NCBI GenBank assembly: GCA_018267575.1
Contig: JAFDYF010000068.1
Coordinates: 62,001 to 126,000, forward strand
DNA length: 64,000 bases
From: Bacteroidota bacterium
GTDB taxonomy: Bacteria; Bacteroidota; Bacteroidia; Chitinophagales; Chitinophagaceae
Direction: 5' to 3'
Shown here: positions 1-64,000 of the stretch, piece by piece
Numbering within the stretch: position 1 is the first letter of the stretch
Layout: every line of letters starts with the position of its first letter
Notes under the pieces: model-generated
Told to the model about the DNA's origin: nothing
Databases searched by the model: none
What the model saw: the letters and a program-made list of their open reading frames with translations, nothing else
Translations under genes and position numbers: made by a program

Positions 1-1091
1 TCATCAATCCCTCCATCTTTGTCGCTGATTTTTTTCAGATCCAAACCAAAATTTTTTGCAAAAAAGCGATACATCGGTTCACGCTTGCTAATGCCATAAT
101 CATGATGGTCGTTGGGCAAGTGAACATTTTCAACCCGATTAGATTGACCATATAACCTATATACTTTTTTTAGGTAGGGAAATTCAACCTCGGGTACAGT
201 TTTGGTCCAATCGCTGCCATCGGAAACCACCAATTGTGGCCGAGGTGCAGCCATTGCGGCAATCTCTGCATTATTGGTTTGCCCACAGGCATGGATGGGA
301 AGACCGCTTTCGCAAGGACAGCCCCCACTAAAAGTAGCCGATACCATCACAACCGGGCAACTGGCTTTTATTCGGTTATCCAATGCCGTTACAATGAAAG
401 TTTGTGTGCCGCCACCCGAAGCACCGGTAACGCCTATCCTTTTTGCATCCACATCAGGTAGGCTCAAGAGAAAGTCAATGGCACGGATGCTGTTCCAAGT
501 TTGCAAGGACAAGGCAAAACCTGTTTCGTGATATTTAAAATCCCCCGACTGTAGTGTCGATTCCCCATAGGAATACATGTCATAGTCGAACACAATGGCG
601 CCCATCCTGGCCAGACCGGCACAACGGTATTGCATATCTGGTCTATAACGACCGCGTTCATCCTGCAAAAAATGGTCTTTGTTATTATAGAAATGTCCAT
701 GGGGGCAAATTATACCTGGATGTTTTCCTTTTGCAAGCGGTTTGTATAAAGAACCGCAAACAAAATAGCCGGGTATACTTTCAAAAGCCACGTTCTCGAC
801 CGTATATCCATCCATCGTTCTTTTTGAATGGAAAACAGGTTTTAGATCATTTCTCTTTACAGCTAGATTAATGCCCATGGTTTTTAAAAAACATTGCCGC
901 ACTGAATCTTTTCTTAATTCCCAACTTTTTTGATCCGGATAATGGCTCAGCAGCTTGGCGAGCTTTTTCTGCCCTTCGGAACTATCATATTTAAGGCTGG
1001 GGTTCAAAACACTTTTTTCAATTGAAGGACCCGATCCCTTTTTGAAGAAACCCAAAGCAATCAATAATAAAATGCAGAAGTATTTAAGCAT
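1..1091 (-). CDS. Secreted alpha/beta hydrolase, acetylxylan-esterase-like (C-terminus beyond the window)
   Basis: The frame is open from the ATG at 1091 to the window edge, so the C-terminal end is missing. Residues 1-20 form a hydrophobic signal peptide without a lipobox cysteine, pointing to a periplasmic or secreted enzyme. The body has an alpha/beta-hydrolase layout: an HGH turn near residue 140 (possible oxyanion region), the nucleophile elbow GASGGG with Ser near residue 224, and a late HDYG that can supply the catalytic His near 326. The family contains acetylxylan esterases and related peptidase-like hydrolases acting on plant polysaccharide side chains; the substrate is not evident here. 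A Cys-rich stretch (GCPCESG) follows the nucleophile. No carbohydrate-utilisation neighbours are visible inside the window. Confidence 0.75.
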   Translation of the reverse strand, partial: MLKYFCILLLIALGFFKKGSGPSIEKSVLNPSLKYDSSEGQKKLAKLLSHYPDQKSWELRKDSVRQCFLKTMGINLAVKRNDLKPVFHSKRTMDGYTVENVAFESIPGYFVCGSLYKPLAKGKHPGIICPHGHFYNNKDHFLQDERGRYRPDMQYRCAGLARMGAIVFDYDMYSYGESTLQSGDFKYHETGFALSLQTWNSIRAIDFLLSLPDVDAKRIGVTGASGGGTQTFIVTALDNRIKASCPVVMVSATFSGGCPCESGLPIHACGQTNNAEIAAMAAPRPQLVVSDGSDWTKTVPEVEFPYLKKVYRLYGQSNRVENVHLPNDHHDYGISKREPMYRFFAKNFGLDLKKISDKDGGID

Positions 1092-1203
1092 AAAATCAAT
1101 TTTTAAATAGATAGAGCTAGCATATTTGAGCTAGTTTGAAGTGACATTTGTAATGCTAAAGCTTTGACCATTAACAATTGACTATTCACTATATACAATC
1201 CCT

Positions 1204-1653
1204 CTAAAACCTCCTAATCATTACCACGCCTGCGATCAACAAAACCACACCAGCAATTTTGCCAAAGGAAATTTCCCGAATTGCAAAACCCATCCAACCA
1301 AACTGATCGAATAAAATAGAAGCAATCATCTGACCTGCAATTACCAAACTAAAGGTAAGCAGCACACCGAGTCTAGGCATCAGCACAACAATACCGGCCA
1401 CAAAGAATGTTCCTAAAAGACCGCCAATCCATATCCACCAAGGGTTTTTGGCAGGTTGCAATGCCTGCACATTAAACTGCTTGGTAGCCAATAGGTATAA
1501 GAACAAGGCGATTGTACCCACTGCAAATGATATAAAAGCAGCGAACACTGGGCTATCAACAGATTTTGCCAGTCTGGTATTGACTGCACCTTGGGTAGGC
1601 AATATGGCACCCAATGCCAAAGCGGCGATAATGAATATAAAACGGATCTGCAT
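1204..1653 (-). CDS. YdcZ-type DMT-family membrane protein
   Basis: A 149-residue very hydrophobic protein with about five membrane segments. It starts at once with a membrane helix containing the motif LPTQGAVNTRLAK, which is typical of the YdcZ (DUF606) branch of the drug/metabolite transporter superfamily. These are half-size DMT proteins of the inner membrane, believed to act as dimers; the substrate is unknown. The length fits the family (about 140-150 residues). It lies 73 bases downstream of the TraR-like gene on the same strand, but a strong intrinsic terminator separates them, so it probably has its own promoter. The transporter superfamily is well supported; the function is not. Confidence 0.75.
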   Translation of the reverse strand: MQIRFIFIIAALALGAILPTQGAVNTRLAKSVDSPVFAAFISFAVGTIALFLYLLATKQFNVQALQPAKNPWWIWIGGLLGTFFVAGIVVLMPRLGVLLTFSLVIAGQMIASILFDQFGWMGFAIREISFGKIAGVVLLIAGVVMIRRF

Positions 1654-1674
1654 AAAAAGATTTGGGGATTAAAA

Positions 1675-1702
1675 CAAAAAAGGGATTGCGTTTGCAATCC
1701 CT
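1675..1702 (-). terminator. Intrinsic terminator after the TraR/DksA-like gene
   Basis: A perfect 9-bp stem (1681-1689 with 1694-1702) with a 4-base loop is followed on the minus strand by a T-rich run (1669-1680). It lies 25 bases after the stop of the ileS-traR pair and should end that transcript. Confidence 0.85.
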
Positions 1703-1726
1703 GTAAAGTTATGAGTTCAAAAAGAA

Positions 1727-2605
1727 TTATTTGTTCATTATCTGTTTAGCCTCGATGCTCAATGTGGCATGTGGAACGGCCCGCAATCTTGCCTTATCAA
1801 TCAACTTGCCGGTTACGCGGCAGATACCATAGGTTTTGTTTTCAATGCGCATCATGGCTTTTTCCAAGTGGTCGATGAAAGTAATCTGTCGGCTAGCCAT
1901 CTGGCTCAACTGCTCCCTTTCCATACTCATGCTGCCATCTTCCATGGTCATATAGCGGGCATCATCATTGTCGCCACCCATTTCGTCTTTGCGGGTGATC
2001 AATCCCTGCAGGTAAGCCAGTTCTTTTTTTGCTGCATCCAATTTTTTTGTGATCAATTCCCTGAATTCCGCTAGCTCTGAATCATTATATCTCATAGTAG
2101 GATTATTAGTGATAGGTGCTTGAGGTGGAGTATCCAAAACAGATTTGGTGAACTCCGGTTCATATTTGCGTACAGATTTTGTTTTTATTTCCGGCATCAC
2201 CACTTTTACTGGTTTTGCTGGGGCAACTGGTTTTTCAGGTTGCTTTTTGATGGGCATGGGCATAATATGCTTGGGTGCCTCATATTTTTTTTCTGCTATT
2301 ACAACTTGTTTTGGCATTGGCTTTTTTTCGGCCTCCTTTTTTACAACAGGCTTAGTTGTTACAACTTTTACAGGGGCTGCCACCTTTGATACTACTTTCT
2401 TAGGTTCCGGTTTCTTGGCAACAGGTTTAGCTGTGTTTGCAATAGCCTTTTTGGCAACGGGCTTCTTAGCGACTGGTTTAGGCGCCGCCTTAGCTACTGG
2501 CTTTTTTGAAGTTTTGGCAGGTTTTGCCACCGGCTTTTTAGCAGGGGCTGCCTTTTTAGGAGCAGGTTTTTTAGCGGGTTTTGCCGCTTTCTTCTTGATT
2601 GCCAT
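1727..2605 (-). CDS. TraR/DksA-family protein with a long Lys/Ala/Pro-rich N-terminal tail
   Basis: 292 residues in two parts. Residues 1-145 are a low-complexity basic tail built from repeats such as PAKK, KKPVAK and AKPAK, like histone H1-type DNA-binding tails. Residues about 165-290 match the TraR/DksA fold: a long helical pair (LAEFRELITKKLDAAKKEL and onward) followed by the C-terminal block YGICRVTGKLI. In classical DksA this block holds four zinc cysteines; here only one Cys remains, so zinc binding is probably lost. DksA proteins enter the RNA polymerase secondary channel and modulate initiation. The start lies 5 bases after the ileS stop, suggesting co-transcription. The basic tail could add DNA binding (inference). 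Confidence 0.85.
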   Translation of the reverse strand: MAIKKKAAKPAKKPAPKKAAPAKKPVAKPAKTSKKPVAKAAPKPVAKKPVAKKAIANTAKPVAKKPEPKKVVSKVAAPVKVVTTKPVVKKEAEKKPMPKQVVIAEKKYEAPKHIMPMPIKKQPEKPVAPAKPVKVVMPEIKTKSVRKYEPEFTKSVLDTPPQAPITNNPTMRYNDSELAEFRELITKKLDAAKKELAYLQGLITRKDEMGGDNDDARYMTMEDGSMSMEREQLSQMASRQITFIDHLEKAMMRIENKTYGICRVTGKLIDKARLRAVPHATLSIEAKQIMNK

Positions 2606-2610
2606 GTTGT

Positions 2611-5600
2611 TTAGGCTTTTTTTGTAACTAAAACTTTTAAGAGAACATCATTAATCTCAATTTCAGTGCCATTAGCTATTTCAGGAACAGATTCGATGGA
2701 ATCTGCCAAAATTTCGGCGCAAATATAACTTTTAAATTGACTTATGGATTCTTTTAGGGCAGGGGTATCGGCAACTTTTACTTGTATCCTATCAGTGAGC
2801 TCATACCCATTATCTTTTCGGATTTTCTGGATCCGGTTCACAAACTCACGGGCATTGCCTTCATTTATCAGCTCTGGGGTAATGGTCACATCCAAAGCAA
2901 CTGTCAGGGCGTTTTTGTTGGCAACAATCCATCCGGGTATGTCCTCACTGGTTATCTCTACTTCATTAGCTTGTAATATTAAGGGTTCGTTATCAATTAA
3001 CAAAGTATAAGACCCTTCTTTTTCCAATTTTCCTATATCTTCTTGGCTAAAAGCCGCTAAAACACTGGAAACAACCTTCATTTTAGCCCCCAGCTTCTTT
3101 CCTAGGGCTATAAAATTGGGTTTGATCTTCTTTTTGATAAAGCCATCGGTCTGATTTAAATATTTTATTTCTTTAATATTTACCTCATTCTTTATCAGAT
3201 TCTCTACAATTTTCAACTGCTCCTCCATCTGGGGGCTGAGTATGGGGATAAGCACTTTTTGCAAGGGCTGCCTCACTTTGATATTTACTTTTTTCCTAAG
3301 TGATAATATCAAGGAGGAAGCATCTTGGGCCAACTGCATCCGCTCTTCCAATTCTTTATCGATCGACGCCTCTTTTGCTTTGGGGAAATTGGCATGATGG
3401 ACTGATTTAATTTTTTGGTTATCAGTTACTTCGTTCAAGTTTGTAAATAACCAGTCCGCAAAAAATGGGGAAATCGGCGCTATCAGTAAAGAAACCGTTT
3501 CAAGACATTCATACAGGGTTTGATAGGCAGAAATTTTATCCTGTTCATATTCCCCTTTCCAGAAACGGCGGCGGCAAAGACGCACATACCAGTTGCTCAA
3601 ATGCTCATCCACAAATTCCTCGACCAGCCTTCCTGCAATTGTTGGCTCATAATCATCAAGATTATCAATTACATTTTTTATTAATGTATTTAAGGAAGAA
3701 AGAATCCATCTGTCGATTTCCGGTCTATCTTTTAAAGGGATATAAGCCTCTTTGAAGCCAAACCCATCCACATTGGCATATAGGGCAAAAAACTGATAAG
3801 TATTATATAGTGTACCAAAAAACTTACGCTGTATTTCTTTGATCCCGTCAATGTCAAATTTCATGTTCTCCCAAGGGGAGGCATTGGTAATGAGATACCA
3901 ACGGGTTGCATCTGCGCCAAACTCTTCAATGGTTTTGAATGGATCCACCACATTACCGAGACGCTTGCTCATTTTATTCCCATTCTTATCCAGTACCAAG
4001 CCGTTGGAAACAACGGTTTTGTAAGCAAGCCCACCACCTTGCAAAGCAGGTAGTTTGGATTCTTTCATCACTTCATCCAGACTTTCTTTAACCAAGCTTC
4101 CGATTGCATGAAGTGTATAAAACCAGCCACGGGTTTGATCCACACCCTCTGCAATAAAATCGGCAGGGTAGTTTTTTGAGAATGTTTCGATATTCTCAAA
4201 AGGGAAATGCCATTGTGCATAGGGCATGGCGCCGGAGTCGAACCACACATCGATAAGGTCGGGGACCCGCTTCATCGGTTTGCCCGATTTACTTACCAAG
4301 ATGATATCATCCATATAAGGTTTGTGCAGGTCTATGCTTTTAGGGTCCAGCGTTAAGCCTTTAGCGTTAAGCGTTTTGTTTGCTTTTTCTGATTCTGCTA
4401 TCAGTTCTTCGATAGAACCAATGCATATTTCCTCATCGCCATCCTCGGTTCTCCATACGGGCAAGGGGGTTCCCCAGAAACGGCTACGGCTTAGGTTCCA
4501 ATCCACCATATTCTCCAACCAATTGCCAAAGCGGCCTTCACCTGTTGACTTGGGTTTCCAATTGATAGTTTTGTTCAACTCTACCATCCTGTCTTTCAAG
4601 GCTGTGGTTTTGATAAACCAAGCATCGAGGGGATAATAGAGTATGGGTTTGTCTGTACGCCAGCAGTGCGGATATGTATGCTCGTATTTTTCTTTCTTGA
4701 AAAGTTTGTTTTCTTCTTGGAGCTTTAGCACGATACGATCATCCACACTCAAATATTTTTTGAGGTCTTTGATCTTCCCGTTTTTCTCCAATATCTCTTT
4801 CTGCCTTTTGAACTCAAGCTGTTTTTCTTCTTCGTTCAGGTATTCTTCTTTCACATATTCATCGCCATAGAGGAATACATCATCTTTGATGCCCGATAAA
4901 AATTTACCCCGCTTATCCACCATCGTCAAAATACCGATACCATATTTATTGCCCACCTTAAAGTCATCCGCACCAAAAGCCGGGGCCGTATGCACAATGC
5001 CCGTACCATCCTCCGTAGTAACAAAATCGCCCAACATGATCTTGAATGCGTTGGGGTTGTCGGATTTGTTGCACTCGAATGGAAGCAACTGTTCATAGGA
5101 AACCCCTTCAAGCTCTTTTCCTTTGAATTCAGCCAATATTTTCCACGGAAGCAGCTTTACTTCCGAAGTATAATTTTCGAAATCCCCATCCTCGCCTTCT
5201 TTTTTGAAATATTTACCCAATAATGCTTTTGCGAGGATCACATTCACGGGCACATGGGTGTAGGGATTAAACGTTTTTACTAAAACATAATCGATATTGG
5301 GTCCCACCGTGAGCCCCAAATTGGAGGGAAGGGTCCAAGGAGTGGTGGTCCAAGCTAGAAAGAAAGCCCCCCCACCCCCCAAAGGGGGGATTTCAGCGCT
5401 TTCAATCATTTTAAATATTTTTTTTGTGACTGGATGCTCTTTATTATCCCCTCCTTTAGAGGGGCTAAGGAGGCGGAACATGGCCACCGCACTCGTATCT
5501 TTTACATCCTTATATGTTCCCGGTTGGTTCAGTTCATGCGAGCTAAGACCTGTTCCCGCTGCTGGCGAATAGGGCTGTATGCTGACGCTTTCGTATAGCA

Positions 5601-6117
5601 AATTCTTATTATACAATTGCTTGAGCAGCCACCAAAGGGTTTCTATATACTTATTATCAAAAGTGATATATGGGTTTTTGAGATCGACCCAATAGCCCAT
5701 TTTGTTGGTCAGGTCATCCCATTTGTCTTTATACCGAAGCACGGCTTCGCGGCATTTTCGGTTATATTCTTCAACCGTTATTTTTTTCCCAATATCTTCT
5801 TTGGTAATGCCCAATTCCTTTTCTACCCCTAGCTCTACCGGCAAGCCATGCGTGTCCCATCCGCCTTTACGTTTTACCTGAAATCCACGCATGGTTTTAT
5901 AACGGCAAACCAAATCCTTTAAAGTTCTGGAAATCACATGGTGAATGCCGGGCATACCGTTGGCACTGGGTGGCCCCTCATAAAAAACAAAGGAGTCAGC
6001 CCCTTCCCGAAGCGCTACACTCTTTTCAAAAGCCTGGCCTTCCTCCCATTTAGATAAGATTTCCTGACCAATGGCTGGTAAATTTAAATGCTGATATTCC
6101 CTGTATCTGGCTGGCAT
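2611..6117 (-). CDS. ileS: Isoleucyl-tRNA synthetase
   Basis: A 1168-residue class I aminoacyl-tRNA synthetase charging tRNA-Ile in the cytoplasm. The ATP-site signature is GPPSANGMPGIHH near residue 50 (a HIGH variant), the editing domain begins at LAWTTTPWTLPSN near 255, and the KMSKS loop is NGNKMSKRLGN near 715. A helical anticodon-binding region and a long C-terminal domain follow. Length and motif style are of the longer, eukaryote-like IleRS type common in Bacteroidota. Two stretches look repeat-derived: residues about 215-251, encoded by a palindrome-ended element directly before the editing motif, and a loop near residue 580-590. A TAACTTTG promoter box lies 34 bases upstream of the ATG; the TraR-like gene follows after 5 bases. 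Confidence 0.97.
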   Translation of the reverse strand: MPARYREYQHLNLPAIGQEILSKWEEGQAFEKSVALREGADSFVFYEGPPSANGMPGIHHVISRTLKDLVCRYKTMRGFQVKRKGGWDTHGLPVELGVEKELGITKEDIGKKITVEEYNRKCREAVLRYKDKWDDLTNKMGYWVDLKNPYITFDNKYIETLWWLLKQLYNKNLLYESVSIQPYSPAAGTGLSSHELNQPGTYKDVKDTSAVAMFRLLSPSKGGDNKEHPVTKKIFKMIESAEIPPLGGGGAFFLAWTTTPWTLPSNLGLTVGPNIDYVLVKTFNPYTHVPVNVILAKALLGKYFKKEGEDGDFENYTSEVKLLPWKILAEFKGKELEGVSYEQLLPFECNKSDNPNAFKIMLGDFVTTEDGTGIVHTAPAFGADDFKVGNKYGIGILTMVDKRGKFLSGIKDDVFLYGDEYVKEEYLNEEEKQLEFKRQKEILEKNGKIKDLKKYLSVDDRIVLKLQEENKLFKKEKYEHTYPHCWRTDKPILYYPLDAWFIKTTALKDRMVELNKTINWKPKSTGEGRFGNWLENMVDWNLSRSRFWGTPLPVWRTEDGDEEICIGSIEELIAESEKANKTLNAKGLTLDPKSIDLHKPYMDDIILVSKSGKPMKRVPDLIDVWFDSGAMPYAQWHFPFENIETFSKNYPADFIAEGVDQTRGWFYTLHAIGSLVKESLDEVMKESKLPALQGGGLAYKTVVSNGLVLDKNGNKMSKRLGNVVDPFKTIEEFGADATRWYLITNASPWENMKFDIDGIKEIQRKFFGTLYNTYQFFALYANVDGFGFKEAYIPLKDRPEIDRWILSSLNTLIKNVIDNLDDYEPTIAGRLVEEFVDEHLSNWYVRLCRRRFWKGEYEQDKISAYQTLYECLETVSLLIAPISPFFADWLFTNLNEVTDNQKIKSVHHANFPKAKEASIDKELEERMQLAQDASSLILSLRKKVNIKVRQPLQKVLIPILSPQMEEQLKIVENLIKNEVNIKEIKYLNQTDGFIKKKIKPNFIALGKKLGAKMKVVSSVLAAFSQEDIGKLEKEGSYTLLIDNEPLILQANEVEITSEDIPGWIVANKNALTVALDVTITPELINEGNAREFVNRIQKIRKDNGYELTDRIQVKVADTPALKESISQFKSYICAEILADSIESVPEIANGTEIEINDVLLKVLVTKKA
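4349..4377 (-). repeat. AACGCTTAACGC-type repeat inside ileS
   Basis: Tandem, slightly diverged copies of AGCGTTAAGC (plus-strand reading) lie inside ileS and encode the loop NKTLNAKGLTLD just before the conserved HKPYMDD block. Similar AACGC-rich units lie between the DUF1501 and DUF1800 genes (26155-26265) and at the end of the MMPL gene (38570-38605). It reads as an intergenic repeat captured in frame. Confidence 0.5.
5365..5474. repeat. Palindrome-ended repeat element inserted in frame in ileS
   Basis: Two arms, 5365-5390 and 5447-5474, are inverted copies of one G/C-run unit, and each arm is itself a small palindrome of four to six G/C pairs around AAA or TTT. About 55 bases of ordinary sequence lie between them. 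The whole of about 110 bases is read through in the ileS frame as roughly 37 residues, starting LLSPSKGG and ending PPLGGGGA, that do not fit the IleRS family around them. It resembles a small non-autonomous, MITE-like element. No flanking target duplication was recognised. Confidence 0.7.
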
Positions 6118-6151
6118 AGTAAAACCCCTAAGTAATTTTTGAAAATGGCTG

Positions 6152-6159
6152 CAAAGTTA
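6152..6159 (-). promoter_or_regulatory. TAACTTTG -7 box of ileS
   Basis: On the minus strand TAACTTTG matches the Bacteroidota sigma-ABfr -7 consensus TAnnTTTG. It lies 34 bases before the ileS ATG, giving a predicted leader of roughly 25-30 bases. TTTG-like sequences lie upstream, but none at the ideal spacing. Confidence 0.6.
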
Positions 6160-6522
6160 GGGGAAATAACTGCCAAAAAGAAAGCCAAACTTCTCTGTTT
6201 CAGAAGAAAAGAATCGCCCACATTTCTTTGCCAATATTGCAAACAAAATTTTCATTTTTGAGGCATTCGTTAATATGCTGTAAAAAAATGAATGATTTGC
6301 CACAATGATAAAAGGTTATCCACATTTAAACCCTTTTGGCACAATTTGTGTTTTTATAGGATCAATACTAAATATCAAGGTTTAAACATTCAAGATTTAA
6401 CGATCATCCTAAAATTGAAAGTATCTGAACTAATTTCTACTCTGTTTAATTTTTTATAAAATCATTTCTGTATCAAGTACATGAAAAACCTTTTCTACGG
6501 TTTAGGGTTTAGGGGTTAAAAA

Positions 6523-6542
6523 GGGGGGTATTCCTACTCCCC
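6523..6542 (+). other. Strong G/C hairpin
   Basis: Eight base pairs including one G-T pair (6523-6530 with 6535-6542) close a TTCC tetraloop. Only a weak T-rich tract follows. It may be a terminator or part of a structured RNA; it ends no visible gene. Confidence 0.55.
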
Positions 6543-6610
6543 TTCCTTTATTTCTTAACCGAGGGATAAAATCATTTTTTAGTCCGTTACCTCCCGTTTT
6601 TAATCTCTTA

Positions 6611-6618
6611 TATTTTTG
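6611..6618 (+). promoter_or_regulatory. Possible TATTTTTG promoter box
   Basis: TATTTTTG fits TAnnTTTG and is followed about 95 bases later by an intrinsic terminator with no ORF between. This would suit a transcript of about 115 bases. No matching -33 TTTG was found, so it may be a chance match. Confidence 0.3.
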
Positions 6619-6713
6619 TTGGAAGAACCCTTTTTGCATTGGAATCTGATGTCCCATGAATTACTATGATTAACCAATCTTTCGAAAAGCTACCTTTTTA
6701 CCCCTTATAAAAG

Positions 6714-6741
6714 CCTCCTTTAGTATTAAGGGAGGTTTTTT
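6714..6741. terminator. Intrinsic terminator, probably bidirectional
   Basis: An 8-bp stem (6714-6721 with 6728-6735, one G-T pair) with a 6-base loop and a T6 run on the plus strand. On the minus strand it is followed by CTTTTAT, so it may also end the hemH-hemJ transcript, whose last stop is at 6776. Confidence 0.75.
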
Positions 6742-6775
6742 GTTTTTGCATTGAGAGAAATATAAGGTGCAATCC

Positions 6776-7327
6776 TTATTGACTATTTTTTGTTCGTAGC
6801 AATTTGTAAATTTTGATTGCACTCATTAGCAAAACGATAAACAGTACCAGCCCAACCAACCCCCATACCAGACTCATACTTTGTTTCACCACGGCCAACA
6901 TCACAATCGCCACTAAAAAAATGGTGGCTACCTCGTTCCACATCCGGAGTTGTTGGGAAGAGTATTTAAATACCCCTTTAACTTGTTGAAGAAAAATTTT
7001 ATGGAGGGAATAAAAATAGGCATACAAAAAAGCCACAAAAATCAATTTGATCAATAGCCAACGAGCGGGTTGGGTGAACAAAATTTTATCCCAACCTTCC
7101 ATGAACATGATCAGTGGACCGAATATCAAGGTGAGAATGCCTGAAGGAATAGTGATCCCGTACCATAAGCGTTTCATCATCATAGCAAATTGTTCATGCA
7201 AAATTTCTTTGGCTGGGCTTCCTTTGGCTTCTGCTTCAGTATTGTAGATAAAAAGACGGGGCATATAGAAAAGTCCCGCGAACCAGGTTACGATGAAAAT
7301 GATGTGGAGCGCTTTTATATAACTCAT
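6776..7327 (-). CDS. hemJ: Protoporphyrinogen IX oxidase, HemJ type
   Basis: An inner-membrane protein of 183 residues from the ATG at 7327; an upstream in-frame ATG would add 14 residues that do not fit the family. It has about four to five membrane helices. The first carries ALHIIFIVTWFAGLFYMPRLFIY, the HemJ (UPF0093) signature with the conserved His, and a later WLLIKL segment follows the family pattern. HemJ oxidises protoporphyrinogen IX to protoporphyrin IX, the step before iron insertion. It follows hemH on the same strand after about 57 bases and completes the haem set of this region; no HemG or HemY is present here. The homologous CopD-like fold is the main alternative, but context favours HemJ. 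Confidence 0.9.
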   Translation of the reverse strand: MSYIKALHIIFIVTWFAGLFYMPRLFIYNTEAEAKGSPAKEILHEQFAMMMKRLWYGITIPSGILTLIFGPLIMFMEGWDKILFTQPARWLLIKLIFVAFLYAYFYSLHKIFLQQVKGVFKYSSQQLRMWNEVATIFLVAIVMLAVVKQSMSLVWGLVGLVLFIVLLMSAIKIYKLLRTKNSQ

Positions 7328-7383
7328 AATAGTTGATTGGTTGATGAGTTGAAAGGTAAAACAAGGCACACCCTAATTCATCC

Positions 7384-8436
7384 CTAAGCCAGCAACATTT
7401 CCTTACTGCCTGCTTCGTATTCATTGAGCCACTTGGCGAGTGTGGACACCCATAAAGGACTCAGATTCAGGCAAGGGATCATTTCATAGCTTTCGCCACC
7501 GGCATCCATGAAAGTTTTTTTGCCCCTTTCTGCAATTTCTTCCAAGGTTTCCAGACAATCACTCACAAAAGCCGGACAAATGACCAACAGTTTTTTTATC
7601 CCTTCCTTGGGCAATTGCTCCAAACGTATATCGGTAAAGGGCTCCAGCCATCCCTTGCCTAAACGGGATTGAAAGGAAATGGCAAACTTGTTTGACGGTA
7701 TCCCCAATTTTTCGGTGACCAATTTAGTGGTCACAAATACTTGGTGACGATAGCAAGTGGCATGTGCGCTGGATCCTACATTACAGCAATCCTCCATTTT
7801 TAAACAATGATTTCCGGTTGTGTCGCTTTTTTTGATATGCCTGCCCGGGATACCATGATAACTGAAAAGTATTTGATCATAATCCTGTTGCAAATAAGGC
7901 CGGATCAGTTCGGTCAGTGCATGGACATAGTTCTCTTCGTTATAATAAGGTTTTATAAAACTGAGCTTAAAAGAATAATTGTTCTTGGCATGCGTTTCTT
8001 TGGCCCATTCCACCGCCGTTTCGTAGGATGACATGGCATAGTGCGGATAAAGCGGAACGGCAATCACTTCTTCCATATCGGGCATCTTTTCCAACAAACG
8101 ATTAAAAGCAGATTTGACAGTGGGGTTGCCATAACGCATGGCCATTTCAACCGGCAAGGATAATTGCTGCTGCAATGCCTCTTTCAACTGCTTGGTGAGC
8201 ACTACCAGCGGTGAGCCCTCCTTGGTCCAAATCGTTTTATAGGCCTCCGCCGATTTCGGCGAACGAGTGGGCACAATAATACCATCCACCAATATTTTCC
8301 TGAAAAGAAAAGGATAGTCGATTACCCTGCCATCCATCAGGAATTCCGACAAATATTTTCGTACATCTTTGACCTCTGTGGAATCGGGCGAACCCAGATT
8401 CATCAAAATAACCCCAAGCTTTTTAGTTTCTGGCAT
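7384..8436 (-). CDS. hemH: Ferrochelatase
   Basis: A 350-residue enzyme inserting ferrous iron into protoporphyrin IX, the last step of protohaem synthesis. It opens with LGVILMNLGSPDS, has the catalytic His block FSYHGIPGRHIKKSD near residue 190, and the late FVSDCLETLEEI block with its conserved Glu. Between them a Cys-rich stretch (CLKMEDCCN and HATCYRHQ) replaces the shorter loop of proteobacterial enzymes; some ferrochelatases carry a 2Fe-2S cluster, but whether this one does cannot be read here. ATG 8436 is preferred because the upstream TTG lies inside the TATTTTTG promoter box. It diverges from hemA and precedes hemJ. Confidence 0.95.
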   Translation of the reverse strand: MPETKKLGVILMNLGSPDSTEVKDVRKYLSEFLMDGRVIDYPFLFRKILVDGIIVPTRSPKSAEAYKTIWTKEGSPLVVLTKQLKEALQQQLSLPVEMAMRYGNPTVKSAFNRLLEKMPDMEEVIAVPLYPHYAMSSYETAVEWAKETHAKNNYSFKLSFIKPYYNEENYVHALTELIRPYLQQDYDQILFSYHGIPGRHIKKSDTTGNHCLKMEDCCNVGSSAHATCYRHQVFVTTKLVTEKLGIPSNKFAISFQSRLGKGWLEPFTDIRLEQLPKEGIKKLLVICPAFVSDCLETLEEIAERGKKTFMDAGGESYEMIPCLNLSPLWVSTLAKWLNEYEAGSKEMLLA

Positions 8437-8451
8437 ATATGTGAATATTTG

Positions 8452-8459
8452 CAAAAATA
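8452..8459 (-). promoter_or_regulatory. TATTTTTG -7 box of hemH
   Basis: On the minus strand TATTTTTG lies 15 bases before the hemH ATG at 8436 and fits TAnnTTTG. It predicts a very short leader. Confidence 0.55.
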
Positions 8460-8559
8460 ACTACTGGCCACAGCAAAAGTTCATTGTAAATAATATTCTT
8501 GTAAATAAGCCCCTATTGCCTTCGTAAAACTCCTAAGATGATCATCGTCAATCTACTTA

Positions 8560-8594
8560 CTGACGAGTATCAGAAATACAAATGACACTGTCAT
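8560..8594. promoter_or_regulatory. Inverted repeats in the hemH-hemA divergent promoter region
   Basis: Two dyads lie between the divergent haem transcripts: CTGA-N6-TCAG (8560-8573) and the perfect 13-base palindrome ATGACACTGTCAT (8582-8594). The second sits about 36 bases upstream of the hemA -7 box, a plausible place for an operator. No regulator can be assigned. Confidence 0.4.
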
Positions 8595-8629
8595 GACACA
8601 GAAATGAGCAACTTAGAATCTATCGGTAT

Positions 8630-8637
8630 TACTTTTG
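8630..8637 (+). promoter_or_regulatory. TACTTTTG -7 box of hemA
   Basis: TACTTTTG fits TAnnTTTG and ends 25 bases before the hemA ATG, so transcription should begin close to 8643. It is the likely main promoter of the hemA-hemL run. No clear -33 TTTG is seen. Confidence 0.6.
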
Positions 8638-8662
8638 CGTATCTGTATTAGATTATTAAAAG

Positions 8663-9895
8663 ATGGGCAACAAACCGACAGAATTATCGAAATTTTTTAT
8701 CGCTGGCATCAACTACAAAAAAACGGATGCCGCCATCCGCGGGGATTTCGCCATTAGCAATGAGCAATACCTAAACATATTGACCCTTGCGCCTTCTTTC
8801 CATATAAACGAGCTTTTCATCCTTTCTACCTGCAACCGTACCGAAATTTATGGTTTGGCAGAAGATGCAGAACAACTGATCGACCTGCTCTGCTCCCAAA
8901 CCAAGGGCAACAAAGAAACTTTTTACCAATTAGCTTATATCAAAAACGGAATGGATGCCATCCGCCATTTATTCAATGTGGCTGCCGGATTGGATTCGCA
9001 GATTTTGGGGGATTATGAAATTGTGGGGCAAATAAAATTGGCCGTTAAATTTTCCAGGGAGCATGGTTTTATCCAAGCTTTTACCGAAAGAATGTCAAAC
9101 GCCGTGCTTCAATCTTCAAAATCAGTCAAAAACAATACTGGATTGAGCGGGGGAACGGTTTCTGTTTCTTTTGCTGCCGTTCAGTGTATCAAAGAACAAT
9201 TTGCTTCCACTATTGGGAAAAAAATAGTATTGCTTGGTACGGGTAAAATTGGTCGCAATACCTGCAAGAACCTGGTGGACTATCTTGATACAAAAGATAT
9301 CACTCTTATCAACCGCTCCGAAGACAAAGCTTTTCAATTGGCGGAAGAAATGGGGCTGCGCAGTGTGGCTTTTGAAAATGCCAAGGAGGAAATTGATGCT
9401 GCCGATATCATCATTGTAGCAACCAATGCCGAACTGCCCATTATTACCAAAGCAAGTCTGGTTAGTTCCAAGGAAAAATTGCTTATCGATTTATCCATTC
9501 CCAATAATATTGAGTCCAGTGCAAAAGAATTGCCCCAAATCACTTTGTTGAATGTGGATGACCTGGCAAAGATCAATGATGCTACTTTGCAAAAAAGAGA
9601 GGCAGAAGTGCCTAAGGCAAAAAAAATCATCGATGAGCATATCCAAGAATTCACGGAATGGCATGAGATGCGCAAACATGTACCCGTATTAAAGGCTGTA
9701 AAAACCAAACTTACGGAGATACATAGCCACCCGTTGTTTTCATGCCCCCAAAAGGAATCCACTCCCACCCACAATAATGAAGAGACCATTCAACGGGTAA
9801 TCAATGGCATGGCTATCAAAATGCGCAGCCATAACCGTCGCGGTTGTCATTATATTGAAGCAATCAATGATTTTATCGCTGTTCGCATGAACTAG
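8663..9895 (+). CDS. hemA: Glutamyl-tRNA reductase
   Basis: A 410-residue enzyme reducing glutamyl-tRNA to glutamate-1-semialdehyde with NADPH, the committed step of the C5 route to haem. The catalytic Cys lies in LSTCNRTEIY near residue 57. The block GLDSQILGDYEIVGQIK near 110 is the Bacteroidota form of the tRNA/substrate site. An NADPH Rossmann motif LGTGKIGRNT begins near 190, and a helical C-terminal dimerisation region follows. It is the first plus-strand haem gene, divergent from hemH, with its own promoter box. hemC follows after 117 bases filled by a degenerate palindromic repeat. Confidence 0.97.
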   Translation: MGNKPTELSKFFIAGINYKKTDAAIRGDFAISNEQYLNILTLAPSFHINELFILSTCNRTEIYGLAEDAEQLIDLLCSQTKGNKETFYQLAYIKNGMDAIRHLFNVAAGLDSQILGDYEIVGQIKLAVKFSREHGFIQAFTERMSNAVLQSSKSVKNNTGLSGGTVSVSFAAVQCIKEQFASTIGKKIVLLGTGKIGRNTCKNLVDYLDTKDITLINRSEDKAFQLAEEMGLRSVAFENAKEEIDAADIIIVATNAELPIITKASLVSSKEKLLIDLSIPNNIESSAKELPQITLLNVDDLAKINDATLQKREAEVPKAKKIIDEHIQEFTEWHEMRKHVPVLKAVKTKLTEIHSHPLFSCPQKESTPTHNNEETIQRVINGMAIKMRSHNRRGCHYIEAINDFIAVRMN

Positions 9896-9903
9896 ATTTG
9901 GGA

Positions 9904-10006
9904 ATGGTTAATAGTGAATGGTGAAAACTATAAAAAGTTAACTATTCCTAAAACCACATCGAACTTTCACCATTGACCATTAACTATTCACTATTTACTA
10001 TTCACA
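9904..10006. repeat. Degenerate palindromic repeat between hemA and hemC
   Basis: The left arm GGTTAATAGTGAATGGTGAAA (with one extra base at most) finds its inverted counterpart at 9964-9995, followed by further ACTATTCAC units. The same CATTCAC/ACTATTCAC words occur at 1163-1197, inside hemC (10380-10405), near the hemD stop (11652) and inside alaS. The element could fold in mRNA and reduce hemC expression relative to hemA (inference). Confidence 0.6.
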
Positions 10007-10012
10007 AAAAAA

Positions 10013-10960
10013 ATGAGTACAGCAATAAGGATCGGCACTAGGGAAAGTCAACTCGCCGCATGGCAAGCTACCCTTGTAAAAGATAGTTTGAAAGAACATG
10101 GCATAGAGGCTGAATTATGTTTTATTAAAAGTGAAGGTGATATTGACCTGAAGACACCATTATATGAAATGGGTGTACAGGGTATTTTTACAAAAACCTT
10201 GGACGCCGCCCTGCTGAATAATAAGATAGACATTGCCGTTCACTCCATGAAGGATGTGCCTACCCAATTGGCAATCGGAATGGCACAAGCAGCAGTTTTA
10301 AAAAGAGCATCGCACAAAGACCTCTTGGTAGTGAAAGATGGATTGCCCAAAATGAATGAGGCACTAAAACATCCAGGTTCTATTCACCATTCACCATTCA
10401 CTATTGCCACCAGCAGCATCCGCCGTAAAGCCCAATGGCTACACCGCTATCCAAACCATCAATTAGAAAATTTGAGGGGAAATGTAAATACAAGATTAAA
10501 AAAGCTGGAGGAAAGCAATTGGGATGGGGCCATTTTCGCTGCGGCTGGGTTGGAGAGAATTAATCTTCGCCCCGAAAATTCGATAGAACTTGATTGGATG
10601 TTGCCCGCACCAGCCCAAGGAGCAATCACTATTGTTTGCAGGGATGAGGACCATGAAACCAAAGAGAAACTAGCCCTACTTAACGATGAAGCGACTGCCC
10701 TTTGTACCAAAATTGAAAAAGAATTTTTAAGAACATTATTAGGTGGATGCTCCACTCCCATCAGTGCATTGGCAGAAATAGAAGAAGATGAATTGTTTTT
10801 CCGGGGGAATATTTTTTCATTGGATGGAAGAAAAAAAGTGGAGATTGAAAAAGTGCTTCCCATCGATACCATTGCCAACCTTGGCAAATGGGCTGCAGAA
10901 GAATTGTTGAGCAATGGGGGGCAAGAAATAGCCAATGAAATTAGAAATGCCACAAAATAA
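10013..10960 (+). CDS. hemC: Hydroxymethylbilane synthase (porphobilinogen deaminase)
   Basis: A 315-residue enzyme joining four porphobilinogen units into hydroxymethylbilane. Visible family features are GTRESQLAAWQA at the N-terminus, VHSMKDVPT near residue 80, TSSIRRKAQ near 133, GNVNTRLKKLEE near 150, and LGGCSTPISA near 242 with the Cys that carries the dipyrromethane cofactor. Just before TSSIRRK, residues about 122-131 (SIHHSPFTI) are encoded by the intergenic-type repeat CATTCACCATTCAC. The insertion sits in a loop and keeps the frame, so the enzyme is probably active. The 3' end overlaps hemD, which suggests coupled translation. Confidence 0.96.
   Translation: MSTAIRIGTRESQLAAWQATLVKDSLKEHGIEAELCFIKSEGDIDLKTPLYEMGVQGIFTKTLDAALLNNKIDIAVHSMKDVPTQLAIGMAQAAVLKRASHKDLLVVKDGLPKMNEALKHPGSIHHSPFTIATSSIRRKAQWLHRYPNHQLENLRGNVNTRLKKLEESNWDGAIFAAAGLERINLRPENSIELDWMLPAPAQGAITIVCRDEDHETKEKLALLNDEATALCTKIEKEFLRTLLGGCSTPISALAEIEEDELFFRGNIFSLDGRKKVEIEKVLPIDTIANLGKWAAEELLSNGGQEIANEIRNATK
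10380..10405 (+). repeat. CATTCAC repeat inside hemC
   Basis: Three direct units of the form (C)TATTCACCATTCAC lie within hemC and are translated as HHSPFTI. The same words make up the hemA-hemC intergenic repeat 380 bases upstream. Confidence 0.6.
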
Positions 10961-11669
10961 AATTCACATATTATCTACCCGACCATTGGAGCAAGGGCTC
11001 ATTGACAAAGCAGCAACAAAAAATATATTGATTGATGCTGTTTCCTTTATTGATACGGAAATGGTAGAGGATGATTCATTAAAAGCCACCATCCATGAAC
11101 TTGCCCAGCAACCATTGACGATTGTTTTCACCAGCATGAATGCGGTGGATGCAGTCGCAAATTATGTGGGGGGGAAAAAAACGGATTGGAAAATATTTGC
11201 CATTGGCAATACCACCAAAAATTTGGTCAAAGAAAAATTTGGAACAACCCAACTTTCAGGGACAGCTGATTCAGCAAGTGCTTTGGCAGATACTATCATC
11301 AAAGAAAACAAAAGCCAATCGTTGGTTTTCTTTTGTGGCGACCAGCGAAGGGATGAGTTGCCCACTAAATTATCACAGCAAGGGGTTGATGTAAAAGAAA
11401 TCGTCGTTTATAAAACGATACCTACTTCCCATCCGGTAACTAAAATGTATGACGGGATCCTCTTTTATAGCCCAAGTGCAGTGCATAGTTTTTTTTGTTC
11501 AAACAAAGTTTCCGATGGCTGTGTTTTGTTTTCAATCGGCAACACAACCGCAGATGCCATAAAGAAATTCACAAACAACAAAATCATTGTTGCCAACGAA
11601 CCATCTAAAGCTTTGCTTGTTGAACAAGCCATTCAATATTTCGAAACTGACCCTATTCACCATCGATGA
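10947..11669 (+). CDS. hemD: Uroporphyrinogen-III synthase
   Basis: About 240 residues. The enzyme closes hydroxymethylbilane to uroporphyrinogen III with inversion of ring D. The family is poorly conserved, but the pattern is clear: HILSTRPL at the start, [12 protein letters not shown] near residue 60, KIFAIGNTT near 85, and the second-lobe [14 protein letters not shown] and [12 protein letters not shown] motifs. ATG 10947 (MPQNK) is chosen; ATG 10935 would add four residues. Either way it overlaps the hemC end (10960). The last residues DPIHHR come from a CTATTCACCATC repeat fragment, so the natural C-terminus may have been altered. hemE follows after 16 bases. Confidence 0.9.
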
Positions 11670-11685
11670 TTTATTAATACAATTT

Positions 11686-12717
11686 ATGAGCGGATTAAAA
11701 AACGATTTATTATTAAGGACATTAAGAGGAGAACAAACAGAACGCATTCCAGTGTGGATGATGAGGCAGGCAGGCCGTTACCTTCCCGAGTACCGGGCAT
11801 TAAGGGAGAAATATGGTTTCTTCGAAAGAGTACAAAACCCAAGCTTGGCAACGGAAATCACCATTCAGCCAGTTGACTTGGTGGGGGTGGATGCCGCTAT
11901 TTTATTTTCAGATATCCTTGTGGTGCCACAGGCAATGGGATTGGAAGTTCAGTTGATAGAAAGCAAAGGGCCTGTATTACCTGACCCAATAAAAACCCAA
12001 GAAGATTTAAAAAGAATCCGTGTCCCGGATGTGCACGAAACGCTGCAATATGTATTTGATGCCATCAAACTCACTAAGCAGGAACTGAATGGAAGGGTTC
12101 CATTGATTGGTTTTGCGGGCGCCCCTTGGACCATTCTTTGTTATATGGTACAGGGAAAAGGAAGCAAGACTTTTGATGAGGCCAAGGCATTTTGTTATAC
12201 ACAGCCGGAGTTGGCTCATCAATTGTTGCAAATGATTACAGACACTACCATTGCATATCTTAAAGCGCAGGTAAAAGCTGGTGTGGATACGGTTCAGATT
12301 TTTGATAGCTGGGGTGGATTGTTGAGCAAGGATGATTTTGAAAATATTTCATTGAAATACATCAGACAGATTGTACATGCATTGAAAGACGAAACCCTCG
12401 TGATCATTTTTGCAAAAGGGGCATGGCATTCTTTACAAAGCATGACAGAAACAGGGGCTCAAGGATTGGGTATCGACTGGTGCATAGAGCCGCAAACAGC
12501 AAGAAACTTTGCTGGGCCCAATATCAGCCTGCAAGGCAATTTCGACCCGGCAAAATTATTATCCCCGATCCCCGTGATACAAAAAGAAGTGAAGCAGATG
12601 CTCACTAGTTTTGGCAAAGGAAGATATATCGCCAATCTGGGCCATGGCATTTTACCCAATGTTCCGGTTGACCATGCAAGGGCTTTTGTGGATACGGTGA
12701 AGACTTTTAATTTATAG
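11686..12717 (+). CDS. hemE: Uroporphyrinogen decarboxylase
   Basis: A 343-residue enzyme that removes four carboxyl groups from uroporphyrinogen III to give coproporphyrinogen III. The hallmark [15 protein letters not shown] lies near residues 22-36 and IGFAGAPWT near 145; the late GLGIDW and [11 protein letters not shown] blocks complete the TIM-barrel pattern. The start is set at ATG 11686 ([10 protein letters not shown]), because the longer frame from 11587 overlaps hemD and adds a non-family extension. It is the last gene before the first accessory insertion in the haem run. Confidence 0.97.
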
Positions 12718-12827
12718 ATTATCTAAGCAACTATAGAATTGATTTTTGAAAATAACACCATAGATAAAATTAAGGCATACAACTTGAGGTTTGAAATGAA
12801 GACAAGCATTTCATTTAACTTTATAGT

Positions 12828-13010
12828 ATGAGAACTTCAAAAAAAGAAATAACAGCCAATAAGCTAATGGAAATAGCGGAGAAAGCAACCAAACGGGCAT
12901 GGGAAGAAAACTTTGCTCTAGGCTTACCTATTATTATTGAAGAAAATGGAAACGTAGTTAAGAAATATAAAGACGGGAAAACCAAGCTGATAAAAAAAAT
13001 TAAGAAATAA
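12828..13010 (+). CDS. Small basic protein, possible antitoxin partner
   Basis: A 60-residue protein rich in Lys and Glu. It has an N-terminal helix (EITANKLMEIAEKATKRAWEENFALG) followed by a short strand segment LPIIIEENGNVVKKYKDG and a basic tail. It is not confidently recognised. It lies 4 bases before a zeta-like P-loop kinase, the usual order for an antitoxin-toxin pair, and similar short proteins with a GLP-IV-ENG pattern accompany COG4185-type kinases. Function is inferred from context only. The pair sits between hemE and hemF and has no role in haem synthesis that can be seen. Confidence 0.6.
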   Translation: MRTSKKEITANKLMEIAEKATKRAWEENFALGLPIIIEENGNVVKKYKDGKTKLIKKIKK

Positions 13011-13014
13011 AGAA

Positions 13015-13746
13015 TTGAACAAAGAGATAAAACGGATGCGAATGATTGCAGGACCAAATGGTTCTGGAAAATCAACGTTAATAGAAATGCTTAAACCTGA
13101 AATCTCTTTTGGAGTTTATATTAACGCAGACGAAATTGAGGCGGCACTTAAAAAGAAGCCAATCCTGCATTTTGATGATTTTCAAATTCAAGCCAAAGCA
13201 AAACAGTTTGCGTCATTTGTAAAAAAGAAAACAACCATAGGTTCAGGCGAATTCAAAACCACGTTGCTTGAAAAAACCGTTATCAATAATAATATACTAA
13301 GCACAAATAAATCAATCATCAACTCTTATTTCGCTTCAATGATAGCTGATTTCATAAGACACCGATTACTCGTTATCGCAAAGGACTTCAGTTTTGAAAC
13401 GGTAATGTCCCATGTCTCAAAAGTAAAAATGATTGAAACTGCCAATAGAAAAAAATATCAAACCTACCTCTATTTTATTGCAACGAATAGCCCTATCATT
13501 AACTATGGCAGGATAAAAGAGCGGGTTGAAAAAGGAGGGCATAACGTGAGCAGAGAAAAGATTGAAGAACGTTATAAAAAAAGCATTCTTCTCCTTGGCA
13601 AGGCTATTAAAAAAAGCTACAGAGCCTATATTTTCGACAATACGGTATCACTTACTTTAATGGCAGAATACAAACAGGGAGTATTACAGAAACAATATGC
13701 CCCATTCGCTGATTGGTTTTTGGAAATAAAAAAAATGATAAATTAA
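13015..13746 (+). CDS. Zeta-toxin-like P-loop kinase (COG4185 type)
   Basis: About 243 residues from a TTG at 13015; an ATG at 13036 (MRMIAGPNGSGKS) is an equally good start. The Walker A motif GPNGSGKST lies near residue 12-20, followed by YINADEIE (the Asp typical of zeta-toxin kinases) and later SFETVMSH, which matches the substrate-side pattern of this family. Zeta/PezT proteins phosphorylate UDP-N-acetylglucosamine and act as toxins; COG4185 members are related but less studied. It has the small gene at 12828 as apparent partner and hemF only 7 bases downstream, so it is probably transcribed with the haem genes. Confidence 0.8.
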   Translation: MNKEIKRMRMIAGPNGSGKSTLIEMLKPEISFGVYINADEIEAALKKKPILHFDDFQIQAKAKQFASFVKKKTTIGSGEFKTTLLEKTVINNNILSTNKSIINSYFASMIADFIRHRLLVIAKDFSFETVMSHVSKVKMIETANRKKYQTYLYFIATNSPIINYGRIKERVEKGGHNVSREKIEERYKKSILLLGKAIKKSYRAYIFDNTVSLTLMAEYKQGVLQKQYAPFADWFLEIKKMIN

Positions 13747-13753
13747 AATTCAA

Positions 13754-14704
13754 ATGCCAGAAGGACCTACTATAAAAGAATTCCGTGAGCAATGGATTGA
13801 ATTCATTCATGAGTTGCAAGACAAAATTTGCGAAGCGCTCGAAAAAGTGGATGGCAAAGCAAAATTCATGGAGGAGAAATGGGAAAGAGCGGAAGGTGGC
13901 GGAGGAAAAACCAGGGTTATTGCCAATGGAAATGTTTTCGAGAAAGGCGGGGTGAATACTTCTGTTGTATTTGGGGAAGTAACGGATGTGATGCGAAAAC
14001 AATTGAAGATAGAAGGCGATGAATGGTTTGCCTGTGGGTTGTCTTTGGTTATACATCCCAGCAATCCATTTGTGCCTACTGTGCATTGCAATTACCGATA
14101 TTTTGAGTTGTACAAAAACAAAGAAGTGGTTGACCGATGGTTTGGTGGTGGCACGGACCTCACTCCTTATTATCTGTTTGAGGAAGATGCCATCCATTTT
14201 CATCAGACATATAAAGATGCTTGTGATAAATTCGACAAGACATTTTATCCCTTGTTCAAAACTGAATGTGATGATTATTTTGTGAACACTCACCGTAACA
14301 ATGAACGCAGGGGAATTGGCGGCATTTTTTATGACCACCAAAAACCAAACAAAGAAAGAGATCTTGATTTTTGGATGGATTTCAGCAACGAATGTGGTTA
14401 TGCATTTATTGATGCCTATATCCCAATCGTTGAGAAAAGAAATGCTGCTTCATTTACAAAAGAAAATAAGCATTGGCAAGAAATAAGAAGGGGTAGGTAT
14501 GTGGAGTTCAATTTGGTGCATGACCGAGGAACGATCTTTGGTCTAAAAACAAACGGAAGAACAGAAAGTATTTTGATGAGCTTGCCCCCAACCGTTCGGT
14601 TTGAATATAATTACCAACCAGAAAAAGGAACGGAGGAAGATAAACTGTTACAGGTTTGTTTGGAGCCGAGACAATGGATTGAGATTTCTGATTTGGGGAA
14701 TTAG
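13754..14704 (+). CDS. hemF: Coproporphyrinogen III oxidase, oxygen-dependent
   Basis: A 316-residue enzyme that oxidatively decarboxylates two propionates of coproporphyrinogen III using oxygen. Strong HemF blocks are visible: GGGGKTRVIANGNVFEKGGV near residue 50, HPSNPFVPTVHCNYRYFE near 100, DRWFGGGTDLTPYY near 128, RGIGGIFYDH near 190, and EIRRGRYVEFNLVHDRGT near 240. The presence of HemF rather than the radical-SAM HemN implies aerobic haem synthesis, in keeping with HemJ. It follows the zeta-like gene after 7 bases. Confidence 0.97.
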   Translation: MPEGPTIKEFREQWIEFIHELQDKICEALEKVDGKAKFMEEKWERAEGGGGKTRVIANGNVFEKGGVNTSVVFGEVTDVMRKQLKIEGDEWFACGLSLVIHPSNPFVPTVHCNYRYFELYKNKEVVDRWFGGGTDLTPYYLFEEDAIHFHQTYKDACDKFDKTFYPLFKTECDDYFVNTHRNNERRGIGGIFYDHQKPNKERDLDFWMDFSNECGYAFIDAYIPIVEKRNAASFTKENKHWQEIRRGRYVEFNLVHDRGTIFGLKTNGRTESILMSLPPTVRFEYNYQPEKGTEEDKLLQVCLEPRQWIEISDLGN

Positions 14705-14766
14705 GGATTGGGGGAATTCTTTAAATAATAGGATTGACTTATTTCAAATCAAAAAAAATATTTGAA

Positions 14767-15162
14767 ATGACAAAATTTGAATTACCAGAAAGAACAAAGA
14801 AATTTCATGTCGATGTTATAAAACTCTGTGAGCATTTCGCCAAAAATGCGGCAGGTTTCGAAACAGCAAAACAACTTATCCGTTCAGCAGGTTTCGTAGG
14901 AGCAAACCATAGAGCAGCCTGTCGGGGAAAATCAAAAGCTGATTTTATTTATAAATTAGAAATTGTTCTTGAGGAAGCCGATGAATCACTTTACTGGTTG
15001 CAAGTTTCAACGGAAGCTGAATTAGTTCCTTTATAAAAGACATCCAAATTGATTAAAGAAGCAAACGAACTAGTGAGCATATTCAACGCAGCTGATATCA
15101 CAGCCAAGAAAAACAAAAATGAAGTAAATCCCAAAATCACCAAATCTCCAAATCAGATATAA
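14767..15162 (+). pseudogene. Four-helix-bundle protein (S23/IVP-like) with an in-frame stop
   Basis: The frame from ATG 14767 gives MTKFELPERTKKFHVDVI, then RSAGFVGANHRAACRGKSKADFIYKLEIVLEEADESLYWL, a clear match to the four-helix-bundle proteins related to those encoded in 23S rRNA intervening sequences. A TAA at 15034-15036 stops it after 90 residues. The same frame continues without another stop to 15162 with KLIKEANELVSIFNAADITAKK, which is the expected fourth helix of the family. A single nonsense mutation is the simplest explanation. The product would lack its last helix. It lies between hemF and hemB. Confidence 0.75.
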
Positions 15163-15165
15163 CTT

Positions 15166-16140
15166 ATGTACTTACAAAAACGCAATCGCATTCTCAGAAG
15201 CAATCCTGCCATCCGTTCATTGGTTGCTGAAACTTCGTTGACAGCAAACGATTTCATCGTTCCGCTATTTATTGATGAAGGCGAAAATGTGAAAACCGAA
15301 ATCGCTTCGATGCCCGGTTATTTTAGAAATAGCCTCGACATTACCGTAAAAGAAGTGAAAGAACTTTGGGCTATGGGGCTTAAAAGTATATTGATTTTTG
15401 TAAAAGCCAAAGACGAAACCAAAGACAATACCGGCAAGGAAGCTTGGAACCCAGATGGATTGATGCAACGCAGTATCAAAGCCATCAAAAATGCCTGCCC
15501 TGAAATGTTGATCATGACGGATGTCGCGTTGGACCCATACTCTTCCTACGGTCATGATGGCATTGTAAAAGATGGGGAAATCGTGAACGACGAAACCGTC
15601 GAGGCCTTGGTAAAAATGAGTATCAGCCATGCAAAAGCGGGTGCTGATTTTGTTGCCCCCAGCGATATGATGGATGGAAGAATCGGTGCCATAAGAAAAG
15701 GTTTGGAAGAAAACAATTTTACAAAAGTGGGCATCATGGCATATAGTGCAAAATACGCTTCCTGCTTTTATGGCCCTTTCCGCGATGCACTGGATTCCGC
15801 TCCGGGCTTTGGCGATAAGAAATCTTATCAGATGAATTATGCCAATCGTACCGAAGCCATTAAGGAAGCATTACAAGATATTGAAGAAGGCGCAGATATC
15901 GTGATGGTAAAACCAGCCTTATCTTATCTTGATATCATCCGCGAAGTAAAAAATGCGGTACAGGTCCCAGTGAGCGCCTATAATATCAGTGGTGAATATG
16001 CCATGATAAAAGCAGCCGCCAAAATGGGTTGGATTGATGAGAATAAAGCAATCATCGAAACCCTGACCTCCATGAAAAGAGCAGGCGCCGATTTGATAGC
16101 AACCTATTTTGCAAGAGATGCCGTAAAGTTGATTTCGTGA
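15166..16140 (+). CDS. hemB: Porphobilinogen synthase (delta-aminolevulinate dehydratase)
   Basis: A 324-residue enzyme condensing two 5-aminolevulinate molecules to porphobilinogen. Schiff-base lysines are visible in MAYSAKYAS near residue 197 and in VMVKPALSYLD near 248. The metal site reads DVALDPYSSYGHDG near residue 120; the cysteines of the zinc-type enzymes are replaced, so this is the zinc-independent, magnesium-type class. The start ATG 15166 lies 3 bases after the end of the broken four-helix-bundle frame. Length is normal. A toxin-antitoxin-like pair follows after about 40 bases. Confidence 0.97.
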   Translation: MYLQKRNRILRSNPAIRSLVAETSLTANDFIVPLFIDEGENVKTEIASMPGYFRNSLDITVKEVKELWAMGLKSILIFVKAKDETKDNTGKEAWNPDGLMQRSIKAIKNACPEMLIMTDVALDPYSSYGHDGIVKDGEIVNDETVEALVKMSISHAKAGADFVAPSDMMDGRIGAIRKGLEENNFTKVGIMAYSAKYASCFYGPFRDALDSAPGFGDKKSYQMNYANRTEAIKEALQDIEEGADIVMVKPALSYLDIIREVKNAVQVPVSAYNISGEYAMIKAAAKMGWIDENKAIIETLTSMKRAGADLIATYFARDAVKLIS

Positions 16141-16180
16141 ATGAAGTTCAAAAATGGTAACTTTAAGTCAACAATTTTTT

Positions 16181-16429
16181 ATGAAAGCGGTAACCCTAAA
16201 AAATAAAATACAACGAAGTCTGGAAAAAATGGACTCAGAGCAGTTGAAGTCTGCATGGCTCATCCTGAAGGCTCTTTCCAACCAACAAAAATATTTGACG
16301 GTCAATATCAACAAAACCATAGTTGATAAAAAAATTGCTGCTGGTATTGAACAACTGGAAAATGGCGAAGGGAGTGATTTCGGATTATTTCTGAATGAAA
16401 CGGAAGTCAAATATGGCAAAAAGCAATAA
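16181..16429 (+). CDS. Antitoxin-like protein upstream of a RelE/ParE gene
   Basis: An 82-residue protein from ATG 16181 (MKAVTLKNKIQRSLEKMD); an in-frame ATG at 16154 would add 9 residues. A helical region is followed by a linker with NGEGSDFGLFLNETEVKYGKK, the kind of C-terminus that wraps a RelE/ParE toxin. Residues FGLFLNETE resemble Bacteroidota antitoxins of this class, but no DNA-binding domain is certain. Its end overlaps the start of the toxin frame by 17 bases, typical for translational coupling. It lies between hemB and hemL. Confidence 0.65.
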   Translation: MKAVTLKNKIQRSLEKMDSEQLKSAWLILKALSNQQKYLTVNINKTIVDKKIAAGIEQLENGEGSDFGLFLNETEVKYGKKQ

Positions 16430-16737
16430 GCAGCCGATTACAGTAACCATTTCCCCACAAGCCAAAGAAGACATTCTAAAAATCTTGGATTACCTAGAAC
16501 AGGAGTGGGGACAAAAAGTGATCAATGACTTTCTTCAAAAAATAGACGTTTTTTACCAAATCATTTTAATCAATCCTCGACTTTTCAGTTTTCATAACAA
16601 AAGGAAAAATATCAGAAAATATGCACTGACAAAACGTGGTTTATTATCGAAGTAAAAGAAATACTGTAGAAATAATAACCGTATTTGACACCAGACAAAA
16701 CCCAAAGAAGATCAAAAAAATATTGCCCCGTTCATAA
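16413..16737 (+). pseudogene. RelE/ParE-family toxin, broken by a frameshift
   Basis: From ATG 16413 the protein begins MAKSNKQPITVTISPQAKEDI, then LDYLEQEWGQKVINDFLQKID and IRKYALTKR, a RelE/ParE plasmid-stabilisation fold. At about 16634-16641 the frame runs into a stop at 16653, but the family continues perfectly in another frame: YYRSKRNTVEIITVFDTRQNPKKIKK, ending with TAA at 16735-16737. One extra base in CGTGGTTTAT would explain this, giving KRVYYRSK when removed. The C-terminal strand and catalytic-face residues are lost from the product, so the toxin is probably inactive. A sequencing error cannot be excluded. Confidence 0.8.
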
Positions 16738-16785
16738 TCACTTTATACTTATTTAACCAAGCACAATTTATCTTAAGCAATTCAC

Positions 16786-18078
16786 ATGAACATCGAAAAG
16801 AGCATTGAACTATTTTCCCGTGCACAACAATCCATACCCGGTGGGGTCAATTCCCCGGTGCGTGCTTTCAAAAGCGTTGGCGGCACTCCTTTATTTATCA
16901 GCAAAGCAAAAGGCGCTTATTTATATGATGCCGACGGCAATAAATATATCGATTATATCGCCTCTTGGGGCCCTATGATATTGGGTCATGCGCATGAGGA
17001 AGTCGTGAAAGCCATTCAGCAACAAGCACTGCACTCCACCTCTTATGGCGCACCCACTGAATTGGAGATTGAAATGGCAGAGCTTATCAAAAGCATGGCT
17101 CCGAATGTGGACCTGATAAGAATGGTGAGCAGTGGAACAGAAGCCTGCATGAGCGCACTTAGGCTAGCCCGTGGTTTTACGGGGAAAAATAAATTCATCA
17201 AATTTGAAGGGTGCTATCATGGCCATGCCGATGCATTCTTGGTAAAAGCGGGCAGCGGCTTGGCTACCTTGAACATTCAAACTGTACCCGGGGTTACTGC
17301 AGGTGTAGCAAACGATACACTTACTTGTGCTTATAATGATTTGGCCGCTGTAGAGAAATTGTTAGCTGAAAATAAAAATCAAATTGCGGCAATCATCGTA
17401 GAACCTGTGGCGGGCAATATGGGTTGCATTATGCCCCAACCGGGTTTTATGGAAGGCCTTCGTAAAATTTGTGACGAAGAAAATATCGTTTTCATTTTTG
17501 ATGAGGTGATGACGGGTTTCCGTTTGTCAACCGGTGGAGCGCAACAAAAACTGAATGTGAATGCTGACTTGGTCACCTATGGAAAAGTGATTGGTGGTGG
17601 CATGCCCGTGGGGGCATTTGGTGGCAAAAAAGAAATCATGCAGCATATCGCCCCACTGGGGAATGTGTATCAGGCTGGCACTTTGAGTGGCAACCCAATT
17701 GCCATGATTGCGGGTTATACCACTTTAAAAATATTGAAAGAAAATCCATCCATTTATAAAGAGCTGGAAGAGAAAACGGCTTACTTGCGCAACAACCTTC
17801 ACCGTGTTTTTCTCGAATCTAAAATACCATTTGTGATCAATCAGTTTGGCTCTATGATCAGTGTTCATTTTAGCGATCATGCGGTTACCGATTTTGCTAG
17901 TGCATCTTCAGCCAATAATGATTTATTCAAAAAATACTTTCATGCCATGCTCAGTCGTGGAGTCTATTTGCCGCCATCGGCTTTCGAAAGTTGGTTCCTC
18001 AACAATGCGCTCACCAAAAAAGACATTGACTATACCATCGAAGCCACGGAAGAAAGTTTAAAAGAAATAGCGGGTTAG
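16786..18078 (+). CDS. hemL: Glutamate-1-semialdehyde 2,1-aminomutase
   Basis: A 430-residue PLP enzyme converting glutamate-1-semialdehyde to 5-aminolevulinate, the step after HemA. Family marks include GGVNSPVRAFKSVGGTP near residue 20, YIDYIASWGPMILGHAH near 57, MVSSGTEACMSALRLAR near 115, FEGCYHGHAD near 145, FDEVMTGFR near 240, and the PLP lysine in TYGKVIGGGMPVGAFGG near 267. It is the last haem gene of the plus-strand run. A palindromic repeat (18091-18165) follows the stop and may end or stabilise the transcript. Confidence 0.97.
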   Translation: MNIEKSIELFSRAQQSIPGGVNSPVRAFKSVGGTPLFISKAKGAYLYDADGNKYIDYIASWGPMILGHAHEEVVKAIQQQALHSTSYGAPTELEIEMAELIKSMAPNVDLIRMVSSGTEACMSALRLARGFTGKNKFIKFEGCYHGHADAFLVKAGSGLATLNIQTVPGVTAGVANDTLTCAYNDLAAVEKLLAENKNQIAAIIVEPVAGNMGCIMPQPGFMEGLRKICDEENIVFIFDEVMTGFRLSTGGAQQKLNVNADLVTYGKVIGGGMPVGAFGGKKEIMQHIAPLGNVYQAGTLSGNPIAMIAGYTTLKILKENPSIYKELEEKTAYLRNNLHRVFLESKIPFVINQFGSMISVHFSDHAVTDFASASSANNDLFKKYFHAMLSRGVYLPPSAFESWFLNNALTKKDIDYTIEATEESLKEIAG

Positions 18079-18090
18079 TTATTGCTATTT

Positions 18091-18165
18091 TAACCGCAGA
18101 GACTGGGAGGCGCAGAGCAATATTAATTTGTTGTTTATTTCGGCGTCTTTGTGCCTCTGCGGTTA
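18091..18165. repeat. Inverted repeat of the CCGCAGAG family after hemL
   Basis: TAACCGCAGAG (18091-18101) and its exact inverse CTCTGCGGTTA (18155-18165) flank about 53 bases with further GCAGAG/GTGCC words. The same family appears in decayed form at 21130-21325. It is a common type of degenerate palindrome in genomes of this phylum and lies where a terminator for the haem run is expected. Confidence 0.75.
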
Positions 18166-18213
18166 CAAATCACTCAAAACCAAATCTTCTTATCTTAGAA
18201 TCAAATTTAACCA

Positions 18214-18795
18214 ATGAATAAAGCCCGCTTGGAAGCATTCAGTGATGGTGTTTTTGCTATCATCATCACAATCATGGTATTGGAAATAAAAGTCCCGCAT
18301 GGGGATGACTGGAACGCATTGAAACCATTGATACCTGTAATGATGAGCTATGTGCTCAGTTTTATTTTTGTTGGTATTTATTGGGTTAATCATCACCATT
18401 TATTACATACCATCCATCGCGTTAATACCCCCATACTTTGGAGCAATATCAATCTACTTTTCTGGCTCTCCCTCGTACCCGTGGCAACCGATTGGATGGG
18501 CGATACCCATTTCGCTTCACACCCCGTGGCGGCTTATGCAATCCTGCTCTTGCTTTGTGGTTTTGCTTTCACCATCCTGCAATTGCATATCGAGAAAAAA
18601 ATTGACAAGAATGAAAAGCTGCAACATGCTTTTGATATGCTGAAAAGGAAAGGGATTATTTCAATCCTCGCCTACTCAACAGCCATTGCCTTTGCCTTTG
18701 TGAACACGACCGTTTCGGGATGCTTGTTTTTATTTGTCTCCTTTATGTGGTTTATCCCTGATAAAAATATCGAGCGGGCATTGAATGAGGAATAA
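18214..18795 (+). CDS. TMEM175-family potassium channel subunit (DUF1211)
   Basis: A 193-residue inner-membrane protein with about six helices. The first helix carries RLEAFSDGVFAI, with the FSD motif that defines the TMEM175 pore, and a His-rich WVNHHHLLH follows helix three. Bacterial TMEM175 proteins form tetrameric potassium-selective channels. The length fits the single-repeat bacterial form. It stands alone between the hemL repeat and the pirin gene and ends 43 bases before it; a shared transcript is possible. The family call is strong; ion selectivity is taken from the family. Confidence 0.88.
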   Translation: MNKARLEAFSDGVFAIIITIMVLEIKVPHGDDWNALKPLIPVMMSYVLSFIFVGIYWVNHHHLLHTIHRVNTPILWSNINLLFWLSLVPVATDWMGDTHFASHPVAAYAILLLLCGFAFTILQLHIEKKIDKNEKLQHAFDMLKRKGIISILAYSTAIAFAFVNTTVSGCLFLFVSFMWFIPDKNIERALNEE

Positions 18796-18838
18796 ACAAA
18801 AAATCTACTCATTTGTAATTATATCAATATCGTAACTT

Positions 18839-19555
18839 ATGCCCCATACCATTTTACATAAAGCAAATTCCCGTGGCCATGCAAATCATGGTTGGCTGGA
18901 CAGCTACCACAGCTTCAGTTTTGCAGGCTATTATAATCCTGAAAGAATTCATTTCGGTGCTTTAAGAGTGTTGAATGATGATACCGTCGCCGCTGGCAAA
19001 GGTTTTGGAAAGCATCCACATGACAATATGGAAATCATTTCCATACCACTCGAAGGTGACCTACAACACGAAGACAGCATGGGGAATATCGCCATCATTA
19101 AAAATGGGGATATACAGGTCATGAGTGCTGGCACTGGGATTACCCATAGCGAGTTCAACAAGAACAAAGATGCACCTGTGAAATTTTTGCAGATTTGGGT
19201 TTTCCCCAATAAAAAGAATGTAACACCACGTTATAGTCAAATCACATTAAACCTGAAAGATAGACATAATAAACTCCAACAAATCCTTTCACCCGACCCA
19301 AATGATGCAGGTGTTTGGATTTATCAAGATGCTTGGTTCCATCTGGGAAAATTCGATAAGGATTTTTCAACTTCCTATGCATTAAAGAAAAAAGGCAATG
19401 GCGTATACGCATTTATACTCAGTGGTGACATCACGATTGCGGGTCAAGCTTTGAACAAACGTGATGGTTTGGGAATTTGGGATACGGATACCATCCAAAT
19501 AAAAGCAGATAGTGATTCAGAATTATTGTTGATGGAAGTTCCCATGCTATTTTAA
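18839..19555 (+). CDS. Pirin-family cupin protein (YhhW-like)
   Basis: A 238-residue bicupin of the pirin family. The N-terminal cupin shows HGWLDSYHSFSFAGYYNP and the metal-binding block GKHPHDNMEIISIPLEGDLQHED, whose two His of HPHDN, the Glu and a later His in THSEFN give the usual three-His one-Glu iron site. Bacterial members include quercetin 2,3-dioxygenase YhhW; the natural substrate is usually unknown. It is followed after 23 bases by the OsmC gene, suggesting a redox- or stress-related operon with the OsmC and 4Fe-4S/CDGSH genes. Confidence 0.92.
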   Translation: MPHTILHKANSRGHANHGWLDSYHSFSFAGYYNPERIHFGALRVLNDDTVAAGKGFGKHPHDNMEIISIPLEGDLQHEDSMGNIAIIKNGDIQVMSAGTGITHSEFNKNKDAPVKFLQIWVFPNKKNVTPRYSQITLNLKDRHNKLQQILSPDPNDAGVWIYQDAWFHLGKFDKDFSTSYALKKKGNGVYAFILSGDITIAGQALNKRDGLGIWDTDTIQIKADSDSELLLMEVPMLF

Positions 19556-19578
19556 TCGTAACTTTTCAGAAAATAACC

Positions 19579-19971
19579 ATGGCAAAAGTCAGCGGGCTCT
19601 TAAACACCAGCCATTATAAAACGGAAATCAGCAATGGAAGAAACAATTTGATTGCTGATGAGCCAGCAACTGTAGGTGGCACTGACTTGGGTTTTTCGCC
19701 CAATGATCTGCTCTGCAGTGCTCTGGTTGCATGCACATGCATCACGCTCCGTATGTATGCGGATAGAAAAGAATGGGATCTGGAAAAAGTGGAAACAAGT
19801 GTATCCTTGGAAAAAACAGAAGGAGAAAATAGCACCACATTGATTCGAGAAATCCAATTATTGGGGAAACTGGATCTTGCACAGAAAAAACGGTTGATGG
19901 AGATTGCACAACAATGCCCAGTCCATAAAATACTGACTAATTCTATAAAAATAAACACGGTAGCTATATGA
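19579..19971 (+). CDS. OsmC/Ohr-family protein
   Basis: 130 residues. The pattern ADEPATVGGTDLGFSPNDLLCSALVACTCITLRMYADRK-type (read in pieces) contains the first redox Cys in the ALVACTCITL helix, and the second lies in AQQCPVHKIL near residue 115. OsmC proteins are thiol peroxidases that reduce organic hydroperoxides. The length is at the short end of the family. Its stop overlaps the next start by 4 bases (ATGA), so it is translationally coupled to the 4Fe-4S/CDGSH protein. Confidence 0.92.
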   Translation: MAKVSGLLNTSHYKTEISNGRNNLIADEPATVGGTDLGFSPNDLLCSALVACTCITLRMYADRKEWDLEKVETSVSLEKTEGENSTTLIREIQLLGKLDLAQKKRLMEIAQQCPVHKILTNSIKINTVAI

Positions 19972-20402
19972 AGGATATCACAAAAAAATACAGCAATGGC
20001 GAAGTGACCATTGTATGGAAACCTGCCACTTGCATCCACTCCACTATTTGCTGGAAACATGCCACTGGCCTACCCGAAGTGTTTAATCCCATGGAAAAAC
20101 CTTGGATAAAACCAGAAGCATCCACCACGGAAAAAATTATTGAACAAGTAAAAAAATGCCCCAGCGGCGCATTGAGTTTTTATCTGAATGACCAAGCAGA
20201 AGAGAACAAAGAAACCATTGCGGAAAGCATTGTAGAAGTTACACCCAATGGTCCCTTATTGGTTTATGGAAATATTACAGTGAAAGATAAAGATGGAAAT
20301 GAAACGCATAAAAATAAAGTGACTGCATTTTGCCGTTGTGGTGCTTCATCGAACAAGCCTTATTGCGATGGCACGCATCGGAAAATTGAATTTAAAGGAT
20401 AG
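19968..20402 (+). CDS. Two-domain iron-sulfur protein: 4Fe-4S mono-cluster plus CDGSH
   Basis: 144 residues. Residues 1-70 match the divergent mono-cluster ferredoxin domain (Fer4_19, YjdI-like) with TCIHSTICW and KKCPSGALSF. The C-terminal 45 residues form a CDGSH domain: AFCRCGASSNKPYCDGTH, with the three Cys and one His that bind a 2Fe-2S cluster. The order mono-cluster then CDGSH occurs in other Bacteroidota. The role is probably electron transfer or cluster handling; no substrate can be named. The start overlaps the OsmC stop by 4 bases, which hints that the two act together in peroxide or redox stress. Confidence 0.9.
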   Translation: MKDITKKYSNGEVTIVWKPATCIHSTICWKHATGLPEVFNPMEKPWIKPEASTTEKIIEQVKKCPSGALSFYLNDQAEENKETIAESIVEVTPNGPLLVYGNITVKDKDGNETHKNKVTAFCRCGASSNKPYCDGTHRKIEFKG

Positions 20403-20458
20403 TTAATGGTCAATGAGCCGTTCAAAAAGGATGTAACTTTCAAGAAAAATCATTTGTT

Positions 20459-20926
20459 ATGAAAGGTCTTTTTTGCGTATCAGCTGGTATTTCATCTATT
20501 TTTTTAATCAATAGCTGTGGGCAAACAACCACTCCAGACAATAAGCAAGCGGAGATTGATTCTTTGAAAACTGTGATTGCTGAATTGAAACCGGGATTGG
20601 GAGAGTTCATGCTTCAAATAAAATATCATCATGATTCGTTGGGCAAAGCCATCAATCAAAAAGACTATGATAGGGCTGCCTATGAAGTAGATGAATTAAA
20701 AGAGACCACCGAAAAAATCCAGCAACTGAATATCACCAACGATAAATTACAAAAGCCATTCCCTATTTTTTTTGATAAATATTTACAAGGCCCTCTCAAT
20801 ACCCTTGCCGATGCTGCCGCAAAAAAGGATGAGGCATCCTTAAAAACCAATTTTATTTCGCTTACAGAAAACTGCAATAGTTGTCATCATGAGAACAATA
20901 TGGGATTCATGAAGATTGTGCCATGA
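20459..20926 (+). CDS. Lipoprotein with a CxxCH haem-binding site
   Basis: 155 residues. The N-terminus MKGLFCVSAGISSIFLINSC is a lipoprotein signal whose lipobox ends at the Cys of NSCGQ. The mature part is helical and charged, and near its end it carries NCNSCHHENNMGF, a CxxCH motif that binds haem c covalently. The helical layout with a C-terminal CxxCH resembles cytochrome c-prime-like proteins. It probably sits at the periplasmic face of a membrane and moves electrons; partners are unknown. It is a consumer of haem just downstream of the haem genes, though co-regulation is not shown. Confidence 0.75.
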   Translation: MKGLFCVSAGISSIFLINSCGQTTTPDNKQAEIDSLKTVIAELKPGLGEFMLQIKYHHDSLGKAINQKDYDRAAYEVDELKETTEKIQQLNITNDKLQKPFPIFFDKYLQGPLNTLADAAAKKDEASLKTNFISLTENCNSCHHENNMGFMKIVP

Positions 20927-20939
20927 TTTGTTTTAATTA

Positions 20940-21330
20940 AAGAACGCAAAGGAGCCGGAAAGTCGGGAAGTCCGAAAGTCAGGAAGTTGCTCACTTTCGT
21001 ATTATTCAAAAATGCTTCACGCAAATCAATCTATTCTACCCAATTCCAAATTACTAATTCCACATTCCTTAGCTCACTTTGCGGGAAACTTTGCGCAACT
21101 TTGCGGTTTGTTTTTTTACAGCAAAGGGCGCCGAGAAATACACGCAAAGAATGCCAAGGAAACATCCTCTGTGCCCAACCTCTATTACCTCTGTGGTAAT
21201 TTTTTTTTTAACACATAGAAACATAGTTGCACATAGCTATGCTTTTCTATGAAACTATTGTGCCTATGTGATAAATTGTTTGGCACAATATCTCACGCAG
21301 AGGTACAGAGCCCGCAGAGGAGCTTGATAA
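20940..21330. repeat. Repeat sink: three degenerate palindrome families
   Basis: No gene is seen in this 440-base gap. It holds an AGTCGGGAAGTCCGAAAGT run (20960-20990, family of 52017-52197), decayed CGCAAAG/GCAGAGG words (21075-21175 and 21295-21322, family of 18091-18165), and an ACATAGAAACATAG / CTATGTG inverted pair (21210-21272). Several families in one gap suggest a tolerated landing site. Confidence 0.65.
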
Positions 21331-21367
21331 ATTGGGTTCTTGTATTCAGACTAATAAAAAATCAAGA

Positions 21368-22309
21368 TCAATGAAACAGCAATTCGCAAGGCTTCAGCCC
21401 TGTATGCTTTTTGAAAGCTGTGGAAAAATGGGAGATGGAGGAATAACCCAGCATCATGGACACATCGGTAACGCTTAGCCCTTTTTCATAAAGCAGGTAC
21501 CTAGCATGTTCCATTCTTTGGCTTTGGTAGAAATCAAAAATGGTAGTGCCAAACATTTCTTTGAAGCCTTTTTTCAAATAACATTCATTGATAGCCACTT
21601 TGCGGCTCAATTCTTTTATGGTCAATGGTTCGCCGATATGCTGTAATAATACTTCCCTTGCTTTGCTGATTTTTTCACGGTCAGCCTCATTTGCCAAAAA
21701 CTTGCATTGAAACCCTTCGGTTTCTTTTTCGCCCAGCATACATTCCAAACTGTACAGGAGCAACATTTGCATTTGTGCATTTACATAGATATTCTCCATG
21801 CTATCCTGATACCGGTTGTTCAGCAATCCTTCGAGTACCATCCGGGTGCGGCCACAAAGAGGCAGTATCTTAGAAAAAGAAGAAGCATGTGTGAAATTCA
21901 GGATATCGTCCGTAACCTGACTACTGAGCCTTTTAGGTTTCACAAATTGGGACAAATGAACCTGTGAAAAGCGAACACTAAGTACATCTACACTATTGAT
22001 TCTCTCAGCACAATTCTTGGAGGCACTAAACTTACAGGAATCACATTCTATCTCTTTTTGCTTGCAATAAATATTCCCAGCCACGCAAAAACGAAGTTCC
22101 AGATAGTTCTCCTTCTGGTCGTCCTTTTTATAATGGTAAAGCAACATGCCCATATCCTCCATACTCCATTGGGTATGTTTTTCATATCGCTTGATGGAAT
22201 AAAGCACAGAACCGGGAATTTGCTGTTCTTTTTGTTGAAGCAGACGCAGTTCACCCAGCATGATCGGGCGCTTATAGGAAAGTGCTAAAATATCTGGTTG
22301 TTGAAACAT
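21368..22309 (-). CDS. AraC-family transcriptional regulator with a Cys cluster
   Basis: 313 residues from ATG 22309; the upstream in-frame TTG at 22318 lies inside the promoter box. The last 100 residues hold two helix-turn-helix units: LTIKELSRKVAINECYLKKGFKE, then GLSVTDVSMMLGYSSISHFSTAFKKHTG, the standard AraC DNA-binding domain. The N-terminal 200 residues are not a recognised sensor, but near residues 85-105 there is CKQKEIECDSCKFSASKNC, a cluster of four Cys that could bind metal or sense redox state (inference). Its -7 box ends 6 bases before the ATG. It is divergent from gyrB; its targets are unknown. Confidence 0.85.
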   Translation of the reverse strand: MFQQPDILALSYKRPIMLGELRLLQQKEQQIPGSVLYSIKRYEKHTQWSMEDMGMLLYHYKKDDQKENYLELRFCVAGNIYCKQKEIECDSCKFSASKNCAERINSVDVLSVRFSQVHLSQFVKPKRLSSQVTDDILNFTHASSFSKILPLCGRTRMVLEGLLNNRYQDSMENIYVNAQMQMLLLYSLECMLGEKETEGFQCKFLANEADREKISKAREVLLQHIGEPLTIKELSRKVAINECYLKKGFKEMFGTTIFDFYQSQRMEHARYLLYEKGLSVTDVSMMLGYSSISHFSTAFKKHTGLKPCELLFH

Positions 22310-22315
22310 GAAATA

Positions 22316-22323
22316 CAAATTTA
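22316..22323 (-). promoter_or_regulatory. TAAATTTG -7 box of the AraC gene
   Basis: TAAATTTG on the minus strand ends 6 bases before ATG 22309. With a start site about 5-7 bases downstream the mRNA would have almost no leader. Confidence 0.55.
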
Positions 22324-22496
22324 CAGCTCAAAAACCAATTATCAAGACCTGCCAGCATCTATCGAAGGAGAGCGTGTTTTTATGACTATTCCATGACATG
22401 ACTAACCAAAAAGAAGAGGTCAGATCAAGCACTTATTTCTTCACAAAAAGTGCATAAAATGAGGGGTAAAACAGGGGCTGCTAGCCGTATTTTCCG

Positions 22497-22504
22497 TACA
22501 TTTG
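22497..22504 (+). promoter_or_regulatory. TACATTTG -7 box of gyrB
   Basis: TACATTTG fits TAnnTTTG and ends 47 bases before the gyrB ATG, giving a leader of about 40 bases. No good -33 TTTG is visible. Confidence 0.55.
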
Positions 22505-22545
22505 CCAATTCTACATTAATGATTGTTTATCAACCGATTTTTTAA

Positions 22546-24531
<1,986 letters not shown>

Positions 24532-24574
24532 AACATTATATTTTGTTCATAAACGTGGGAACAGCAATTAGTTT

Positions 24575-24582
24575 TACCTTTG
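24575..24582 (+). promoter_or_regulatory. TACCTTTG -7 box of the 67-residue gene
   Basis: TACCTTTG fits TAnnTTTG exactly and lies 60 bases before the ATG at 24643. The following transcript would be monocistronic and end at the terminator 24867-24904. Confidence 0.6.
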
Positions 24583-24642
24583 CGGCAGCAAACAGTTACG
24601 CATTCATATGATCATTTACTAACCAATTAAAACTATTTAACA

Positions 24643-24846
24643 ATGTCAACAGTAACACTTACAGCATACAACGTAAAAACAAAGGAAAAAAATGTTCCAA
24701 TTTTGGATGCCGTAATCTCGAAAACGGCAAAAGGCGCTTATATGGCTCAGGGAAATGATGGCAAGGGGAATAAACTGACCACTTTGTTGGGAGAAGCAAA
24801 AGCTCTGGCGGCCATCGAAGCGGGTATTGCAAAAAAAGGTTGGTAA
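24643..24846 (+). CDS. Small conserved-looking protein of unknown function
   Basis: A 67-residue soluble protein beginning MSTVTLTAYNVKTKEKNVP, with no signal peptide, cysteine or membrane helix. It alternates short strands with a Gly-rich turn (GNDGKGNKL) and a C-terminal Ala-rich helix ending KKGW. The family is not recognised. That it is a real gene is supported by a promoter box 60 bases upstream, a perfect 12-bp intrinsic terminator 20 bases downstream, and normal codon use. The tight monocistronic unit suggests good expression. Confidence 0.75.
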   Translation: MSTVTLTAYNVKTKEKNVPILDAVISKTAKGAYMAQGNDGKGNKLTTLLGEAKALAAIEAGIAKKGW

Positions 24847-24866
24847 AATATTTTTTCAGATAAGGC

Positions 24867-24904
24867 AAAGCCTCTGTGTTTTAATATTCACAGAGGCTTT
24901 TTTT
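24867..24904 (+). terminator. Strong intrinsic terminator
   Basis: A perfect 12-bp stem (24867-24878 with 24889-24900), a 10-base loop and a run of seven T starting within the stem end. It terminates the small gene at 24643-24846; the minus strand lacks a good T-run. Confidence 0.9.
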
Positions 24905-24938
24905 ATAATAGACGAGAACGGACAGGGTAAAATCACAG

Positions 24939-26138
24939 CTATATGAAATCAAGATGGCTGAAATTTTTACCCAATATAGTTTTGTCATCAGCACCCAACC
25001 ATTTGTTCAGCATGGTTGCATACACATTCTTAAAATCAATTTTATATTTTAGGTCTCCTTGGTCCAAATCGTTCAAATCGGGCATTTCGTTGATCAGCCC
25101 TTTCTGCTTCAATCCACCACTAATTAGGAACATATTGTTTGCCGTGCCATGGTCTGTACCACCACTGGCATTTTGCGCAACCCGCCGTCCAAACTCAGAA
25201 AAGGTCATTAACATCACATCCTGAAAACGGTTGTTCGATTTCAAATCGGCCACAAAAGATTTTACAGCATCGTTCATTTCGGTGAACAGGCGCTCCTGCT
25301 GGTTTTGTTGGTTCACATGGGTATCAAAGCTCCCGATGGATAAATAATAGACCTTGGTATTGATATCGGAAAAAATAAGTGATGCTATGGTCTGCAGACT
25401 TTTCCCAATTGCTGTTTTAGGATATTCCTGACTTGAGGGGTGCAATTTGCTTTGCTTAAAAATATATTCCGCTGATGATAAAGTCTCTGCCATGGTCTTA
25501 TACAAATAATCGATGGGCTGATCCTGATTAGTGCTCTTATGACCTGCCATGATATCTTTAAAATATTCCTGATGGCTGGTATTGTATAATCGTTGTGGGT
25601 CTTTCAGCGCAATACCCTTAATCTGATCGCCCTTTAAAGCAAGGCTCAAAACATCATCCATTTCCAATGCCTGGGTAGGCTTATCACACTGTTGACATTG
25701 TGCATCCAGATAACGACCCAGCCAACCTGTACTAATATAGCTTTTACTTTCACTGGCTGTTTGCCAAATATCCATGCTGCGAAAATGGGAACGGTCGGGG
25801 TTCGGATAACCCACACTGTTCATGATGCCCAAACTTCCATCATCATACAATTCCTTAAAACCCACCAGTGAAGGATGCAAGGCCACATCATCGGTCAATG
25901 CCAATGCCTTGCCTTTTTCTATACCAAGCCTTGGTCTTGATCGATAATAAATATCATTACCGATGGGGATCACGGTATTCAATCCATCGTTACCTCCGCT
26001 CATTTGCAGTACCACCAAAACTTTATTTCCGGGAGGAGCCATTGATGGGCGTTCAAAAGCTTTTAAAAACTTCGGCACCATCATCGATGCGGTGGCCAAT
26101 GACCCGAGTTGAAAGAATTCCTTACGTTTTATGAGCAT
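24939..26138 (-). CDS. DUF1501 protein (sulfatase-like fold)
   Basis: 399 residues. The N-terminus LIKRKEFFQLGSLATASMMVP resembles a Tat-type signal, although the twin arginine is RK rather than RR. The core VLVVLQMSGGNDGLNTVIP followed by HPSLVGFKELYDDGSLGIMNSVGYPNPDRSHFRSMDIWQ-type sequence (in pieces) is the DUF1501 signature, and MTFSEFGRRVAQNASGGTDHGTANNMF is its C-terminal mark. These proteins are predicted exported hydrolases of alkaline-phosphatase/sulfatase fold without a known substrate. It lies 132 bases downstream of a DUF1800 gene, its constant partner across bacteria, and the two are probably co-transcribed. Confidence 0.92.
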   Translation of the reverse strand: MLIKRKEFFQLGSLATASMMVPKFLKAFERPSMAPPGNKVLVVLQMSGGNDGLNTVIPIGNDIYYRSRPRLGIEKGKALALTDDVALHPSLVGFKELYDDGSLGIMNSVGYPNPDRSHFRSMDIWQTASESKSYISTGWLGRYLDAQCQQCDKPTQALEMDDVLSLALKGDQIKGIALKDPQRLYNTSHQEYFKDIMAGHKSTNQDQPIDYLYKTMAETLSSAEYIFKQSKLHPSSQEYPKTAIGKSLQTIASLIFSDINTKVYYLSIGSFDTHVNQQNQQERLFTEMNDAVKSFVADLKSNNRFQDVMLMTFSEFGRRVAQNASGGTDHGTANNMFLISGGLKQKGLINEMPDLNDLDQGDLKYKIDFKNVYATMLNKWLGADDKTILGKNFSHLDFI

Positions 26139-26154
26139 AATGTAAGCTTAAATC

Positions 26155-26265
26155 CAAACGCTAAAAGCAAAACGCTCTGTTGAACTTTTACGTTTCGCAT
26201 TAACTGTTTTTAAAATTAATTTAGATCCTAAAAAACGAACGCAGCGTTCAGCATCCTGCGTTCCG
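26155..26265. repeat. AACGC-type repeats between the DUF1800 and DUF1501 genes
   Basis: The gap is filled with AACGCT/GCGTTC words: CAAACGCTAAAAGC, AAAACGCTCTG, then AACGAACGCAGCGTTCAGC and CTGCGTTCCGC. The centre CGCAGCG is palindromic. The family also occurs inside ileS (4349-4377) and at the MMPL 3' end. Confidence 0.55.
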
Positions 26266-26270
26266 CTTTT

Positions 26271-27746
26271 TAACATAACTGGTACTCAGGGGTACTCATC
26301 AATTGAATGGTGGTCGTTTTTATAAAATAGTCCCTGCTATTGGCATCCACATATTTCTTCAACACATCAGGGTTCACCCCTTCCTGAGTTTGTAAAATGG
26401 CTCTGCTGATTTCGGCCATCAATTTTTCCCGAGGCACTGCATCATATTTTTTTATATAATCGTTCCAGAAAATTTCTGCATCAATCATCTGCGCATTCTT
26501 CATTTTCCCAAACCCCTTAATTGGTGGAGCTGTGGGTAGACTCTCCCGCATGCCCATACCCATCATCACATCATCATCCGTTTTTGGCTTTAGCCCCAAC
26601 TCATCAGACAGAAAAATAATCTGGGGAATTCGCATCCTGAACATGAGCGAAGAACTGTCGATCCAATTGGTACCGCCTGGCCAGCCAGCCACATTCGGCG
26701 GATTGAACAATACCTGTCCCAACAATGATTCAACCACCAACTGTACTTCTTCATTCTGGATTTTCATTGGCAGCATGCGCCGAATGCCAGCAATCAGTTC
26801 AATGGGCGATTTGATTCTCGCCCCAATATTTTTGGAATAATAAAACCAGTCGCTGGTGAAAATATCCGACATCAATGATTTAATATCATATTGGCTTTGA
26901 TAAAACCGCTCTCCCAGCCAAGCTGCCCTTTGCTCATCAATGGTATCGTTCACAAAAAATTTATACAGCTTTCGGGAAATGAAATGGGCCGTTTCTTTTT
27001 TTTCAAGAAGGATATTCAGTAAATCATCGCCATCAAAATGACCTGTTTTCCCAAGCACTGTTTTCACCCCGTCATCATGCTGCTTTTTTCGGAACTCAAA
27101 ATCACCTTGCAGGTTGGCTCCCCAACCCGTAAAAGCACGGGCCGCTTCTTTTACATCATCCTCGGAATAATGGCCCCTTCCCATCGTAAACAGTTCCATC
27201 ACCTCACGGGCAAAATTTTCGTTGGGATGATTTTTGTTGTTCTGATTGTTGTTGAGAAAGTTGATCATGGTGGCACTCTTGCTCACCTGTCGCAATAGGT
27301 CGCCAAAATTGCCAAGCGCATGCTGGCGGAGGGTATCCAACAATCGTTGTTGATAAAAAATATTATCGTTTCGGGAGGCAAAATGCCCATGCCAGAACAG
27401 ACTCATCTTTTCGTTCAACTGCATGTCACTATTCACCATTTCGCCCAACCAAGCAATATTGAGGTCGCGGATGGCTTTATAGGACTGTTTTCGCAACGAT
27501 TTTCTTTCCTCTTGGCTAAGGTCTTTCTTATGGGTTTTGCCTGCATCCGTAAAACCCATCATCATTACTTGAAGATTATCATCTGCTACCAGAATACTTT
27601 GCGGTGTTTTGGAAGAAGCTTTGAGAATGCTTTGGTATAAAGATTTTTGTGAAACACTTGATAGTAAAGACAAATCCTCGGCCATTGGCCCAAAACCTGC
27701 CCGCCATAACAAATGCTGGTTCTTTAACTGATCGGTAATGCCCATC
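26271..27746 (-). CDS. DUF1800 protein
   Basis: 491 residues without a clear signal peptide. It shows the typical DUF1800 pattern: HLLWRAGFGP near the N-terminus, EKMSLFWHGHFASRN near residue 115, HPNENFAREVMELFTMGRGHYSEDDV near 190, ARAFTGWG, and PPNVAGWPGGTNWIDSSSL near 370. The biochemical role is unknown; the family is always found beside a DUF1501 gene, as here, which points to one exported complex or a substrate-product pair. From the sequence the ATG lies at 27744-27746 and the stop at 26271-26273. Confidence 0.92.
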
Positions 27747-27870
27747 CTAAAATTTTTATATTGACTATCGTATAAACGAAAAGTTTAACATGAAATTTTA
27801 GGCACTGTTTATATTAACATAAAAACAGAGCTTGATAGGCAGATTTACCGACCAATTAGGAAAAAACAAA

Positions 27871-28548
27871 TTATGATTTTGATATCAAATACCGAAACCC
27901 CAATGTGAAAGATGAAAGATTGGATAGACTGGAGCCAACCGAAAACGAGTTTGATTTAGATTCATAGGGAGAACTCCCGGTATTCGTTTGTTTGGAATCA
28001 GTATATTGATATTGCATCACAAAAACATTGTTGAACCCTGTTTCCAATTGAAAACGCTTGCTTACCTGGTAAGCGATACCCGGGTAAAACCCAAGCCCTA
28101 TGTTGAACCCCTTAGAGCTAGATGAAGAATTGGCATTCCCTTGACCTGAGTTTTGTGTTAAATAGGTTGTCCCTAAGCGACCTTGACCAAACAAATAAAA
28201 CCCTTTCCCCAAACTGGCATATTTCCTAACAAAAAAACCAATGCCATAATTATTACTGTAACTGTTGTTAGATGGAAAAGTGTCAAGATTGTTTGAATAA
28301 CTAATATGTTGATATAAAACATCCACGCCTTCTATAAGATTATTTTTTACTGCAATACCAACAGCAGGAGCAAGAATCAGAGAGTTTGATTTCGATGAAT
28401 AACTAGTACCATTCAAGGTTTGTGCATTATTCGTACTAAAACTAACTTGGCCACCTAGCCAGATAGTTCCTTTGTCGATTTGCGCATTTGTTTTTTGAGA
28501 AAAAATAATCAGGGCAATAAATGCAGAGAGTAGAATTTTAATTTTCAT
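27871..28548 (-). CDS. Outer-membrane beta-barrel protein
   Basis: 225 residues with a signal peptide (IKILLSAFIALIIFSQKTNAQ). The mature part has alternating strands rich in Tyr, Ser, Asn and Gly, with WLGGQVSFSTNN near the start and a final aromatic strand FTLGFRYLISKS, ending in the manner of OMP beta-barrels. It matches the general OMP-b-brl class of Bacteroidota; a specific function is not evident. It lies alone between the DUF1800 gene and serS. Confidence 0.8.
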   Translation of the reverse strand: MKIKILLSAFIALIIFSQKTNAQIDKGTIWLGGQVSFSTNNAQTLNGTSYSSKSNSLILAPAVGIAVKNNLIEGVDVLYQHISYSNNLDTFPSNNSYSNNYGIGFFVRKYASLGKGFYLFGQGRLGTTYLTQNSGQGNANSSSSSKGFNIGLGFYPGIAYQVSKRFQLETGFNNVFVMQYQYTDSKQTNTGSSPYESKSNSFSVGSSLSNLSSFTLGFRYLISKS

Positions 28549-28712
28549 GATAAAGTTTTTTGTTTGAACAAATATATAAGCAAAAAAAAATGAACCGACT
28601 ATTATTGATTCATTTCACAAACAATTATGTTAAGCTTGATAAAAAAATAATTTAAGATGCAGCTTTTTTTATTCTGCAAATAAACAAGCTGGCATTCATC
28701 TTTATTCATTCG

Positions 28713-29984
28713 CTAGATAATCTGTCCTGCCCCAAAATAAATATGCAGCACTTTCGGGAGTTCAATGCTATTTTCCTTTTGATGGTTTTCCAATAAAGAG
28801 GCCAAGATACGAGGCAAGGCCAATGAACTACCATTCAGGGAATGGACGGGTTGTGTTTTGTTGTTTGCATCCTTGAAACGAACTTTGAGCCGATTGGCTT
28901 GGAACGATTCAAAATTGCTGACAGAACTTACTTCCAGCCATTTTTCCTGTGCGGCACTGAACACTTCAAAATCGTAAGTCAATGCAGAAGTAAAACTCAT
29001 ATCACCACCACATAATCTCAAAATGCGGTAGGGCAATTCCAATGATTGCAATAGTTTTTCCACATGGCTTACCATTTCATCCAGCACTTCATAACTTTTT
29101 TCAGGGTGCACCAATTGCACTACTTCCACTTTATCGAATTGGTGCAATCTGTTCAGTCCACGCACATCCTTACCGTAAGATCCTGCCTCCCTTCTAAAAC
29201 AGGGTGTATACGCTGTCATTTTAATGGGCAAATCATTTTCTTTTACAATCTCATCCCGATAAATATTGGTAACCGGTACCTCTGCCGTGGGGATCATGTA
29301 GAACTTGTCCTCATTAATAAAATACATCTGACCTTCCTTATCCGGTAATTGACCGGTACCAAATGCACTGGCTTCGTTCACCATCAAGGGAGGCTGAAAT
29401 TCTATATAGCCAGCAGCCGTGTTATAATCCAAAAAATATTGAATCAATGCTCTTTGCAGTTTTGCTCCTTTGTTAATATACAATGGGAAACCACTGCCAG
29501 TAATCTTGTTGCCCAACTCAAAATCAATCAGGTTGTACTTTTTTGCCAAATCCCAATGCGGGACCGCATTCGATGGAAGCTGAGGTTTCACCCCTCCTTC
29601 TCTCACGACTATATTATCCTCCGGCGTTTTTCCAGCGGGCACTTTTGGGGAAGGAAGATTGGGCAATTTGATCAATGTTTCACCCAATTGCTTTTCTATT
29701 GTTTCCAACTTTTCGGCAATGGGTTGAAGGGCTGCTTTCCATGCAGCTACTTCCTGTTTCTTTTCTTCTGCTTTTGCGTTTTCCTTTTTGGCCATGAGCT
29801 GTCCAATCTCTTTGGAAGCAGCATTTACTTTTGATTGCGTGTTATTAGATTCTGATTGCAGTTTTTTTCTTTCGGTATCCAAACCAATAATCTCATCCAC
29901 CAGACCCAATTCCTTAAAGTTTTTGATAGCCAATCTTTCTTTCACCAAATCCACGTTTTCCCTAATAAATTTCACATCGAGCAT
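28713..29984 (-). CDS. serS: Seryl-tRNA synthetase
   Basis: A 423-residue class II synthetase charging tRNA-Ser. Residues 30-110 form the antiparallel coiled-coil arm that grips the long variable arm of tRNA-Ser. Class II motifs follow: GFPLYINKGAKLQRALIQYFLD, then YTPCFRREAGSYGKDVRGLNRLHQFDKVE (motif 2, in pieces), and NGSSLALPRILASLLE (motif 3). Length is normal. A TACCTTTG box 17 bases upstream with a GTTG element 20 bases before it gives a good promoter and a short leader. Confidence 0.96.
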   Translation of the reverse strand: MLDVKFIRENVDLVKERLAIKNFKELGLVDEIIGLDTERKKLQSESNNTQSKVNAASKEIGQLMAKKENAKAEEKKQEVAAWKAALQPIAEKLETIEKQLGETLIKLPNLPSPKVPAGKTPEDNIVVREGGVKPQLPSNAVPHWDLAKKYNLIDFELGNKITGSGFPLYINKGAKLQRALIQYFLDYNTAAGYIEFQPPLMVNEASAFGTGQLPDKEGQMYFINEDKFYMIPTAEVPVTNIYRDEIVKENDLPIKMTAYTPCFRREAGSYGKDVRGLNRLHQFDKVEVVQLVHPEKSYEVLDEMVSHVEKLLQSLELPYRILRLCGGDMSFTSALTYDFEVFSAAQEKWLEVSSVSNFESFQANRLKVRFKDANNKTQPVHSLNGSSLALPRILASLLENHQKENSIELPKVLHIYFGAGQII

Positions 29985-30000
29985 AACCTGAAAATTTTGG

Positions 30001-30008
30001 CAAAGGTA
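30001..30008 (-). promoter_or_regulatory. serS promoter, TACCTTTG with GTTG upstream
   Basis: On the minus strand TACCTTTG lies 16 bases before the serS ATG. A GTTG, close to the -33 TTTG consensus, lies about 20 bases further upstream, making this one of the better two-part matches in the window. Confidence 0.65.
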
Positions 30009-30099
30009 GCTTTTGGAAAGGAGATGAGCAACGGGATGGTTTCAGCGAATTAGTAATTGGTAATTTGTGTAAAGAAGTTATTTTTATAAAAACTAATTT

Positions 30100-30435
30100 A
30101 TGATTGACCAAAACCTAATTACAACCAGCATTACATTGGATGGATATAAAATCTCCAAAACACTTGGGATTGTCCGAGGCATTACCGTAAGGTCGCGGAG
30201 TGTGCTCGGGAACATTGCGGGCGGATTGCAAAGTCTTATGGGTGGCAGGCTTTCCGTGTATGTGGAGCTTTGCGAAACATCCAGGGAAGAAGCTTTTCAG
30301 CAAATGATCCAACATGCAACAGAACGTGGGGCCAATGCCATTATCAATATGCGCTACGATGCCAATGAAATCACCGATGGCATTACGGAAGTGTTGGCTT
30401 ATGGAACAGCGGTGGTAGTGGAGAAACTGGGGTAG
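30100..30435 (+). CDS. YbjQ-family (UPF0145) protein
   Basis: 111 residues with the UPF0145 layout: GYKISKTLGIVRGITVRSRSV near residue 15 and ARGANAIINMRYDANEI-like sequence near residue 80. The family forms pentameric small domains sometimes called heavy-metal-binding, but function is not established. No signal peptide. It is followed by a palindromic repeat and stands opposite serS, so it probably has its own promoter. Confidence 0.88.
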   Translation: MIDQNLITTSITLDGYKISKTLGIVRGITVRSRSVLGNIAGGLQSLMGGRLSVYVELCETSREEAFQQMIQHATERGANAIINMRYDANEITDGITEVLAYGTAVVVEKLG

Positions 30436-30532
30436 TTCATTGTTGATGGTTCATCGTTCATGCTGGGTTTCCAAAATAGAATATTCTCTTAATCTATGCC
30501 CCATGAACCACTAACTATCATCTATGAACCAG
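30436..30532. repeat. Palindromic GGTTCAT repeat
   Basis: GTTGATGGTTCATCGTTCATG (about 30440-30462) is mirrored by CATGAACCACTAACTATCATC at 30501-30521. It lies in the convergent gap and its end runs into the GNAT stop. It may act as a two-way terminator. Confidence 0.5.
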
Positions 30533-30974
30533 ATTCTTTCTTCGCATACACATTCGGGTTAAACTTTGCCATTAGCTTACTCGTATCCACCACCCGTTCA
30601 AAGCCATATTTTTCATATAGGCTATGGGCATCTTTTGTCCGAAGCATCCAACCCCTCAAGCCTTGCAATTTGGGGTGAGCTATGATGGTTTCCATTAACC
30701 ATTTACCCAATCCCTTACCACGATTGGTTTCATCAATGAACACATCTGCCAGATAACCAAAAGTCGCACAGTCGGTGATTACCCTGGCAAAACCAATTTG
30801 CCTATCGTTTTCAAACAGTCCAAAAGCAACAGACCCCTCAATGGATCGCTTTACTACTTCGTAAGGAATTCCTGCAGCCCAATAAGAACGGTTGCTAATA
30901 AAATCGAAAATATAATCCATATCGAATTTGGACTGATCGTCGGTAATCAAAAACTGACCTTGTTGGCAGTTCAT
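30522..30974 (-). CDS. GNAT-family N-acetyltransferase
   Basis: 150 residues from ATG 30974 (MNCQQGQF); the longer open frame to 31052 has a non-family extension overlapping the neighbour's promoter. The acetyl-CoA site is LADVFIDETNRGKGLGKWLMETI, containing the R/Q-x-x-G-x-G/A pattern, and the end LYEKYGFERV is typical of GNAT enzymes of the YjgM/YdhI-like group. The substrate is unknown. A TAATTTTG box lies 16 bases upstream at 30991-30998. Confidence 0.9.
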   Translation of the reverse strand: MNCQQGQFLITDDQSKFDMDYIFDFISNRSYWAAGIPYEVVKRSIEGSVAFGLFENDRQIGFARVITDCATFGYLADVFIDETNRGKGLGKWLMETIIAHPKLQGLRGWMLRTKDAHSLYEKYGFERVVDTSKLMAKFNPNVYAKKESGS

Positions 30975-31069
30975 GGTAAATCGTTTTGGCAAAATTATAG
31001 AAATGGGTATAAGATATCGGGACAATACCCAATGAAGATTTTGCCATCTCATTCACCATCTAGCTTTAT

Positions 31070-31077
31070 TATCTTTG
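31070..31077 (+). promoter_or_regulatory. TATCTTTG -7 box 5 bases before the ATG
   Basis: TATCTTTG fits TAnnTTTG and ends only 5 bases before the ATG at 31083. The predicted start site falls at or beside the start codon, so the mRNA would be leaderless. Confidence 0.55.
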
Positions 31078-31082
31078 CAGCT

Positions 31083-31427
31083 ATGCAAGTGGATAATGAT
31101 TTACAAGCCAGATGGTGGGCATTGGAAGCCAAATTAGTAGAGCGCTTTGGCAAAAAGCCAGATATGGAAGCCATCTTGTTTCTGATTGGCATCCAAGAAT
31201 TTGGCGAGCTCAAAGAAAAATTCAGCAAGGAACAGAAACAGGACCTGATGCATGTAGCCGTTTGTAATTTGTTTGCCCAAAGCGGCTATTACGAACTGGA
31301 AAGGGTAGACGAAGATGGATGGCCTCATTTTAGGCAGTTGAAATCCCTCCCTGTATTGGACATGAGAGAACAGGAAAATTTTCTGAAAGACCATATCTTG
31401 CTTTACTTGGAACAGAATGGTTTCTGA
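31083..31427 (+). CDS. Conserved hypothetical protein
   Basis: 114 residues, starting MQVDNDLQARWWALEAKLVERFG. It is soluble, with an acidic helical middle (FLIGIQEFGELKEKFSKEQKQDLMHVAVCNLF) and the ending FLKDHILLYLEQNGF. No known domain is recognised; it looks like a small all-helical cytoplasmic protein. The ATG at 31083 is preferred to the longer open frame because it lies directly behind a TAnnTTTG box and because the upstream part overlaps the GNAT gene on the other strand. gcvH follows after 96 bases. Confidence 0.75.
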   Translation: MQVDNDLQARWWALEAKLVERFGKKPDMEAILFLIGIQEFGELKEKFSKEQKQDLMHVAVCNLFAQSGYYELERVDEDGWPHFRQLKSLPVLDMREQENFLKDHILLYLEQNGF

Positions 31428-31523
31428 GAATCTGTGACAGTCTGACTAGTCAGATAAATAATTCGCAAAAGCATGAAGTTTTAGGTGGCTTTTTTGTAAC
31501 CTTGCAACTCAAATATAATTATC

Positions 31524-31904
31524 ATGAATTTTCCTGAAAATCTTCGCTATACCAAAGATCATGAGTGGATCAAAATTGAAAATGGGGATACGGCTATTAT
31601 TGGCATCACTGATTTTGCTCAAAAAGAGTTAGGGGATATTGTATATGTGGAAGTGGAAACGGTGGGGCAAACCCTGGCTGCCGAAACTGTTTTTGGTACG
31701 GTAGAAGCAGTAAAAACCGTTTCCGATTTGTATCTGCCAGTGGATGGGGTTATTTTGGAGTTAAACCCTGCTTTAGCAAATTCACCTGAACTGGTGAATA
31801 CTGACCCTTATGGAGCTGGTTGGATGGTGAAACTGAAGGTAAGCAACCCTGAAGACCTCAATAATTTGATGGATGCTCCTACCTACCAGGCAACAGTGAG
31901 TTAA
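31524..31904 (+). CDS. gcvH: Glycine cleavage system H protein
   Basis: A 126-residue lipoyl carrier shuttling the aminomethyl group of glycine between the P, T and L proteins. The start [25 protein letters not shown] is typical, the lipoyl lysine lies in [11 protein letters not shown] at residue 64, and [14 protein letters not shown] is the C-terminal mark. Length is normal. Neither gcvP nor gcvT is in the window. A TAACCTTG box (near-consensus) is upstream and an intrinsic terminator follows at 31992-32015, so it may be monocistronic. Confidence 0.97.
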
Positions 31905-31991
31905 GCAACAGCAGTTATTTGGTTTTTCATAAAATCAATTGTTTACTTAGGCATTAATGCCAATGAGATAAATTTTTATACCATTATAAAG

Positions 31992-32015
31992 AAGTCCCGA
32001 ATTAGGGATTTTTTT
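31992..32015 (+). terminator. Intrinsic terminator between gcvH and the VanZ-like gene
   Basis: A 6-7-bp stem (31992-31998 with 32005-32011) around a GAATTA loop, followed by a run of seven T. It ends about 90 bases after the gcvH stop. Confidence 0.65.
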
Positions 32016-32029
32016 ATGTCAGTCTTATT

Positions 32030-32440
32030 ATGAGGAGCCAGTTTAAAAAAATCGAAAAATTATTGGGTACGCTTTATCTGCCTTTGGGATGGACAATTAT
32101 TATCATCATCCTACTGTGTCTGCCCGGATCGATGATGCCAGAAGAAAAAGGTTTCGAGATACCCAACTTTGACAAATTTGTCCATTTCATTCTATTTGGG
32201 GTATTGGTTTTATTATGGTGCTTTTATTATTTCGCTAAAAAAACAGCCCTCAAAATAAGTTTACTTATTTATTTTATCATCTTCTTATCGTCCTGTACGA
32301 TGGGTATTTCGCTAGAATATGTACAGAAATATTTTATCCCAAACCGCGATTTTGAACTGGGTGATATTATTGCGGACCTGATTGGCTCATCAATTGCCTA
32401 TGGTTTTTGTAATATTTTTTTAATTAGGAATCCTCTTTGA
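32030..32440 (+). CDS. VanZ-family membrane protein
   Basis: 136 residues with about four membrane helices. The block DKFVHFILFGVLVLLWCFYYF and the later GISLEYVQKYFIPNRDFELGDIIADLIGSSIAY match the VanZ-like family, including the conserved acidic residues of DxxDxxAN-type ends. VanZ proteins are small inner-membrane proteins; one confers low-level teicoplanin resistance, but most have no known role. It lies just after the gcvH terminator, so it likely has its own promoter. Confidence 0.85.
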   Translation: MRSQFKKIEKLLGTLYLPLGWTIIIIILLCLPGSMMPEEKGFEIPNFDKFVHFILFGVLVLLWCFYYFAKKTALKISLLIYFIIFLSSCTMGISLEYVQKYFIPNRDFELGDIIADLIGSSIAYGFCNIFLIRNPL

Positions 32441-32914
32441 ATTCTCAAGACATAAGTTTGGCGAAGGCAATATGCGTGGCTGGTTTAAAAATTAATCAGC
32501 GGGTTAATCAGGTATATAAAAAAATTAAGCCCCTGTGGAAACAGGGGCCGTAACCAAAACTAACTGCTTATGAGAAAATTGACTGCTTTGTGAGAGTCAA
32601 TAGAAAAGACTAATTAAATAACGCAAAACAGATGCCAATAGTATGGGATGCTGTTAATAATCTTCTAAAAGAGCTTTAAATTAATCCTATATCAAATATA
32701 CGTAAGTTCTAGTGCCTGTGGATTTATTTCTAAGTGGTATAACATTTTTTTAGCACTGTTCCAAATCGCCAACCAAATAACTATATATAAAGACGCAAAA
32801 GAAGTAAAAAGGTTTATCCCTAATCTGTTAAAAAAAACAAAAAGCCTTGCCAGCTGGTACATATTTATTTTTCTATAAAGAGTATTAGGGAGATTTGACC
32901 CTGCTAAAATTGGC
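32441..32914. other. Non-coding gap with a GC hairpin
   Basis: No credible gene. A perfect 8-bp hairpin (GCCCCTGT with ACAGGGGC, 32529-32548) with a GGAA loop has no T-run. Downstream lie a 7-codon ORF (MRKLTAL, ATG at 32570) and a 7-bp dyad ATTGACT/AGTCAAT. Its wording resembles the 5' region and signal-peptide start of an exported-protein gene, so it may be the remnant of a lost gene or a structured leader. Most of the rest is AT-rich and featureless. Confidence 0.4.
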
Positions 32915-32945
32915 TTTGAGCTTTCAGTAAAGCCACAAGCTCAAA
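32915..32945 (-). terminator. Probable terminator after prfA
   Basis: A perfect 9-bp stem (32915-32923 with 32937-32945) lies 13 bases after the prfA stop. The minus strand continues with GCCAATTTTAG, a weak T-tract. Confidence 0.5.
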
Positions 32946-32957
32946 TTAGACAAGGGT

Positions 32958-34022
32958 TTAGCTTTGATTTCCCATTTTTTCCGCATTTTCAGCAAATTGG
33001 AGCGCATCGATAAACTCCTGTATATTCCCGTTCATTGTATCGTCCAGATTGTAAACCGTAAGACCAATACGGTGGTCGGTAACCCTTCCTTGGGGATAAT
33101 TGTAGGTCCTGATTTTGGCACTGCGGTCTCCCGTACTGACCAAACTCTTTCGGTGGCGGGATATTTCTTCTTCCTGCTTGCGTACCTGCTCCTCGTATAG
33201 TTTTGTACGAAGCATTTGCATAGCTTTTTCCCTATTTCCCAACTGGCTACGTTCGGTTTGACAAACCACCACTACTCCTGTAGGGATATGGGTCAAAAAT
33301 ACCTTAGTTTCAACTTTATTCACGTTCTGGCCACCCGCACCACCACTTCTGGCGGTTTCCATTTTCACATCGCTTTCTTTAAGTTCAAAATCCACTTCCT
33401 CCGCCTCGGGCATTACTGCCACCGTGGCCGCACTGGTATGCACCCTGCCGCTCTGTTCAGTATCTGGCACCCGCTGCACACGGTGCACCCCACTTTCAAA
33501 CTTTAAAGTGCCATACACGTCGTCGCCCACCACTTCTACCTGAACCTCCTTATATCCACCCACAGTGCCCTCACTTTCGCTCAAAATGGCCGTTTTCCAA
33601 CCCCGCCTTTCACAATATTTTATATACATCCTCAGCAAATTGCCAGCAAAAAGACTGGCTTCATCCCCACCTGTACCAGCACGGATCTCCAAGATAGCGT
33701 TCTTCTCGTCCTGCGGGTCTTTGGGTATTAAAAGCTGGCGGATATACGCTTCCAGCTTTTCTTTTTTCTCGTCAAGTTGTGGGGCTTCTGCTTTGGCAAG
33801 TTCCCGCAATTCGGCATCATCACCATTTAAAGCTTCTTTGTAGAAGGCAATGTCATCAAGCAACCTCTTATATTCCTCATAGCTCTGCACTATTTTTTCA
33901 ACACTCCTATATTCCTTGCTCATGGCCGTGAACTTCCGATTGTCACTTACAATCTCGGGATTGCTCAATGCCACACCCAGATCCTCATACCTTGCCTTGA
34001 TAGCTTCCAGCTTGTCGATCAT
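32958..34022 (-). CDS. prfA: Peptide chain release factor 1
   Basis: A 354-residue class I release factor for UAA and UAG codons. The GGQ motif that triggers peptide release lies in [18 protein letters not shown] near residue 226, preceded by [20 protein letters not shown] near 115. [24 protein letters not shown] near 190 is the codon-recognition region, where RF1 has a P-x-T-type loop in this area. Length is normal for RF1. A TAACTTTG box at 34121-34128 (minus) is a likely promoter, with a leader of about 90 bases. Confidence 0.95.
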
Positions 34023-34120
34023 AAATGTTTAATTTTAAACCTTGATTTACTTGATAACCGGGCGACCTGATTAAAACAGGGTGTCACATAACCAATCAAA
34101 CAATACTAAAAAAAGGTTTG

Positions 34121-34128
34121 CAAAGTTA
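34121..34128 (-). promoter_or_regulatory. TAACTTTG -7 box upstream of prfA
   Basis: TAACTTTG on the minus strand, 98 bases before the prfA ATG. The same short gap must also hold the promoter of the plus-strand amidohydrolase at 34146. Confidence 0.5.
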
Positions 34129-34145
34129 AACGTTTACACCATCAT

Positions 34146-35369
34146 ATGTCTTATAGAAAACTGAAAGGGACGAATTTATTTACTGGCAGGGAAATGCTGG
34201 ATGATGCGGTCTTGATTATTGACGGGGATGGGGTTGTACAAGACATCCTGCCCCAAAAAGAGGCAGGCGAGGGCATTGAGGTATTTGAAGGAATCATATC
34301 CCCCGGCTTTGTGAACTGCCATTGCCATTTGGAGCTTTCCAATATGAAAGGATTGATTCCGGAAAAAACCGGCCTTGTCAACTTCCTCCTATCGGTGGTA
34401 AAAAAAAGAGGTGGATCTCTGGAAAGCAATCGTCAAGCCATTGCAGACGCAGAAATGGAAATGCGAAAAAATGGGATTATTGCCGTTGGCGATATCTGCA
34501 ATACGGTGGAAACCCTGCCGCAAAAACTTTTGGGAAATCTCTACTACCACAATTTCATTGAAACCATCGGTTTTGTTGAAGCCACTGCCAACCAAAGGTT
34601 TGAAAGCAGTTATGCCGTTTTTAAGCAATTTGCCGAACAATACGGTTTACCGATAGAATCCAATTCCATTGTGCCACATGCGCCTTATTCTGTATCAAAA
34701 AAATTATTTGAGATGATCGCCAATTTCCCGGGCAATCATTTACTCAGCATCCATAATCAGGAAATCGAGGCCGAGAATGATTTTCTACAATATGGTAAGG
34801 GAGATTTTTTAAGATTGTATCAAGAAATGGGGCTCGACATTTCCTTTTTCAAGCCTACCGGAAAAAGAACCTTGGAGAGTTATCTCCCCTATTTTTATAA
34901 AAACCAATCCTTGATTTTGGTACATAATGTAGCTACGGGTGAAGAAGATTTCGCATCGATGGCTGTTGGTGGATCGCAGATGGCGGGAGAAAAGTCGGCC
35001 ATCGGTCAACGATCCTCGGCCAACCTTTTCTTTTGCCTCTGCCCAAATGCCAATAAATATATTTCTGGGGATTTACCGGATATCAATCTATTGATAGAAA
35101 AGGATTGCAACATTGTGGTGGGTACAGATAGTTTGGCTTCCAATAAGCAATTGGATATACTGGCAGAATTAAAAACAATCCAACAACATTTCCCACATAT
35201 TCCAACGGCCACTTTATTGCAATGGGCAACCCTAAACGGCGCATGTGCATTACAGTTAGAAAGTATAACAGGCAGCTTTGAGCCCGGAAAGCAGCCAGGC
35301 ATCGTTTTAATTGAGCATATCGATAATGGAAAATTAAGCCCACAGTCCAAATCGAGCAGTATTCTCTAG
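34146..35369 (+). CDS. Amidohydrolase-superfamily protein, deaminase-like
   Basis: 407 residues. GIISPGFVNCHCHLELSNMKG near residue 50 holds the HxH metal pair; further ligands are the His of VPHAPYSV near 180 and of LLSIHNQE near 200, and the catalytic Asp is in VGTDSLASN near 325. This is the chlorohydrolase/deaminase branch (SsnA/TRZ-like). Aminodeoxyfutalosine deaminases of menaquinone synthesis belong to it, but that role is only a possibility. Between residues 278-298 (VGGSQMAGEKSAIGQRSSA) there is extra sequence before LFFCLCPNAN that reads like another repeat-derived insertion. It diverges from prfA. Confidence 0.8.
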   Translation: MSYRKLKGTNLFTGREMLDDAVLIIDGDGVVQDILPQKEAGEGIEVFEGIISPGFVNCHCHLELSNMKGLIPEKTGLVNFLLSVVKKRGGSLESNRQAIADAEMEMRKNGIIAVGDICNTVETLPQKLLGNLYYHNFIETIGFVEATANQRFESSYAVFKQFAEQYGLPIESNSIVPHAPYSVSKKLFEMIANFPGNHLLSIHNQEIEAENDFLQYGKGDFLRLYQEMGLDISFFKPTGKRTLESYLPYFYKNQSLILVHNVATGEEDFASMAVGGSQMAGEKSAIGQRSSANLFFCLCPNANKYISGDLPDINLLIEKDCNIVVGTDSLASNKQLDILAELKTIQQHFPHIPTATLLQWATLNGACALQLESITGSFEPGKQPGIVLIEHIDNGKLSPQSKSSSIL

Positions 35370-35406
35370 CGCTCACTCCAAAATGGAGTATAAGAAAAAA
35401 GTGCCC

Positions 35407-36144
35407 TCAAGCTAATAATTCCTGTATCACGGGCAAGGACCGAATGGCTCCAAAATCCTGGATATGCAAAGCAAAAAAGCTTTCGTATGCGTGGAGCAAA
35501 ATCCTCCTCATTTCTTTGTTCAACTTCACTTGTACCAATTCAGATGGCAGCATGGTTTTTAATAATTGAGAAGTAGCAAAACTGTATTTCCCTTCTAAAA
35601 AATGGGTATGTGCCGGCTTTTCTTCCACAAAAAATCCTTCGTGAAGATCTAGAATGGAACTTTCCTCCGAATAGTTATCGGTGATGCGTAGCCCAAAAAA
35701 GGAAGCCAGGTGTAGGGAAAAAAACAAAGCATAATTGGCCAATTCCTGTTCATTGGCTTCATCGAGTTTTATAAAAGCATCCTCCACAAAAGAAAATAAA
35801 TCGGGGTTTGCCTCGGGCTGCTTAAGGCATTTTTGAAAAAGTTCGACCATGAACAGGGCAACTGCATTTTTCACCACATCAAAAAAAATGTATGTATACA
35901 GATGGCCCCATTTGTATTCTTTGATTCTTTGCAGATTTTTTAAATCGCTATGGTATACCACCATTTCCAGCATGGCTCCCGGCTGGAACAAGTTGGGTTT
36001 AGCGGACCCTTTTTTTGAAGCACTGCGCACCCCATTCACAATATAGGATTGCAGACCAAACAATTCGGTATAAATGTTCACAATGACGCTGGTTTCGCCA
36101 TATTTAACCGATCGCAAAACAATGCCTTTGGTTTTGTGAGTCAT
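35407..36144 (-). CDS. recO: DNA repair protein RecO
   Basis: 245 residues from ATG 36144 (MTHKTKGIVLRSVKYGETS); the upstream in-frame TTG lies inside the promoter box. The N-terminal OB-fold is recognisable in KGIVLRSVKYGETSVIVNIYT and SYIVNGVRS, followed by a helical C-terminal domain with FQKCLKQPEANPDLF near residue 125. RecO anneals single strands and loads RecA with RecR at gaps. No zinc-finger cysteines are seen. A TAACTTTG box ends 6 bases before the ATG. It converges with the amidohydrolase gene after about 37 bases. Confidence 0.9.
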   Translation of the reverse strand: MTHKTKGIVLRSVKYGETSVIVNIYTELFGLQSYIVNGVRSASKKGSAKPNLFQPGAMLEMVVYHSDLKNLQRIKEYKWGHLYTYIFFDVVKNAVALFMVELFQKCLKQPEANPDLFSFVEDAFIKLDEANEQELANYALFFSLHLASFFGLRITDNYSEESSILDLHEGFFVEEKPAHTHFLEGKYSFATSQLLKTMLPSELVQVKLNKEMRRILLHAYESFFALHIQDFGAIRSLPVIQELLA

Positions 36145-36150
36145 AAGTTT

Positions 36151-36158
36151 CAAAGTTA
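36151..36158 (-). promoter_or_regulatory. TAACTTTG -7 box of recO
   Basis: TAACTTTG on the minus strand ends 6 bases before ATG 36144, so recO is predicted to have a leaderless or near-leaderless mRNA. Confidence 0.55.
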
Positions 36159-36244
36159 GCAGGATTCAAATTACGGCTGGAAAAGCCGCCTAAAATAACT
36201 TTCTTTGCAGCTCGAATAATATTTTATCATTTAGTCCATTGATT

Positions 36245-38605
36245 ATGTGGGAACGTATCGCAGGTTTTGTTTTGCAATTTCGTTTACAATTGTTGATAGC
36301 GCTGCTTTTGGCAACCGTCTTTATGGGTTACCATGCATCCAAGGTGCAGTTGAGTTACGATTTTACCCGGGCCATCCCTACCAATAACCCTAAATATGTT
36401 GCTTACGAGGAGTTCAAGAAAAAATTTGGGGATGATGGCAACATGATGGTGATTGGCGTTCAAACGGATAAGCTTTTCGACCAATCCGTTTTCAACGATT
36501 ATATTTCCCTTACCGATGAAATAAAAAAAATAAATGGCGTGGAGGGTGTCATTAGTATTCCTTCTGCAATCAACCTGAAAAAAAAGGACAGCTCGGAAAA
36601 ATTAAAAGCCGTTCCTATTTTCCCCAACAAAGTTTTGACCCAAGCAGAGATCGATAGCTGCAGTCAGATTTTTTTCAAACTGCCATTTTACAGTGGTTTG
36701 ATTTATAACCAACAAAGCCATGCTTACCTGATGGCCATCAGCGTGAACAAGGAAGTGATCAATTCGGCAAAAAGAATCAAGGTGATTGGCGATATCACCG
36801 GGCCTTGCATCGAGTTTGGGAAAAAACATGGCTTGGAAATTTACCTGAGTGGGCCGCCCTTGATACGCACTAATATGGCGCTCAAAGTAAACATGGAAAT
36901 GAGATGGTTCTTATCAGGCTTTGTGCTGTTATCCGCACTCATCTTGTTATTGTTTTTCAGGAGTGTCAGCACCATGCTATTATCATTGGCAGTTGTTGTA
37001 ATCGGCGTGATATTCAGTTTGGGCACCATTGAATTGTTGGGCTATAAAATCACATTGTTGAATGCGCTCATCCCCCCATTGATTGTAGTGATCGGTGTGC
37101 CCAATTGCATTTATTTTCTGAACAAATTCCATAGTTCCTATAATGAAAAAGGCGACAAAAGAATGGCCCTGATCGAAATGATCCGAAAAATGGGCATTGT
37201 GACCTTGTTCTGCAATATTGCCGCGGCCATTGGCTTCGGCGTTTTTGCCCTGACCAAAAGTGTCATCCTGCAAGAATTTGGTATTGTTACCGGGCTCAAC
37301 ATTATGCTCCTGTTCCTTATTTCATTTGTGCTTATACCCATTGCGCTCAGCTATTTGCCGGTGCCCAAGCAAAAGCACATGCGCTATCTCAGCAACAAAT
37401 GGTTGACGGCAGTTCTAGACAGGCTTGAGGTTTGGTCCCTACACCACCAGAAACTCATCTATGGCATAACCCTGGCTGTGTTGGTTTTTTCGATCACGGG
37501 CATGTTCCATTTGAAATCAGAAGCTTTTATTGTAGACGATCTTCCCAAAACTGACAAAATCTACACCGACCTTAAATTTTTTGAGAAAAACTTTAAAGGC
37601 GTGATGCCTTTGGAAATTGTGGTTGATACCAAAAGGAAAAATGGGCTAAAGATAAACCCGCTGCAAACCTTCGAGAAAATAGATGCCCTTTCTTCCTATA
37701 TCGCTCACCAGCCCAGTATGGGCAAACCACTTTCGGTTGTGGAAGGGTTGAAATTTGTACGCCAAGCTTATTATGATGGCGACAGTTCCAGCTATAGTGT
37801 GCCCAATCAATTTGATATTGCATTTATCGCTCCTTATCTAAACAGTCGATCTACCGATTCCGGAGCCAAAAAAAATGCATTGATGCGTTTGATCAGTTCA
37901 TTTATTGATAGCAATAACCAGCAAACCCGGCTCACCGTGAATATGGCCGATGTGGGCACACGGAAATTACCAATCATTTTAGATAGTATCGAAAAAAAAG
38001 CGGCAAGCATTTTTGATTCATCCAAATATAAGATTGAGCTCACCGGGAGCAGTGTTACCTTTTTGGAAGGCGGTGTTTTTATTATCAACGGACTGAAGGA
38101 AAGCATCATTTGGGCCTTTGTATTGATTGCCATTTGCATGCTCTATCTTTTCAAATCCTTCAAAATATTATTGTGCTCATTGATCCCCAATACCATTCCA
38201 TTGGTGATCACGGCAGGCATCATGGGCTGGACGGGGGTCCCGCTCAAACCTTCCACCGTAATTGTGTTTAGTATTGCGTTGGGTATTGCCATTGATATTA
38301 CCATCCGTTTTTTGATCAACTACAAACAGGAACTTGCGGTAAATGGGTCAGACGAAAGACAAACGGTCATCAATACCATACACAGTACGGGTATCAGCAT
38401 AATCTATACCTCGCTGGTATTGGTAGCAGGCTTTGCCATTTTCTGCTTCAGCAATTTCGGTAGCATCAAAGCATTGGGTTGGCTCACTTCGCTCACTTTG
38501 GTGATGGCTACTTTAACTAACCTGATCTTTCTCCCTGCATTATTGATCACATTGGCAAAAAAGAAGAAACCGAAAAACGCGGAAAGCGAAATGCGGAACG
38601 CTTAA
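36245..38605 (+). CDS. MMPL-family RND exporter
   Basis: About 786 residues from ATG 36245. It has the RND repeat: one N-terminal membrane helix, a large periplasmic domain (YDFTRAIPTNNPKYVAYEEFKKKFGDDGNMMVIG), a bundle of five to six helices near residues 220-380, then the same again with helices near 620-775. Such MMPL transporters export lipids or other hydrophobic compounds using the proton gradient; the substrate is not evident. The C-terminus KNAESEMRNA is encoded by an AACGCGG-type repeat, so the natural end may have been replaced. It converges with the next gene after 12 bases. Confidence 0.88.
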   Translation: MWERIAGFVLQFRLQLLIALLLATVFMGYHASKVQLSYDFTRAIPTNNPKYVAYEEFKKKFGDDGNMMVIGVQTDKLFDQSVFNDYISLTDEIKKINGVEGVISIPSAINLKKKDSSEKLKAVPIFPNKVLTQAEIDSCSQIFFKLPFYSGLIYNQQSHAYLMAISVNKEVINSAKRIKVIGDITGPCIEFGKKHGLEIYLSGPPLIRTNMALKVNMEMRWFLSGFVLLSALILLLFFRSVSTMLLSLAVVVIGVIFSLGTIELLGYKITLLNALIPPLIVVIGVPNCIYFLNKFHSSYNEKGDKRMALIEMIRKMGIVTLFCNIAAAIGFGVFALTKSVILQEFGIVTGLNIMLLFLISFVLIPIALSYLPVPKQKHMRYLSNKWLTAVLDRLEVWSLHHQKLIYGITLAVLVFSITGMFHLKSEAFIVDDLPKTDKIYTDLKFFEKNFKGVMPLEIVVDTKRKNGLKINPLQTFEKIDALSSYIAHQPSMGKPLSVVEGLKFVRQAYYDGDSSSYSVPNQFDIAFIAPYLNSRSTDSGAKKNALMRLISSFIDSNNQQTRLTVNMADVGTRKLPIILDSIEKKAASIFDSSKYKIELTGSSVTFLEGGVFIINGLKESIIWAFVLIAICMLYLFKSFKILLCSLIPNTIPLVITAGIMGWTGVPLKPSTVIVFSIALGIAIDITIRFLINYKQELAVNGSDERQTVINTIHSTGISIIYTSLVLVAGFAIFCFSNFGSIKALGWLTSLTLVMATLTNLIFLPALLITLAKKKKPKNAESEMRNA
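38570..38605 (+). repeat. AACGCGGAAAGCG repeat forming the MMPL C-terminus
   Basis: AAAAACGCGGAAAGCGAAAT and GCGGAACGCTT belong to the AACGC family seen at 26155-26265 and 4349-4377. It encodes the last ten residues and the stop region of the MMPL gene. Confidence 0.45.
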
Positions 38606-38617
38606 GGATGGGTGCTT

Positions 38618-40264
38618 TTAATTGCTATACTCTTTTTTTCCTCCGGAATAAGTGGCTATCACTTTTGTTTTGAGAACATCCGGTTCGGCAACCCGCATCA
38701 GATCCTGATCAAGTATTATAAAATCGGCTTTCTTGCCCGGCTCCAGGCTACCAATTTCATTTTCCAGAAAATCAGCTTTTGCCGCCCAAATGGTCATGCC
38801 CTTGATGGTCTCTTGACGGCTCAATGCATTCTCCGGCTGAAATCCGTTTTGAGGAAATCCTTTGGCATCCCTTCTAAATACAGAAGCCAGAAAAGTTTTA
38901 AAGGGTGAAATATCTTCGACAGGGAAATCGGTGCCTAATGGCATCCATCCATTTTGTTGCAACAGTTGTTTATAAGCATAGGCCCCTTTCAATCTTTCAT
39001 TGCCCAACCTTTCCACGGCCCAATACATATCACTGGTAGCATGTGTTGGCTGAACAGATGGAATAATGGAAAACTTGCCAAACAGATCGAAATCGTTTTG
39101 ATTGATCACTTGCGCATGTTCAATCCGCCAGCGTTTGTCATTTTTCCCTTTCAATACTTGGGCATAAGTATTCAAGATCTGTCGGTTGCCTGAATCACCA
39201 ATAGCGTGAGTGCACATCTGAAAATTGGATTTGGCAAGTATCGCAGCCATAGAATCATAATGGCTTTTGCTGCTGAGTAAAAAGCCATACCATCCGGGTT
39301 TATCTGTATAGGGTTGCAATAAACAGGCGCCCCTGCTGCCCAATGCACCATCTGCATAAAACTTGAAACCTTTTACGAAAAGCCGATCCGTTTTATAAGG
39401 TCCCTTTGGCAAATAACGATCGAAATTTTCTTTATTATCACTGAGCATCACATATAAACGCATGTCCAGTTTGCCTGCTTTTTGTAAAGAGTCAATTGCG
39501 TCCACATCCCGATAACTCAACCCACAATCATTAATAGTAGTCAACCCGACTGCAAAGCAGTTTCTTTGCGCGGCCATCAACCGTTTTTCATAATCAGCAG
39601 ATGAGAGGGATGGGATTTTGTCACTCACCAAATCTTTGGCATTATCAATCAACAAACCAGTCAGCTTTCCGTTTTTGATTTCTATTTCGCCACCTGTCAA
39701 AGTTTGCCCTGCTTTGATGCCAGCCATATCCAATGCTTTTTGATTAGCAATAGCCGCATGGCCATCCACACGGGAGATATAAACGGGTTTGTTGGGGAAC
39801 AATTCATTCAACTTTTGATTGCTGGGATAGGCTTTGCCCGGCCATTTGTTTTGATCCCAACCCCTGCCCAATATCCATTTTTCATCGGGATGTGAAGCTG
39901 CAAATGCTTTTAGCCTTTCCAAGGCTTCATCAAAACTTTTTGTATCGAACAGATCGGCTGTAAATAATTCCTGACCATATTCCACAAAATGGGCATGTGC
40001 GTCTATAAAGCCTGGATAGACAGCTTTCCCTTTTGCATCAAACATGGAATCTGATTGAAACGCATTTAGGATGCTGTCATTTTTTCCAATGGCAATAATT
40101 TTCCCATCTTTTACCGCAAATGCTTGTGCCGTATCGAAGGCATAATTTACCGTGTAAACCAATGCATGATGCACAATCAGGTCGGCCTGTTGCTTTTGCT
40201 TACAGGAACAAGTAAAAATAAAAAACAGAAAAGCTACGAAAACAGAATTTTTTATAGTTGCCAT
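38618..40264 (-). CDS. Lipoprotein amidohydrolase (YtcJ-like, Amidohydro_3)
   Basis: 548 residues. The N-terminus IKNSVFVAFLFFIFTCSC is a lipoprotein signal with a lipobox Cys before KQKQQ. The family pattern is clear: AVYPGFIDAHAHFVEYGQEL near residue 95 with the HxH metal pair, WILGRGWDQNKWPG near 150, INDCGLSYRD near 250, WRIEHAQVI near 380, PLGTDFPVEDISPF near 445 and a final beta domain with GKKADFIILDQDL. These are metal-dependent hydrolases of unknown natural substrate, probably on the periplasmic or outer face of a membrane. It converges with the MMPL gene. Confidence 0.9.
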   Translation of the reverse strand: MATIKNSVFVAFLFFIFTCSCKQKQQADLIVHHALVYTVNYAFDTAQAFAVKDGKIIAIGKNDSILNAFQSDSMFDAKGKAVYPGFIDAHAHFVEYGQELFTADLFDTKSFDEALERLKAFAASHPDEKWILGRGWDQNKWPGKAYPSNQKLNELFPNKPVYISRVDGHAAIANQKALDMAGIKAGQTLTGGEIEIKNGKLTGLLIDNAKDLVSDKIPSLSSADYEKRLMAAQRNCFAVGLTTINDCGLSYRDVDAIDSLQKAGKLDMRLYVMLSDNKENFDRYLPKGPYKTDRLFVKGFKFYADGALGSRGACLLQPYTDKPGWYGFLLSSKSHYDSMAAILAKSNFQMCTHAIGDSGNRQILNTYAQVLKGKNDKRWRIEHAQVINQNDFDLFGKFSIIPSVQPTHATSDMYWAVERLGNERLKGAYAYKQLLQQNGWMPLGTDFPVEDISPFKTFLASVFRRDAKGFPQNGFQPENALSRQETIKGMTIWAAKADFLENEIGSLEPGKKADFIILDQDLMRVAEPDVLKTKVIATYSGGKKEYSN

Positions 40265-40367
40265 TTTGGGGGGTTTAATCGATTATATCCAGTTAGTATT
40301 TTTTGAGGGACAACTCAGTATCCTAAGTTCAAACCTACGAAGGTTCTGGTCAACCGTATCCATTTAC

Positions 40368-41144
40368 TTATAAAAGCCATTGCACTTCGCCAAAACCAAA
40401 TCTTCTTACTTTTTCATCGGAACAGTTCAGAAACCCTTGCATATCCACGTTTGTGATTTCAGTTTCTAAAACCAAACCGCCTTGCTTGAGGCCTACCCGT
40501 TGTTTGCGCTTATATAGATTGTTATTATAATCGGCCATCAATATTTCATATTGCCCTGACATTAATTGCTGATATCTTCTTTCCAGACAGGCGCAAAGAT
40601 CCTTTGCCAATGCAATCACATCGAATTCTTTTCCCGTGACCAATTTTAGCGATATGGGGTTTGGCAAGCTAGGATCAAACACGGTCTGGTTAATATTGAT
40701 ACCAATCCCAACAATGGCATTTTTCCAGCTTGAGCCAGATATAATATTTTCGATCAGTATCCCACCTGCCTTTCTGTCGCTTATATATAAATCATTGGGC
40801 CATTTAATACAAAGTCCATTTTTTAAATGTTTTTTTAACAAATCGATACAGCCAAGGGCCATAGATGCACTCAAAAGGAACTGTTGGTCGACGAAAAGCC
40901 CTAGGGGATTCAATAAAACACTCATCATAACGTTTTGACCAGCGGCCGCAAGCCATTTTTTGCCACGCTGCCCTTTACCAGCGGTTTGTTCATGAGCAAA
41001 ATACACACTGCCATGGCAAGCCGTTCCGGCATGAGCCTGGGCAATGGCATAGTTGTTGGAGCTGTCAATCGATCCAAATTCGGCAAAATAGCTCCCGATA
41101 ACTGGTTGGTTTCTATATTGGGGGGCGGTAGCAGGATGTGGCAA
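40368..41144 (-). CDS. birA: Biotin--[acetyl-CoA-carboxylase] ligase
   Basis: About 258 residues, apparently from a TTG at 41144; no nearer ATG gives the full N-terminus. The biotin loop is HEQTAGKGQRGKKWL near residue 55, a variant of GRGRxGR, and the ATP site is LCIKWPNDLYISDRKAGGILIE near 115. GIGININQ near 150 completes the catalytic domain. There is no N-terminal helix-turn-helix, so this is a class I ligase that does not repress biotin genes. It attaches biotin to the carboxylase carrier protein. The start is less certain than the family. Confidence 0.92.
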   Translation of the reverse strand: MPHPATAPQYRNQPVIGSYFAEFGSIDSSNNYAIAQAHAGTACHGSVYFAHEQTAGKGQRGKKWLAAAGQNVMMSVLLNPLGLFVDQQFLLSASMALGCIDLLKKHLKNGLCIKWPNDLYISDRKAGGILIENIISGSSWKNAIVGIGININQTVFDPSLPNPISLKLVTGKEFDVIALAKDLCACLERRYQQLMSGQYEILMADYNNNLYKRKQRVGLKQGGLVLETEITNVDMQGFLNCSDEKVRRFGFGEVQWLL

Positions 41145-41310
41145 AAGATTACTATTTTTGAGCTTTGCGAAATTACAATTTGCAGTTCATTGTTTATTAC
41201 TCATTTGATTAACGCAATTAAATAAGGGGATATAAAGATCGGCTGTTAAAAATTAATCTCGACTTGCCTCAAGTTTTAAAATATAATTCATCACAAAACG
41301 TCTAAATTAT

Positions 41311-41718
41311 TTGGAACAACTGTCCCTGTCATCTACCCGCAACAGACAGCGTGTAGCTCGATTAACAAGAAATTCTAAAATCTATAAAACCATCATCTGG
41401 GCAATACAGGAAAAAAAAGGTGAAAAAATCATATCGCTCGACTTGAGAAAAATACATGAAGCGGTAGCGGATTTTTTTATTGTTTGTGAAGCCAAAAGCC
41501 ACGTGCAAGTAAAAGCCATTGCAGACTATATTGAGGAGCAGACGAAACTGATATGTGACGAATCCCCCTATAAAAGTGAAGGCAGACAAGCTGGTCAATG
41601 GGCATTGCTCGATTACATCAATATCGTTGTACACGTCATGCTCCCTGAAAACAGAAAGTTCTATAAACTGGAAGAAATGTGGAACGATGCCACTTCCGAA
41701 GAACATGAAAAGCAGTAA
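41311..41718 (+). CDS. rsfS: Ribosome silencing factor RsfS
   Basis: About 135 residues from the TTG at 41311, since no suitable ATG lies near the N-terminus. The RsfS/Iojap core KTIIWAIQEKKGEKIISLDLRKIHEAVADFFIVCEAKSHVQVKAIADYI is very clear, with GQWALLDYINIVVHVMLPENRKFYKLEEMW at the end (both read in pieces). RsfS binds ribosomal protein L14 and blocks subunit joining when nutrients are scarce. ftsH follows after about 105 bases on the same strand, a pairing often seen in this phylum. Confidence 0.93.
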   Translation: MEQLSLSSTRNRQRVARLTRNSKIYKTIIWAIQEKKGEKIISLDLRKIHEAVADFFIVCEAKSHVQVKAIADYIEEQTKLICDESPYKSEGRQAGQWALLDYINIVVHVMLPENRKFYKLEEMWNDATSEEHEKQ

Positions 41719-41823
41719 AATATTAAAAAATAGCTATGCCTGTTTAGTTATTTTTTAAACTTTTGATTAAAATAAGCATTATTATATAATTAGTATTCAG
41801 AAAACAGGAACGAAAATTACAAT

Positions 41824-43908
41824 ATGCCACAGGACGAAATGAAACAAAGCAGTAGTAACTTCCCTAAGTTCAGGCCAAGACCAGAAAATGGGGACAACAA
41901 TCCGCGTAAAGGACCAAAATTCAATGTATACTGGATCTGGGGTTTGATTGCAGTGGGCTTACTTGGCTTTCAGTTATATGGAGGTTGGGCCAATGCCGAT
42001 GCTCATAAAGTTGATTCGGAACAGGAATTCAGGAACCAAATGCTCGAAAAAGGGGACGTTGCCAAACTGGTGCTCGTTACCAATAAAAACTTAGTAAGGG
42101 TTTACATCAAGAAGGATAGTCTCGAAAAGCCCTACTACAAAGAAAAGCTGGGCAAATCCTGGTCTATTGTTTCCAAAACAGACGGCCCACAATTTGAATT
42201 TCAGGTTACAAAAATTGATGAATTCGAAAAAAGGCTGAATGACTTTTTTGATAAACATCCTAATTTAGAAGTGCCCACCTCACCCGCACAAGAAGGAGAG
42301 TGGTTCCCACAATTATTGAATATACTAATCCCTGTTTTAATCTTTGCGCTTCTATGGATCCTAATCATGCGAAAGATGGGAGGCCAGGGTGCCAGTGGTG
42401 GGCCCGGAGGTATCTTCAATATCGGCAAGTCAAAAGCTACTTTGTTCGATAAAGGAACAAAAGTCAATATCACTTTCAATGATGTGGCAGGTCTCGACGA
42501 AGCAAAAGTGGAAGTGATGGAAATTGTCGATTTCTTAAAAAACCCCAAAAAGTATACAGCTCTTGGAGGTAAGATTCCTAAAGGAGCTTTACTGGTAGGT
42601 CCTCCCGGAACAGGTAAGACCTTATTGGCAAAAGCCATGGCCGGTGAAGCACAGGTACCTTTCTTTTCCATGAGCGGATCTGATTTTGTTGAATTGTTTG
42701 TAGGGGTAGGTGCCAGCCGTGTGCGTGACTTATTCAAGCAAGCTCGTGAAAAAGCGCCTTGCGTAATCTTTATTGATGAAATAGATGCCATTGGTCGCGC
42801 CAGGGGCAAAAATGCCATCATGAGCAACGATGAAAGAGAAAGCACCCTCAACCAATTGTTGGTGGAGATGGATGGTTTTGGTGGCGACAGCGGCATCATC
42901 GTGCTGGCGGCAACCAACAGACCCGATGTGCTGGATACGGCATTGCTTCGCCCAGGTCGTTTCGATAGGCAAATTTCAATTGATAAACCCGATCTGAAAG
43001 GACGCGAGGCCATTTTTAAAGTACACCTGAAACCAATCAAGATTTCCAGCAAATTGGATATACATAAATTGGCAGAGCAAACACCCGGTTTTGCCGGCGC
43101 GGATATTGCGAATGTGTGCAATGAAGCAGCATTGATCGCTGCAAGAAAAGGGAAGGACAATGTGGAGATGGAAGATTTCCAAGATGCGGTTGACCGTGTT
43201 ATTGGAGGACTTGAGAAAAAGAACAAAATCATTTCTCCAGAGGAAAAGAAAATCATTGCCTATCACGAAGCAGGACATGCCATTTGCGGCTGGTATCTCG
43301 AACATGCCTATCCGTTGTTAAAAGTAACCATCGTTCCAAGAGGTGTTGCGGCCTTGGGTTATGCCCAATACACACCCAAAGAACAATACCTTTATAATAC
43401 GGACCAATTGTTTGATCAAATTTGCATGACCCTTGGTGGCCGTGCCAGTGAAGAACTGCATTTTGGTAAAATTTCAACCGGTGCACAGAACGACTTACAG
43501 CAGATTACACGTATTGCCTATTCAATGGTCACCGTTTATGGCATGAACCCTAAAGTAGGCAATGTGAGTTTCTATGACCCACAGCAAGAAAATAATTTCA
43601 CGAAGCCCTATTCTGAAGAAACATCAAGAATGATAGATGAGGAAGTGCGTGAAATAATTGATAATGCCTTTACACGCACGAAAGAATTACTCAGGGAAAA
43701 AAACAAGGAAGTAATATTGCTAGCAGAAGCTTTGCTCGATAAGGAAGTACTGTTCCAGAGCGATGTGGAAGCTTTGATCGGTAAGCGCCCTTATGGTGAA
43801 AAAAGAGCATTGGATGTTTCTGATAATGATAGCGATACCACTAGCGAAAATGGGTCATCGGCTGAAAAAACAAGCAGCCCATCTTCACCTGAAGAAGTAA
43901 AGCAATAA
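41824..43908 (+). CDS. ftsH: ATP-dependent zinc metalloprotease FtsH
   Basis: A 694-residue membrane AAA protease that degrades membrane and regulatory proteins. Two membrane helices lie near residues 37-55 and 165-185 with a periplasmic part between. The AAA module follows with Walker A GPPGTGKT near 259, Walker B CVIFIDEIDAIGRARG, and the arginine finger region ATNRPDVLDTALLRPGRFDRQ. The zinc site HEAGH lies near 480 and the third ligand region further on. The last 30 residues are a Ser/Asp-rich tail. The LUD-domain gene begins on the very next base after the stop. Confidence 0.97.
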   Translation: MPQDEMKQSSSNFPKFRPRPENGDNNPRKGPKFNVYWIWGLIAVGLLGFQLYGGWANADAHKVDSEQEFRNQMLEKGDVAKLVLVTNKNLVRVYIKKDSLEKPYYKEKLGKSWSIVSKTDGPQFEFQVTKIDEFEKRLNDFFDKHPNLEVPTSPAQEGEWFPQLLNILIPVLIFALLWILIMRKMGGQGASGGPGGIFNIGKSKATLFDKGTKVNITFNDVAGLDEAKVEVMEIVDFLKNPKKYTALGGKIPKGALLVGPPGTGKTLLAKAMAGEAQVPFFSMSGSDFVELFVGVGASRVRDLFKQAREKAPCVIFIDEIDAIGRARGKNAIMSNDERESTLNQLLVEMDGFGGDSGIIVLAATNRPDVLDTALLRPGRFDRQISIDKPDLKGREAIFKVHLKPIKISSKLDIHKLAEQTPGFAGADIANVCNEAALIAARKGKDNVEMEDFQDAVDRVIGGLEKKNKIISPEEKKIIAYHEAGHAICGWYLEHAYPLLKVTIVPRGVAALGYAQYTPKEQYLYNTDQLFDQICMTLGGRASEELHFGKISTGAQNDLQQITRIAYSMVTVYGMNPKVGNVSFYDPQQENNFTKPYSEETSRMIDEEVREIIDNAFTRTKELLREKNKEVILLAEALLDKEVLFQSDVEALIGKRPYGEKRALDVSDNDSDTTSENGSSAEKTSSPSSPEEVKQ

Positions 43909-44538
43909 ATGAAAGTAACGGCAAAAGAAAATATTTTTAAAAAGATAAGGCAGGCGTTGAGTCAATCAACGCCTATTCCTTTTCCTCAAAATGAAGGGAA
44001 CGATTTTTTTTACCAGCAACCCGGTCAGGAGCTGGAAATAGAATTTGCCCAAAAATTTACCAGCCTACAAGGCAAGTTTATTTTTTGCACCGATAAAAAT
44101 GAATTGCGCTCACAACTTTCCAGCCTCATCAGCCACCATAACTGGAAAGCTGTTTTTTGTAAGGAAGATTCCCTGAAGCAAAGTCTGCAAGGAATCCCAT
44201 TGATCGAAACGGGTTTGAACAACTGCGATGCTTCCATTACTTCTTGTGAGGCATTGATTGCACGCACAGGAAGCATCGTGTTGAGTGCTGCACAGCAAAG
44301 CGGTCGCACGGTAAGCTTGTATGCGCCGGTTCATATTTGCATCGCTTATGCCCACCAGTTGGTTTTTGATATCAGGGAAGGCTTACAGGTTGTGAAGGAT
44401 AAATATAAGGGCAACCTACCCTCGCTCATCAGTTTTGCCTCGGGGCCCAGCCGAACCGCCGATATTGAAAAAACACTGGTAGTGGGCGTACATGGGCCCA
44501 AAGAAGTCTATGTATTTTTGGTCGACGAACAATCTTAA
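43909..44538 (+). CDS. LUD-domain protein (LutC/YkgG family)
   Basis: 209 residues matching the LUD domain: EIEFAQKFTSLQGKFIF near residue 45, ASITSCEALIARTGSIVLSAAQQSGR near 105, YAPVHICIAYAHQLVFDI near 140, and a final SFASGPSRTADIEKTLVVGVHGPKEVYVFLVD block. LutC is part of the LutABC lactate-utilisation complex, but lutA and lutB are absent here, so the role may differ. The start is directly adjacent to the ftsH stop (no gap), suggesting translational coupling. It belongs to the rsfS-ftsH-lpxH run. Confidence 0.88.
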   Translation: MKVTAKENIFKKIRQALSQSTPIPFPQNEGNDFFYQQPGQELEIEFAQKFTSLQGKFIFCTDKNELRSQLSSLISHHNWKAVFCKEDSLKQSLQGIPLIETGLNNCDASITSCEALIARTGSIVLSAAQQSGRTVSLYAPVHICIAYAHQLVFDIREGLQVVKDKYKGNLPSLISFASGPSRTADIEKTLVVGVHGPKEVYVFLVDEQS

Positions 44539-44571
44539 TAGCCAAACTTCTTTATTTATTATTTTTACCTG

Positions 44572-45357
44572 ATGCAAATTCCCCCGGGCAAAAAAATCTA
44601 TTTTCTATCCGACTTTCACTTGGGTGCTCCCAACCTAGCTGCCAGTATCGAAAGGGAAAAACGCATTGTGCAGTTTTTGGGCGAAATAGAAAAAGAGGCA
44701 GCCGAGATATTCATCGTGGGCGACCTTTTCGATTTCTGGTATGAATACCGAAAGGTAGTTCCCAAAGGCTTCACTCGCATTTTAGGTAAACTGGCACAAT
44801 TGACAGATTCAGGAATTAAAGTCCATTTTTATGTTGGCAATCATGATATGTGGATGAGCGGCTATTTCGAGGAAGAACTGAACATCCCGGTATATCATGA
44901 ACCAAAGACATTTGAATGGAACAATAAAAAATTCTATATCGGTCATGGAGATGGCCTTGGCCCGGGCGACCATGGATACAAATTCATAAAAAAAATTTTC
45001 CGGAACCGATTTTGTCAATGGTCATTTGGTGTATTGCCACCTGCCATCGGTATGGGGCTGGCTGATTATTTTAGCCGAAAAAGCCGTGCCGCCACCGGGC
45101 AAACCGACGAGCATTTTCTGGGAGAAGAAAACGAATGGCTCATCATTTATAGCAAGGATATTTTACAAAAGCAGTATTTTGATTATTTCATTTTTGGGCA
45201 TCGGCATTTGCCTATCGATTTTTCACTCTCTAATGACAGCAGATATATCAATTTAGGTGATTGGATTCGTTATTGTACCTATGCGGTCTTCGATGGGGAA
45301 ACGGTGGTACTGAAATCCTGGCTACCCGAAACAGAAAGTAAAATTGTACGAAATTAA
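44572..45357 (+). CDS. lpxH: UDP-2,3-diacylglucosamine diphosphatase, LpxH-like
   Basis: 261 residues of the calcineurin-like metallophosphoesterase fold: YFLSDFHLGAP near residue 12, FIVGDLFDFWYEYR near 48, YVGNHDMWM near 90, IGHGDGLGPGDHGYKF near 125 and FIFGHRHLPIDF near 210. The arrangement matches LpxH, which removes UMP from UDP-diacylglucosamine to make lipid X in lipid A synthesis at the inner membrane. Sequence pattern alone cannot exclude a relative with another substrate. The next gene starts on the base after its stop. Confidence 0.85.
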   Translation: MQIPPGKKIYFLSDFHLGAPNLAASIEREKRIVQFLGEIEKEAAEIFIVGDLFDFWYEYRKVVPKGFTRILGKLAQLTDSGIKVHFYVGNHDMWMSGYFEEELNIPVYHEPKTFEWNNKKFYIGHGDGLGPGDHGYKFIKKIFRNRFCQWSFGVLPPAIGMGLADYFSRKSRAATGQTDEHFLGEENEWLIIYSKDILQKQYFDYFIFGHRHLPIDFSLSNDSRYINLGDWIRYCTYAVFDGETVVLKSWLPETESKIVRN

Positions 45358-46170
45358 ATGCGTTGGCAATTTCTCATATTAATTTTTGGACTCTTCAGCT
45401 TACAACAGGCTAGGGCACAATCAAGCCCTTCTTTTTATTTAAGTAAAACCATCACAGGCGATATCAACGATTTTACCGTCGACAATTCAGGCAATATCTA
45501 TATACTCAGCAAAAACAACCAATTAAAAAAGTTGGATGCAAACGGCGATTCCATTGCTGTATACAACGCCGTTAATATGTATGGCGATATCTATTCCATC
45601 GATGTTTCCAATCCGTTAAAAATACTTCTCTATTACAAGGACTTTACCACCATTGTGGAAGTGGATCGACTGTTGCGTACCCTTGCCACCATTGACCTAC
45701 GAAATCAAGGCATCTTTCAGGTAAGGGCAGTTGGGTTGGCTTATGACAACAATATTTGGATCTATGATGAACTTGATGCCAAATTGAAACGCATCGGCGA
45801 TGACGGTAGCGTGATTGATCAAACCACAGATTTTCGTCAATTGTTCGATTCCGTACCCGACCCCTCCGTGATTATTGACCAAAACGAATTGGTTTATTTA
45901 TATGATATTAATAAAGGCCTCTACGTTTTTGACCATTATGGAACCTTAAAAAAGAAATTATCTTTTACAGGATGGCATGATTTCAATGTGATCGACAAGA
46001 GCATTTTTGGGCACGATGAGGAATATTTTTTTAAATACCAGCTTGGCCAGCTCGATGTACAAAAGGAACCCATTCCCGCTGCTTATTCGGCTGCACTCAA
46101 AATAAAAATTACCCGCTCAGCAATCTACGTGCTCAAAAAAAATATGATCGAGCTTTATTTGCCCCATTGA
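45358..46170 (+). CDS. Exported protein with a beta-propeller-like sequence, unknown function
   Basis: 270 residues with a signal peptide RWQFLILIFGLFSLQQARAQ. The mature part has repeated strands such as DNSGNIYILSKNNQLKKLDANGDSI and the later ELVYLYDINKGLYVFDHYGTLKKKLSF, which resemble NHL/propeller blades, but no specific family is recognised. It has no lipobox, so it is expected in the periplasm. The start directly follows the lpxH stop with no gap, and mscS lies 50 bases downstream behind its own TAAATTTG box. Confidence 0.75.
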   Translation: MRWQFLILIFGLFSLQQARAQSSPSFYLSKTITGDINDFTVDNSGNIYILSKNNQLKKLDANGDSIAVYNAVNMYGDIYSIDVSNPLKILLYYKDFTTIVEVDRLLRTLATIDLRNQGIFQVRAVGLAYDNNIWIYDELDAKLKRIGDDGSVIDQTTDFRQLFDSVPDPSVIIDQNELVYLYDINKGLYVFDHYGTLKKKLSFTGWHDFNVIDKSIFGHDEEYFFKYQLGQLDVQKEPIPAAYSAALKIKITRSAIYVLKKNMIELYLPH

Positions 46171-46192
46171 CCCGGTATTAGCTCAATTGTGA

Positions 46193-46200
46193 TAAATTTG
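46193..46200 (+). promoter_or_regulatory. TAAATTTG -7 box of the mscS gene
   Basis: TAAATTTG ends 19 bases before the ATG at 46220. It would let the channel gene be expressed separately from the upstream run. Confidence 0.5.
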
Positions 46201-46219
46201 CACCCTAGAATTTTTCAGC

Positions 46220-47314
46220 ATGCACAGTTTCTGGGACCAGATCTTTTTAAGCAACCCATTGAGAAAATGGGTGTGGGTTGGTATCGCTATCCTGTTAGCG
46301 CTGGTTTTAAAACGTTTTTTATCCCGTTATTTAGCCAAGGTTTTATACCGCTTGATAAAAAAAGCATCTGGCATTTCCGATAGAAATGCTTTTGTGAATC
46401 TGATTGCAGCCCCCATTTCAACCTTTCTATTTATATTTATTTCTTTTGCCGCTCTAGAAAAACTAAAATTTCCGCTGGAAATCGATTTTGATATTTTTAA
46501 TGTACCGGCCAAGACCATTACCCATCAAATTGCCACTTTCGTTTTTATTATTGGATTTATCTGGCTCCTGTTGCGCAGTATCGATTTCGTGGCAATGATA
46601 CTGGCACAAAAAACCAGCAACAACCACGACCTGAAGGACAACCAATTGGTCGTTTTCTTCCGCGATTTCCTAAAAGCGTTAGTGGGCATTATCGGTGTCC
46701 TCATGGTCCTTTCGGAAGTATTTGATGTGGAAGTTTCCAAATTGACCGCAGGCTTGGGGATTGCAGGCGCGGCCCTCGCCTTGGCGGCCAAGGAAAGTGT
46801 TGAAAACCTGATTGCCTCTTTCATCATCTTTTTTGATAAGCCTTTTACTACAGGCGATTACATCAAAGTGCAAAGCTATTCGGGGAATATCGAAAGAATC
46901 GGTTTACGCAGCACCCGCATCAGAACCGATGGCACCACTTTTGTGACTGTACCGAACAAACAGATGGTGGATAGTATCGTGGATAATATTTCGGAACGTA
47001 CCCAATTAAAAGGGGAAGCCCGATTACAAATTTCCCTCTCCACCTCCCCCGACCAAATGGACCAACTGACGGAGGGCATCAAAAAAATATTGAAAAAGGA
47101 TAAAATCATCAGCTTTACCGTTTTCCTGAACGATATTTCTGTTACGGCATTTGCGGTGAACGTGGACTATTTTATCAGCCTCATGTCCTATGTTGATTTC
47201 ATTAACTTGAAACAGCAGGTAAACCTCGAAATCATCCGTTTGATGGAGAAATTAAATATTGAATTAGCGGGGGAAAGTACTTCGGTAAACTTGGTGAACA
47301 AAACCAACAACTGA
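46220..47314 (+). CDS. MscS-family mechanosensitive channel
   Basis: 364 residues with four to five N-terminal membrane helices. The pore helix TM3 is visible in VSKLTAGLGIAGAALALAAKESVENLIASFIIFFDKPFTTGDYIK, the Ala/Gly-packed pattern of MscS, followed by the beta domain (YSGNIERIGLRSTRIRTDGTTFVTVPN, read in pieces) and a C-terminal alpha/beta vestibule. It releases osmolytes during down-shock at the inner membrane. The stop at 47312-47314 abuts the stop of the opposite MerR gene inside a single TGATCA. Confidence 0.92.
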   Translation: MHSFWDQIFLSNPLRKWVWVGIAILLALVLKRFLSRYLAKVLYRLIKKASGISDRNAFVNLIAAPISTFLFIFISFAALEKLKFPLEIDFDIFNVPAKTITHQIATFVFIIGFIWLLLRSIDFVAMILAQKTSNNHDLKDNQLVVFFRDFLKALVGIIGVLMVLSEVFDVEVSKLTAGLGIAGAALALAAKESVENLIASFIIFFDKPFTTGDYIKVQSYSGNIERIGLRSTRIRTDGTTFVTVPNKQMVDSIVDNISERTQLKGEARLQISLSTSPDQMDQLTEGIKKILKKDKIISFTVFLNDISVTAFAVNVDYFISLMSYVDFINLKQQVNLEIIRLMEKLNIELAGESTSVNLVNKTNN

Positions 47315-47953
47315 TCAGAGGTTGGCCTTCAAATCCAATAAAAAACCCTTGATCTGTTCCAGCTTTTTGATCGCTTCAAAGCGTTCCTGGGTTTTCTTGT
47401 TTTTCTTTAAAAAATCTTTAGCCCCCTCAATGGTGTACTTACGTTGACGTAGCAAATGATAAATAAGGTGTAGGTTTTTTATATCAACCGGCCTAAAATG
47501 CCGGTCGCCTTTCCCATTTTTTTTGGGGTTGATGATATCAAACTCATTCTCCCAATATCTTAATAAAGAATGGTTTACTTTGAACATCTCCGTTACCTCA
47601 CCCATACTATAATACTGCTTTCTAAAAAGCACTTCATCTTCGGGTATGCTTATCAGATCTGCTTCAGCCGCGGTTTGCTTAATGGATTTTCTCCCCCTGG
47701 TCGATTTTGCCTTTTTGGTAATGATAGATATTGTTGCGGGGGATGGCGTTTCCACAAGCGGTTCTTCAATCACCGGAACTTCCTCCACAGTTTGAGCAAC
47801 CTGTTTTAAGGATTTGATACGGATGCCAACATTTACTGGCGCTTCCTCTTTAGATGCCGGAACGGGGGCTTCTTCCGACTTTTTAAAAATCGGTTCCTCC
47901 TCTTTAGAAAGGCCAGCGTCAAAATCAAAAGCGATTTGCGGAAATGTTTTCAT
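47315..47953 (-). CDS. MerR-family transcriptional regulator with a disordered N-terminus
   Basis: 212 residues. The first 100 are rich in Glu, Pro, Ser and Lys and look disordered. Residues about 112-180 hold the MerR winged helix: YYSMGEVTEMFKVNHSLLRYWENEF and the wing DRHFRPVDIKNLHLIYHLLRQRKYTIEGAKDFL-like sequence. There is no cysteine-rich effector domain. The dimer-helix region is short. Its role is unknown. It lies with the M23 peptidase gene on the minus strand, an arrangement also familiar next to alaS in other Bacteroidota. Confidence 0.85.
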   Translation of the reverse strand: MKTFPQIAFDFDAGLSKEEEPIFKKSEEAPVPASKEEAPVNVGIRIKSLKQVAQTVEEVPVIEEPLVETPSPATISIITKKAKSTRGRKSIKQTAAEADLISIPEDEVLFRKQYYSMGEVTEMFKVNHSLLRYWENEFDIINPKKNGKGDRHFRPVDIKNLHLIYHLLRQRKYTIEGAKDFLKKNKKTQERFEAIKKLEQIKGFLLDLKANL

Positions 47954-48105
47954 GATTATTCTAAGGAATCAAAATGTTCTGTTTGGTAAAGATAAGATTG
48001 TTGGGTAAAATTCAGGTTGAAAAATGGGCATATTCAAAAATTAAAAATCTACCTTCCCCTCCAATTTTTAATCCTTTTTCATACTATTTTCAAGCTGATA
48101 TTCCA

Positions 48106-49077
48106 TTAATCAAAGCTCTGATTGCTGGAAGCCGCCAGTTTCAGCAAGCGGTCGTACTGTTCGGGGGTAATATCATTATAAAAATAGTACACGGGATCCA
48201 CTGGATCGCCATTTCGGCGAACTTCATAATGACAATGCGGGCCGGTACTTTTCCCGGTACTCCCTACCCATCCAATCACTTCACCCCTTTTCACTTTTTC
48301 CCCAGCATGAACCTTGATCCGGTACATATGGCCAAACAAGGTTTTATAGCCATAACCATTATTGATCACCACATGATTGCCATATCCATTACCTGTGTTT
48401 CCAGCCGTTTCCACGGTGCCGTTGGCCGTGGCATAAATAGGTGTGCCTTGAGGGGCAGCAAAATCAAGACCGGCGTGAAACTTAGTGGTTTTATATACGG
48501 GATCGATGCGATAGCCAAACCCGGAGGCAATCCGGCTCAGATCCTTATTACTAACCGGCTGGATGGCCGGTGTGCAGGAAAGCATTTGTTCCTTGTTTTT
48601 GATCAAGCTTTCAATTTGGTTATAGGATTTATCCTGAGCTGCAATCCGAGAACCTAGTGTGTTAAGTGTTTTTGCAATGGAAGATGCCAGGTCATCCTCA
48701 TCCATATTTTGCACCAAATGGAGTTCTTCCTGTTTGGCCTGCGCTTTGGCGCGGGCACTATCTGGGATCGGGGTTGCTTCAAAAATTTCGCGGTATACAT
48801 GGTTATCCCTTTTCTCCAGTTCGTTCATCTGCTGCTGCAGCACTTTTATGCGATCGTTCAACACATAGTAATTATCGCTCAGGGAATTGTTACGCTGTAT
48901 AAGCCGTTTTTCATTTGCCGAAGGGAAATATTTATAAGCAATGGAAACAATGATCAGCGCCGTTACCAAGGCCGCTGATATAAAACCGAGCACCCTCAAC
49001 AAGGTAATCCGGAGAGGGGTCTCCAGTTTTTCGTACCGGAGTGTGTTCGTGTTGTAGAAATACTTAATCTTCTTCAT
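48106..49077 (-). CDS. M23-family metallopeptidase with an N-terminal membrane anchor
   Basis: 323 residues. A single membrane helix (residues 27-47) is followed by a coiled coil near 60-90 and 120-170. The C-terminal LytM/M23 domain has FHAGLDFAAPQGTPIYATANG near residue 200, with the first His and Asp zinc ligands, and GPHCHYEVRRNGDPVDP near 280 with the HxH ligand pair. Active-site residues are intact, so it probably cuts peptidoglycan cross-links in the periplasm. It is divergent from alaS and upstream of the MerR gene. Confidence 0.92.
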   Translation of the reverse strand: MKKIKYFYNTNTLRYEKLETPLRITLLRVLGFISAALVTALIIVSIAYKYFPSANEKRLIQRNNSLSDNYYVLNDRIKVLQQQMNELEKRDNHVYREIFEATPIPDSARAKAQAKQEELHLVQNMDEDDLASSIAKTLNTLGSRIAAQDKSYNQIESLIKNKEQMLSCTPAIQPVSNKDLSRIASGFGYRIDPVYKTTKFHAGLDFAAPQGTPIYATANGTVETAGNTGNGYGNHVVINNGYGYKTLFGHMYRIKVHAGEKVKRGEVIGWVGSTGKSTGPHCHYEVRRNGDPVDPVYYFYNDITPEQYDRLLKLAASSNQSFD

Positions 49078-49132
49078 AATAAAAGCGGGCAGGCATAAGG
49101 CTTGGTTTCATACTTAAGAACCCTAATTGCTG

Positions 49133-49140
49133 TACATTTG
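49133..49140 (+). promoter_or_regulatory. TACATTTG box upstream of alaS
   Basis: TACATTTG fits TAnnTTTG on the plus strand and ends about 145 bases before the alaS ATG, which would leave a long leader. Confidence 0.4.
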
Positions 49141-49233
49141 CTGCGCTTTTATAAACCCATGCAAACTTAATACTAAGAGATAGCAGTTCTAAAACCAATA
49201 AGGCATTCGTTGCCTTTTGCAATCGCTGTATCG

Positions 49234-49241
49234 CAAATATA
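49234..49241 (-). promoter_or_regulatory. TATATTTG box upstream of the M23 gene
   Basis: TATATTTG fits TAnnTTTG on the minus strand, about 155 bases before the M23 ATG. It overlaps the transcribed leader predicted for alaS, so the two divergent transcripts would overlap. Confidence 0.4.
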
Positions 49242-49286
49242 ATTCTTAGCAAGCCAACTAACAACCAAAGATTGTTCCATAATATG

Positions 49287-52016
49287 ATGACAAGCGCAGA
49301 GATACGAAAAAAATTTTTGGAATTCTTTCAGTCCAAAGGTCATAGCATTGTGCCTTCCGCACCCATCGTGATCAAAAACGACCCTACTTTACTGTTCACC
49401 AACGCGGGCATGAACCAGTTCAAGGATTATTTTTTGGGGAACAAGAAGCCACCGCACACAAGAGTAGCCGATACCCAAAAATGCCTGAGGGTAAGCGGCA
49501 AGCACAACGATCTGGAAGAGGTGGGCGTGGATACATACCACCATACCATGTTCGAGATGCTGGGCAACTGGAGCTTTGGCGATTATTTTAAAAAAGAAGC
49601 GATCGCATGGAGTTGGGAACTATTGACAGAACAGTATGGACTTGATAAAAACCGCTTATATGTGACCGTTTTTGAGGGAGATAAGAAAGAAGGCCTGCCT
49701 AAAGATGAGGAAGCCTATGATGAATGGAAAAAATGGATACCCGAGGAGCGGATCCTTTTGGGAAACAAAAAGGATAATTTTTGGGAAATGGGCGACACAG
49801 GCCCCTGCGGCCCCTGTACCGAAATACATGTGGATTGCAGGACCGATGAGGAAAGAAAAAAAATAGATGGAAAAACCTTGGTGAACAATGACCATCCCCA
49901 AGTTATTGAGATATGGAACAATGTGTTTATACAATATAACCGGTCAAAAGATAGTAGCCTAGAGCCCTTGCCCGCCAAACATGTGGATACCGGTATGGGA
50001 TTGGAAAGATTGGTGCGTGTGCTGCAGGGCAAGCAGAGCAATTACGATACGGATATATTTACAGGAACCATTAATTCAATATGTCAGTTAGGCAATAAAA
50101 TATATTATTCTTCTCCCCAAAGTATAGAGCAAGAAAACTCAAATATTGCAATGCGGGTAATTTCGGATCATATCCGTGCTGTATCATTTTGTATTGCCGA
50201 TGGTCAATTGCCTTCTAATACAGGGGCTGGCTATGTCGTAAGAAGAATCCTTAGACGTGCCGTTCGGTACGGCTATTCCTATTTAAATATGAATGAACCT
50301 TTCTTCTTCAAATTAGTTCCCATATTAGCTAAACAATTTGAAAATGTTTTTCCAGAATTATTAAGCCAACTCAACTTTGTAGAGACTGTTATTAAAGAAG
50401 AAGAATCATCTTTTTATAGAACCCTTTCATCAGGCATTCGAAAATTCAAGAATTATACTATTGAGGCAAACTCACAACTCTCTGGAGGATATGTAGCTAA
50501 CATTAATGATGATGAGTCTACAAAAAGAGAATACATAGAAACCCAAACTAAATACTTTGAATTGAGAAGCAACAAAATTGTTGCTGGAGAATTTGCTTTT
50601 GAGCTTTATGATACGTTTGGATTTCCAATTGATTTAACAAATTTAATGGCAAGAGAAATTGGGTGGAAAGTTGATATGGGTGCTTTTGAAATTGCATTAC
50701 AAAAACAAAAATCACGTTCCCGTGCAGCCACAGCAATCGATACAGAAGATTGGATCGTGCTGGATGATCAGTCACAAAACCAATTTGTGGGATATGATAG
50801 CTTGGAGACCAAAACCAAGATCATCAAATACCGGAAAGTAAAAGCAAAAGGCAAAGAAGCTTATCAACTGGTATTAGCCTCCACCCCTTTCTATGCTGAA
50901 AGTGGTGGTCAGGTGGGTGATACGGGTGTGTTGACCATTCAGCATTCGCCATTCAACATATTCGATACCAAAAAGGAAAACGATCTGATCATCCATTTTG
51001 CAGAAACACTGCCCGATGATGTGAGTGGTGAGATCATTGCAAAAGTAGATGCGCCCAAACGCAAATCCACGGCCGTTCACCATTCAGCCACCCATTTGTT
51101 GCATGCCGCATTAAGACAGGTATTGGGCAACCATGTGGCACAAAAAGGATCCTTGGTAAATGCCGAGCACCTGCGTTTCGACTTTTCGCATTTTGCCAAA
51201 ATGACCGATGAAGAAATCAGCAAAGTGGAGACCTTGGTAAATGAAAAAATAAGGCAAAACATTCCAGTAGTGATCAAGGAAATGCCCAAGGAGGAAGCAC
51301 TTAAATTGGGGGCAATGGCATTGTTTGGTGAAAAATATGGGGATGTGGTCAGGGTAGTGGTCATGGACCCAAATTATTCGGTGGAACTCTGTGGCGGCAC
51401 CCATGTAGGCGCTACCGGGGAACTTGGTTTTTTTAAGATAGAACACGAAACCGCCGTGGCTGCTGGCGTGCGCCGTATCGAAGCTGTTTGCGGATTAGCG
51501 GCTGAGAAATATGTGAATGAAAAATTGGGACAAATCCAATCTATCAGTGAATCTTTAAAGAACCCAAAAGACATCCATAAATCCATTGAAAACCTATTGA
51601 CCGAAAACAACGAACTAAAAAAACATATTGAGCATCTGGAAGCCAGACAACTGGTAACCGTGCGGAACGAACTTTTGCAGAAAGATGAGATCATCAACCA
51701 AATAAACTTTATCGGCAGCGTGATTGAAGTGTCCTCCGCCGATGCATTAAAAAAGCTTTGCTTTGACCTTAAAAACCATTTGCGCGATTTTGTGGTTGTG
51801 CTTTGTGCCAATATCGGTGGTAAACCCTTTGTAGCCATCAGCATCGCCGATAATGTGTCAGCAGCCAAAAATTTCGATGCCAGCAAAATCATCAAAGAAC
51901 ATATTGCCCCTCTTATTAAAGGCGGCGGTGGCGGTCAAAAAACATTGGCAACCGCCGGCGGCCAAGATGCCAGTAATCTTTCATCAGTGATTGATAAAGT
52001 AAAAAGTTTATTGTAG
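49287..52016 (+). CDS. alaS: Alanyl-tRNA synthetase
   Basis: About 909 residues from ATG 49287 (MTSAEIRKKFLEFFQSKGH); an adjacent ATG at 49284 is possible. It charges tRNA-Ala and clears Ser-tRNA-Ala. Class II core marks are FTNAGMNQFKDYFLG and YHHTMFEMLGNWSFGDYF near residue 90; the editing zinc ligands are in HHSATHLLHA near 597 and ELCGGTHVG near 700. Two oddities: residues about 255-470 come from a markedly AT-richer stretch with an extra segment before AFELYDTFGFPIDLT, and residues about 549-559 (TIQHSPFNIF) come from a CATTCAGCATTCGCC repeat. The editing and catalytic sites look intact. Confidence 0.96.
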   Translation: MTSAEIRKKFLEFFQSKGHSIVPSAPIVIKNDPTLLFTNAGMNQFKDYFLGNKKPPHTRVADTQKCLRVSGKHNDLEEVGVDTYHHTMFEMLGNWSFGDYFKKEAIAWSWELLTEQYGLDKNRLYVTVFEGDKKEGLPKDEEAYDEWKKWIPEERILLGNKKDNFWEMGDTGPCGPCTEIHVDCRTDEERKKIDGKTLVNNDHPQVIEIWNNVFIQYNRSKDSSLEPLPAKHVDTGMGLERLVRVLQGKQSNYDTDIFTGTINSICQLGNKIYYSSPQSIEQENSNIAMRVISDHIRAVSFCIADGQLPSNTGAGYVVRRILRRAVRYGYSYLNMNEPFFFKLVPILAKQFENVFPELLSQLNFVETVIKEEESSFYRTLSSGIRKFKNYTIEANSQLSGGYVANINDDESTKREYIETQTKYFELRSNKIVAGEFAFELYDTFGFPIDLTNLMAREIGWKVDMGAFEIALQKQKSRSRAATAIDTEDWIVLDDQSQNQFVGYDSLETKTKIIKYRKVKAKGKEAYQLVLASTPFYAESGGQVGDTGVLTIQHSPFNIFDTKKENDLIIHFAETLPDDVSGEIIAKVDAPKRKSTAVHHSATHLLHAALRQVLGNHVAQKGSLVNAEHLRFDFSHFAKMTDEEISKVETLVNEKIRQNIPVVIKEMPKEEALKLGAMALFGEKYGDVVRVVVMDPNYSVELCGGTHVGATGELGFFKIEHETAVAAGVRRIEAVCGLAAEKYVNEKLGQIQSISESLKNPKDIHKSIENLLTENNELKKHIEHLEARQLVTVRNELLQKDEIINQINFIGSVIEVSSADALKKLCFDLKNHLRDFVVVLCANIGGKPFVAISIADNVSAAKNFDASKIIKEHIAPLIKGGGGGQKTLATAGGQDASNLSSVIDKVKSLL
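50933..50963 (+). repeat. CATTCAGC/CATTCGCC repeat inside alaS
   Basis: GACCATTCAGCATTCGCCAT and further ATTCAAC continue the CATTCACC repeat type of 9904-10006 and hemC. It encodes TIQHSPFNIF within the alaS editing-domain lead-in, next to GDTGVL. Confidence 0.5.
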
Positions 52017-52197
52017 TTAAGAGAGTCGGGAAGTCGGAAAGACCGGAAGTCAGAAAAGACTGAAAAGTTAGAGAAGTCCGAGAGTGCGTAAGACCGAAAG
52101 TCCGTAAGAGCAAGAGTCATAAAAGCTCTCATTGGAAAGAAATATCACCTTCTTCCGATCTTCCCGACTCTCCGTCTTTCCTGACTTCCCGACTTCT
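52017..52197. repeat. Long imperfect palindrome of the AGTCGGGAAGTC family
   Basis: The left arm (52020-52060, GAGAGTCGGGAAGTCGGAAAG and on) and the right arm (52153-52195, ending in GACTTCCCGACTTC) are inverted copies, with more degenerate AGTCCGAGAGT-type units between. The element starts right at the alaS stop. A related run is at 20960-20990. It may terminate alaS transcription, and it would form a very long hairpin in RNA. Confidence 0.75.
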
Positions 52198-52239
52198 TTT
52201 TTAACATTTCCGAAAGTTTTCGTATTTCAAAAATTCCAT

Positions 52240-52247
52240 TATATTTG
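52240..52247 (+). promoter_or_regulatory. TATATTTG -7 box of the PDZ gene
   Basis: TATATTTG fits TAnnTTTG and ends 44 bases before the ATG at 52292. It lies directly after the alaS repeat. Confidence 0.55.
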
Positions 52248-52291
52248 ATGTACGAAAAAAAACGTAGATTTCATACTTAAATACCAAACAA

Positions 52292-53356
52292 ATGAAACAG
52301 TATTTTTTGAAAGCAAGCGGCATAGCCGTTATTGCATTAGCTACATACCTATCTAGTTCGGCCCAGGAAGCGCCAGCACCGCTGCCACCTCCTCCCGACA
52401 ATATGTCTACCACACAACCACAAGCTGATGAGGAAATCATTATCAAGAAAAAAAATGATAAGGATACCAAACTTACTGTGGAGATAAAAGATGGTCAGGT
52501 TTTTGTGAATGGGAAACCCATGTCAGAATTCAAAGATGATAATGTGATTGTGCTCAAAAGAAATTCCTTCGGCCCCGATGACCAAGATTTTAGTTTTGCA
52601 CGGCCCAATTTTCGTAGCTCTCCTTTCCGCGATCAGGCCATGGACATGAGGGGTGATTTCCGCCCCGATAGATCATTCGTCGATGGGGGAAATAGTGCTT
52701 TTCTAGGTGTGGCGTCAGAAAACGTAGATGACAAGGGTGCCAAAATAAGGGATGTCACCAAGAATAGCGCAGCCAAAAAAGCCGGACTGAAAAAAGACGA
52801 CATTATTACCAAAATAAATGACAACAAAATTGATAACCCAAAAGACCTGACTGAGACCATACACGGGTACAAGCCGGGCGAAAAAATCACGGTAACCTAT
52901 AGCCGGGATGGCAAGGAAAAAACCACGGTGGCAACCTTGGGCAAAAACCCATTCCAGAGTAGAAACATGACCTACAGTTTCCCTAACCAAGAAATGCAAA
53001 TGAGACTAAAGGAACTGAGCGAAATGGACAGGTTGCAAGGCGGCCCAAGATCCTTTAATTTCAATTGGAATGAAGATAGGCCCAGACTCGGCATCAAAGC
53101 CCAGGACACGGAAAATGATAAAGGGGCAAAAGTGCTCGACGTGGATGATGATTCACCCGCAGCAAAAGCAGGTATCAAGGAAGATGATATCATTACCCAA
53201 TTCGATGGTAAACCGGTAAACAGTGCCATGATGCTTGCAAAACTAGCACGCGAAAACATGGACAAAGGATCGCACAAAATCAGTTTGATCAGGGATGGCA
53301 AAACCCAAGAACTTGAAATCAAAACTCCTAAAAAGCTGAACACCGCTGAGCTATAG
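52292..53356 (+). CDS. Exported protein with two PDZ domains
   Basis: 354 residues. The signal peptide is FLKASGIAVIALATYLSSSAQ. The mature protein has an acidic, Pro-rich start and then two PDZ domains: residues about 130-215 (FLGVASENVDDKGAKIRDV, AAKKAGLKKDDIITKINDNKI) and about 262-345 (RLGIKAQDTENDKGAKVLDV, AAKAGIKEDDIITQFDGKPV). No protease domain is present, so it is not an HtrA; PDZ-only exported proteins probably bind other envelope proteins. It has its own promoter and a strong terminator. Confidence 0.88.
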   Translation: MKQYFLKASGIAVIALATYLSSSAQEAPAPLPPPPDNMSTTQPQADEEIIIKKKNDKDTKLTVEIKDGQVFVNGKPMSEFKDDNVIVLKRNSFGPDDQDFSFARPNFRSSPFRDQAMDMRGDFRPDRSFVDGGNSAFLGVASENVDDKGAKIRDVTKNSAAKKAGLKKDDIITKINDNKIDNPKDLTETIHGYKPGEKITVTYSRDGKEKTTVATLGKNPFQSRNMTYSFPNQEMQMRLKELSEMDRLQGGPRSFNFNWNEDRPRLGIKAQDTENDKGAKVLDVDDDSPAAKAGIKEDDIITQFDGKPVNSAMMLAKLARENMDKGSHKISLIRDGKTQELEIKTPKKLNTAEL

Positions 53357-53377
53357 AGTTTTGTAAAGTAATTTATT

Positions 53378-53408
53378 AAGGGCTGCCCAAAGCAGCCCTT
53401 TTATTTTT
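53378..53408 (+). terminator. Intrinsic terminator after the PDZ gene
   Basis: A perfect 9-bp stem (53378-53386 with 53392-53400), a 5-base loop and the T-rich tail TTATTTTT. It lies 21 bases after the stop. Confidence 0.88.
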
Positions 53409-53449
53409 CCATTCGTCATAGTGCTGACAATAGATACACATTAATAAAG

Positions 53450-53457
53450 TATTTTTG
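53450..53457 (+). promoter_or_regulatory. TATTTTTG -7 box of gatB
   Basis: TATTTTTG fits TAnnTTTG and ends 23 bases before the gatB ATG, directly downstream of the preceding terminator. Confidence 0.55.
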
Positions 53458-53480
53458 CGCCTTGAACCACAAAAAAAAGA

Positions 53481-54932
53481 ATGGCAATCAACGCTGAAGC
53501 ATACGAGATTATAGTGGGGCTGGAAGTACATGCCCAATTGCTCACCAAAACAAAGCTGTTTTGTGGCGACAGTACAGCATTTGGTGCAGAGCCAAATACC
53601 CATGTAAGCCCCATCACCCTGGGCCATCCAGGTACTTTGCCCAAGCTCAACAAAAAGGCGGTGGAATATGCTGTAAAAATGGGTCTTGCCTGCCATTGCG
53701 AAATTGAGCGGTACAACTATTTTGCCCGAAAAAATTATTTTTATCCGGACCTTCCCAAAGGTTACCAAATATCACAACACACTACGCCCATTTGTATTGG
53801 TGGTTTTGTAAAAATAAAAACAGAGGGCGGTGAAAGAAATATTGCCCTCAACCGCATTCACTTGGAGGAAGATGCCGGGAAAAGCTTGCACGATGTGGAT
53901 GCGGAAAATACAGGTGTAGACTATAACCGTGCGGGTGTGCCACTGATTGAAATTGTAACGGAGCCGGATATACGCAGTAGCGATGAAGCCTACCATTATT
54001 TGGTGGAACTCAGAAAACTCCTGCGCTATTTGGAAGTGTGTGACGGCAATATGGAAGAGGGGAGCATGCGATGTGATGCCAATGTATCTATCCGAAAAAA
54101 AGGCGAAACCAAACTCGGGACCAAAGTGGAGGTGAAAAACCTCAATTCTATACGGAATGTAAAACGTGCTATCGAATTTGAATTCCTGCGCATGGTTGAA
54201 CTGGTTGAAAAAGGAGAAAGCATCATACAGCAAACACGATCCTTCGATTCCAGCAATGGTACCACTTTTGCTCTGCGCACAAAAGAAGAAGCAAACGACT
54301 ATCGTTATTTTGCAGACCCCGACCTACCACCTTTCAGTATTACTGATGCCTTTATAGAATCCGTTCGCAAAAACATACCAGCCCTACCGGAACAATTGAT
54401 TGAAAAATATACCAATCAATTCCATTTGTCGGTATATGATGCCACTGTGATTTCCGATGATAAGGAAACAGCCGACTATTTTGAATTAGTTACGAAAGAA
54501 ACCACTAACTATAAAGCCGCAGCCAATTGGATGTTGGGCCCGATAAAATCATATTTGAATGAACAAAACCTGAGCATCAAAAATTTTTCACTACAACCCA
54601 AAATACTGGCACAATTGATCCAATTGGTAGATGGGAACAAAGTGAATTTTTCAGTGGCCTCTTCAAAGATATTCCCAGAACTCATCAAAAACGGCGATTG
54701 CAGTGCTTCAGAAATGGCTGGCAGACTCAACCTGTTGCAAACTTCCAATACGGATGAAGTGATGGCATGGGTTGAACAAGCATTAAAAGCCATGCCCGAA
54801 AAAGTAAACGAATATAAAAAGGGCAAAAAAGGGCTTATTGGATTGTTCGTGGGCGAAGTAAAAAAAATATCTAAAGGAAAAGCAGACCCTAAAATCACCA
54901 ATCAGCTTTTACTTGAAAAACTCGAGAGCTGA
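53481..54932 (+). CDS. gatB: Asp-tRNA(Asn)/Glu-tRNA(Gln) amidotransferase subunit B
   Basis: 483 residues. GatB binds misacylated tRNA and with GatA and GatC converts Glu-tRNA-Gln or Asp-tRNA-Asn to the amide form. Family marks: VGLEVHAQLLTKTKLFCGDS near residue 13, LGHPGTLPKLNKKAVEYAVKMGLA near 48, FYPDLPKGYQISQ near 90, INRIHLEEDAGKS-like sequence near 125, DYNRAGVPLIEIVTEPD near 150, and EVKNLNSIRNVKRAIEFE near 218. The C-terminal YqeY-like helical domain is present. gatA and gatC are not in the window. The TlpA-like gene follows after 32 bases. Confidence 0.96.
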   Translation: MAINAEAYEIIVGLEVHAQLLTKTKLFCGDSTAFGAEPNTHVSPITLGHPGTLPKLNKKAVEYAVKMGLACHCEIERYNYFARKNYFYPDLPKGYQISQHTTPICIGGFVKIKTEGGERNIALNRIHLEEDAGKSLHDVDAENTGVDYNRAGVPLIEIVTEPDIRSSDEAYHYLVELRKLLRYLEVCDGNMEEGSMRCDANVSIRKKGETKLGTKVEVKNLNSIRNVKRAIEFEFLRMVELVEKGESIIQQTRSFDSSNGTTFALRTKEEANDYRYFADPDLPPFSITDAFIESVRKNIPALPEQLIEKYTNQFHLSVYDATVISDDKETADYFELVTKETTNYKAAANWMLGPIKSYLNEQNLSIKNFSLQPKILAQLIQLVDGNKVNFSVASSKIFPELIKNGDCSASEMAGRLNLLQTSNTDEVMAWVEQALKAMPEKVNEYKKGKKGLIGLFVGEVKKISKGKADPKITNQLLLEKLES

Positions 54933-54964
54933 TAAACCATCATACTAAATAAAGAAACAAAATC

Positions 54965-56152
54965 ATGATCAGGAATATTTTATTATTGGCAAGTATTGTG
55001 TTTGTCTTTTCGGGCATAGGCTGCAAAAACCAAGGCAAGGAAAAATTCACAATAACTGGAACTTACAAAAATGCAAGCAAACTTTTCCAACCGAAAAGCA
55101 ATGGAAAAATTTCCGAAAAAATATTCTTGGTGGAGCTTGCCTACGGAAAGGACCAAAACCCCGTGGCTATTGATTCAGCAACCATAACTACTGACAATGG
55201 GAGCTTTACATTATCTGGGCACAGTAAAAAAGAGAACATTTATGAACTGGCCTTTGGTGAAAACCAGCTCACTGTGCCTATTATCAATGATGCGGCGGAA
55301 ATCAAAGTAGATGCTGACCTTTCAAAAAAAGATGATTTCTATGAAGTCAGTGGCTCCGACGCAAGCAAAAATTTGCAGACCCTGATTTCAACTTTTGGGA
55401 AGAAGAATTATGAGATGATCAAAGCCTTTACCACCATGGACAGCCTGAAAAAATCCAATGCCCCAGATAGTTTGGTATTGGCTGCCACCGCTGCCAAAAA
55501 CAATGCCATAAAAGGTTTAAATACTTATTTAAAAGAATTCCTGCAATCCAATAATAATGCTACCATCGGCAGCTTGGCATTAAGCTGGGCCTCCCGTAGT
55601 TTGCCCCAGCAAGATTTTGAAACGGCATTGGATGCCAACGTCAAGAAATTTCCGACCAATGATGTACTGAAAGCCATGAAGCAGAGTTATGAAATGCAGA
55701 AAGCACAAGCACAACAATCCCAGCAAGGTAATTCATGGGTTGGCCAACAGGCCCCAGACCTCTCTATGCCGGATGCAAATGGTAAGATGATCTCTATCTC
55801 TTCATTCAAAGGAAAATATTTATTGGTTGATTTTTGGGCAAGTTGGTGTGGCCCCTGCCGAGCCGAAAACCCCAATGTGGTGAAGGCTTACAACGAATTC
55901 AAAAACAGAAATTTCACCATTCTTGGCGTATCCTTGGATAAAACAAAAGATGCCTGGCTACAAGCTATCAAGGAAGACAATCTCGATTGGACACAAATGA
56001 GCGACCTGAAATTTTGGGGCAGCCATGCGGTAGATGTATATAAATTTGATGGCATTCCCTTTAATGTGCTGATTGACCCAAATGGTAAAATCATTGGACA
56101 GGAACTCAGGGGAAGCGAACTTGAAAATAAATTGAAAGAAGTATTACCATAA
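54965..56152 (+). CDS. TlpA-family thioredoxin lipoprotein with a DUF4369-like N-terminus
   Basis: 395 residues. The signal ends in a lipobox at FSGIGCKN, so the mature protein is anchored by lipid. Residues 25-130 resemble the DUF4369 beta domain (FTITGTYKNAS near the start), a helical linker follows, and residues about 260-395 form a TlpA/AhpC-type thioredoxin domain with FWASWCGPCRAENPNV near 293. The CxxC pair is intact. Such proteins reduce disulfides in the periplasm. It probably shares the gatB transcript and ends at a hairpin facing murF. Confidence 0.9.
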   Translation: MIRNILLLASIVFVFSGIGCKNQGKEKFTITGTYKNASKLFQPKSNGKISEKIFLVELAYGKDQNPVAIDSATITTDNGSFTLSGHSKKENIYELAFGENQLTVPIINDAAEIKVDADLSKKDDFYEVSGSDASKNLQTLISTFGKKNYEMIKAFTTMDSLKKSNAPDSLVLAATAAKNNAIKGLNTYLKEFLQSNNNATIGSLALSWASRSLPQQDFETALDANVKKFPTNDVLKAMKQSYEMQKAQAQQSQQGNSWVGQQAPDLSMPDANGKMISISSFKGKYLLVDFWASWCGPCRAENPNVVKAYNEFKNRNFTILGVSLDKTKDAWLQAIKEDNLDWTQMSDLKFWGSHAVDVYKFDGIPFNVLIDPNGKIIGQELRGSELENKLKEVLP

Positions 56153-56162
56153 ACAGGCCATT

Positions 56163-56199
56163 GATTGACTGATTGTGCTCAACATGCAATCAGTCAATC
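56163..56199. terminator. Convergent hairpin between the TlpA-like gene and murF
   Basis: A perfect 13-bp stem (56163-56175 with 56187-56199) with an 11-base loop lies in the 54-base gap between the two stops. T-tracts on either side are weak, so it may stop both transcripts only partly. Confidence 0.65.
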
Positions 56200-56206
56200 T
56201 TCATTC

Positions 56207-57493
56207 TTACTCCAATATCTTTTCCATCTGCATACTTCTTGATCCTTTTACGAGTATATAGCAACCATTAAAACGGGTCTTGTCAAACCAGCGTTTTGCC
56301 TCCATGGAATTTGCAAAGCTTAGATAAGGATGTGAGATCTTTAAAAAATCACCACCCACCAATACCACTTGGTTCCAATTGTATTTTTTTATCAGTTCCA
56401 CAATGCTTTGATGTTCATCCAAACTTTCCTCACCCAGTTCAGCCATCGCCCCAAGAATCAATACTTTTTTTTCTGCCTGTTTTAAATGGGCAAAATTCTC
56501 GATAGCGGCCTTCATACTGGAAGGGTTTGCATTGTATGCATCCATAATAATTTTATTCCCTCCCTTTTCAACCATCTGTGATCGGCTATTGGTGGGAGTA
56601 TAATTTTCGATAGCCGCTTTTATTTTTTCATCGGCTATATTAAAATATTTCCCTACCGCCACAGCAGCAAGTACATTGGGGAAATTATAATCCCCCACCA
56701 ATTGGGTCTTAATGCTTTTTATTGAAGTACCTTTTGTGAAACCCATTTCAAGAAAAGAAGCTCCGGGTATCGGCTGTCCTATAATATCAGCTTCTGCGGT
56801 GCCATAGCTAAAGATTTCCCTAATCCCTTTGCTTATATCCCTCAAATAATCATAATCCCACATTACAAAAACAGCGCCTCCTGCATTTCGCAAATAATCA
56901 TACAGTTCGCCTTTGCCTTTTTTCACACCTGCCTCCCCACCAAAACCTTCGAGGTGCGCCTTACCTGCGTTGGTGATGATACCATGTGTGGGCAAGGCAT
57001 ACTGGCAATAGGATTCTATTTCCTTTTGATGGTTGGCACCCATTTCAATCACTGCCATTTCCGCATCGCTTTTTATTTTTAATAGCGTGAGGGGAATGCC
57101 AATATGGTTGTTCAGGTTTCCGATAGTGGTATATGTTTTGAAGCTAGAGCAAAGCACTGCATGTATCAACTCTTTAGTTGTTGTTTTTCCATTACTTCCT
57201 GTAATGGCAATAAAGGGAATATTGAATTGTTGCCGATGGTGCTTGGCGAGCATTTGCAGGGTATGGAGCACATCATCCACCAAAATCATTCTATCAGGAT
57301 TTATATCCCCCACAAGCTCGTCCACAACCGCATATACAGCTCCTTTTCCCAATGCCTGGTTTGCAAAAAGGTTTCCATTGAAGTTGGCTCCTTTGAGCGC
57401 AAAAAAAATATCACCTTCTTTTAGCATCCGGGTATCTGTTTGTACAGATGGATAGCTTTTGAAAATTTGGTATAAATCCTCGATGGAAATCAT
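56207..57493 (-). CDS. murF: UDP-N-acetylmuramoyl-tripeptide--D-alanyl-D-alanine ligase
   Basis: 428 residues from ATG 57493 (MISIEDLYQIFKSY); an upstream in-frame TTG would add 12 hydrophobic residues foreign to the family. It adds D-Ala-D-Ala to the UDP-muramoyl tripeptide in the cytoplasm. The ATP loop AITGSNGKTTTKE lies near residue 95, VIEMGANHQKEI near 150, ITNAGKAHLEGFGG near 180 and DAYNANPSSMKAAIENF near 320. It follows gldJ on the same strand, but a strong terminator lies between. The gldJ-murF order is known from other gliding Bacteroidota. Confidence 0.95.
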   Translation of the reverse strand: MISIEDLYQIFKSYPSVQTDTRMLKEGDIFFALKGANFNGNLFANQALGKGAVYAVVDELVGDINPDRMILVDDVLHTLQMLAKHHRQQFNIPFIAITGSNGKTTTKELIHAVLCSSFKTYTTIGNLNNHIGIPLTLLKIKSDAEMAVIEMGANHQKEIESYCQYALPTHGIITNAGKAHLEGFGGEAGVKKGKGELYDYLRNAGGAVFVMWDYDYLRDISKGIREIFSYGTAEADIIGQPIPGASFLEMGFTKGTSIKSIKTQLVGDYNFPNVLAAVAVGKYFNIADEKIKAAIENYTPTNSRSQMVEKGGNKIIMDAYNANPSSMKAAIENFAHLKQAEKKVLILGAMAELGEESLDEHQSIVELIKKYNWNQVVLVGGDFLKISHPYLSFANSMEAKRWFDKTRFNGCYILVKGSRSMQMEKILE

Positions 57494-57546
57494 AGTCAAC
57501 AAACCTACAAGAAATAGCAAAATGCACAAATTTTATTCACAAAGAC

Positions 57547-57583
57547 ATAATAAAAATGGCCACCTTTTTGGGGTGGCCATTTT
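57547..57583 (-). terminator. Strong terminator after gldJ
   Basis: A perfect 12-bp stem (57553-57564 with 57572-57583) with a 7-base loop lies 17 bases after the gldJ stop, and the minus strand continues with TTTTTATTAT. It should separate gldJ from murF transcription. Confidence 0.85.
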
Positions 57584-57599
57584 CAATCAAACTATTTTA

Positions 57600-59177
57600 T
57601 TACTGCTTTCGTGAGTTTTGCTTTCTAAGTTTATAGTTTATCCCGGTCTGCCTACCATTTCCTGCCGGGCTGCCCACCCTATCCATGGCACATCGGAAAC
57701 CAACGGTAGAGCTAGCCTGATCTTCTTCCATGAAACGGCGTGCGCCAGGGCTGAGCCAATAAGCACGGTCGTTCCAGCTTCCACCTTTAATCACTCTTGA
57801 CTTATCGCTTATCAAAGTGGTAAATCCATAACCATAATGACTGGCAGAATCTGAATTATATTTTACACCAGCAATCAAGGAGTCTCCATCCAGATAATTG
57901 ATCACATTTCCTTTTTGATAATTGCGACGGCTCCTGCTTTCTGCATCGGTCACATTACGCATTTTGATACGACCCAGGCTATCTCTTTCTGGTTTGTTTT
58001 CCGTACCCAAATCAACAGTCTGGAACTTATTGCCGCGGAACGGGGCAACATCGTTCTCATCAACACTCGTTAATGGGCGGTAAACATCCTGTACCCATTC
58101 GCTAACGTTGCCAGACATATTGTAAAGACCAAATCCATTCGGGAAAAAGGAATTGACTGGAGCGGTATATACTGCATTGTCGTTCAAACCACCAGCAACA
58201 CCCATGTTATCGCCAGAACCACGCTTGAAGTTAGCAAGGAAAGTTCCTTGCCAGCTACCATGTTTGGTTTCACGAAGACCGTTCACATTATTGCTCCAAG
58301 AATAAACTTGCTTGTTCACCACAATTTCCTCACCACGTTTTTTATCACTTTTGCTGGCCAATGGGTTCTGATTGATATAACCCAGCGCTGCATATTCCCA
58401 TTCTGCCTCCGTAGGCAGGCGATAGTTTGGCAGGAAAATACCATCTTCAAAGGTCACGGTTGTTCTTGGGGTACCATTGGGGTTCCTCAGCGTGTTCTTT
58501 TTAGACTTTGCAGCAGCACCCGGGGTAGCTTGATATTCACCAAGCAAATATGCTTTTGTATTAAAGTTTTCCTGACCAAGACCTTGTATGTTCTTTAAAG
58601 AGTTTTTATTGATGAAGCCCTTGTCAACCAGTGCTTTTTCATTTACGCGGTCGCTTCTCCAAAGGCAAAAATCATGAGCCTGCTTCCAGGATACCCCTAC
58701 CACAGGATAGTAGTTATAGGATGGGTGACGGAAATAATACTCCACAAGTGGCTCGTTATAAGCCAATTCTGACCTCCATACCAAAGTGTCGGGCAATGCG
58801 CCTTCGCGAACTGCTTTGAACTCATCACCATCAAAAACATTATCTAGCCAATAAAGGTATTCCCGGTAATGCACGTTGGCCACTTCGGTCCTATCTATAT
58901 AAAAGGAATTCACGGTTACCCTTCTTGGAATATTATTCCAATCGCTCATAACATCTTCTTCAGTTGCACCCATGGTAAAGGTACCACCCTGAACAAATAC
59001 AAGCCCAGGGCCAGTACGCTGTTCCTTTTCAAGGGAAACCTGGTAGCCACCCATATTTTTATCATTATAATTCCATCCGGTGACAGATGATTTTTCGGGT
59101 TTTTTGCTGCAAGAAGCAATCAGCACGATTGAGGATGCAAAGAATGCAAGGTTTTTCAGATTCATTTTAATGATCAT
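57600..59177 (-). CDS. gldJ: GldJ-like lipoprotein (SUMF1/FGE-type fold)
   Basis: 525 residues; an internal ATG at 59165 (MNLKNLAFF) would give a neater signal. The lipobox is LIASCSKK. The body has the formylglycine-generating-enzyme fold used by GldJ and GldK: GPGLVFVQGGTFTMGATEEDVMSDW near residue 55, IPRRVTVNSFYIDRTEVANVHYREYLYWL near 83, YYPVVGVSWKQAHDFCLW near 155, RLPTEAEWEYAA near 255, and GNVSEWVQDVY near 360. The IPRRVTV and YREYLYW wording favours GldJ over GldK. GldJ is needed for gliding and type IX secretion. It diverges from porV and precedes murF. Confidence 0.88.
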   Translation of the reverse strand: MIIKMNLKNLAFFASSIVLIASCSKKPEKSSVTGWNYNDKNMGGYQVSLEKEQRTGPGLVFVQGGTFTMGATEEDVMSDWNNIPRRVTVNSFYIDRTEVANVHYREYLYWLDNVFDGDEFKAVREGALPDTLVWRSELAYNEPLVEYYFRHPSYNYYPVVGVSWKQAHDFCLWRSDRVNEKALVDKGFINKNSLKNIQGLGQENFNTKAYLLGEYQATPGAAAKSKKNTLRNPNGTPRTTVTFEDGIFLPNYRLPTEAEWEYAALGYINQNPLASKSDKKRGEEIVVNKQVYSWSNNVNGLRETKHGSWQGTFLANFKRGSGDNMGVAGGLNDNAVYTAPVNSFFPNGFGLYNMSGNVSEWVQDVYRPLTSVDENDVAPFRGNKFQTVDLGTENKPERDSLGRIKMRNVTDAESRSRRNYQKGNVINYLDGDSLIAGVKYNSDSASHYGYGFTTLISDKSRVIKGGSWNDRAYWLSPGARRFMEEDQASSTVGFRCAMDRVGSPAGNGRQTGINYKLRKQNSRKQ

Positions 59178-59669
59178 TTAGCCGTGATTTGAACTGGATA
59201 AACGCAAGATTTATGGAAATATTGTATAAATAAGCCGAGTTCACCCAAGGATATGTTAATGTGCTAAGATAAACTTCTTCCCCAAAATCGCCTAAGTATA
59301 AACCCGTTTCTCGGCTCGCAAAAATGCGATTTATAAACAAGTCATGACCTATTACTATAATGTTTTTTCTAATTTTATAAGTTTGTAGTTATAAACTCAT
59401 AAAATTCAATTTCCTGCACAATAAACGGCAAAAGGAATCGTTCAAGTTGATTGATAACGGCTGTGGGGATAACTGCAAATAGGTTTCTCAAATGCAAATC
59501 ATGCTTATGCGCATTGCCGGGATTATTTTATTCCAAAAACTAAAATAGCGCCCATAATTACACATTTACATCAAAAGAACAACCAGTTAATTGCGTCATT
59601 TCGTAAAACAGAATGGCAGAAAAATTTGGAATGATCGCAGATTAAACCTTTTAAAGAAAAAAACAACTC
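59178..59669. other. Divergent gldJ-porV promoter region
   Basis: No gene is present in these 492 bases. On the gldJ side a near-consensus TAAATCTTG lies about 25-30 bases before the start. A 14-bp dyad with one mismatch (59371-59406) lies in the middle. The rest is AT-rich. porU, often beside porV and gldJ in other Bacteroidota, is not here. Confidence 0.5.
59371..59406. promoter_or_regulatory. Long A/T-rich dyad between gldJ and porV
   Basis: AATTTTATAAGTTT (59371-59384) and AAACTCATAAAATT (59393-59406) are inverted copies with one mismatch around an 8-base spacer. It could be an operator shared by the two divergent type IX secretion genes or the end of a short RNA. Confidence 0.4.
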
Positions 59670-60851
59670 ATGAAACGAATGACCTTTAGGCTAGCTGCAT
59701 TTTTGATGTTTATGGGCGGGATGCACTCTTTGCAGGCACAGATTACCGGTACCACGCCAAGCGGGGCCCAATTTGTGACCACTGCAGTCCCTTTTTTGAG
59801 GATTTCACCAGATGCCCGCGCTGGCGGCATGGGCGATTTAGGCGTGGCCACTTCTGCCGATGCCAATTCCGCACTCTATAATAATGCTAAAACCCCATTT
59901 GCCAAGCATGATGTTGGCATTGGGCTTACCTATACTCCTTGGTTGAAGGATCTTGGCTTGGGCGATGTTTATCTATTGGCCGCTTCAGGCTTTTATAAGT
60001 TGGACCAGAACTCGGCATTGAGTGGATCAATCAGGTATTTCTCCTTGGGCAATATCCAGTTCACCGATGGGAGTGGCAGCCCCTTGGGGCAGGGCCAACC
60101 AAGGGAATGGGGCGCCGATTTTGGATATTCACGCAAATTATCCGATAAATTGTCTTTGGGAATGGCGCTCAGGTATATCCATTCCAACCTCGCTGCGGGG
60201 GCACCAAGCTCTAGCACAACTTATCAGCCAGGTAATGCGTATGCCGGAGATATCTCCTTGTTTTACAGTCTTGCAAAAGAAAATGGACAAGGATGGAATT
60301 TTGGTGCCACCGTTACCAATCTCGGCACTAAAATCGGTTATACCAATGATGCCACCCAAAAAGACTATATACCCGCTAATTTGAGCTTGGGTGCCGCCTA
60401 TACCGCAGTATTCGATGAGCAAAGCAAACTTACTATGGGTCTTGACATGCATAAGCTGTTGGTACCTCAGCCACCTATTGCAACCGGTAATTCAACTACC
60501 GACCAAACAAACCTGACCGCTTACAGAAGCGAATCGGTGGTCAGCAGTTGGTTCAAATCCTTCAGTGGGCCTAGCCAATTTAGTCTGATCAACTTTTCAG
60601 CAGGGGCAGAATATGCTTATGACAACCAGTTCTTCCTCCGTGTGGGTTACTATTATGAGTCGCAAAGCCAGGGCGACCGTAAATATTTTACTGCAGGTGT
60701 TGGTGTAAAATACAATATCATTGGGTTGAACTTCTCATACCTTGTTCCATCTGGCAACGGTATTACCCGCAACCCATTATCCAACACACTTAGATTTGGT
60801 TTGGTATTTGACCTCGATACCGAAGCCAATACCAGCAATAACTCTAAGTAA
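59670..60851 (+). CDS. porV: Type IX secretion outer-membrane protein PorV
   Basis: 393 residues with signal peptide MTFRLAAFLMFMGGMHSLQAQ. The mature start AVPFLRISPDARAGGMGDLGVATSADANSALYNNAKTPFAK is the PorV signature (in pieces), followed by FadL-like barrel strands (IGLTYTPWLKDLGLGDVYLL, SLGMALRYIHSNLA) and a final barrel strand. PorV is the shuttle that carries cargo from the SprA translocon to the cell-surface attachment complex. It diverges from gldJ. It ends before a strong terminator and appears monocistronic. Confidence 0.93.
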   Translation: MKRMTFRLAAFLMFMGGMHSLQAQITGTTPSGAQFVTTAVPFLRISPDARAGGMGDLGVATSADANSALYNNAKTPFAKHDVGIGLTYTPWLKDLGLGDVYLLAASGFYKLDQNSALSGSIRYFSLGNIQFTDGSGSPLGQGQPREWGADFGYSRKLSDKLSLGMALRYIHSNLAAGAPSSSTTYQPGNAYAGDISLFYSLAKENGQGWNFGATVTNLGTKIGYTNDATQKDYIPANLSLGAAYTAVFDEQSKLTMGLDMHKLLVPQPPIATGNSTTDQTNLTAYRSESVVSSWFKSFSGPSQFSLINFSAGAEYAYDNQFFLRVGYYYESQSQGDRKYFTAGVGVKYNIIGLNFSYLVPSGNGITRNPLSNTLRFGLVFDLDTEANTSNNSK

Positions 60852-60885
60852 TAAAAGAGCTATAAAAAAAAAGGATATAATTTTG

Positions 60886-60918
60886 AAGCGCTCTGCCATC
60901 CTAAGCAGGGCGCTTTTT
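60886..60918 (+). terminator. Intrinsic terminator after porV
   Basis: An 11-bp stem (60886-60896 with 60905-60915, one G-T pair) with an 8-base loop and TTTTTATT tail, 35 bases after the porV stop. Confidence 0.88.
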
Positions 60919-60939
60919 ATTACCTAAAAAATCTCCTGC

Positions 60940-61437
60940 ATGTCGTATCGGATTGGTTTTGGCATCGATTTTCATCAACTGACTGAAGGGCGGGACTTAT
61001 GGATTGGCGGCGTAAAAATTCCCTTCGATAAAGGAGCACTTGGACATAGTGATGCCGATGTTCTACTGCACGCTATTTGCGATGCTTTGCTCGGCGCACT
61101 GAACCTTGGTGATATTGGCAAACATTTTCCCGACAATGACCCTGCCTTTAAAAATATCGATAGCAAAATCCTGCTCCAAAAAACCTTTCAACTCATCAAG
61201 CAAAAAAAATATGCAGTGGTGAACATTGACAGTTCTGTTTGTTTGGAAGCTCCCAAAATAATGCCCTTTTCCGATAGTATGCGAACGGTAATCGCGTCCA
61301 TATTGGAAATCACCACCGATGATATTTCCATAAAAGCCACCACCACGGAAAAGATGGGTTTTATTGGGAGGGGTGAGGGTTTGGTCGCCTACGCGAATGT
61401 GTTACTAAAAAAGATTAAAACACAAAACGAATGGTAG
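60940..61437 (+). CDS. ispF: 2-C-methyl-D-erythritol 2,4-cyclodiphosphate synthase
   Basis: 165 residues of the non-mevalonate isoprenoid pathway. Metal ligands are in GIDFHQL (Asp10 and His12) and in LGHSDADVLLHAICDALLGALNLGDIGKHFPDND, where a further His and the family Asp are conserved. SVCLEAPKIMPF and ISIKATTTEKMGFIGRGEG are the C-terminal marks. The enzyme is a cytoplasmic trimer. Length is normal. dut follows after about 125 bases behind its own promoter box. Confidence 0.97.
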   Translation: MSYRIGFGIDFHQLTEGRDLWIGGVKIPFDKGALGHSDADVLLHAICDALLGALNLGDIGKHFPDNDPAFKNIDSKILLQKTFQLIKQKKYAVVNIDSSVCLEAPKIMPFSDSMRTVIASILEITTDDISIKATTTEKMGFIGRGEGLVAYANVLLKKIKTQNEW

Positions 61438-61549
61438 GCCGAGGGAAATCCCTTACAATATAATTTCAGCCTCTCTAATATTTTTTTCCTTGGTAAAAAT
61501 CTGGAAATACCCTGACTTTCATCGTCATCCATTTCTCCATGATGCTTCT

Positions 61550-61557
61550 TACCTTTG
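61550..61557 (+). promoter_or_regulatory. TACCTTTG -7 box 5 bases before dut
   Basis: TACCTTTG fits TAnnTTTG exactly and ends 5 bases before ATG 61563. The start site should fall at or near the ATG, predicting a leaderless mRNA. Confidence 0.6.
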
Positions 61558-61562
61558 CGCCC

Positions 61563-62006
61563 ATGGAGAAAACAAGGGTAAGGATCATCAACAAATCTGG
61601 GAACAATTTGCCCGAATATGCAACAGAGGGTTCATCGGGCATGGATCTGCGAGCTAATCTTGAAAACCAATTGGTATTAAAACCGATGGAACGTAGGCTG
61701 ATACCTACCGGTTTGTTTATTGAACTGCCAGAGGGCTATGAAGCACAGGTGAGGCCAAGGAGCGGGCTTGCCTTAAAACAAGGTATCACCTGCCTCAATT
61801 CACCCGGAACCGTAGACGCTGATTATCGCGGTGAAATCATGGTGATCCTTATCAATCTTTCAGAACAGGAGCAGACTCTTTCCCATGGCGACCGCATTGC
61901 CCAAATGGTGATCTCAAAAGTGGAAAGAATCAAGTGGATAGCAACCGAAAACATTAATGAAACCAAAAGAAACCAAGGGGGCTTCGGGCATACCGGAAAA
62001 TCGTAA
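61563..62006 (+). CDS. dut: dUTP diphosphatase
   Basis: 147 residues from ATG 61563 ([14 protein letters not shown]); the longer open frame would start inside the promoter. The enzyme hydrolyses dUTP to dUMP, keeping uracil out of DNA and feeding dTMP synthesis. The five trimeric dUTPase motifs are visible: [44 protein letters not shown] and [12 protein letters not shown] at the C-terminus, which closes over the active site. The DUF4292 gene starts 4 bases after the stop. Confidence 0.96.
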
Positions 62007-62010
62007 ACCA

Positions 62011-62829
62011 ATGAAAAAAATATTTTATTTCGTTATCGCTTCTGCCTTCATTATTGTTTCGGCCTGCCGATCTGCAAAAAAAATCGGCACCGCCATTGCC
62101 AACTCAAAAAAAGATACGGCCCAAACCATTGTCATTGTCGATAACCCGAAGGAAGATTCAATGCGTTTTATCAATGAAATCTTCACTAAAGTTGAAAAAA
62201 ACCATATCGATTTCAAGAACTTCAGCGGCAAATTGAGGGTAAATTATGAAGATAAAGATGGGAAAAGTTATGATTTTACTGCTTACCTGCAAATGAAAAA
62301 GGATAGTGCTATCTGGGTAAGGGTGGAAGCTTCTGCACTTTTAGGTATTGAAGCTTTCCGCATTCTAATAACCCCCGATAGCGTGAAAGTGATGGATAAG
62401 CTCAAAAAAGAAATCACCCTTCGCTCCGTCAGCTATCTACAGGAAACCGCCAGAATGCCCTTGGACTTTGGTGCCTTACAAGATTTGCTGATCGGCAACC
62501 CAATCTATCTGGACAGCAATATTGTTTTCTATCGCAAGGAAGCCAATACCATTTCCATCCTTAGCCTAGGGAATATTTTCAAAAACTATCTTACCCTCAA
62601 TAGCGATAATTATACTTTAATCCATAGCAAATTGGATGATATAGATGTGTTGAGGGCACGTACATCGGACCTTACCTATGGTGATTATATTGGGAATTTT
62701 TCAACCTATCGAAAAATCTCTATAGCTGAAAAATCGAAACTGGATATTGAATTCGTTTTTAAACAGTTTAGTTTTAACAAGGAATTAAATATTGTTTTTT
62801 CTGTTCCGAAAAATTATAAAGTAAAATAA
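62011..62829 (+). CDS. DUF4292 lipoprotein (LolB-like)
   Basis: 272 residues from ATG 62011 (MKKIFYFVIASAFIIVSAC), whose lipobox Cys is residue 19; the longer frame upstream overlaps dut. The mature part has a LolB/LolA-like beta sheet: NFSGKLRVNYEDKDGKSYDFTAYLQMKKDSAIWVRVEASALLGIEAFRILITPDSVKVMDK (in pieces). Function is unknown; the fold suggests handling of lipids or lipoproteins at the envelope. The order dut, DUF4292, EnvC-like peptidase recurs in Bacteroidota and is kept here. Confidence 0.88.
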   Translation: MKKIFYFVIASAFIIVSACRSAKKIGTAIANSKKDTAQTIVIVDNPKEDSMRFINEIFTKVEKNHIDFKNFSGKLRVNYEDKDGKSYDFTAYLQMKKDSAIWVRVEASALLGIEAFRILITPDSVKVMDKLKKEITLRSVSYLQETARMPLDFGALQDLLIGNPIYLDSNIVFYRKEANTISILSLGNIFKNYLTLNSDNYTLIHSKLDDIDVLRARTSDLTYGDYIGNFSTYRKISIAEKSKLDIEFVFKQFSFNKELNIVFSVPKNYKVK

Positions 62830-62905
62830 GCGTTATAAAATTTTGTAACTTAATTCTCATTGCAGGTTAGTAACCCTACGCATTCAAAATCTTTAAAGCA
62901 ACGCC

Positions 62906-64000
62906 ATGCGCAAACTTGTTACGAGTCTTTTTCTATTGTTGCTGATTCCAGCGGTTTCCATTTCACAAAACACTCCCCAAAGCCGTAGTGAGCTCGAGAA
63001 AGAACGAGCCAGCATTCAAAAGCAGATTGAAGAAGTTACCCAATCACTGAATGAGACCAAAAGGAACCGTAAAGAATCACTTGGTCAATTATCCCTACTT
63101 CAACGCAAACTGCGCTTGCGCGAATCGGCCATTGACAATATCAACCAGCAGGTAAATTTTATACAGAATGACATGAACCAGTCCTGGAGGGAGATATTAA
63201 AACTTCGCAAAGAACTGGATACCCTTAAAAAACAGTACGAGGAAAGCGTGGTATATGCCTATAAAAACAGAAGCAATTATGATTTTTTGAATTTTATATT
63301 CTCCGCTGCCAGTTTCAATGATGCCATTAAACGGGTGGCCTATTTAAAATCCTATCGGGCTTACCGGGAAGAAAGAGCTCAAAATATTGCACGTACAGAA
63401 GTACTGCTGCAAAGCAAGATTGATGGATTGAAAGTAAAAAGAGAGGAAAAAGATGTGGTGTTGAAGAAGCAGAATAAGGAAAAAGAAGTATTGGAAGTAG
63501 AGAAAAAGGAAAAGGACCAATTTATCTCTTCGCTAAAATCACATGAAAGGGAACTACAAAAAGATCTGTCCATCAAGAAAAGACAGAACAATAAACTGGA
63601 ATTGGCTTTGCGTGCAGCCATCTTGAGGGAAATCAATGCGGCCAAAGCGAGAGAAGCAGCAGAAGCAAAAAGACATGCTGCCGAAAATGCAGCCAACGCC
63701 AAAGCCAACAGTAATGTAGCAAGTGCGAATCCTGCTTCAAAAAATGTCGAGACAACCAATGAGGCCACATCAAGAGCCAGAACAAATACAACGGCATTGG
63801 GCAGAACCCCCGAAGGCATGATCGTTTCCGAAAATTTTGAGAAAAACAGAGGCCGGCTACCTTGGCCCGTAGAGGCTGGGCATGTTAGTCTACCTTTTGG
63901 GCCCTACGTTATTTCAGAAATAAATGTAAAAAGTAATAACCCGGGCATTACCATTGAAACCCATCCAGGTGAAGCCGTAAAAGCCATTTTTGATGGGCAG
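62906..64000 (+). CDS. Murein hydrolase activator EnvC-like protein (3' part beyond the window)
   Basis: Open from ATG 62906 to the window edge (365 codons so far). A signal peptide (RKLVTSLFLLLLIPAVSISQ) is followed by a long coiled coil, residues about 25-255 (ELEKERASIQKQIEEV and on), with a hairpin region NYDFLNFIFSAASFNDAIKRVAYLKSYR in the middle. An Ala/Asn-rich linker leads to the start of a degraded or M23-type domain, GRLPWPVEAGHVSLPFG near 315. Whether the zinc ligands are intact lies outside the window. EnvC proteins activate amidases during daughter-cell separation. Confidence 0.88.
   Translation, partial: MRKLVTSLFLLLLIPAVSISQNTPQSRSELEKERASIQKQIEEVTQSLNETKRNRKESLGQLSLLQRKLRLRESAIDNINQQVNFIQNDMNQSWREILKLRKELDTLKKQYEESVVYAYKNRSNYDFLNFIFSAASFNDAIKRVAYLKSYRAYREERAQNIARTEVLLQSKIDGLKVKREEKDVVLKKQNKEKEVLEVEKKEKDQFISSLKSHERELQKDLSIKKRQNNKLELALRAAILREINAAKAREAAEAKRHAAENAANAKANSNVASANPASKNVETTNEATSRARTNTTALGRTPEGMIVSENFEKNRGRLPWPVEAGHVSLPFGPYVISEINVKSNNPGITIETHPGEAVKAIFDGQ

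Follow-up and report, generated by a model that had tools for sequence, protein, structure and literature searches.

Why does DNA that is normally found between genes appear inside the gene of an essential enzyme, and is it there as repeat DNA or as a peptide that the enzyme needs? This question is raised by hemC in the window, the whole stretch of 64,000 nucleotides analysed in this work. A preliminary description of this DNA had reported that the same repeat words lie in hemC, just before the TSSIRRK motif, and in the hemA-hemC gap 380 bases away, and had proposed that intergenic repeat DNA spread into a loop of the enzyme while keeping the frame. Here we have used repeat statistics, comparison with related genomes and a structural model to decipher what this word is and how it may have come to its present place.

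Results

The ORF at positions 10013-10960 of the plus strand codes for an intact protein of 315 aa with the Pfam domains PF01379 and PF03900, and NCBIfam TIGR00212 assigns it to hemC (hydroxymethylbilane synthase or porphobilinogen deaminase) with 279.7 bits against a cut-off of 164; it is a single-copy gene in this genome. HemC alignments and a gap-free homologue from the nearest relative, L124, delimit a length-variable stretch of loop codons between DLL and ATSSIRR (10328-10408, plus strand, VVKDGLPKMNEALKHPGSIHHSPFTIA). Within it lies, at 10382-10405 of the plus strand, the sequence ATTCACCATTCACCATTCACTATT, a 7-nt array of 3.4 copies (TRF) that reads ATT, CACCATT twice and CACTATT and forms the right arm of a hairpin. 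In the hemC frame it codes for residues 124-131, IHHSPFTI, directly ahead of ATSSIRR. The lag-7 run of this loop gave p = 0.003, the floor of the 300 shuffles used, both against codon-order shuffling and against synonymous recoding. The repeat in the hemC loop is a DNA-level heptamer sequence, and as an array of 7-nt units beyond chance it belongs with the heptanucleotide tandem repeats.

The hemA-hemC gap (9896-10012) holds the same heptamer words as an intergenic hairpin, whose left arm is at 9900-9926 (minus strand; GTTAATAGTGAATGGTGAAA on the plus strand) and whose right arm, at 9965-10005 of the plus strand, stops 7 bases before the hemC start codon. Window-wide, ATTCACYATTCAC has 23 matches with up to 2 mismatches where 3.7 are expected, a count that 0 of 100 shuffles reached. 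In the whole genome, an assembly of 4.96 Mb in 116 contigs that is of Chitinophagaceae type by its named relatives, a 17-mer gave 89 matches and its reversed-pattern control 0, and a looser 20-mer gave 264 matches against 11 for the control. These counts, together with TRF, bear out the first part of the preliminary description, the presence of the same words in gene and gap. The 73 arrays examined around the genome-wide matches are nearly all intergenic or at doubtful ORF starts, as in other heptanucleotide repeats that are mainly intergenic, and often consist of two inverted arms; the copies vary in length and have no conserved ends except a frequent TTTCAC start. Four of the 73 lie inside conserved coding sequences, namely hemC, tilS (L087), aroA (L102) and the gene of a ligase-associated DEXH helicase (L111). 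The word in hemC is the right arm of a hairpin from the same heptamer family that fills the intergenic regions of this genome. Perfect GTCAATA heptamer arrays are found at contig ends of the same genome (L091, 7-54; L120, 1494-1541), where the assembly probably broke off at long arrays, so that the length of arrays is underestimated.

Comparison with L124 shows that the array is not a fresh copy from the neighbouring gap. The L124 loop is of equal length, aligns without gaps to that of the window and carries both hairpin arms (VVNRQWSTVNELLSSPFTTHHSPLTVATSS), with a significant array (p = 0.001); its hemA-hemC gap also holds a hairpin. In the window, GTSAATR words at 10328-10363 (plus strand) mark a decayed left arm, with 24 of 36 consensus matches (p = 0.0006 against codon shuffles) compared with 30 of 36 in L124, and the direct stem test detected no significant intact stem in the window's hemC loop (p = 0.18). 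What is seen in the window's hemC is the right arm, the better preserved one, of an older hairpin within the gene; the left arm has decayed, and a recent local spread from the gap 380 bases away has to be abandoned as an explanation. We had also considered an exact 21-nt insertion, as removal of HHSPFTI would leave GSIATSS, comparable to GSIVGTSS in E. coli; this model was dropped because an older hairpin shared with L124, seen in the gap-free alignment and the full hairpin there, is simpler.

The analysis was then extended to 115 distinct hemC genes, obtained from about 50 genomes of the family and 80 named records. In the family, the loop from DLLVxK to ATSSIRR varies strongly, with lengths of about 20 to 59 aa. 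Lag-7 identity is 0.385 in the loops against 0.237 in the rest of the gene and lag-14 identity in the loops is 0.353; only these two lags stand out, others being at about 0.25. Individually, 39 of the 115 loops are significant against codon-order shuffling (p ≤ 0.01) and 33 against synonymous recoding, while six control windows of the same genes gave 0 or 1 of 115 each, so the signal lies in the DNA and not merely in the peptide. Long complementary stems (direct stem test, p ≤ 0.01) were found in 14 of the 39 repeat loops and in none of the 76 loops with no repeat; this test took the place of MFE folding against codon shuffles, a weak test (11/115 at p ≤ 0.01). The hemC loop is therefore a recurrent heptamer site in Chitinophagaceae, and hemC of the window is no isolated case: about a third of the sampled genes carry a repeat, in several heptamer families, and about two thirds have none. 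Among 29 HemC loops sampled at class level (28 from other families; 20-28 aa), which were retrieved by protein search as a degenerate DNA pattern had returned only family members, none showed a significant heptamer array. The preliminary description had pointed out that conservation of HHSPFTI-like residues in distant HemC proteins would speak against repeat DNA, and distant HemC proteins lack HHSPFTI. The loops of L160 and L142 hold unrelated palindromes (CCCGATAGCTATCGGG and CCTGCCCGAGCGACCGCTCAGTCGGGCGGG, respectively) nested between heptamer arms, which suggests that the hemC loop accepts several kinds of repeat.

The type of repeat changes between relatives. On a tree of the HemC core, built with the loop left out, the repeat is gained or lost at least 24 times; support is missing for many of the deep branches, and therefore a single capture followed by losses and many captures both fit the tree. 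In one close group with full support, L154, L165/L041 and L192, closely similar HemC cores carry three unrelated heptamer hairpins of the CCACTTA, CACTACT and CGACTTT types. In the clearest case, the unit ACTTTCG, which is that of the L192 hemC loop, has 75 matches in the L192 genome and 0-1 in eleven others; GGACCAT has 34 matches in the L190 genome, 6 in that of L173 and none elsewhere. ATTCACC is widespread in the group and absent from G036, a genome of the same genus whose loop is short and has no repeat. The L154 unit departs from this pattern, with fewer matches at home (3) than in the L165 genome (19). The hemC loop thus tends to have the repeat of the genome it belongs to, the genome-match test being clean for two units only, and in at least some genomes the heptamer type of the loop is an abundant one of their own. 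The hemA-hemC gap of L154 contains a hairpin of yet another repeat, made of words similar to TTTAAATCAT, so the repeat type can differ between neighbouring sites of a single genome.

That the array keeps the hemC frame, as first noted, is correct, and is partly explained by the unit itself: CACCATT and CACTATT are stop-free in all sense frames, and three units make exactly the seven codons of HHSPFTI. The antisense arms of CAC-type units would contain TGA or TAG, and GAC-type units have a sense stop in every register. A broader statement, that the arrays are stop-free in all frames, was rejected, as it holds only for CAC-type units and most antisense readings have stops. In the left arms, G never occurs at the phase of GT(G/C)AAT at which it would create TGA, all 13 cases being C, compared with 37 G and 15 C at the other phases (p = 2e-6). 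The right arms go in the same direction and fall short of significance (0 and 19, compared with 7 and 32; p = 0.08). Both p-values are optimistic, as related sequences were counted as independent. Stop-producing variants are missing at the phase where translation would end, the pattern that selection on translated repeat DNA should leave.

In an AlphaFold model of HemC (mean pLDDT 79.6), which has the HemC fold (TM 0.81 to 1ypn), residues 122-127 form a low-confidence linker (pLDDT <50) between a helix and the strand that leads to ATSSIRR, and the link at the corresponding place is shorter in E. coli HemC. The array thus lies in a tolerant linker beside the conserved motif and not within it. 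The loop, which adjoins the conserved strand ATSSIRR, tolerates changes in length, and we infer that it has no fixed sequence requirement.

Discussion

Our results support the central claim of the preliminary description, that intergenic repeat DNA is translated, in frame, in a loop of an essential enzyme. Judging from the genome sequences, many bacteria of a single family, from soil and water, appear to translate a normally intergenic heptamer within the essential haem-synthesis gene hemC as a changing, tolerated loop. Most probably, dispersed non-coding heptamer hairpin DNA is resident in the tolerant HemC loop, where it is turned over with the repeat family of the genome and filtered by selection on the coding sequence. 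We propose that heptamer hairpins would be copied between dispersed sites by slippage and template switching, by ectopic recombination or through a mobile intermediate; that copies landing in frame and stop-free in the HemC loop would survive, there being presumably no fixed sequence need at this place; and that old arms would later decay, as the left arm of the hemC hairpin in the window has done, or convert to the current heptamer type of their genome. A more far-reaching idea, which we put forward tentatively and hold to be somewhat doubtful, is that the genome-wide heptamer hairpin families of Chitinophagaceae are replaced as a set, with orthologous sites, including the HemC loop, being rewritten while the hairpin form is kept. 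If this were true, short inverted repeats would have to be actively copied or converted, even within an essential gene.

Could the peptide itself be what is selected? HHSPFTI and VNGEWSMVN might be ordinary loop peptides whose codons look repetitive by coincidence, and LG(F/Y)VNGEW, which recurs in several related genera, may be conserved as a peptide there. As a general explanation this is refuted by the 33 loops that are significant against synonymous recoding; moreover, a lag of 7 is no codon multiple, and unrelated peptides swap in closely similar HemC proteins, which leaves this reading with very little probability. Even less credible is an assembly or binning artefact, for which it could be said that many of the genomes are metagenome-assembled: the ORFs are intact, and the repeat is also present in independent isolates (Longitalea arenae L138, Niastella populi L155, Ferruginibacter paludis L161, Lacibacter luteus L144 and Foetidibacter luteolus L143), so it is not an artefact of such assemblies.

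Two other explanations deserve more weight, and we regard both as unlikely. The hemC hairpin might be kept for a function of the nucleic acid (pausing, attenuation, mRNA stability or protein binding) that tunes haem synthesis, with the protein loop tolerating it. The long complementary arms retained in 14 of the 39 repeat loops, the persistence of a hairpin in the L154, L165 and L192 clade despite wholly different sequence, and the hairpin in the adjoining hemA-hemC gap of both the window and L124 are in line with such a function; most sampled relatives, however, have no repeat in the hemC loop, the left arm of the window has decayed, and similar captures occur in unrelated proteins. The other, to which we give about the same small chance, is insertion into hemC of a REP- or MITE-type element that a transposase, of the Y1 (RAYT-like) or another kind, would have mobilised. 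The inverted arms and dispersed intergenic copies recall such elements, and the genome has three Y1_Tnp genes; yet none of these three loci is flanked by arrays (within about 1.5 kb), the copies have neither fixed length nor, beyond the frequent TTTCAC, conserved ends, and the unit differs between genomes. Mobilisation by RAYT was consequently rejected as a candidate, and examination of the three Y1 transposase genes yielded no mobilising enzyme for the arrays.

How does this resident heptamer DNA relate to known repeats? The tRNA-Leu(UAA) intron of Nostoc holds a stem-loop with heptamer repeats whose class differs between close strains at one site; those repeats are in a self-splicing intron, and the hemC repeats in a protein-coding gene. 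With REP/BIME and RAYT elements and with MITEs the arrays share short, dispersed, mostly intergenic inverted repeats, but here no linked transposase and no fixed ends were found. According to PMC10969869, the Rickettsia palindromic elements (Ogata et al. 2000, 2002) are about 150 bp long and form families with a conserved peptide. Like them, the heptamer hairpins are dispersed palindromic repeats, present between genes and in frame in unrelated conserved proteins whose fold apparently tolerates them; unlike them, they have a 7-nt unit, are variable in length and ends, can have different units at the same site in close relatives, and hit the loop of one gene repeatedly across a family. The hemC repeat thus resembles these elements in effect and is not one of them. 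The TAACTGA heptanucleotide arrays of Beggiatoaceae, Cyanobacteria and some Bacteroidetes are reported to be direct and mainly intergenic (PMC4679880); they, like the long simple sequence repeats cited in this paper from Mrazek et al. 2007, are also lineage-specific 7-base tandem arrays in many, mostly intergenic copies. In contrast to the TAACTGA arrays, those described here are often arranged as two inverted arms and are translated as part of enzymes, and their unit, YATTSAC, places them outside that family.

Translated palindromes in Rickettsia (PMC10969869) and heptamer arrays in several phyla (PMC4679880) were thus already known. What seems new is that heptamer hairpins return to the same enzyme loop in many members of a family and that close relatives have different types of them; the part of the literature covered by our search contained no report of this, nor of translated heptamer hairpins in Chitinophagaceae or in HemC. 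With the HemC loop, nature has in effect repeated one experiment in many members of a bacterial family, namely to translate non-coding repeat DNA at a single site of an essential enzyme. With different types at the same site in close genomes, the old and unsolved question of where bacterial heptamer repeats come from and how they spread becomes testable. The case also cautions against taking loops of such proteins for selected peptide, as their sequence can be repeat DNA.

Other proteins and repeat families

The L192 genome contains 73 ACTTTCG arrays, 8 of them inside ORFs: both hemC arms, both arms of a hairpin in an epimerase-like gene (L251), three in T9SS-like linkers and one other, the epimerase-like and T9SS-like labels being given by reading the sequence and not by family search. 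In the window's genome, the ligase-associated DEXH helicase carries VNRQWSMVNSEN at L111 1501-1534, followed by a second repeat-like stretch, STPNPKPSTLNPTTF, and one loop of this protein seems to hold two repeat families.

The preliminary description had counted hemC as a second case beside ileS, a comparison that has to be corrected, because the ileS palindromes are different and G-rich and so are not the same repeat. In ileS (2611-6117, minus strand), G/C-rich palindromes at 5367-5389 and 5448-5464 (CCCCCCTTTGGGGGG and CCCCTCTAAAGGAGGGG) code for IPPLGGGGA and SPSKGG. CCCCTTNAGGGG words, as in ileS, showed no enrichment in the 64-kb window at 2 mismatches. The HemC loop of L152 holds CCCCCTTTAGGGG, a word related to the ileS palindromes, so that loops may have captured the second repeat family as well. 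Finally, in the alaS ORF (49272-52016) there is a weak ACCATTC heptamer array at 50934-50959 of the window (TRF score 31), which may be another decayed capture or chance.
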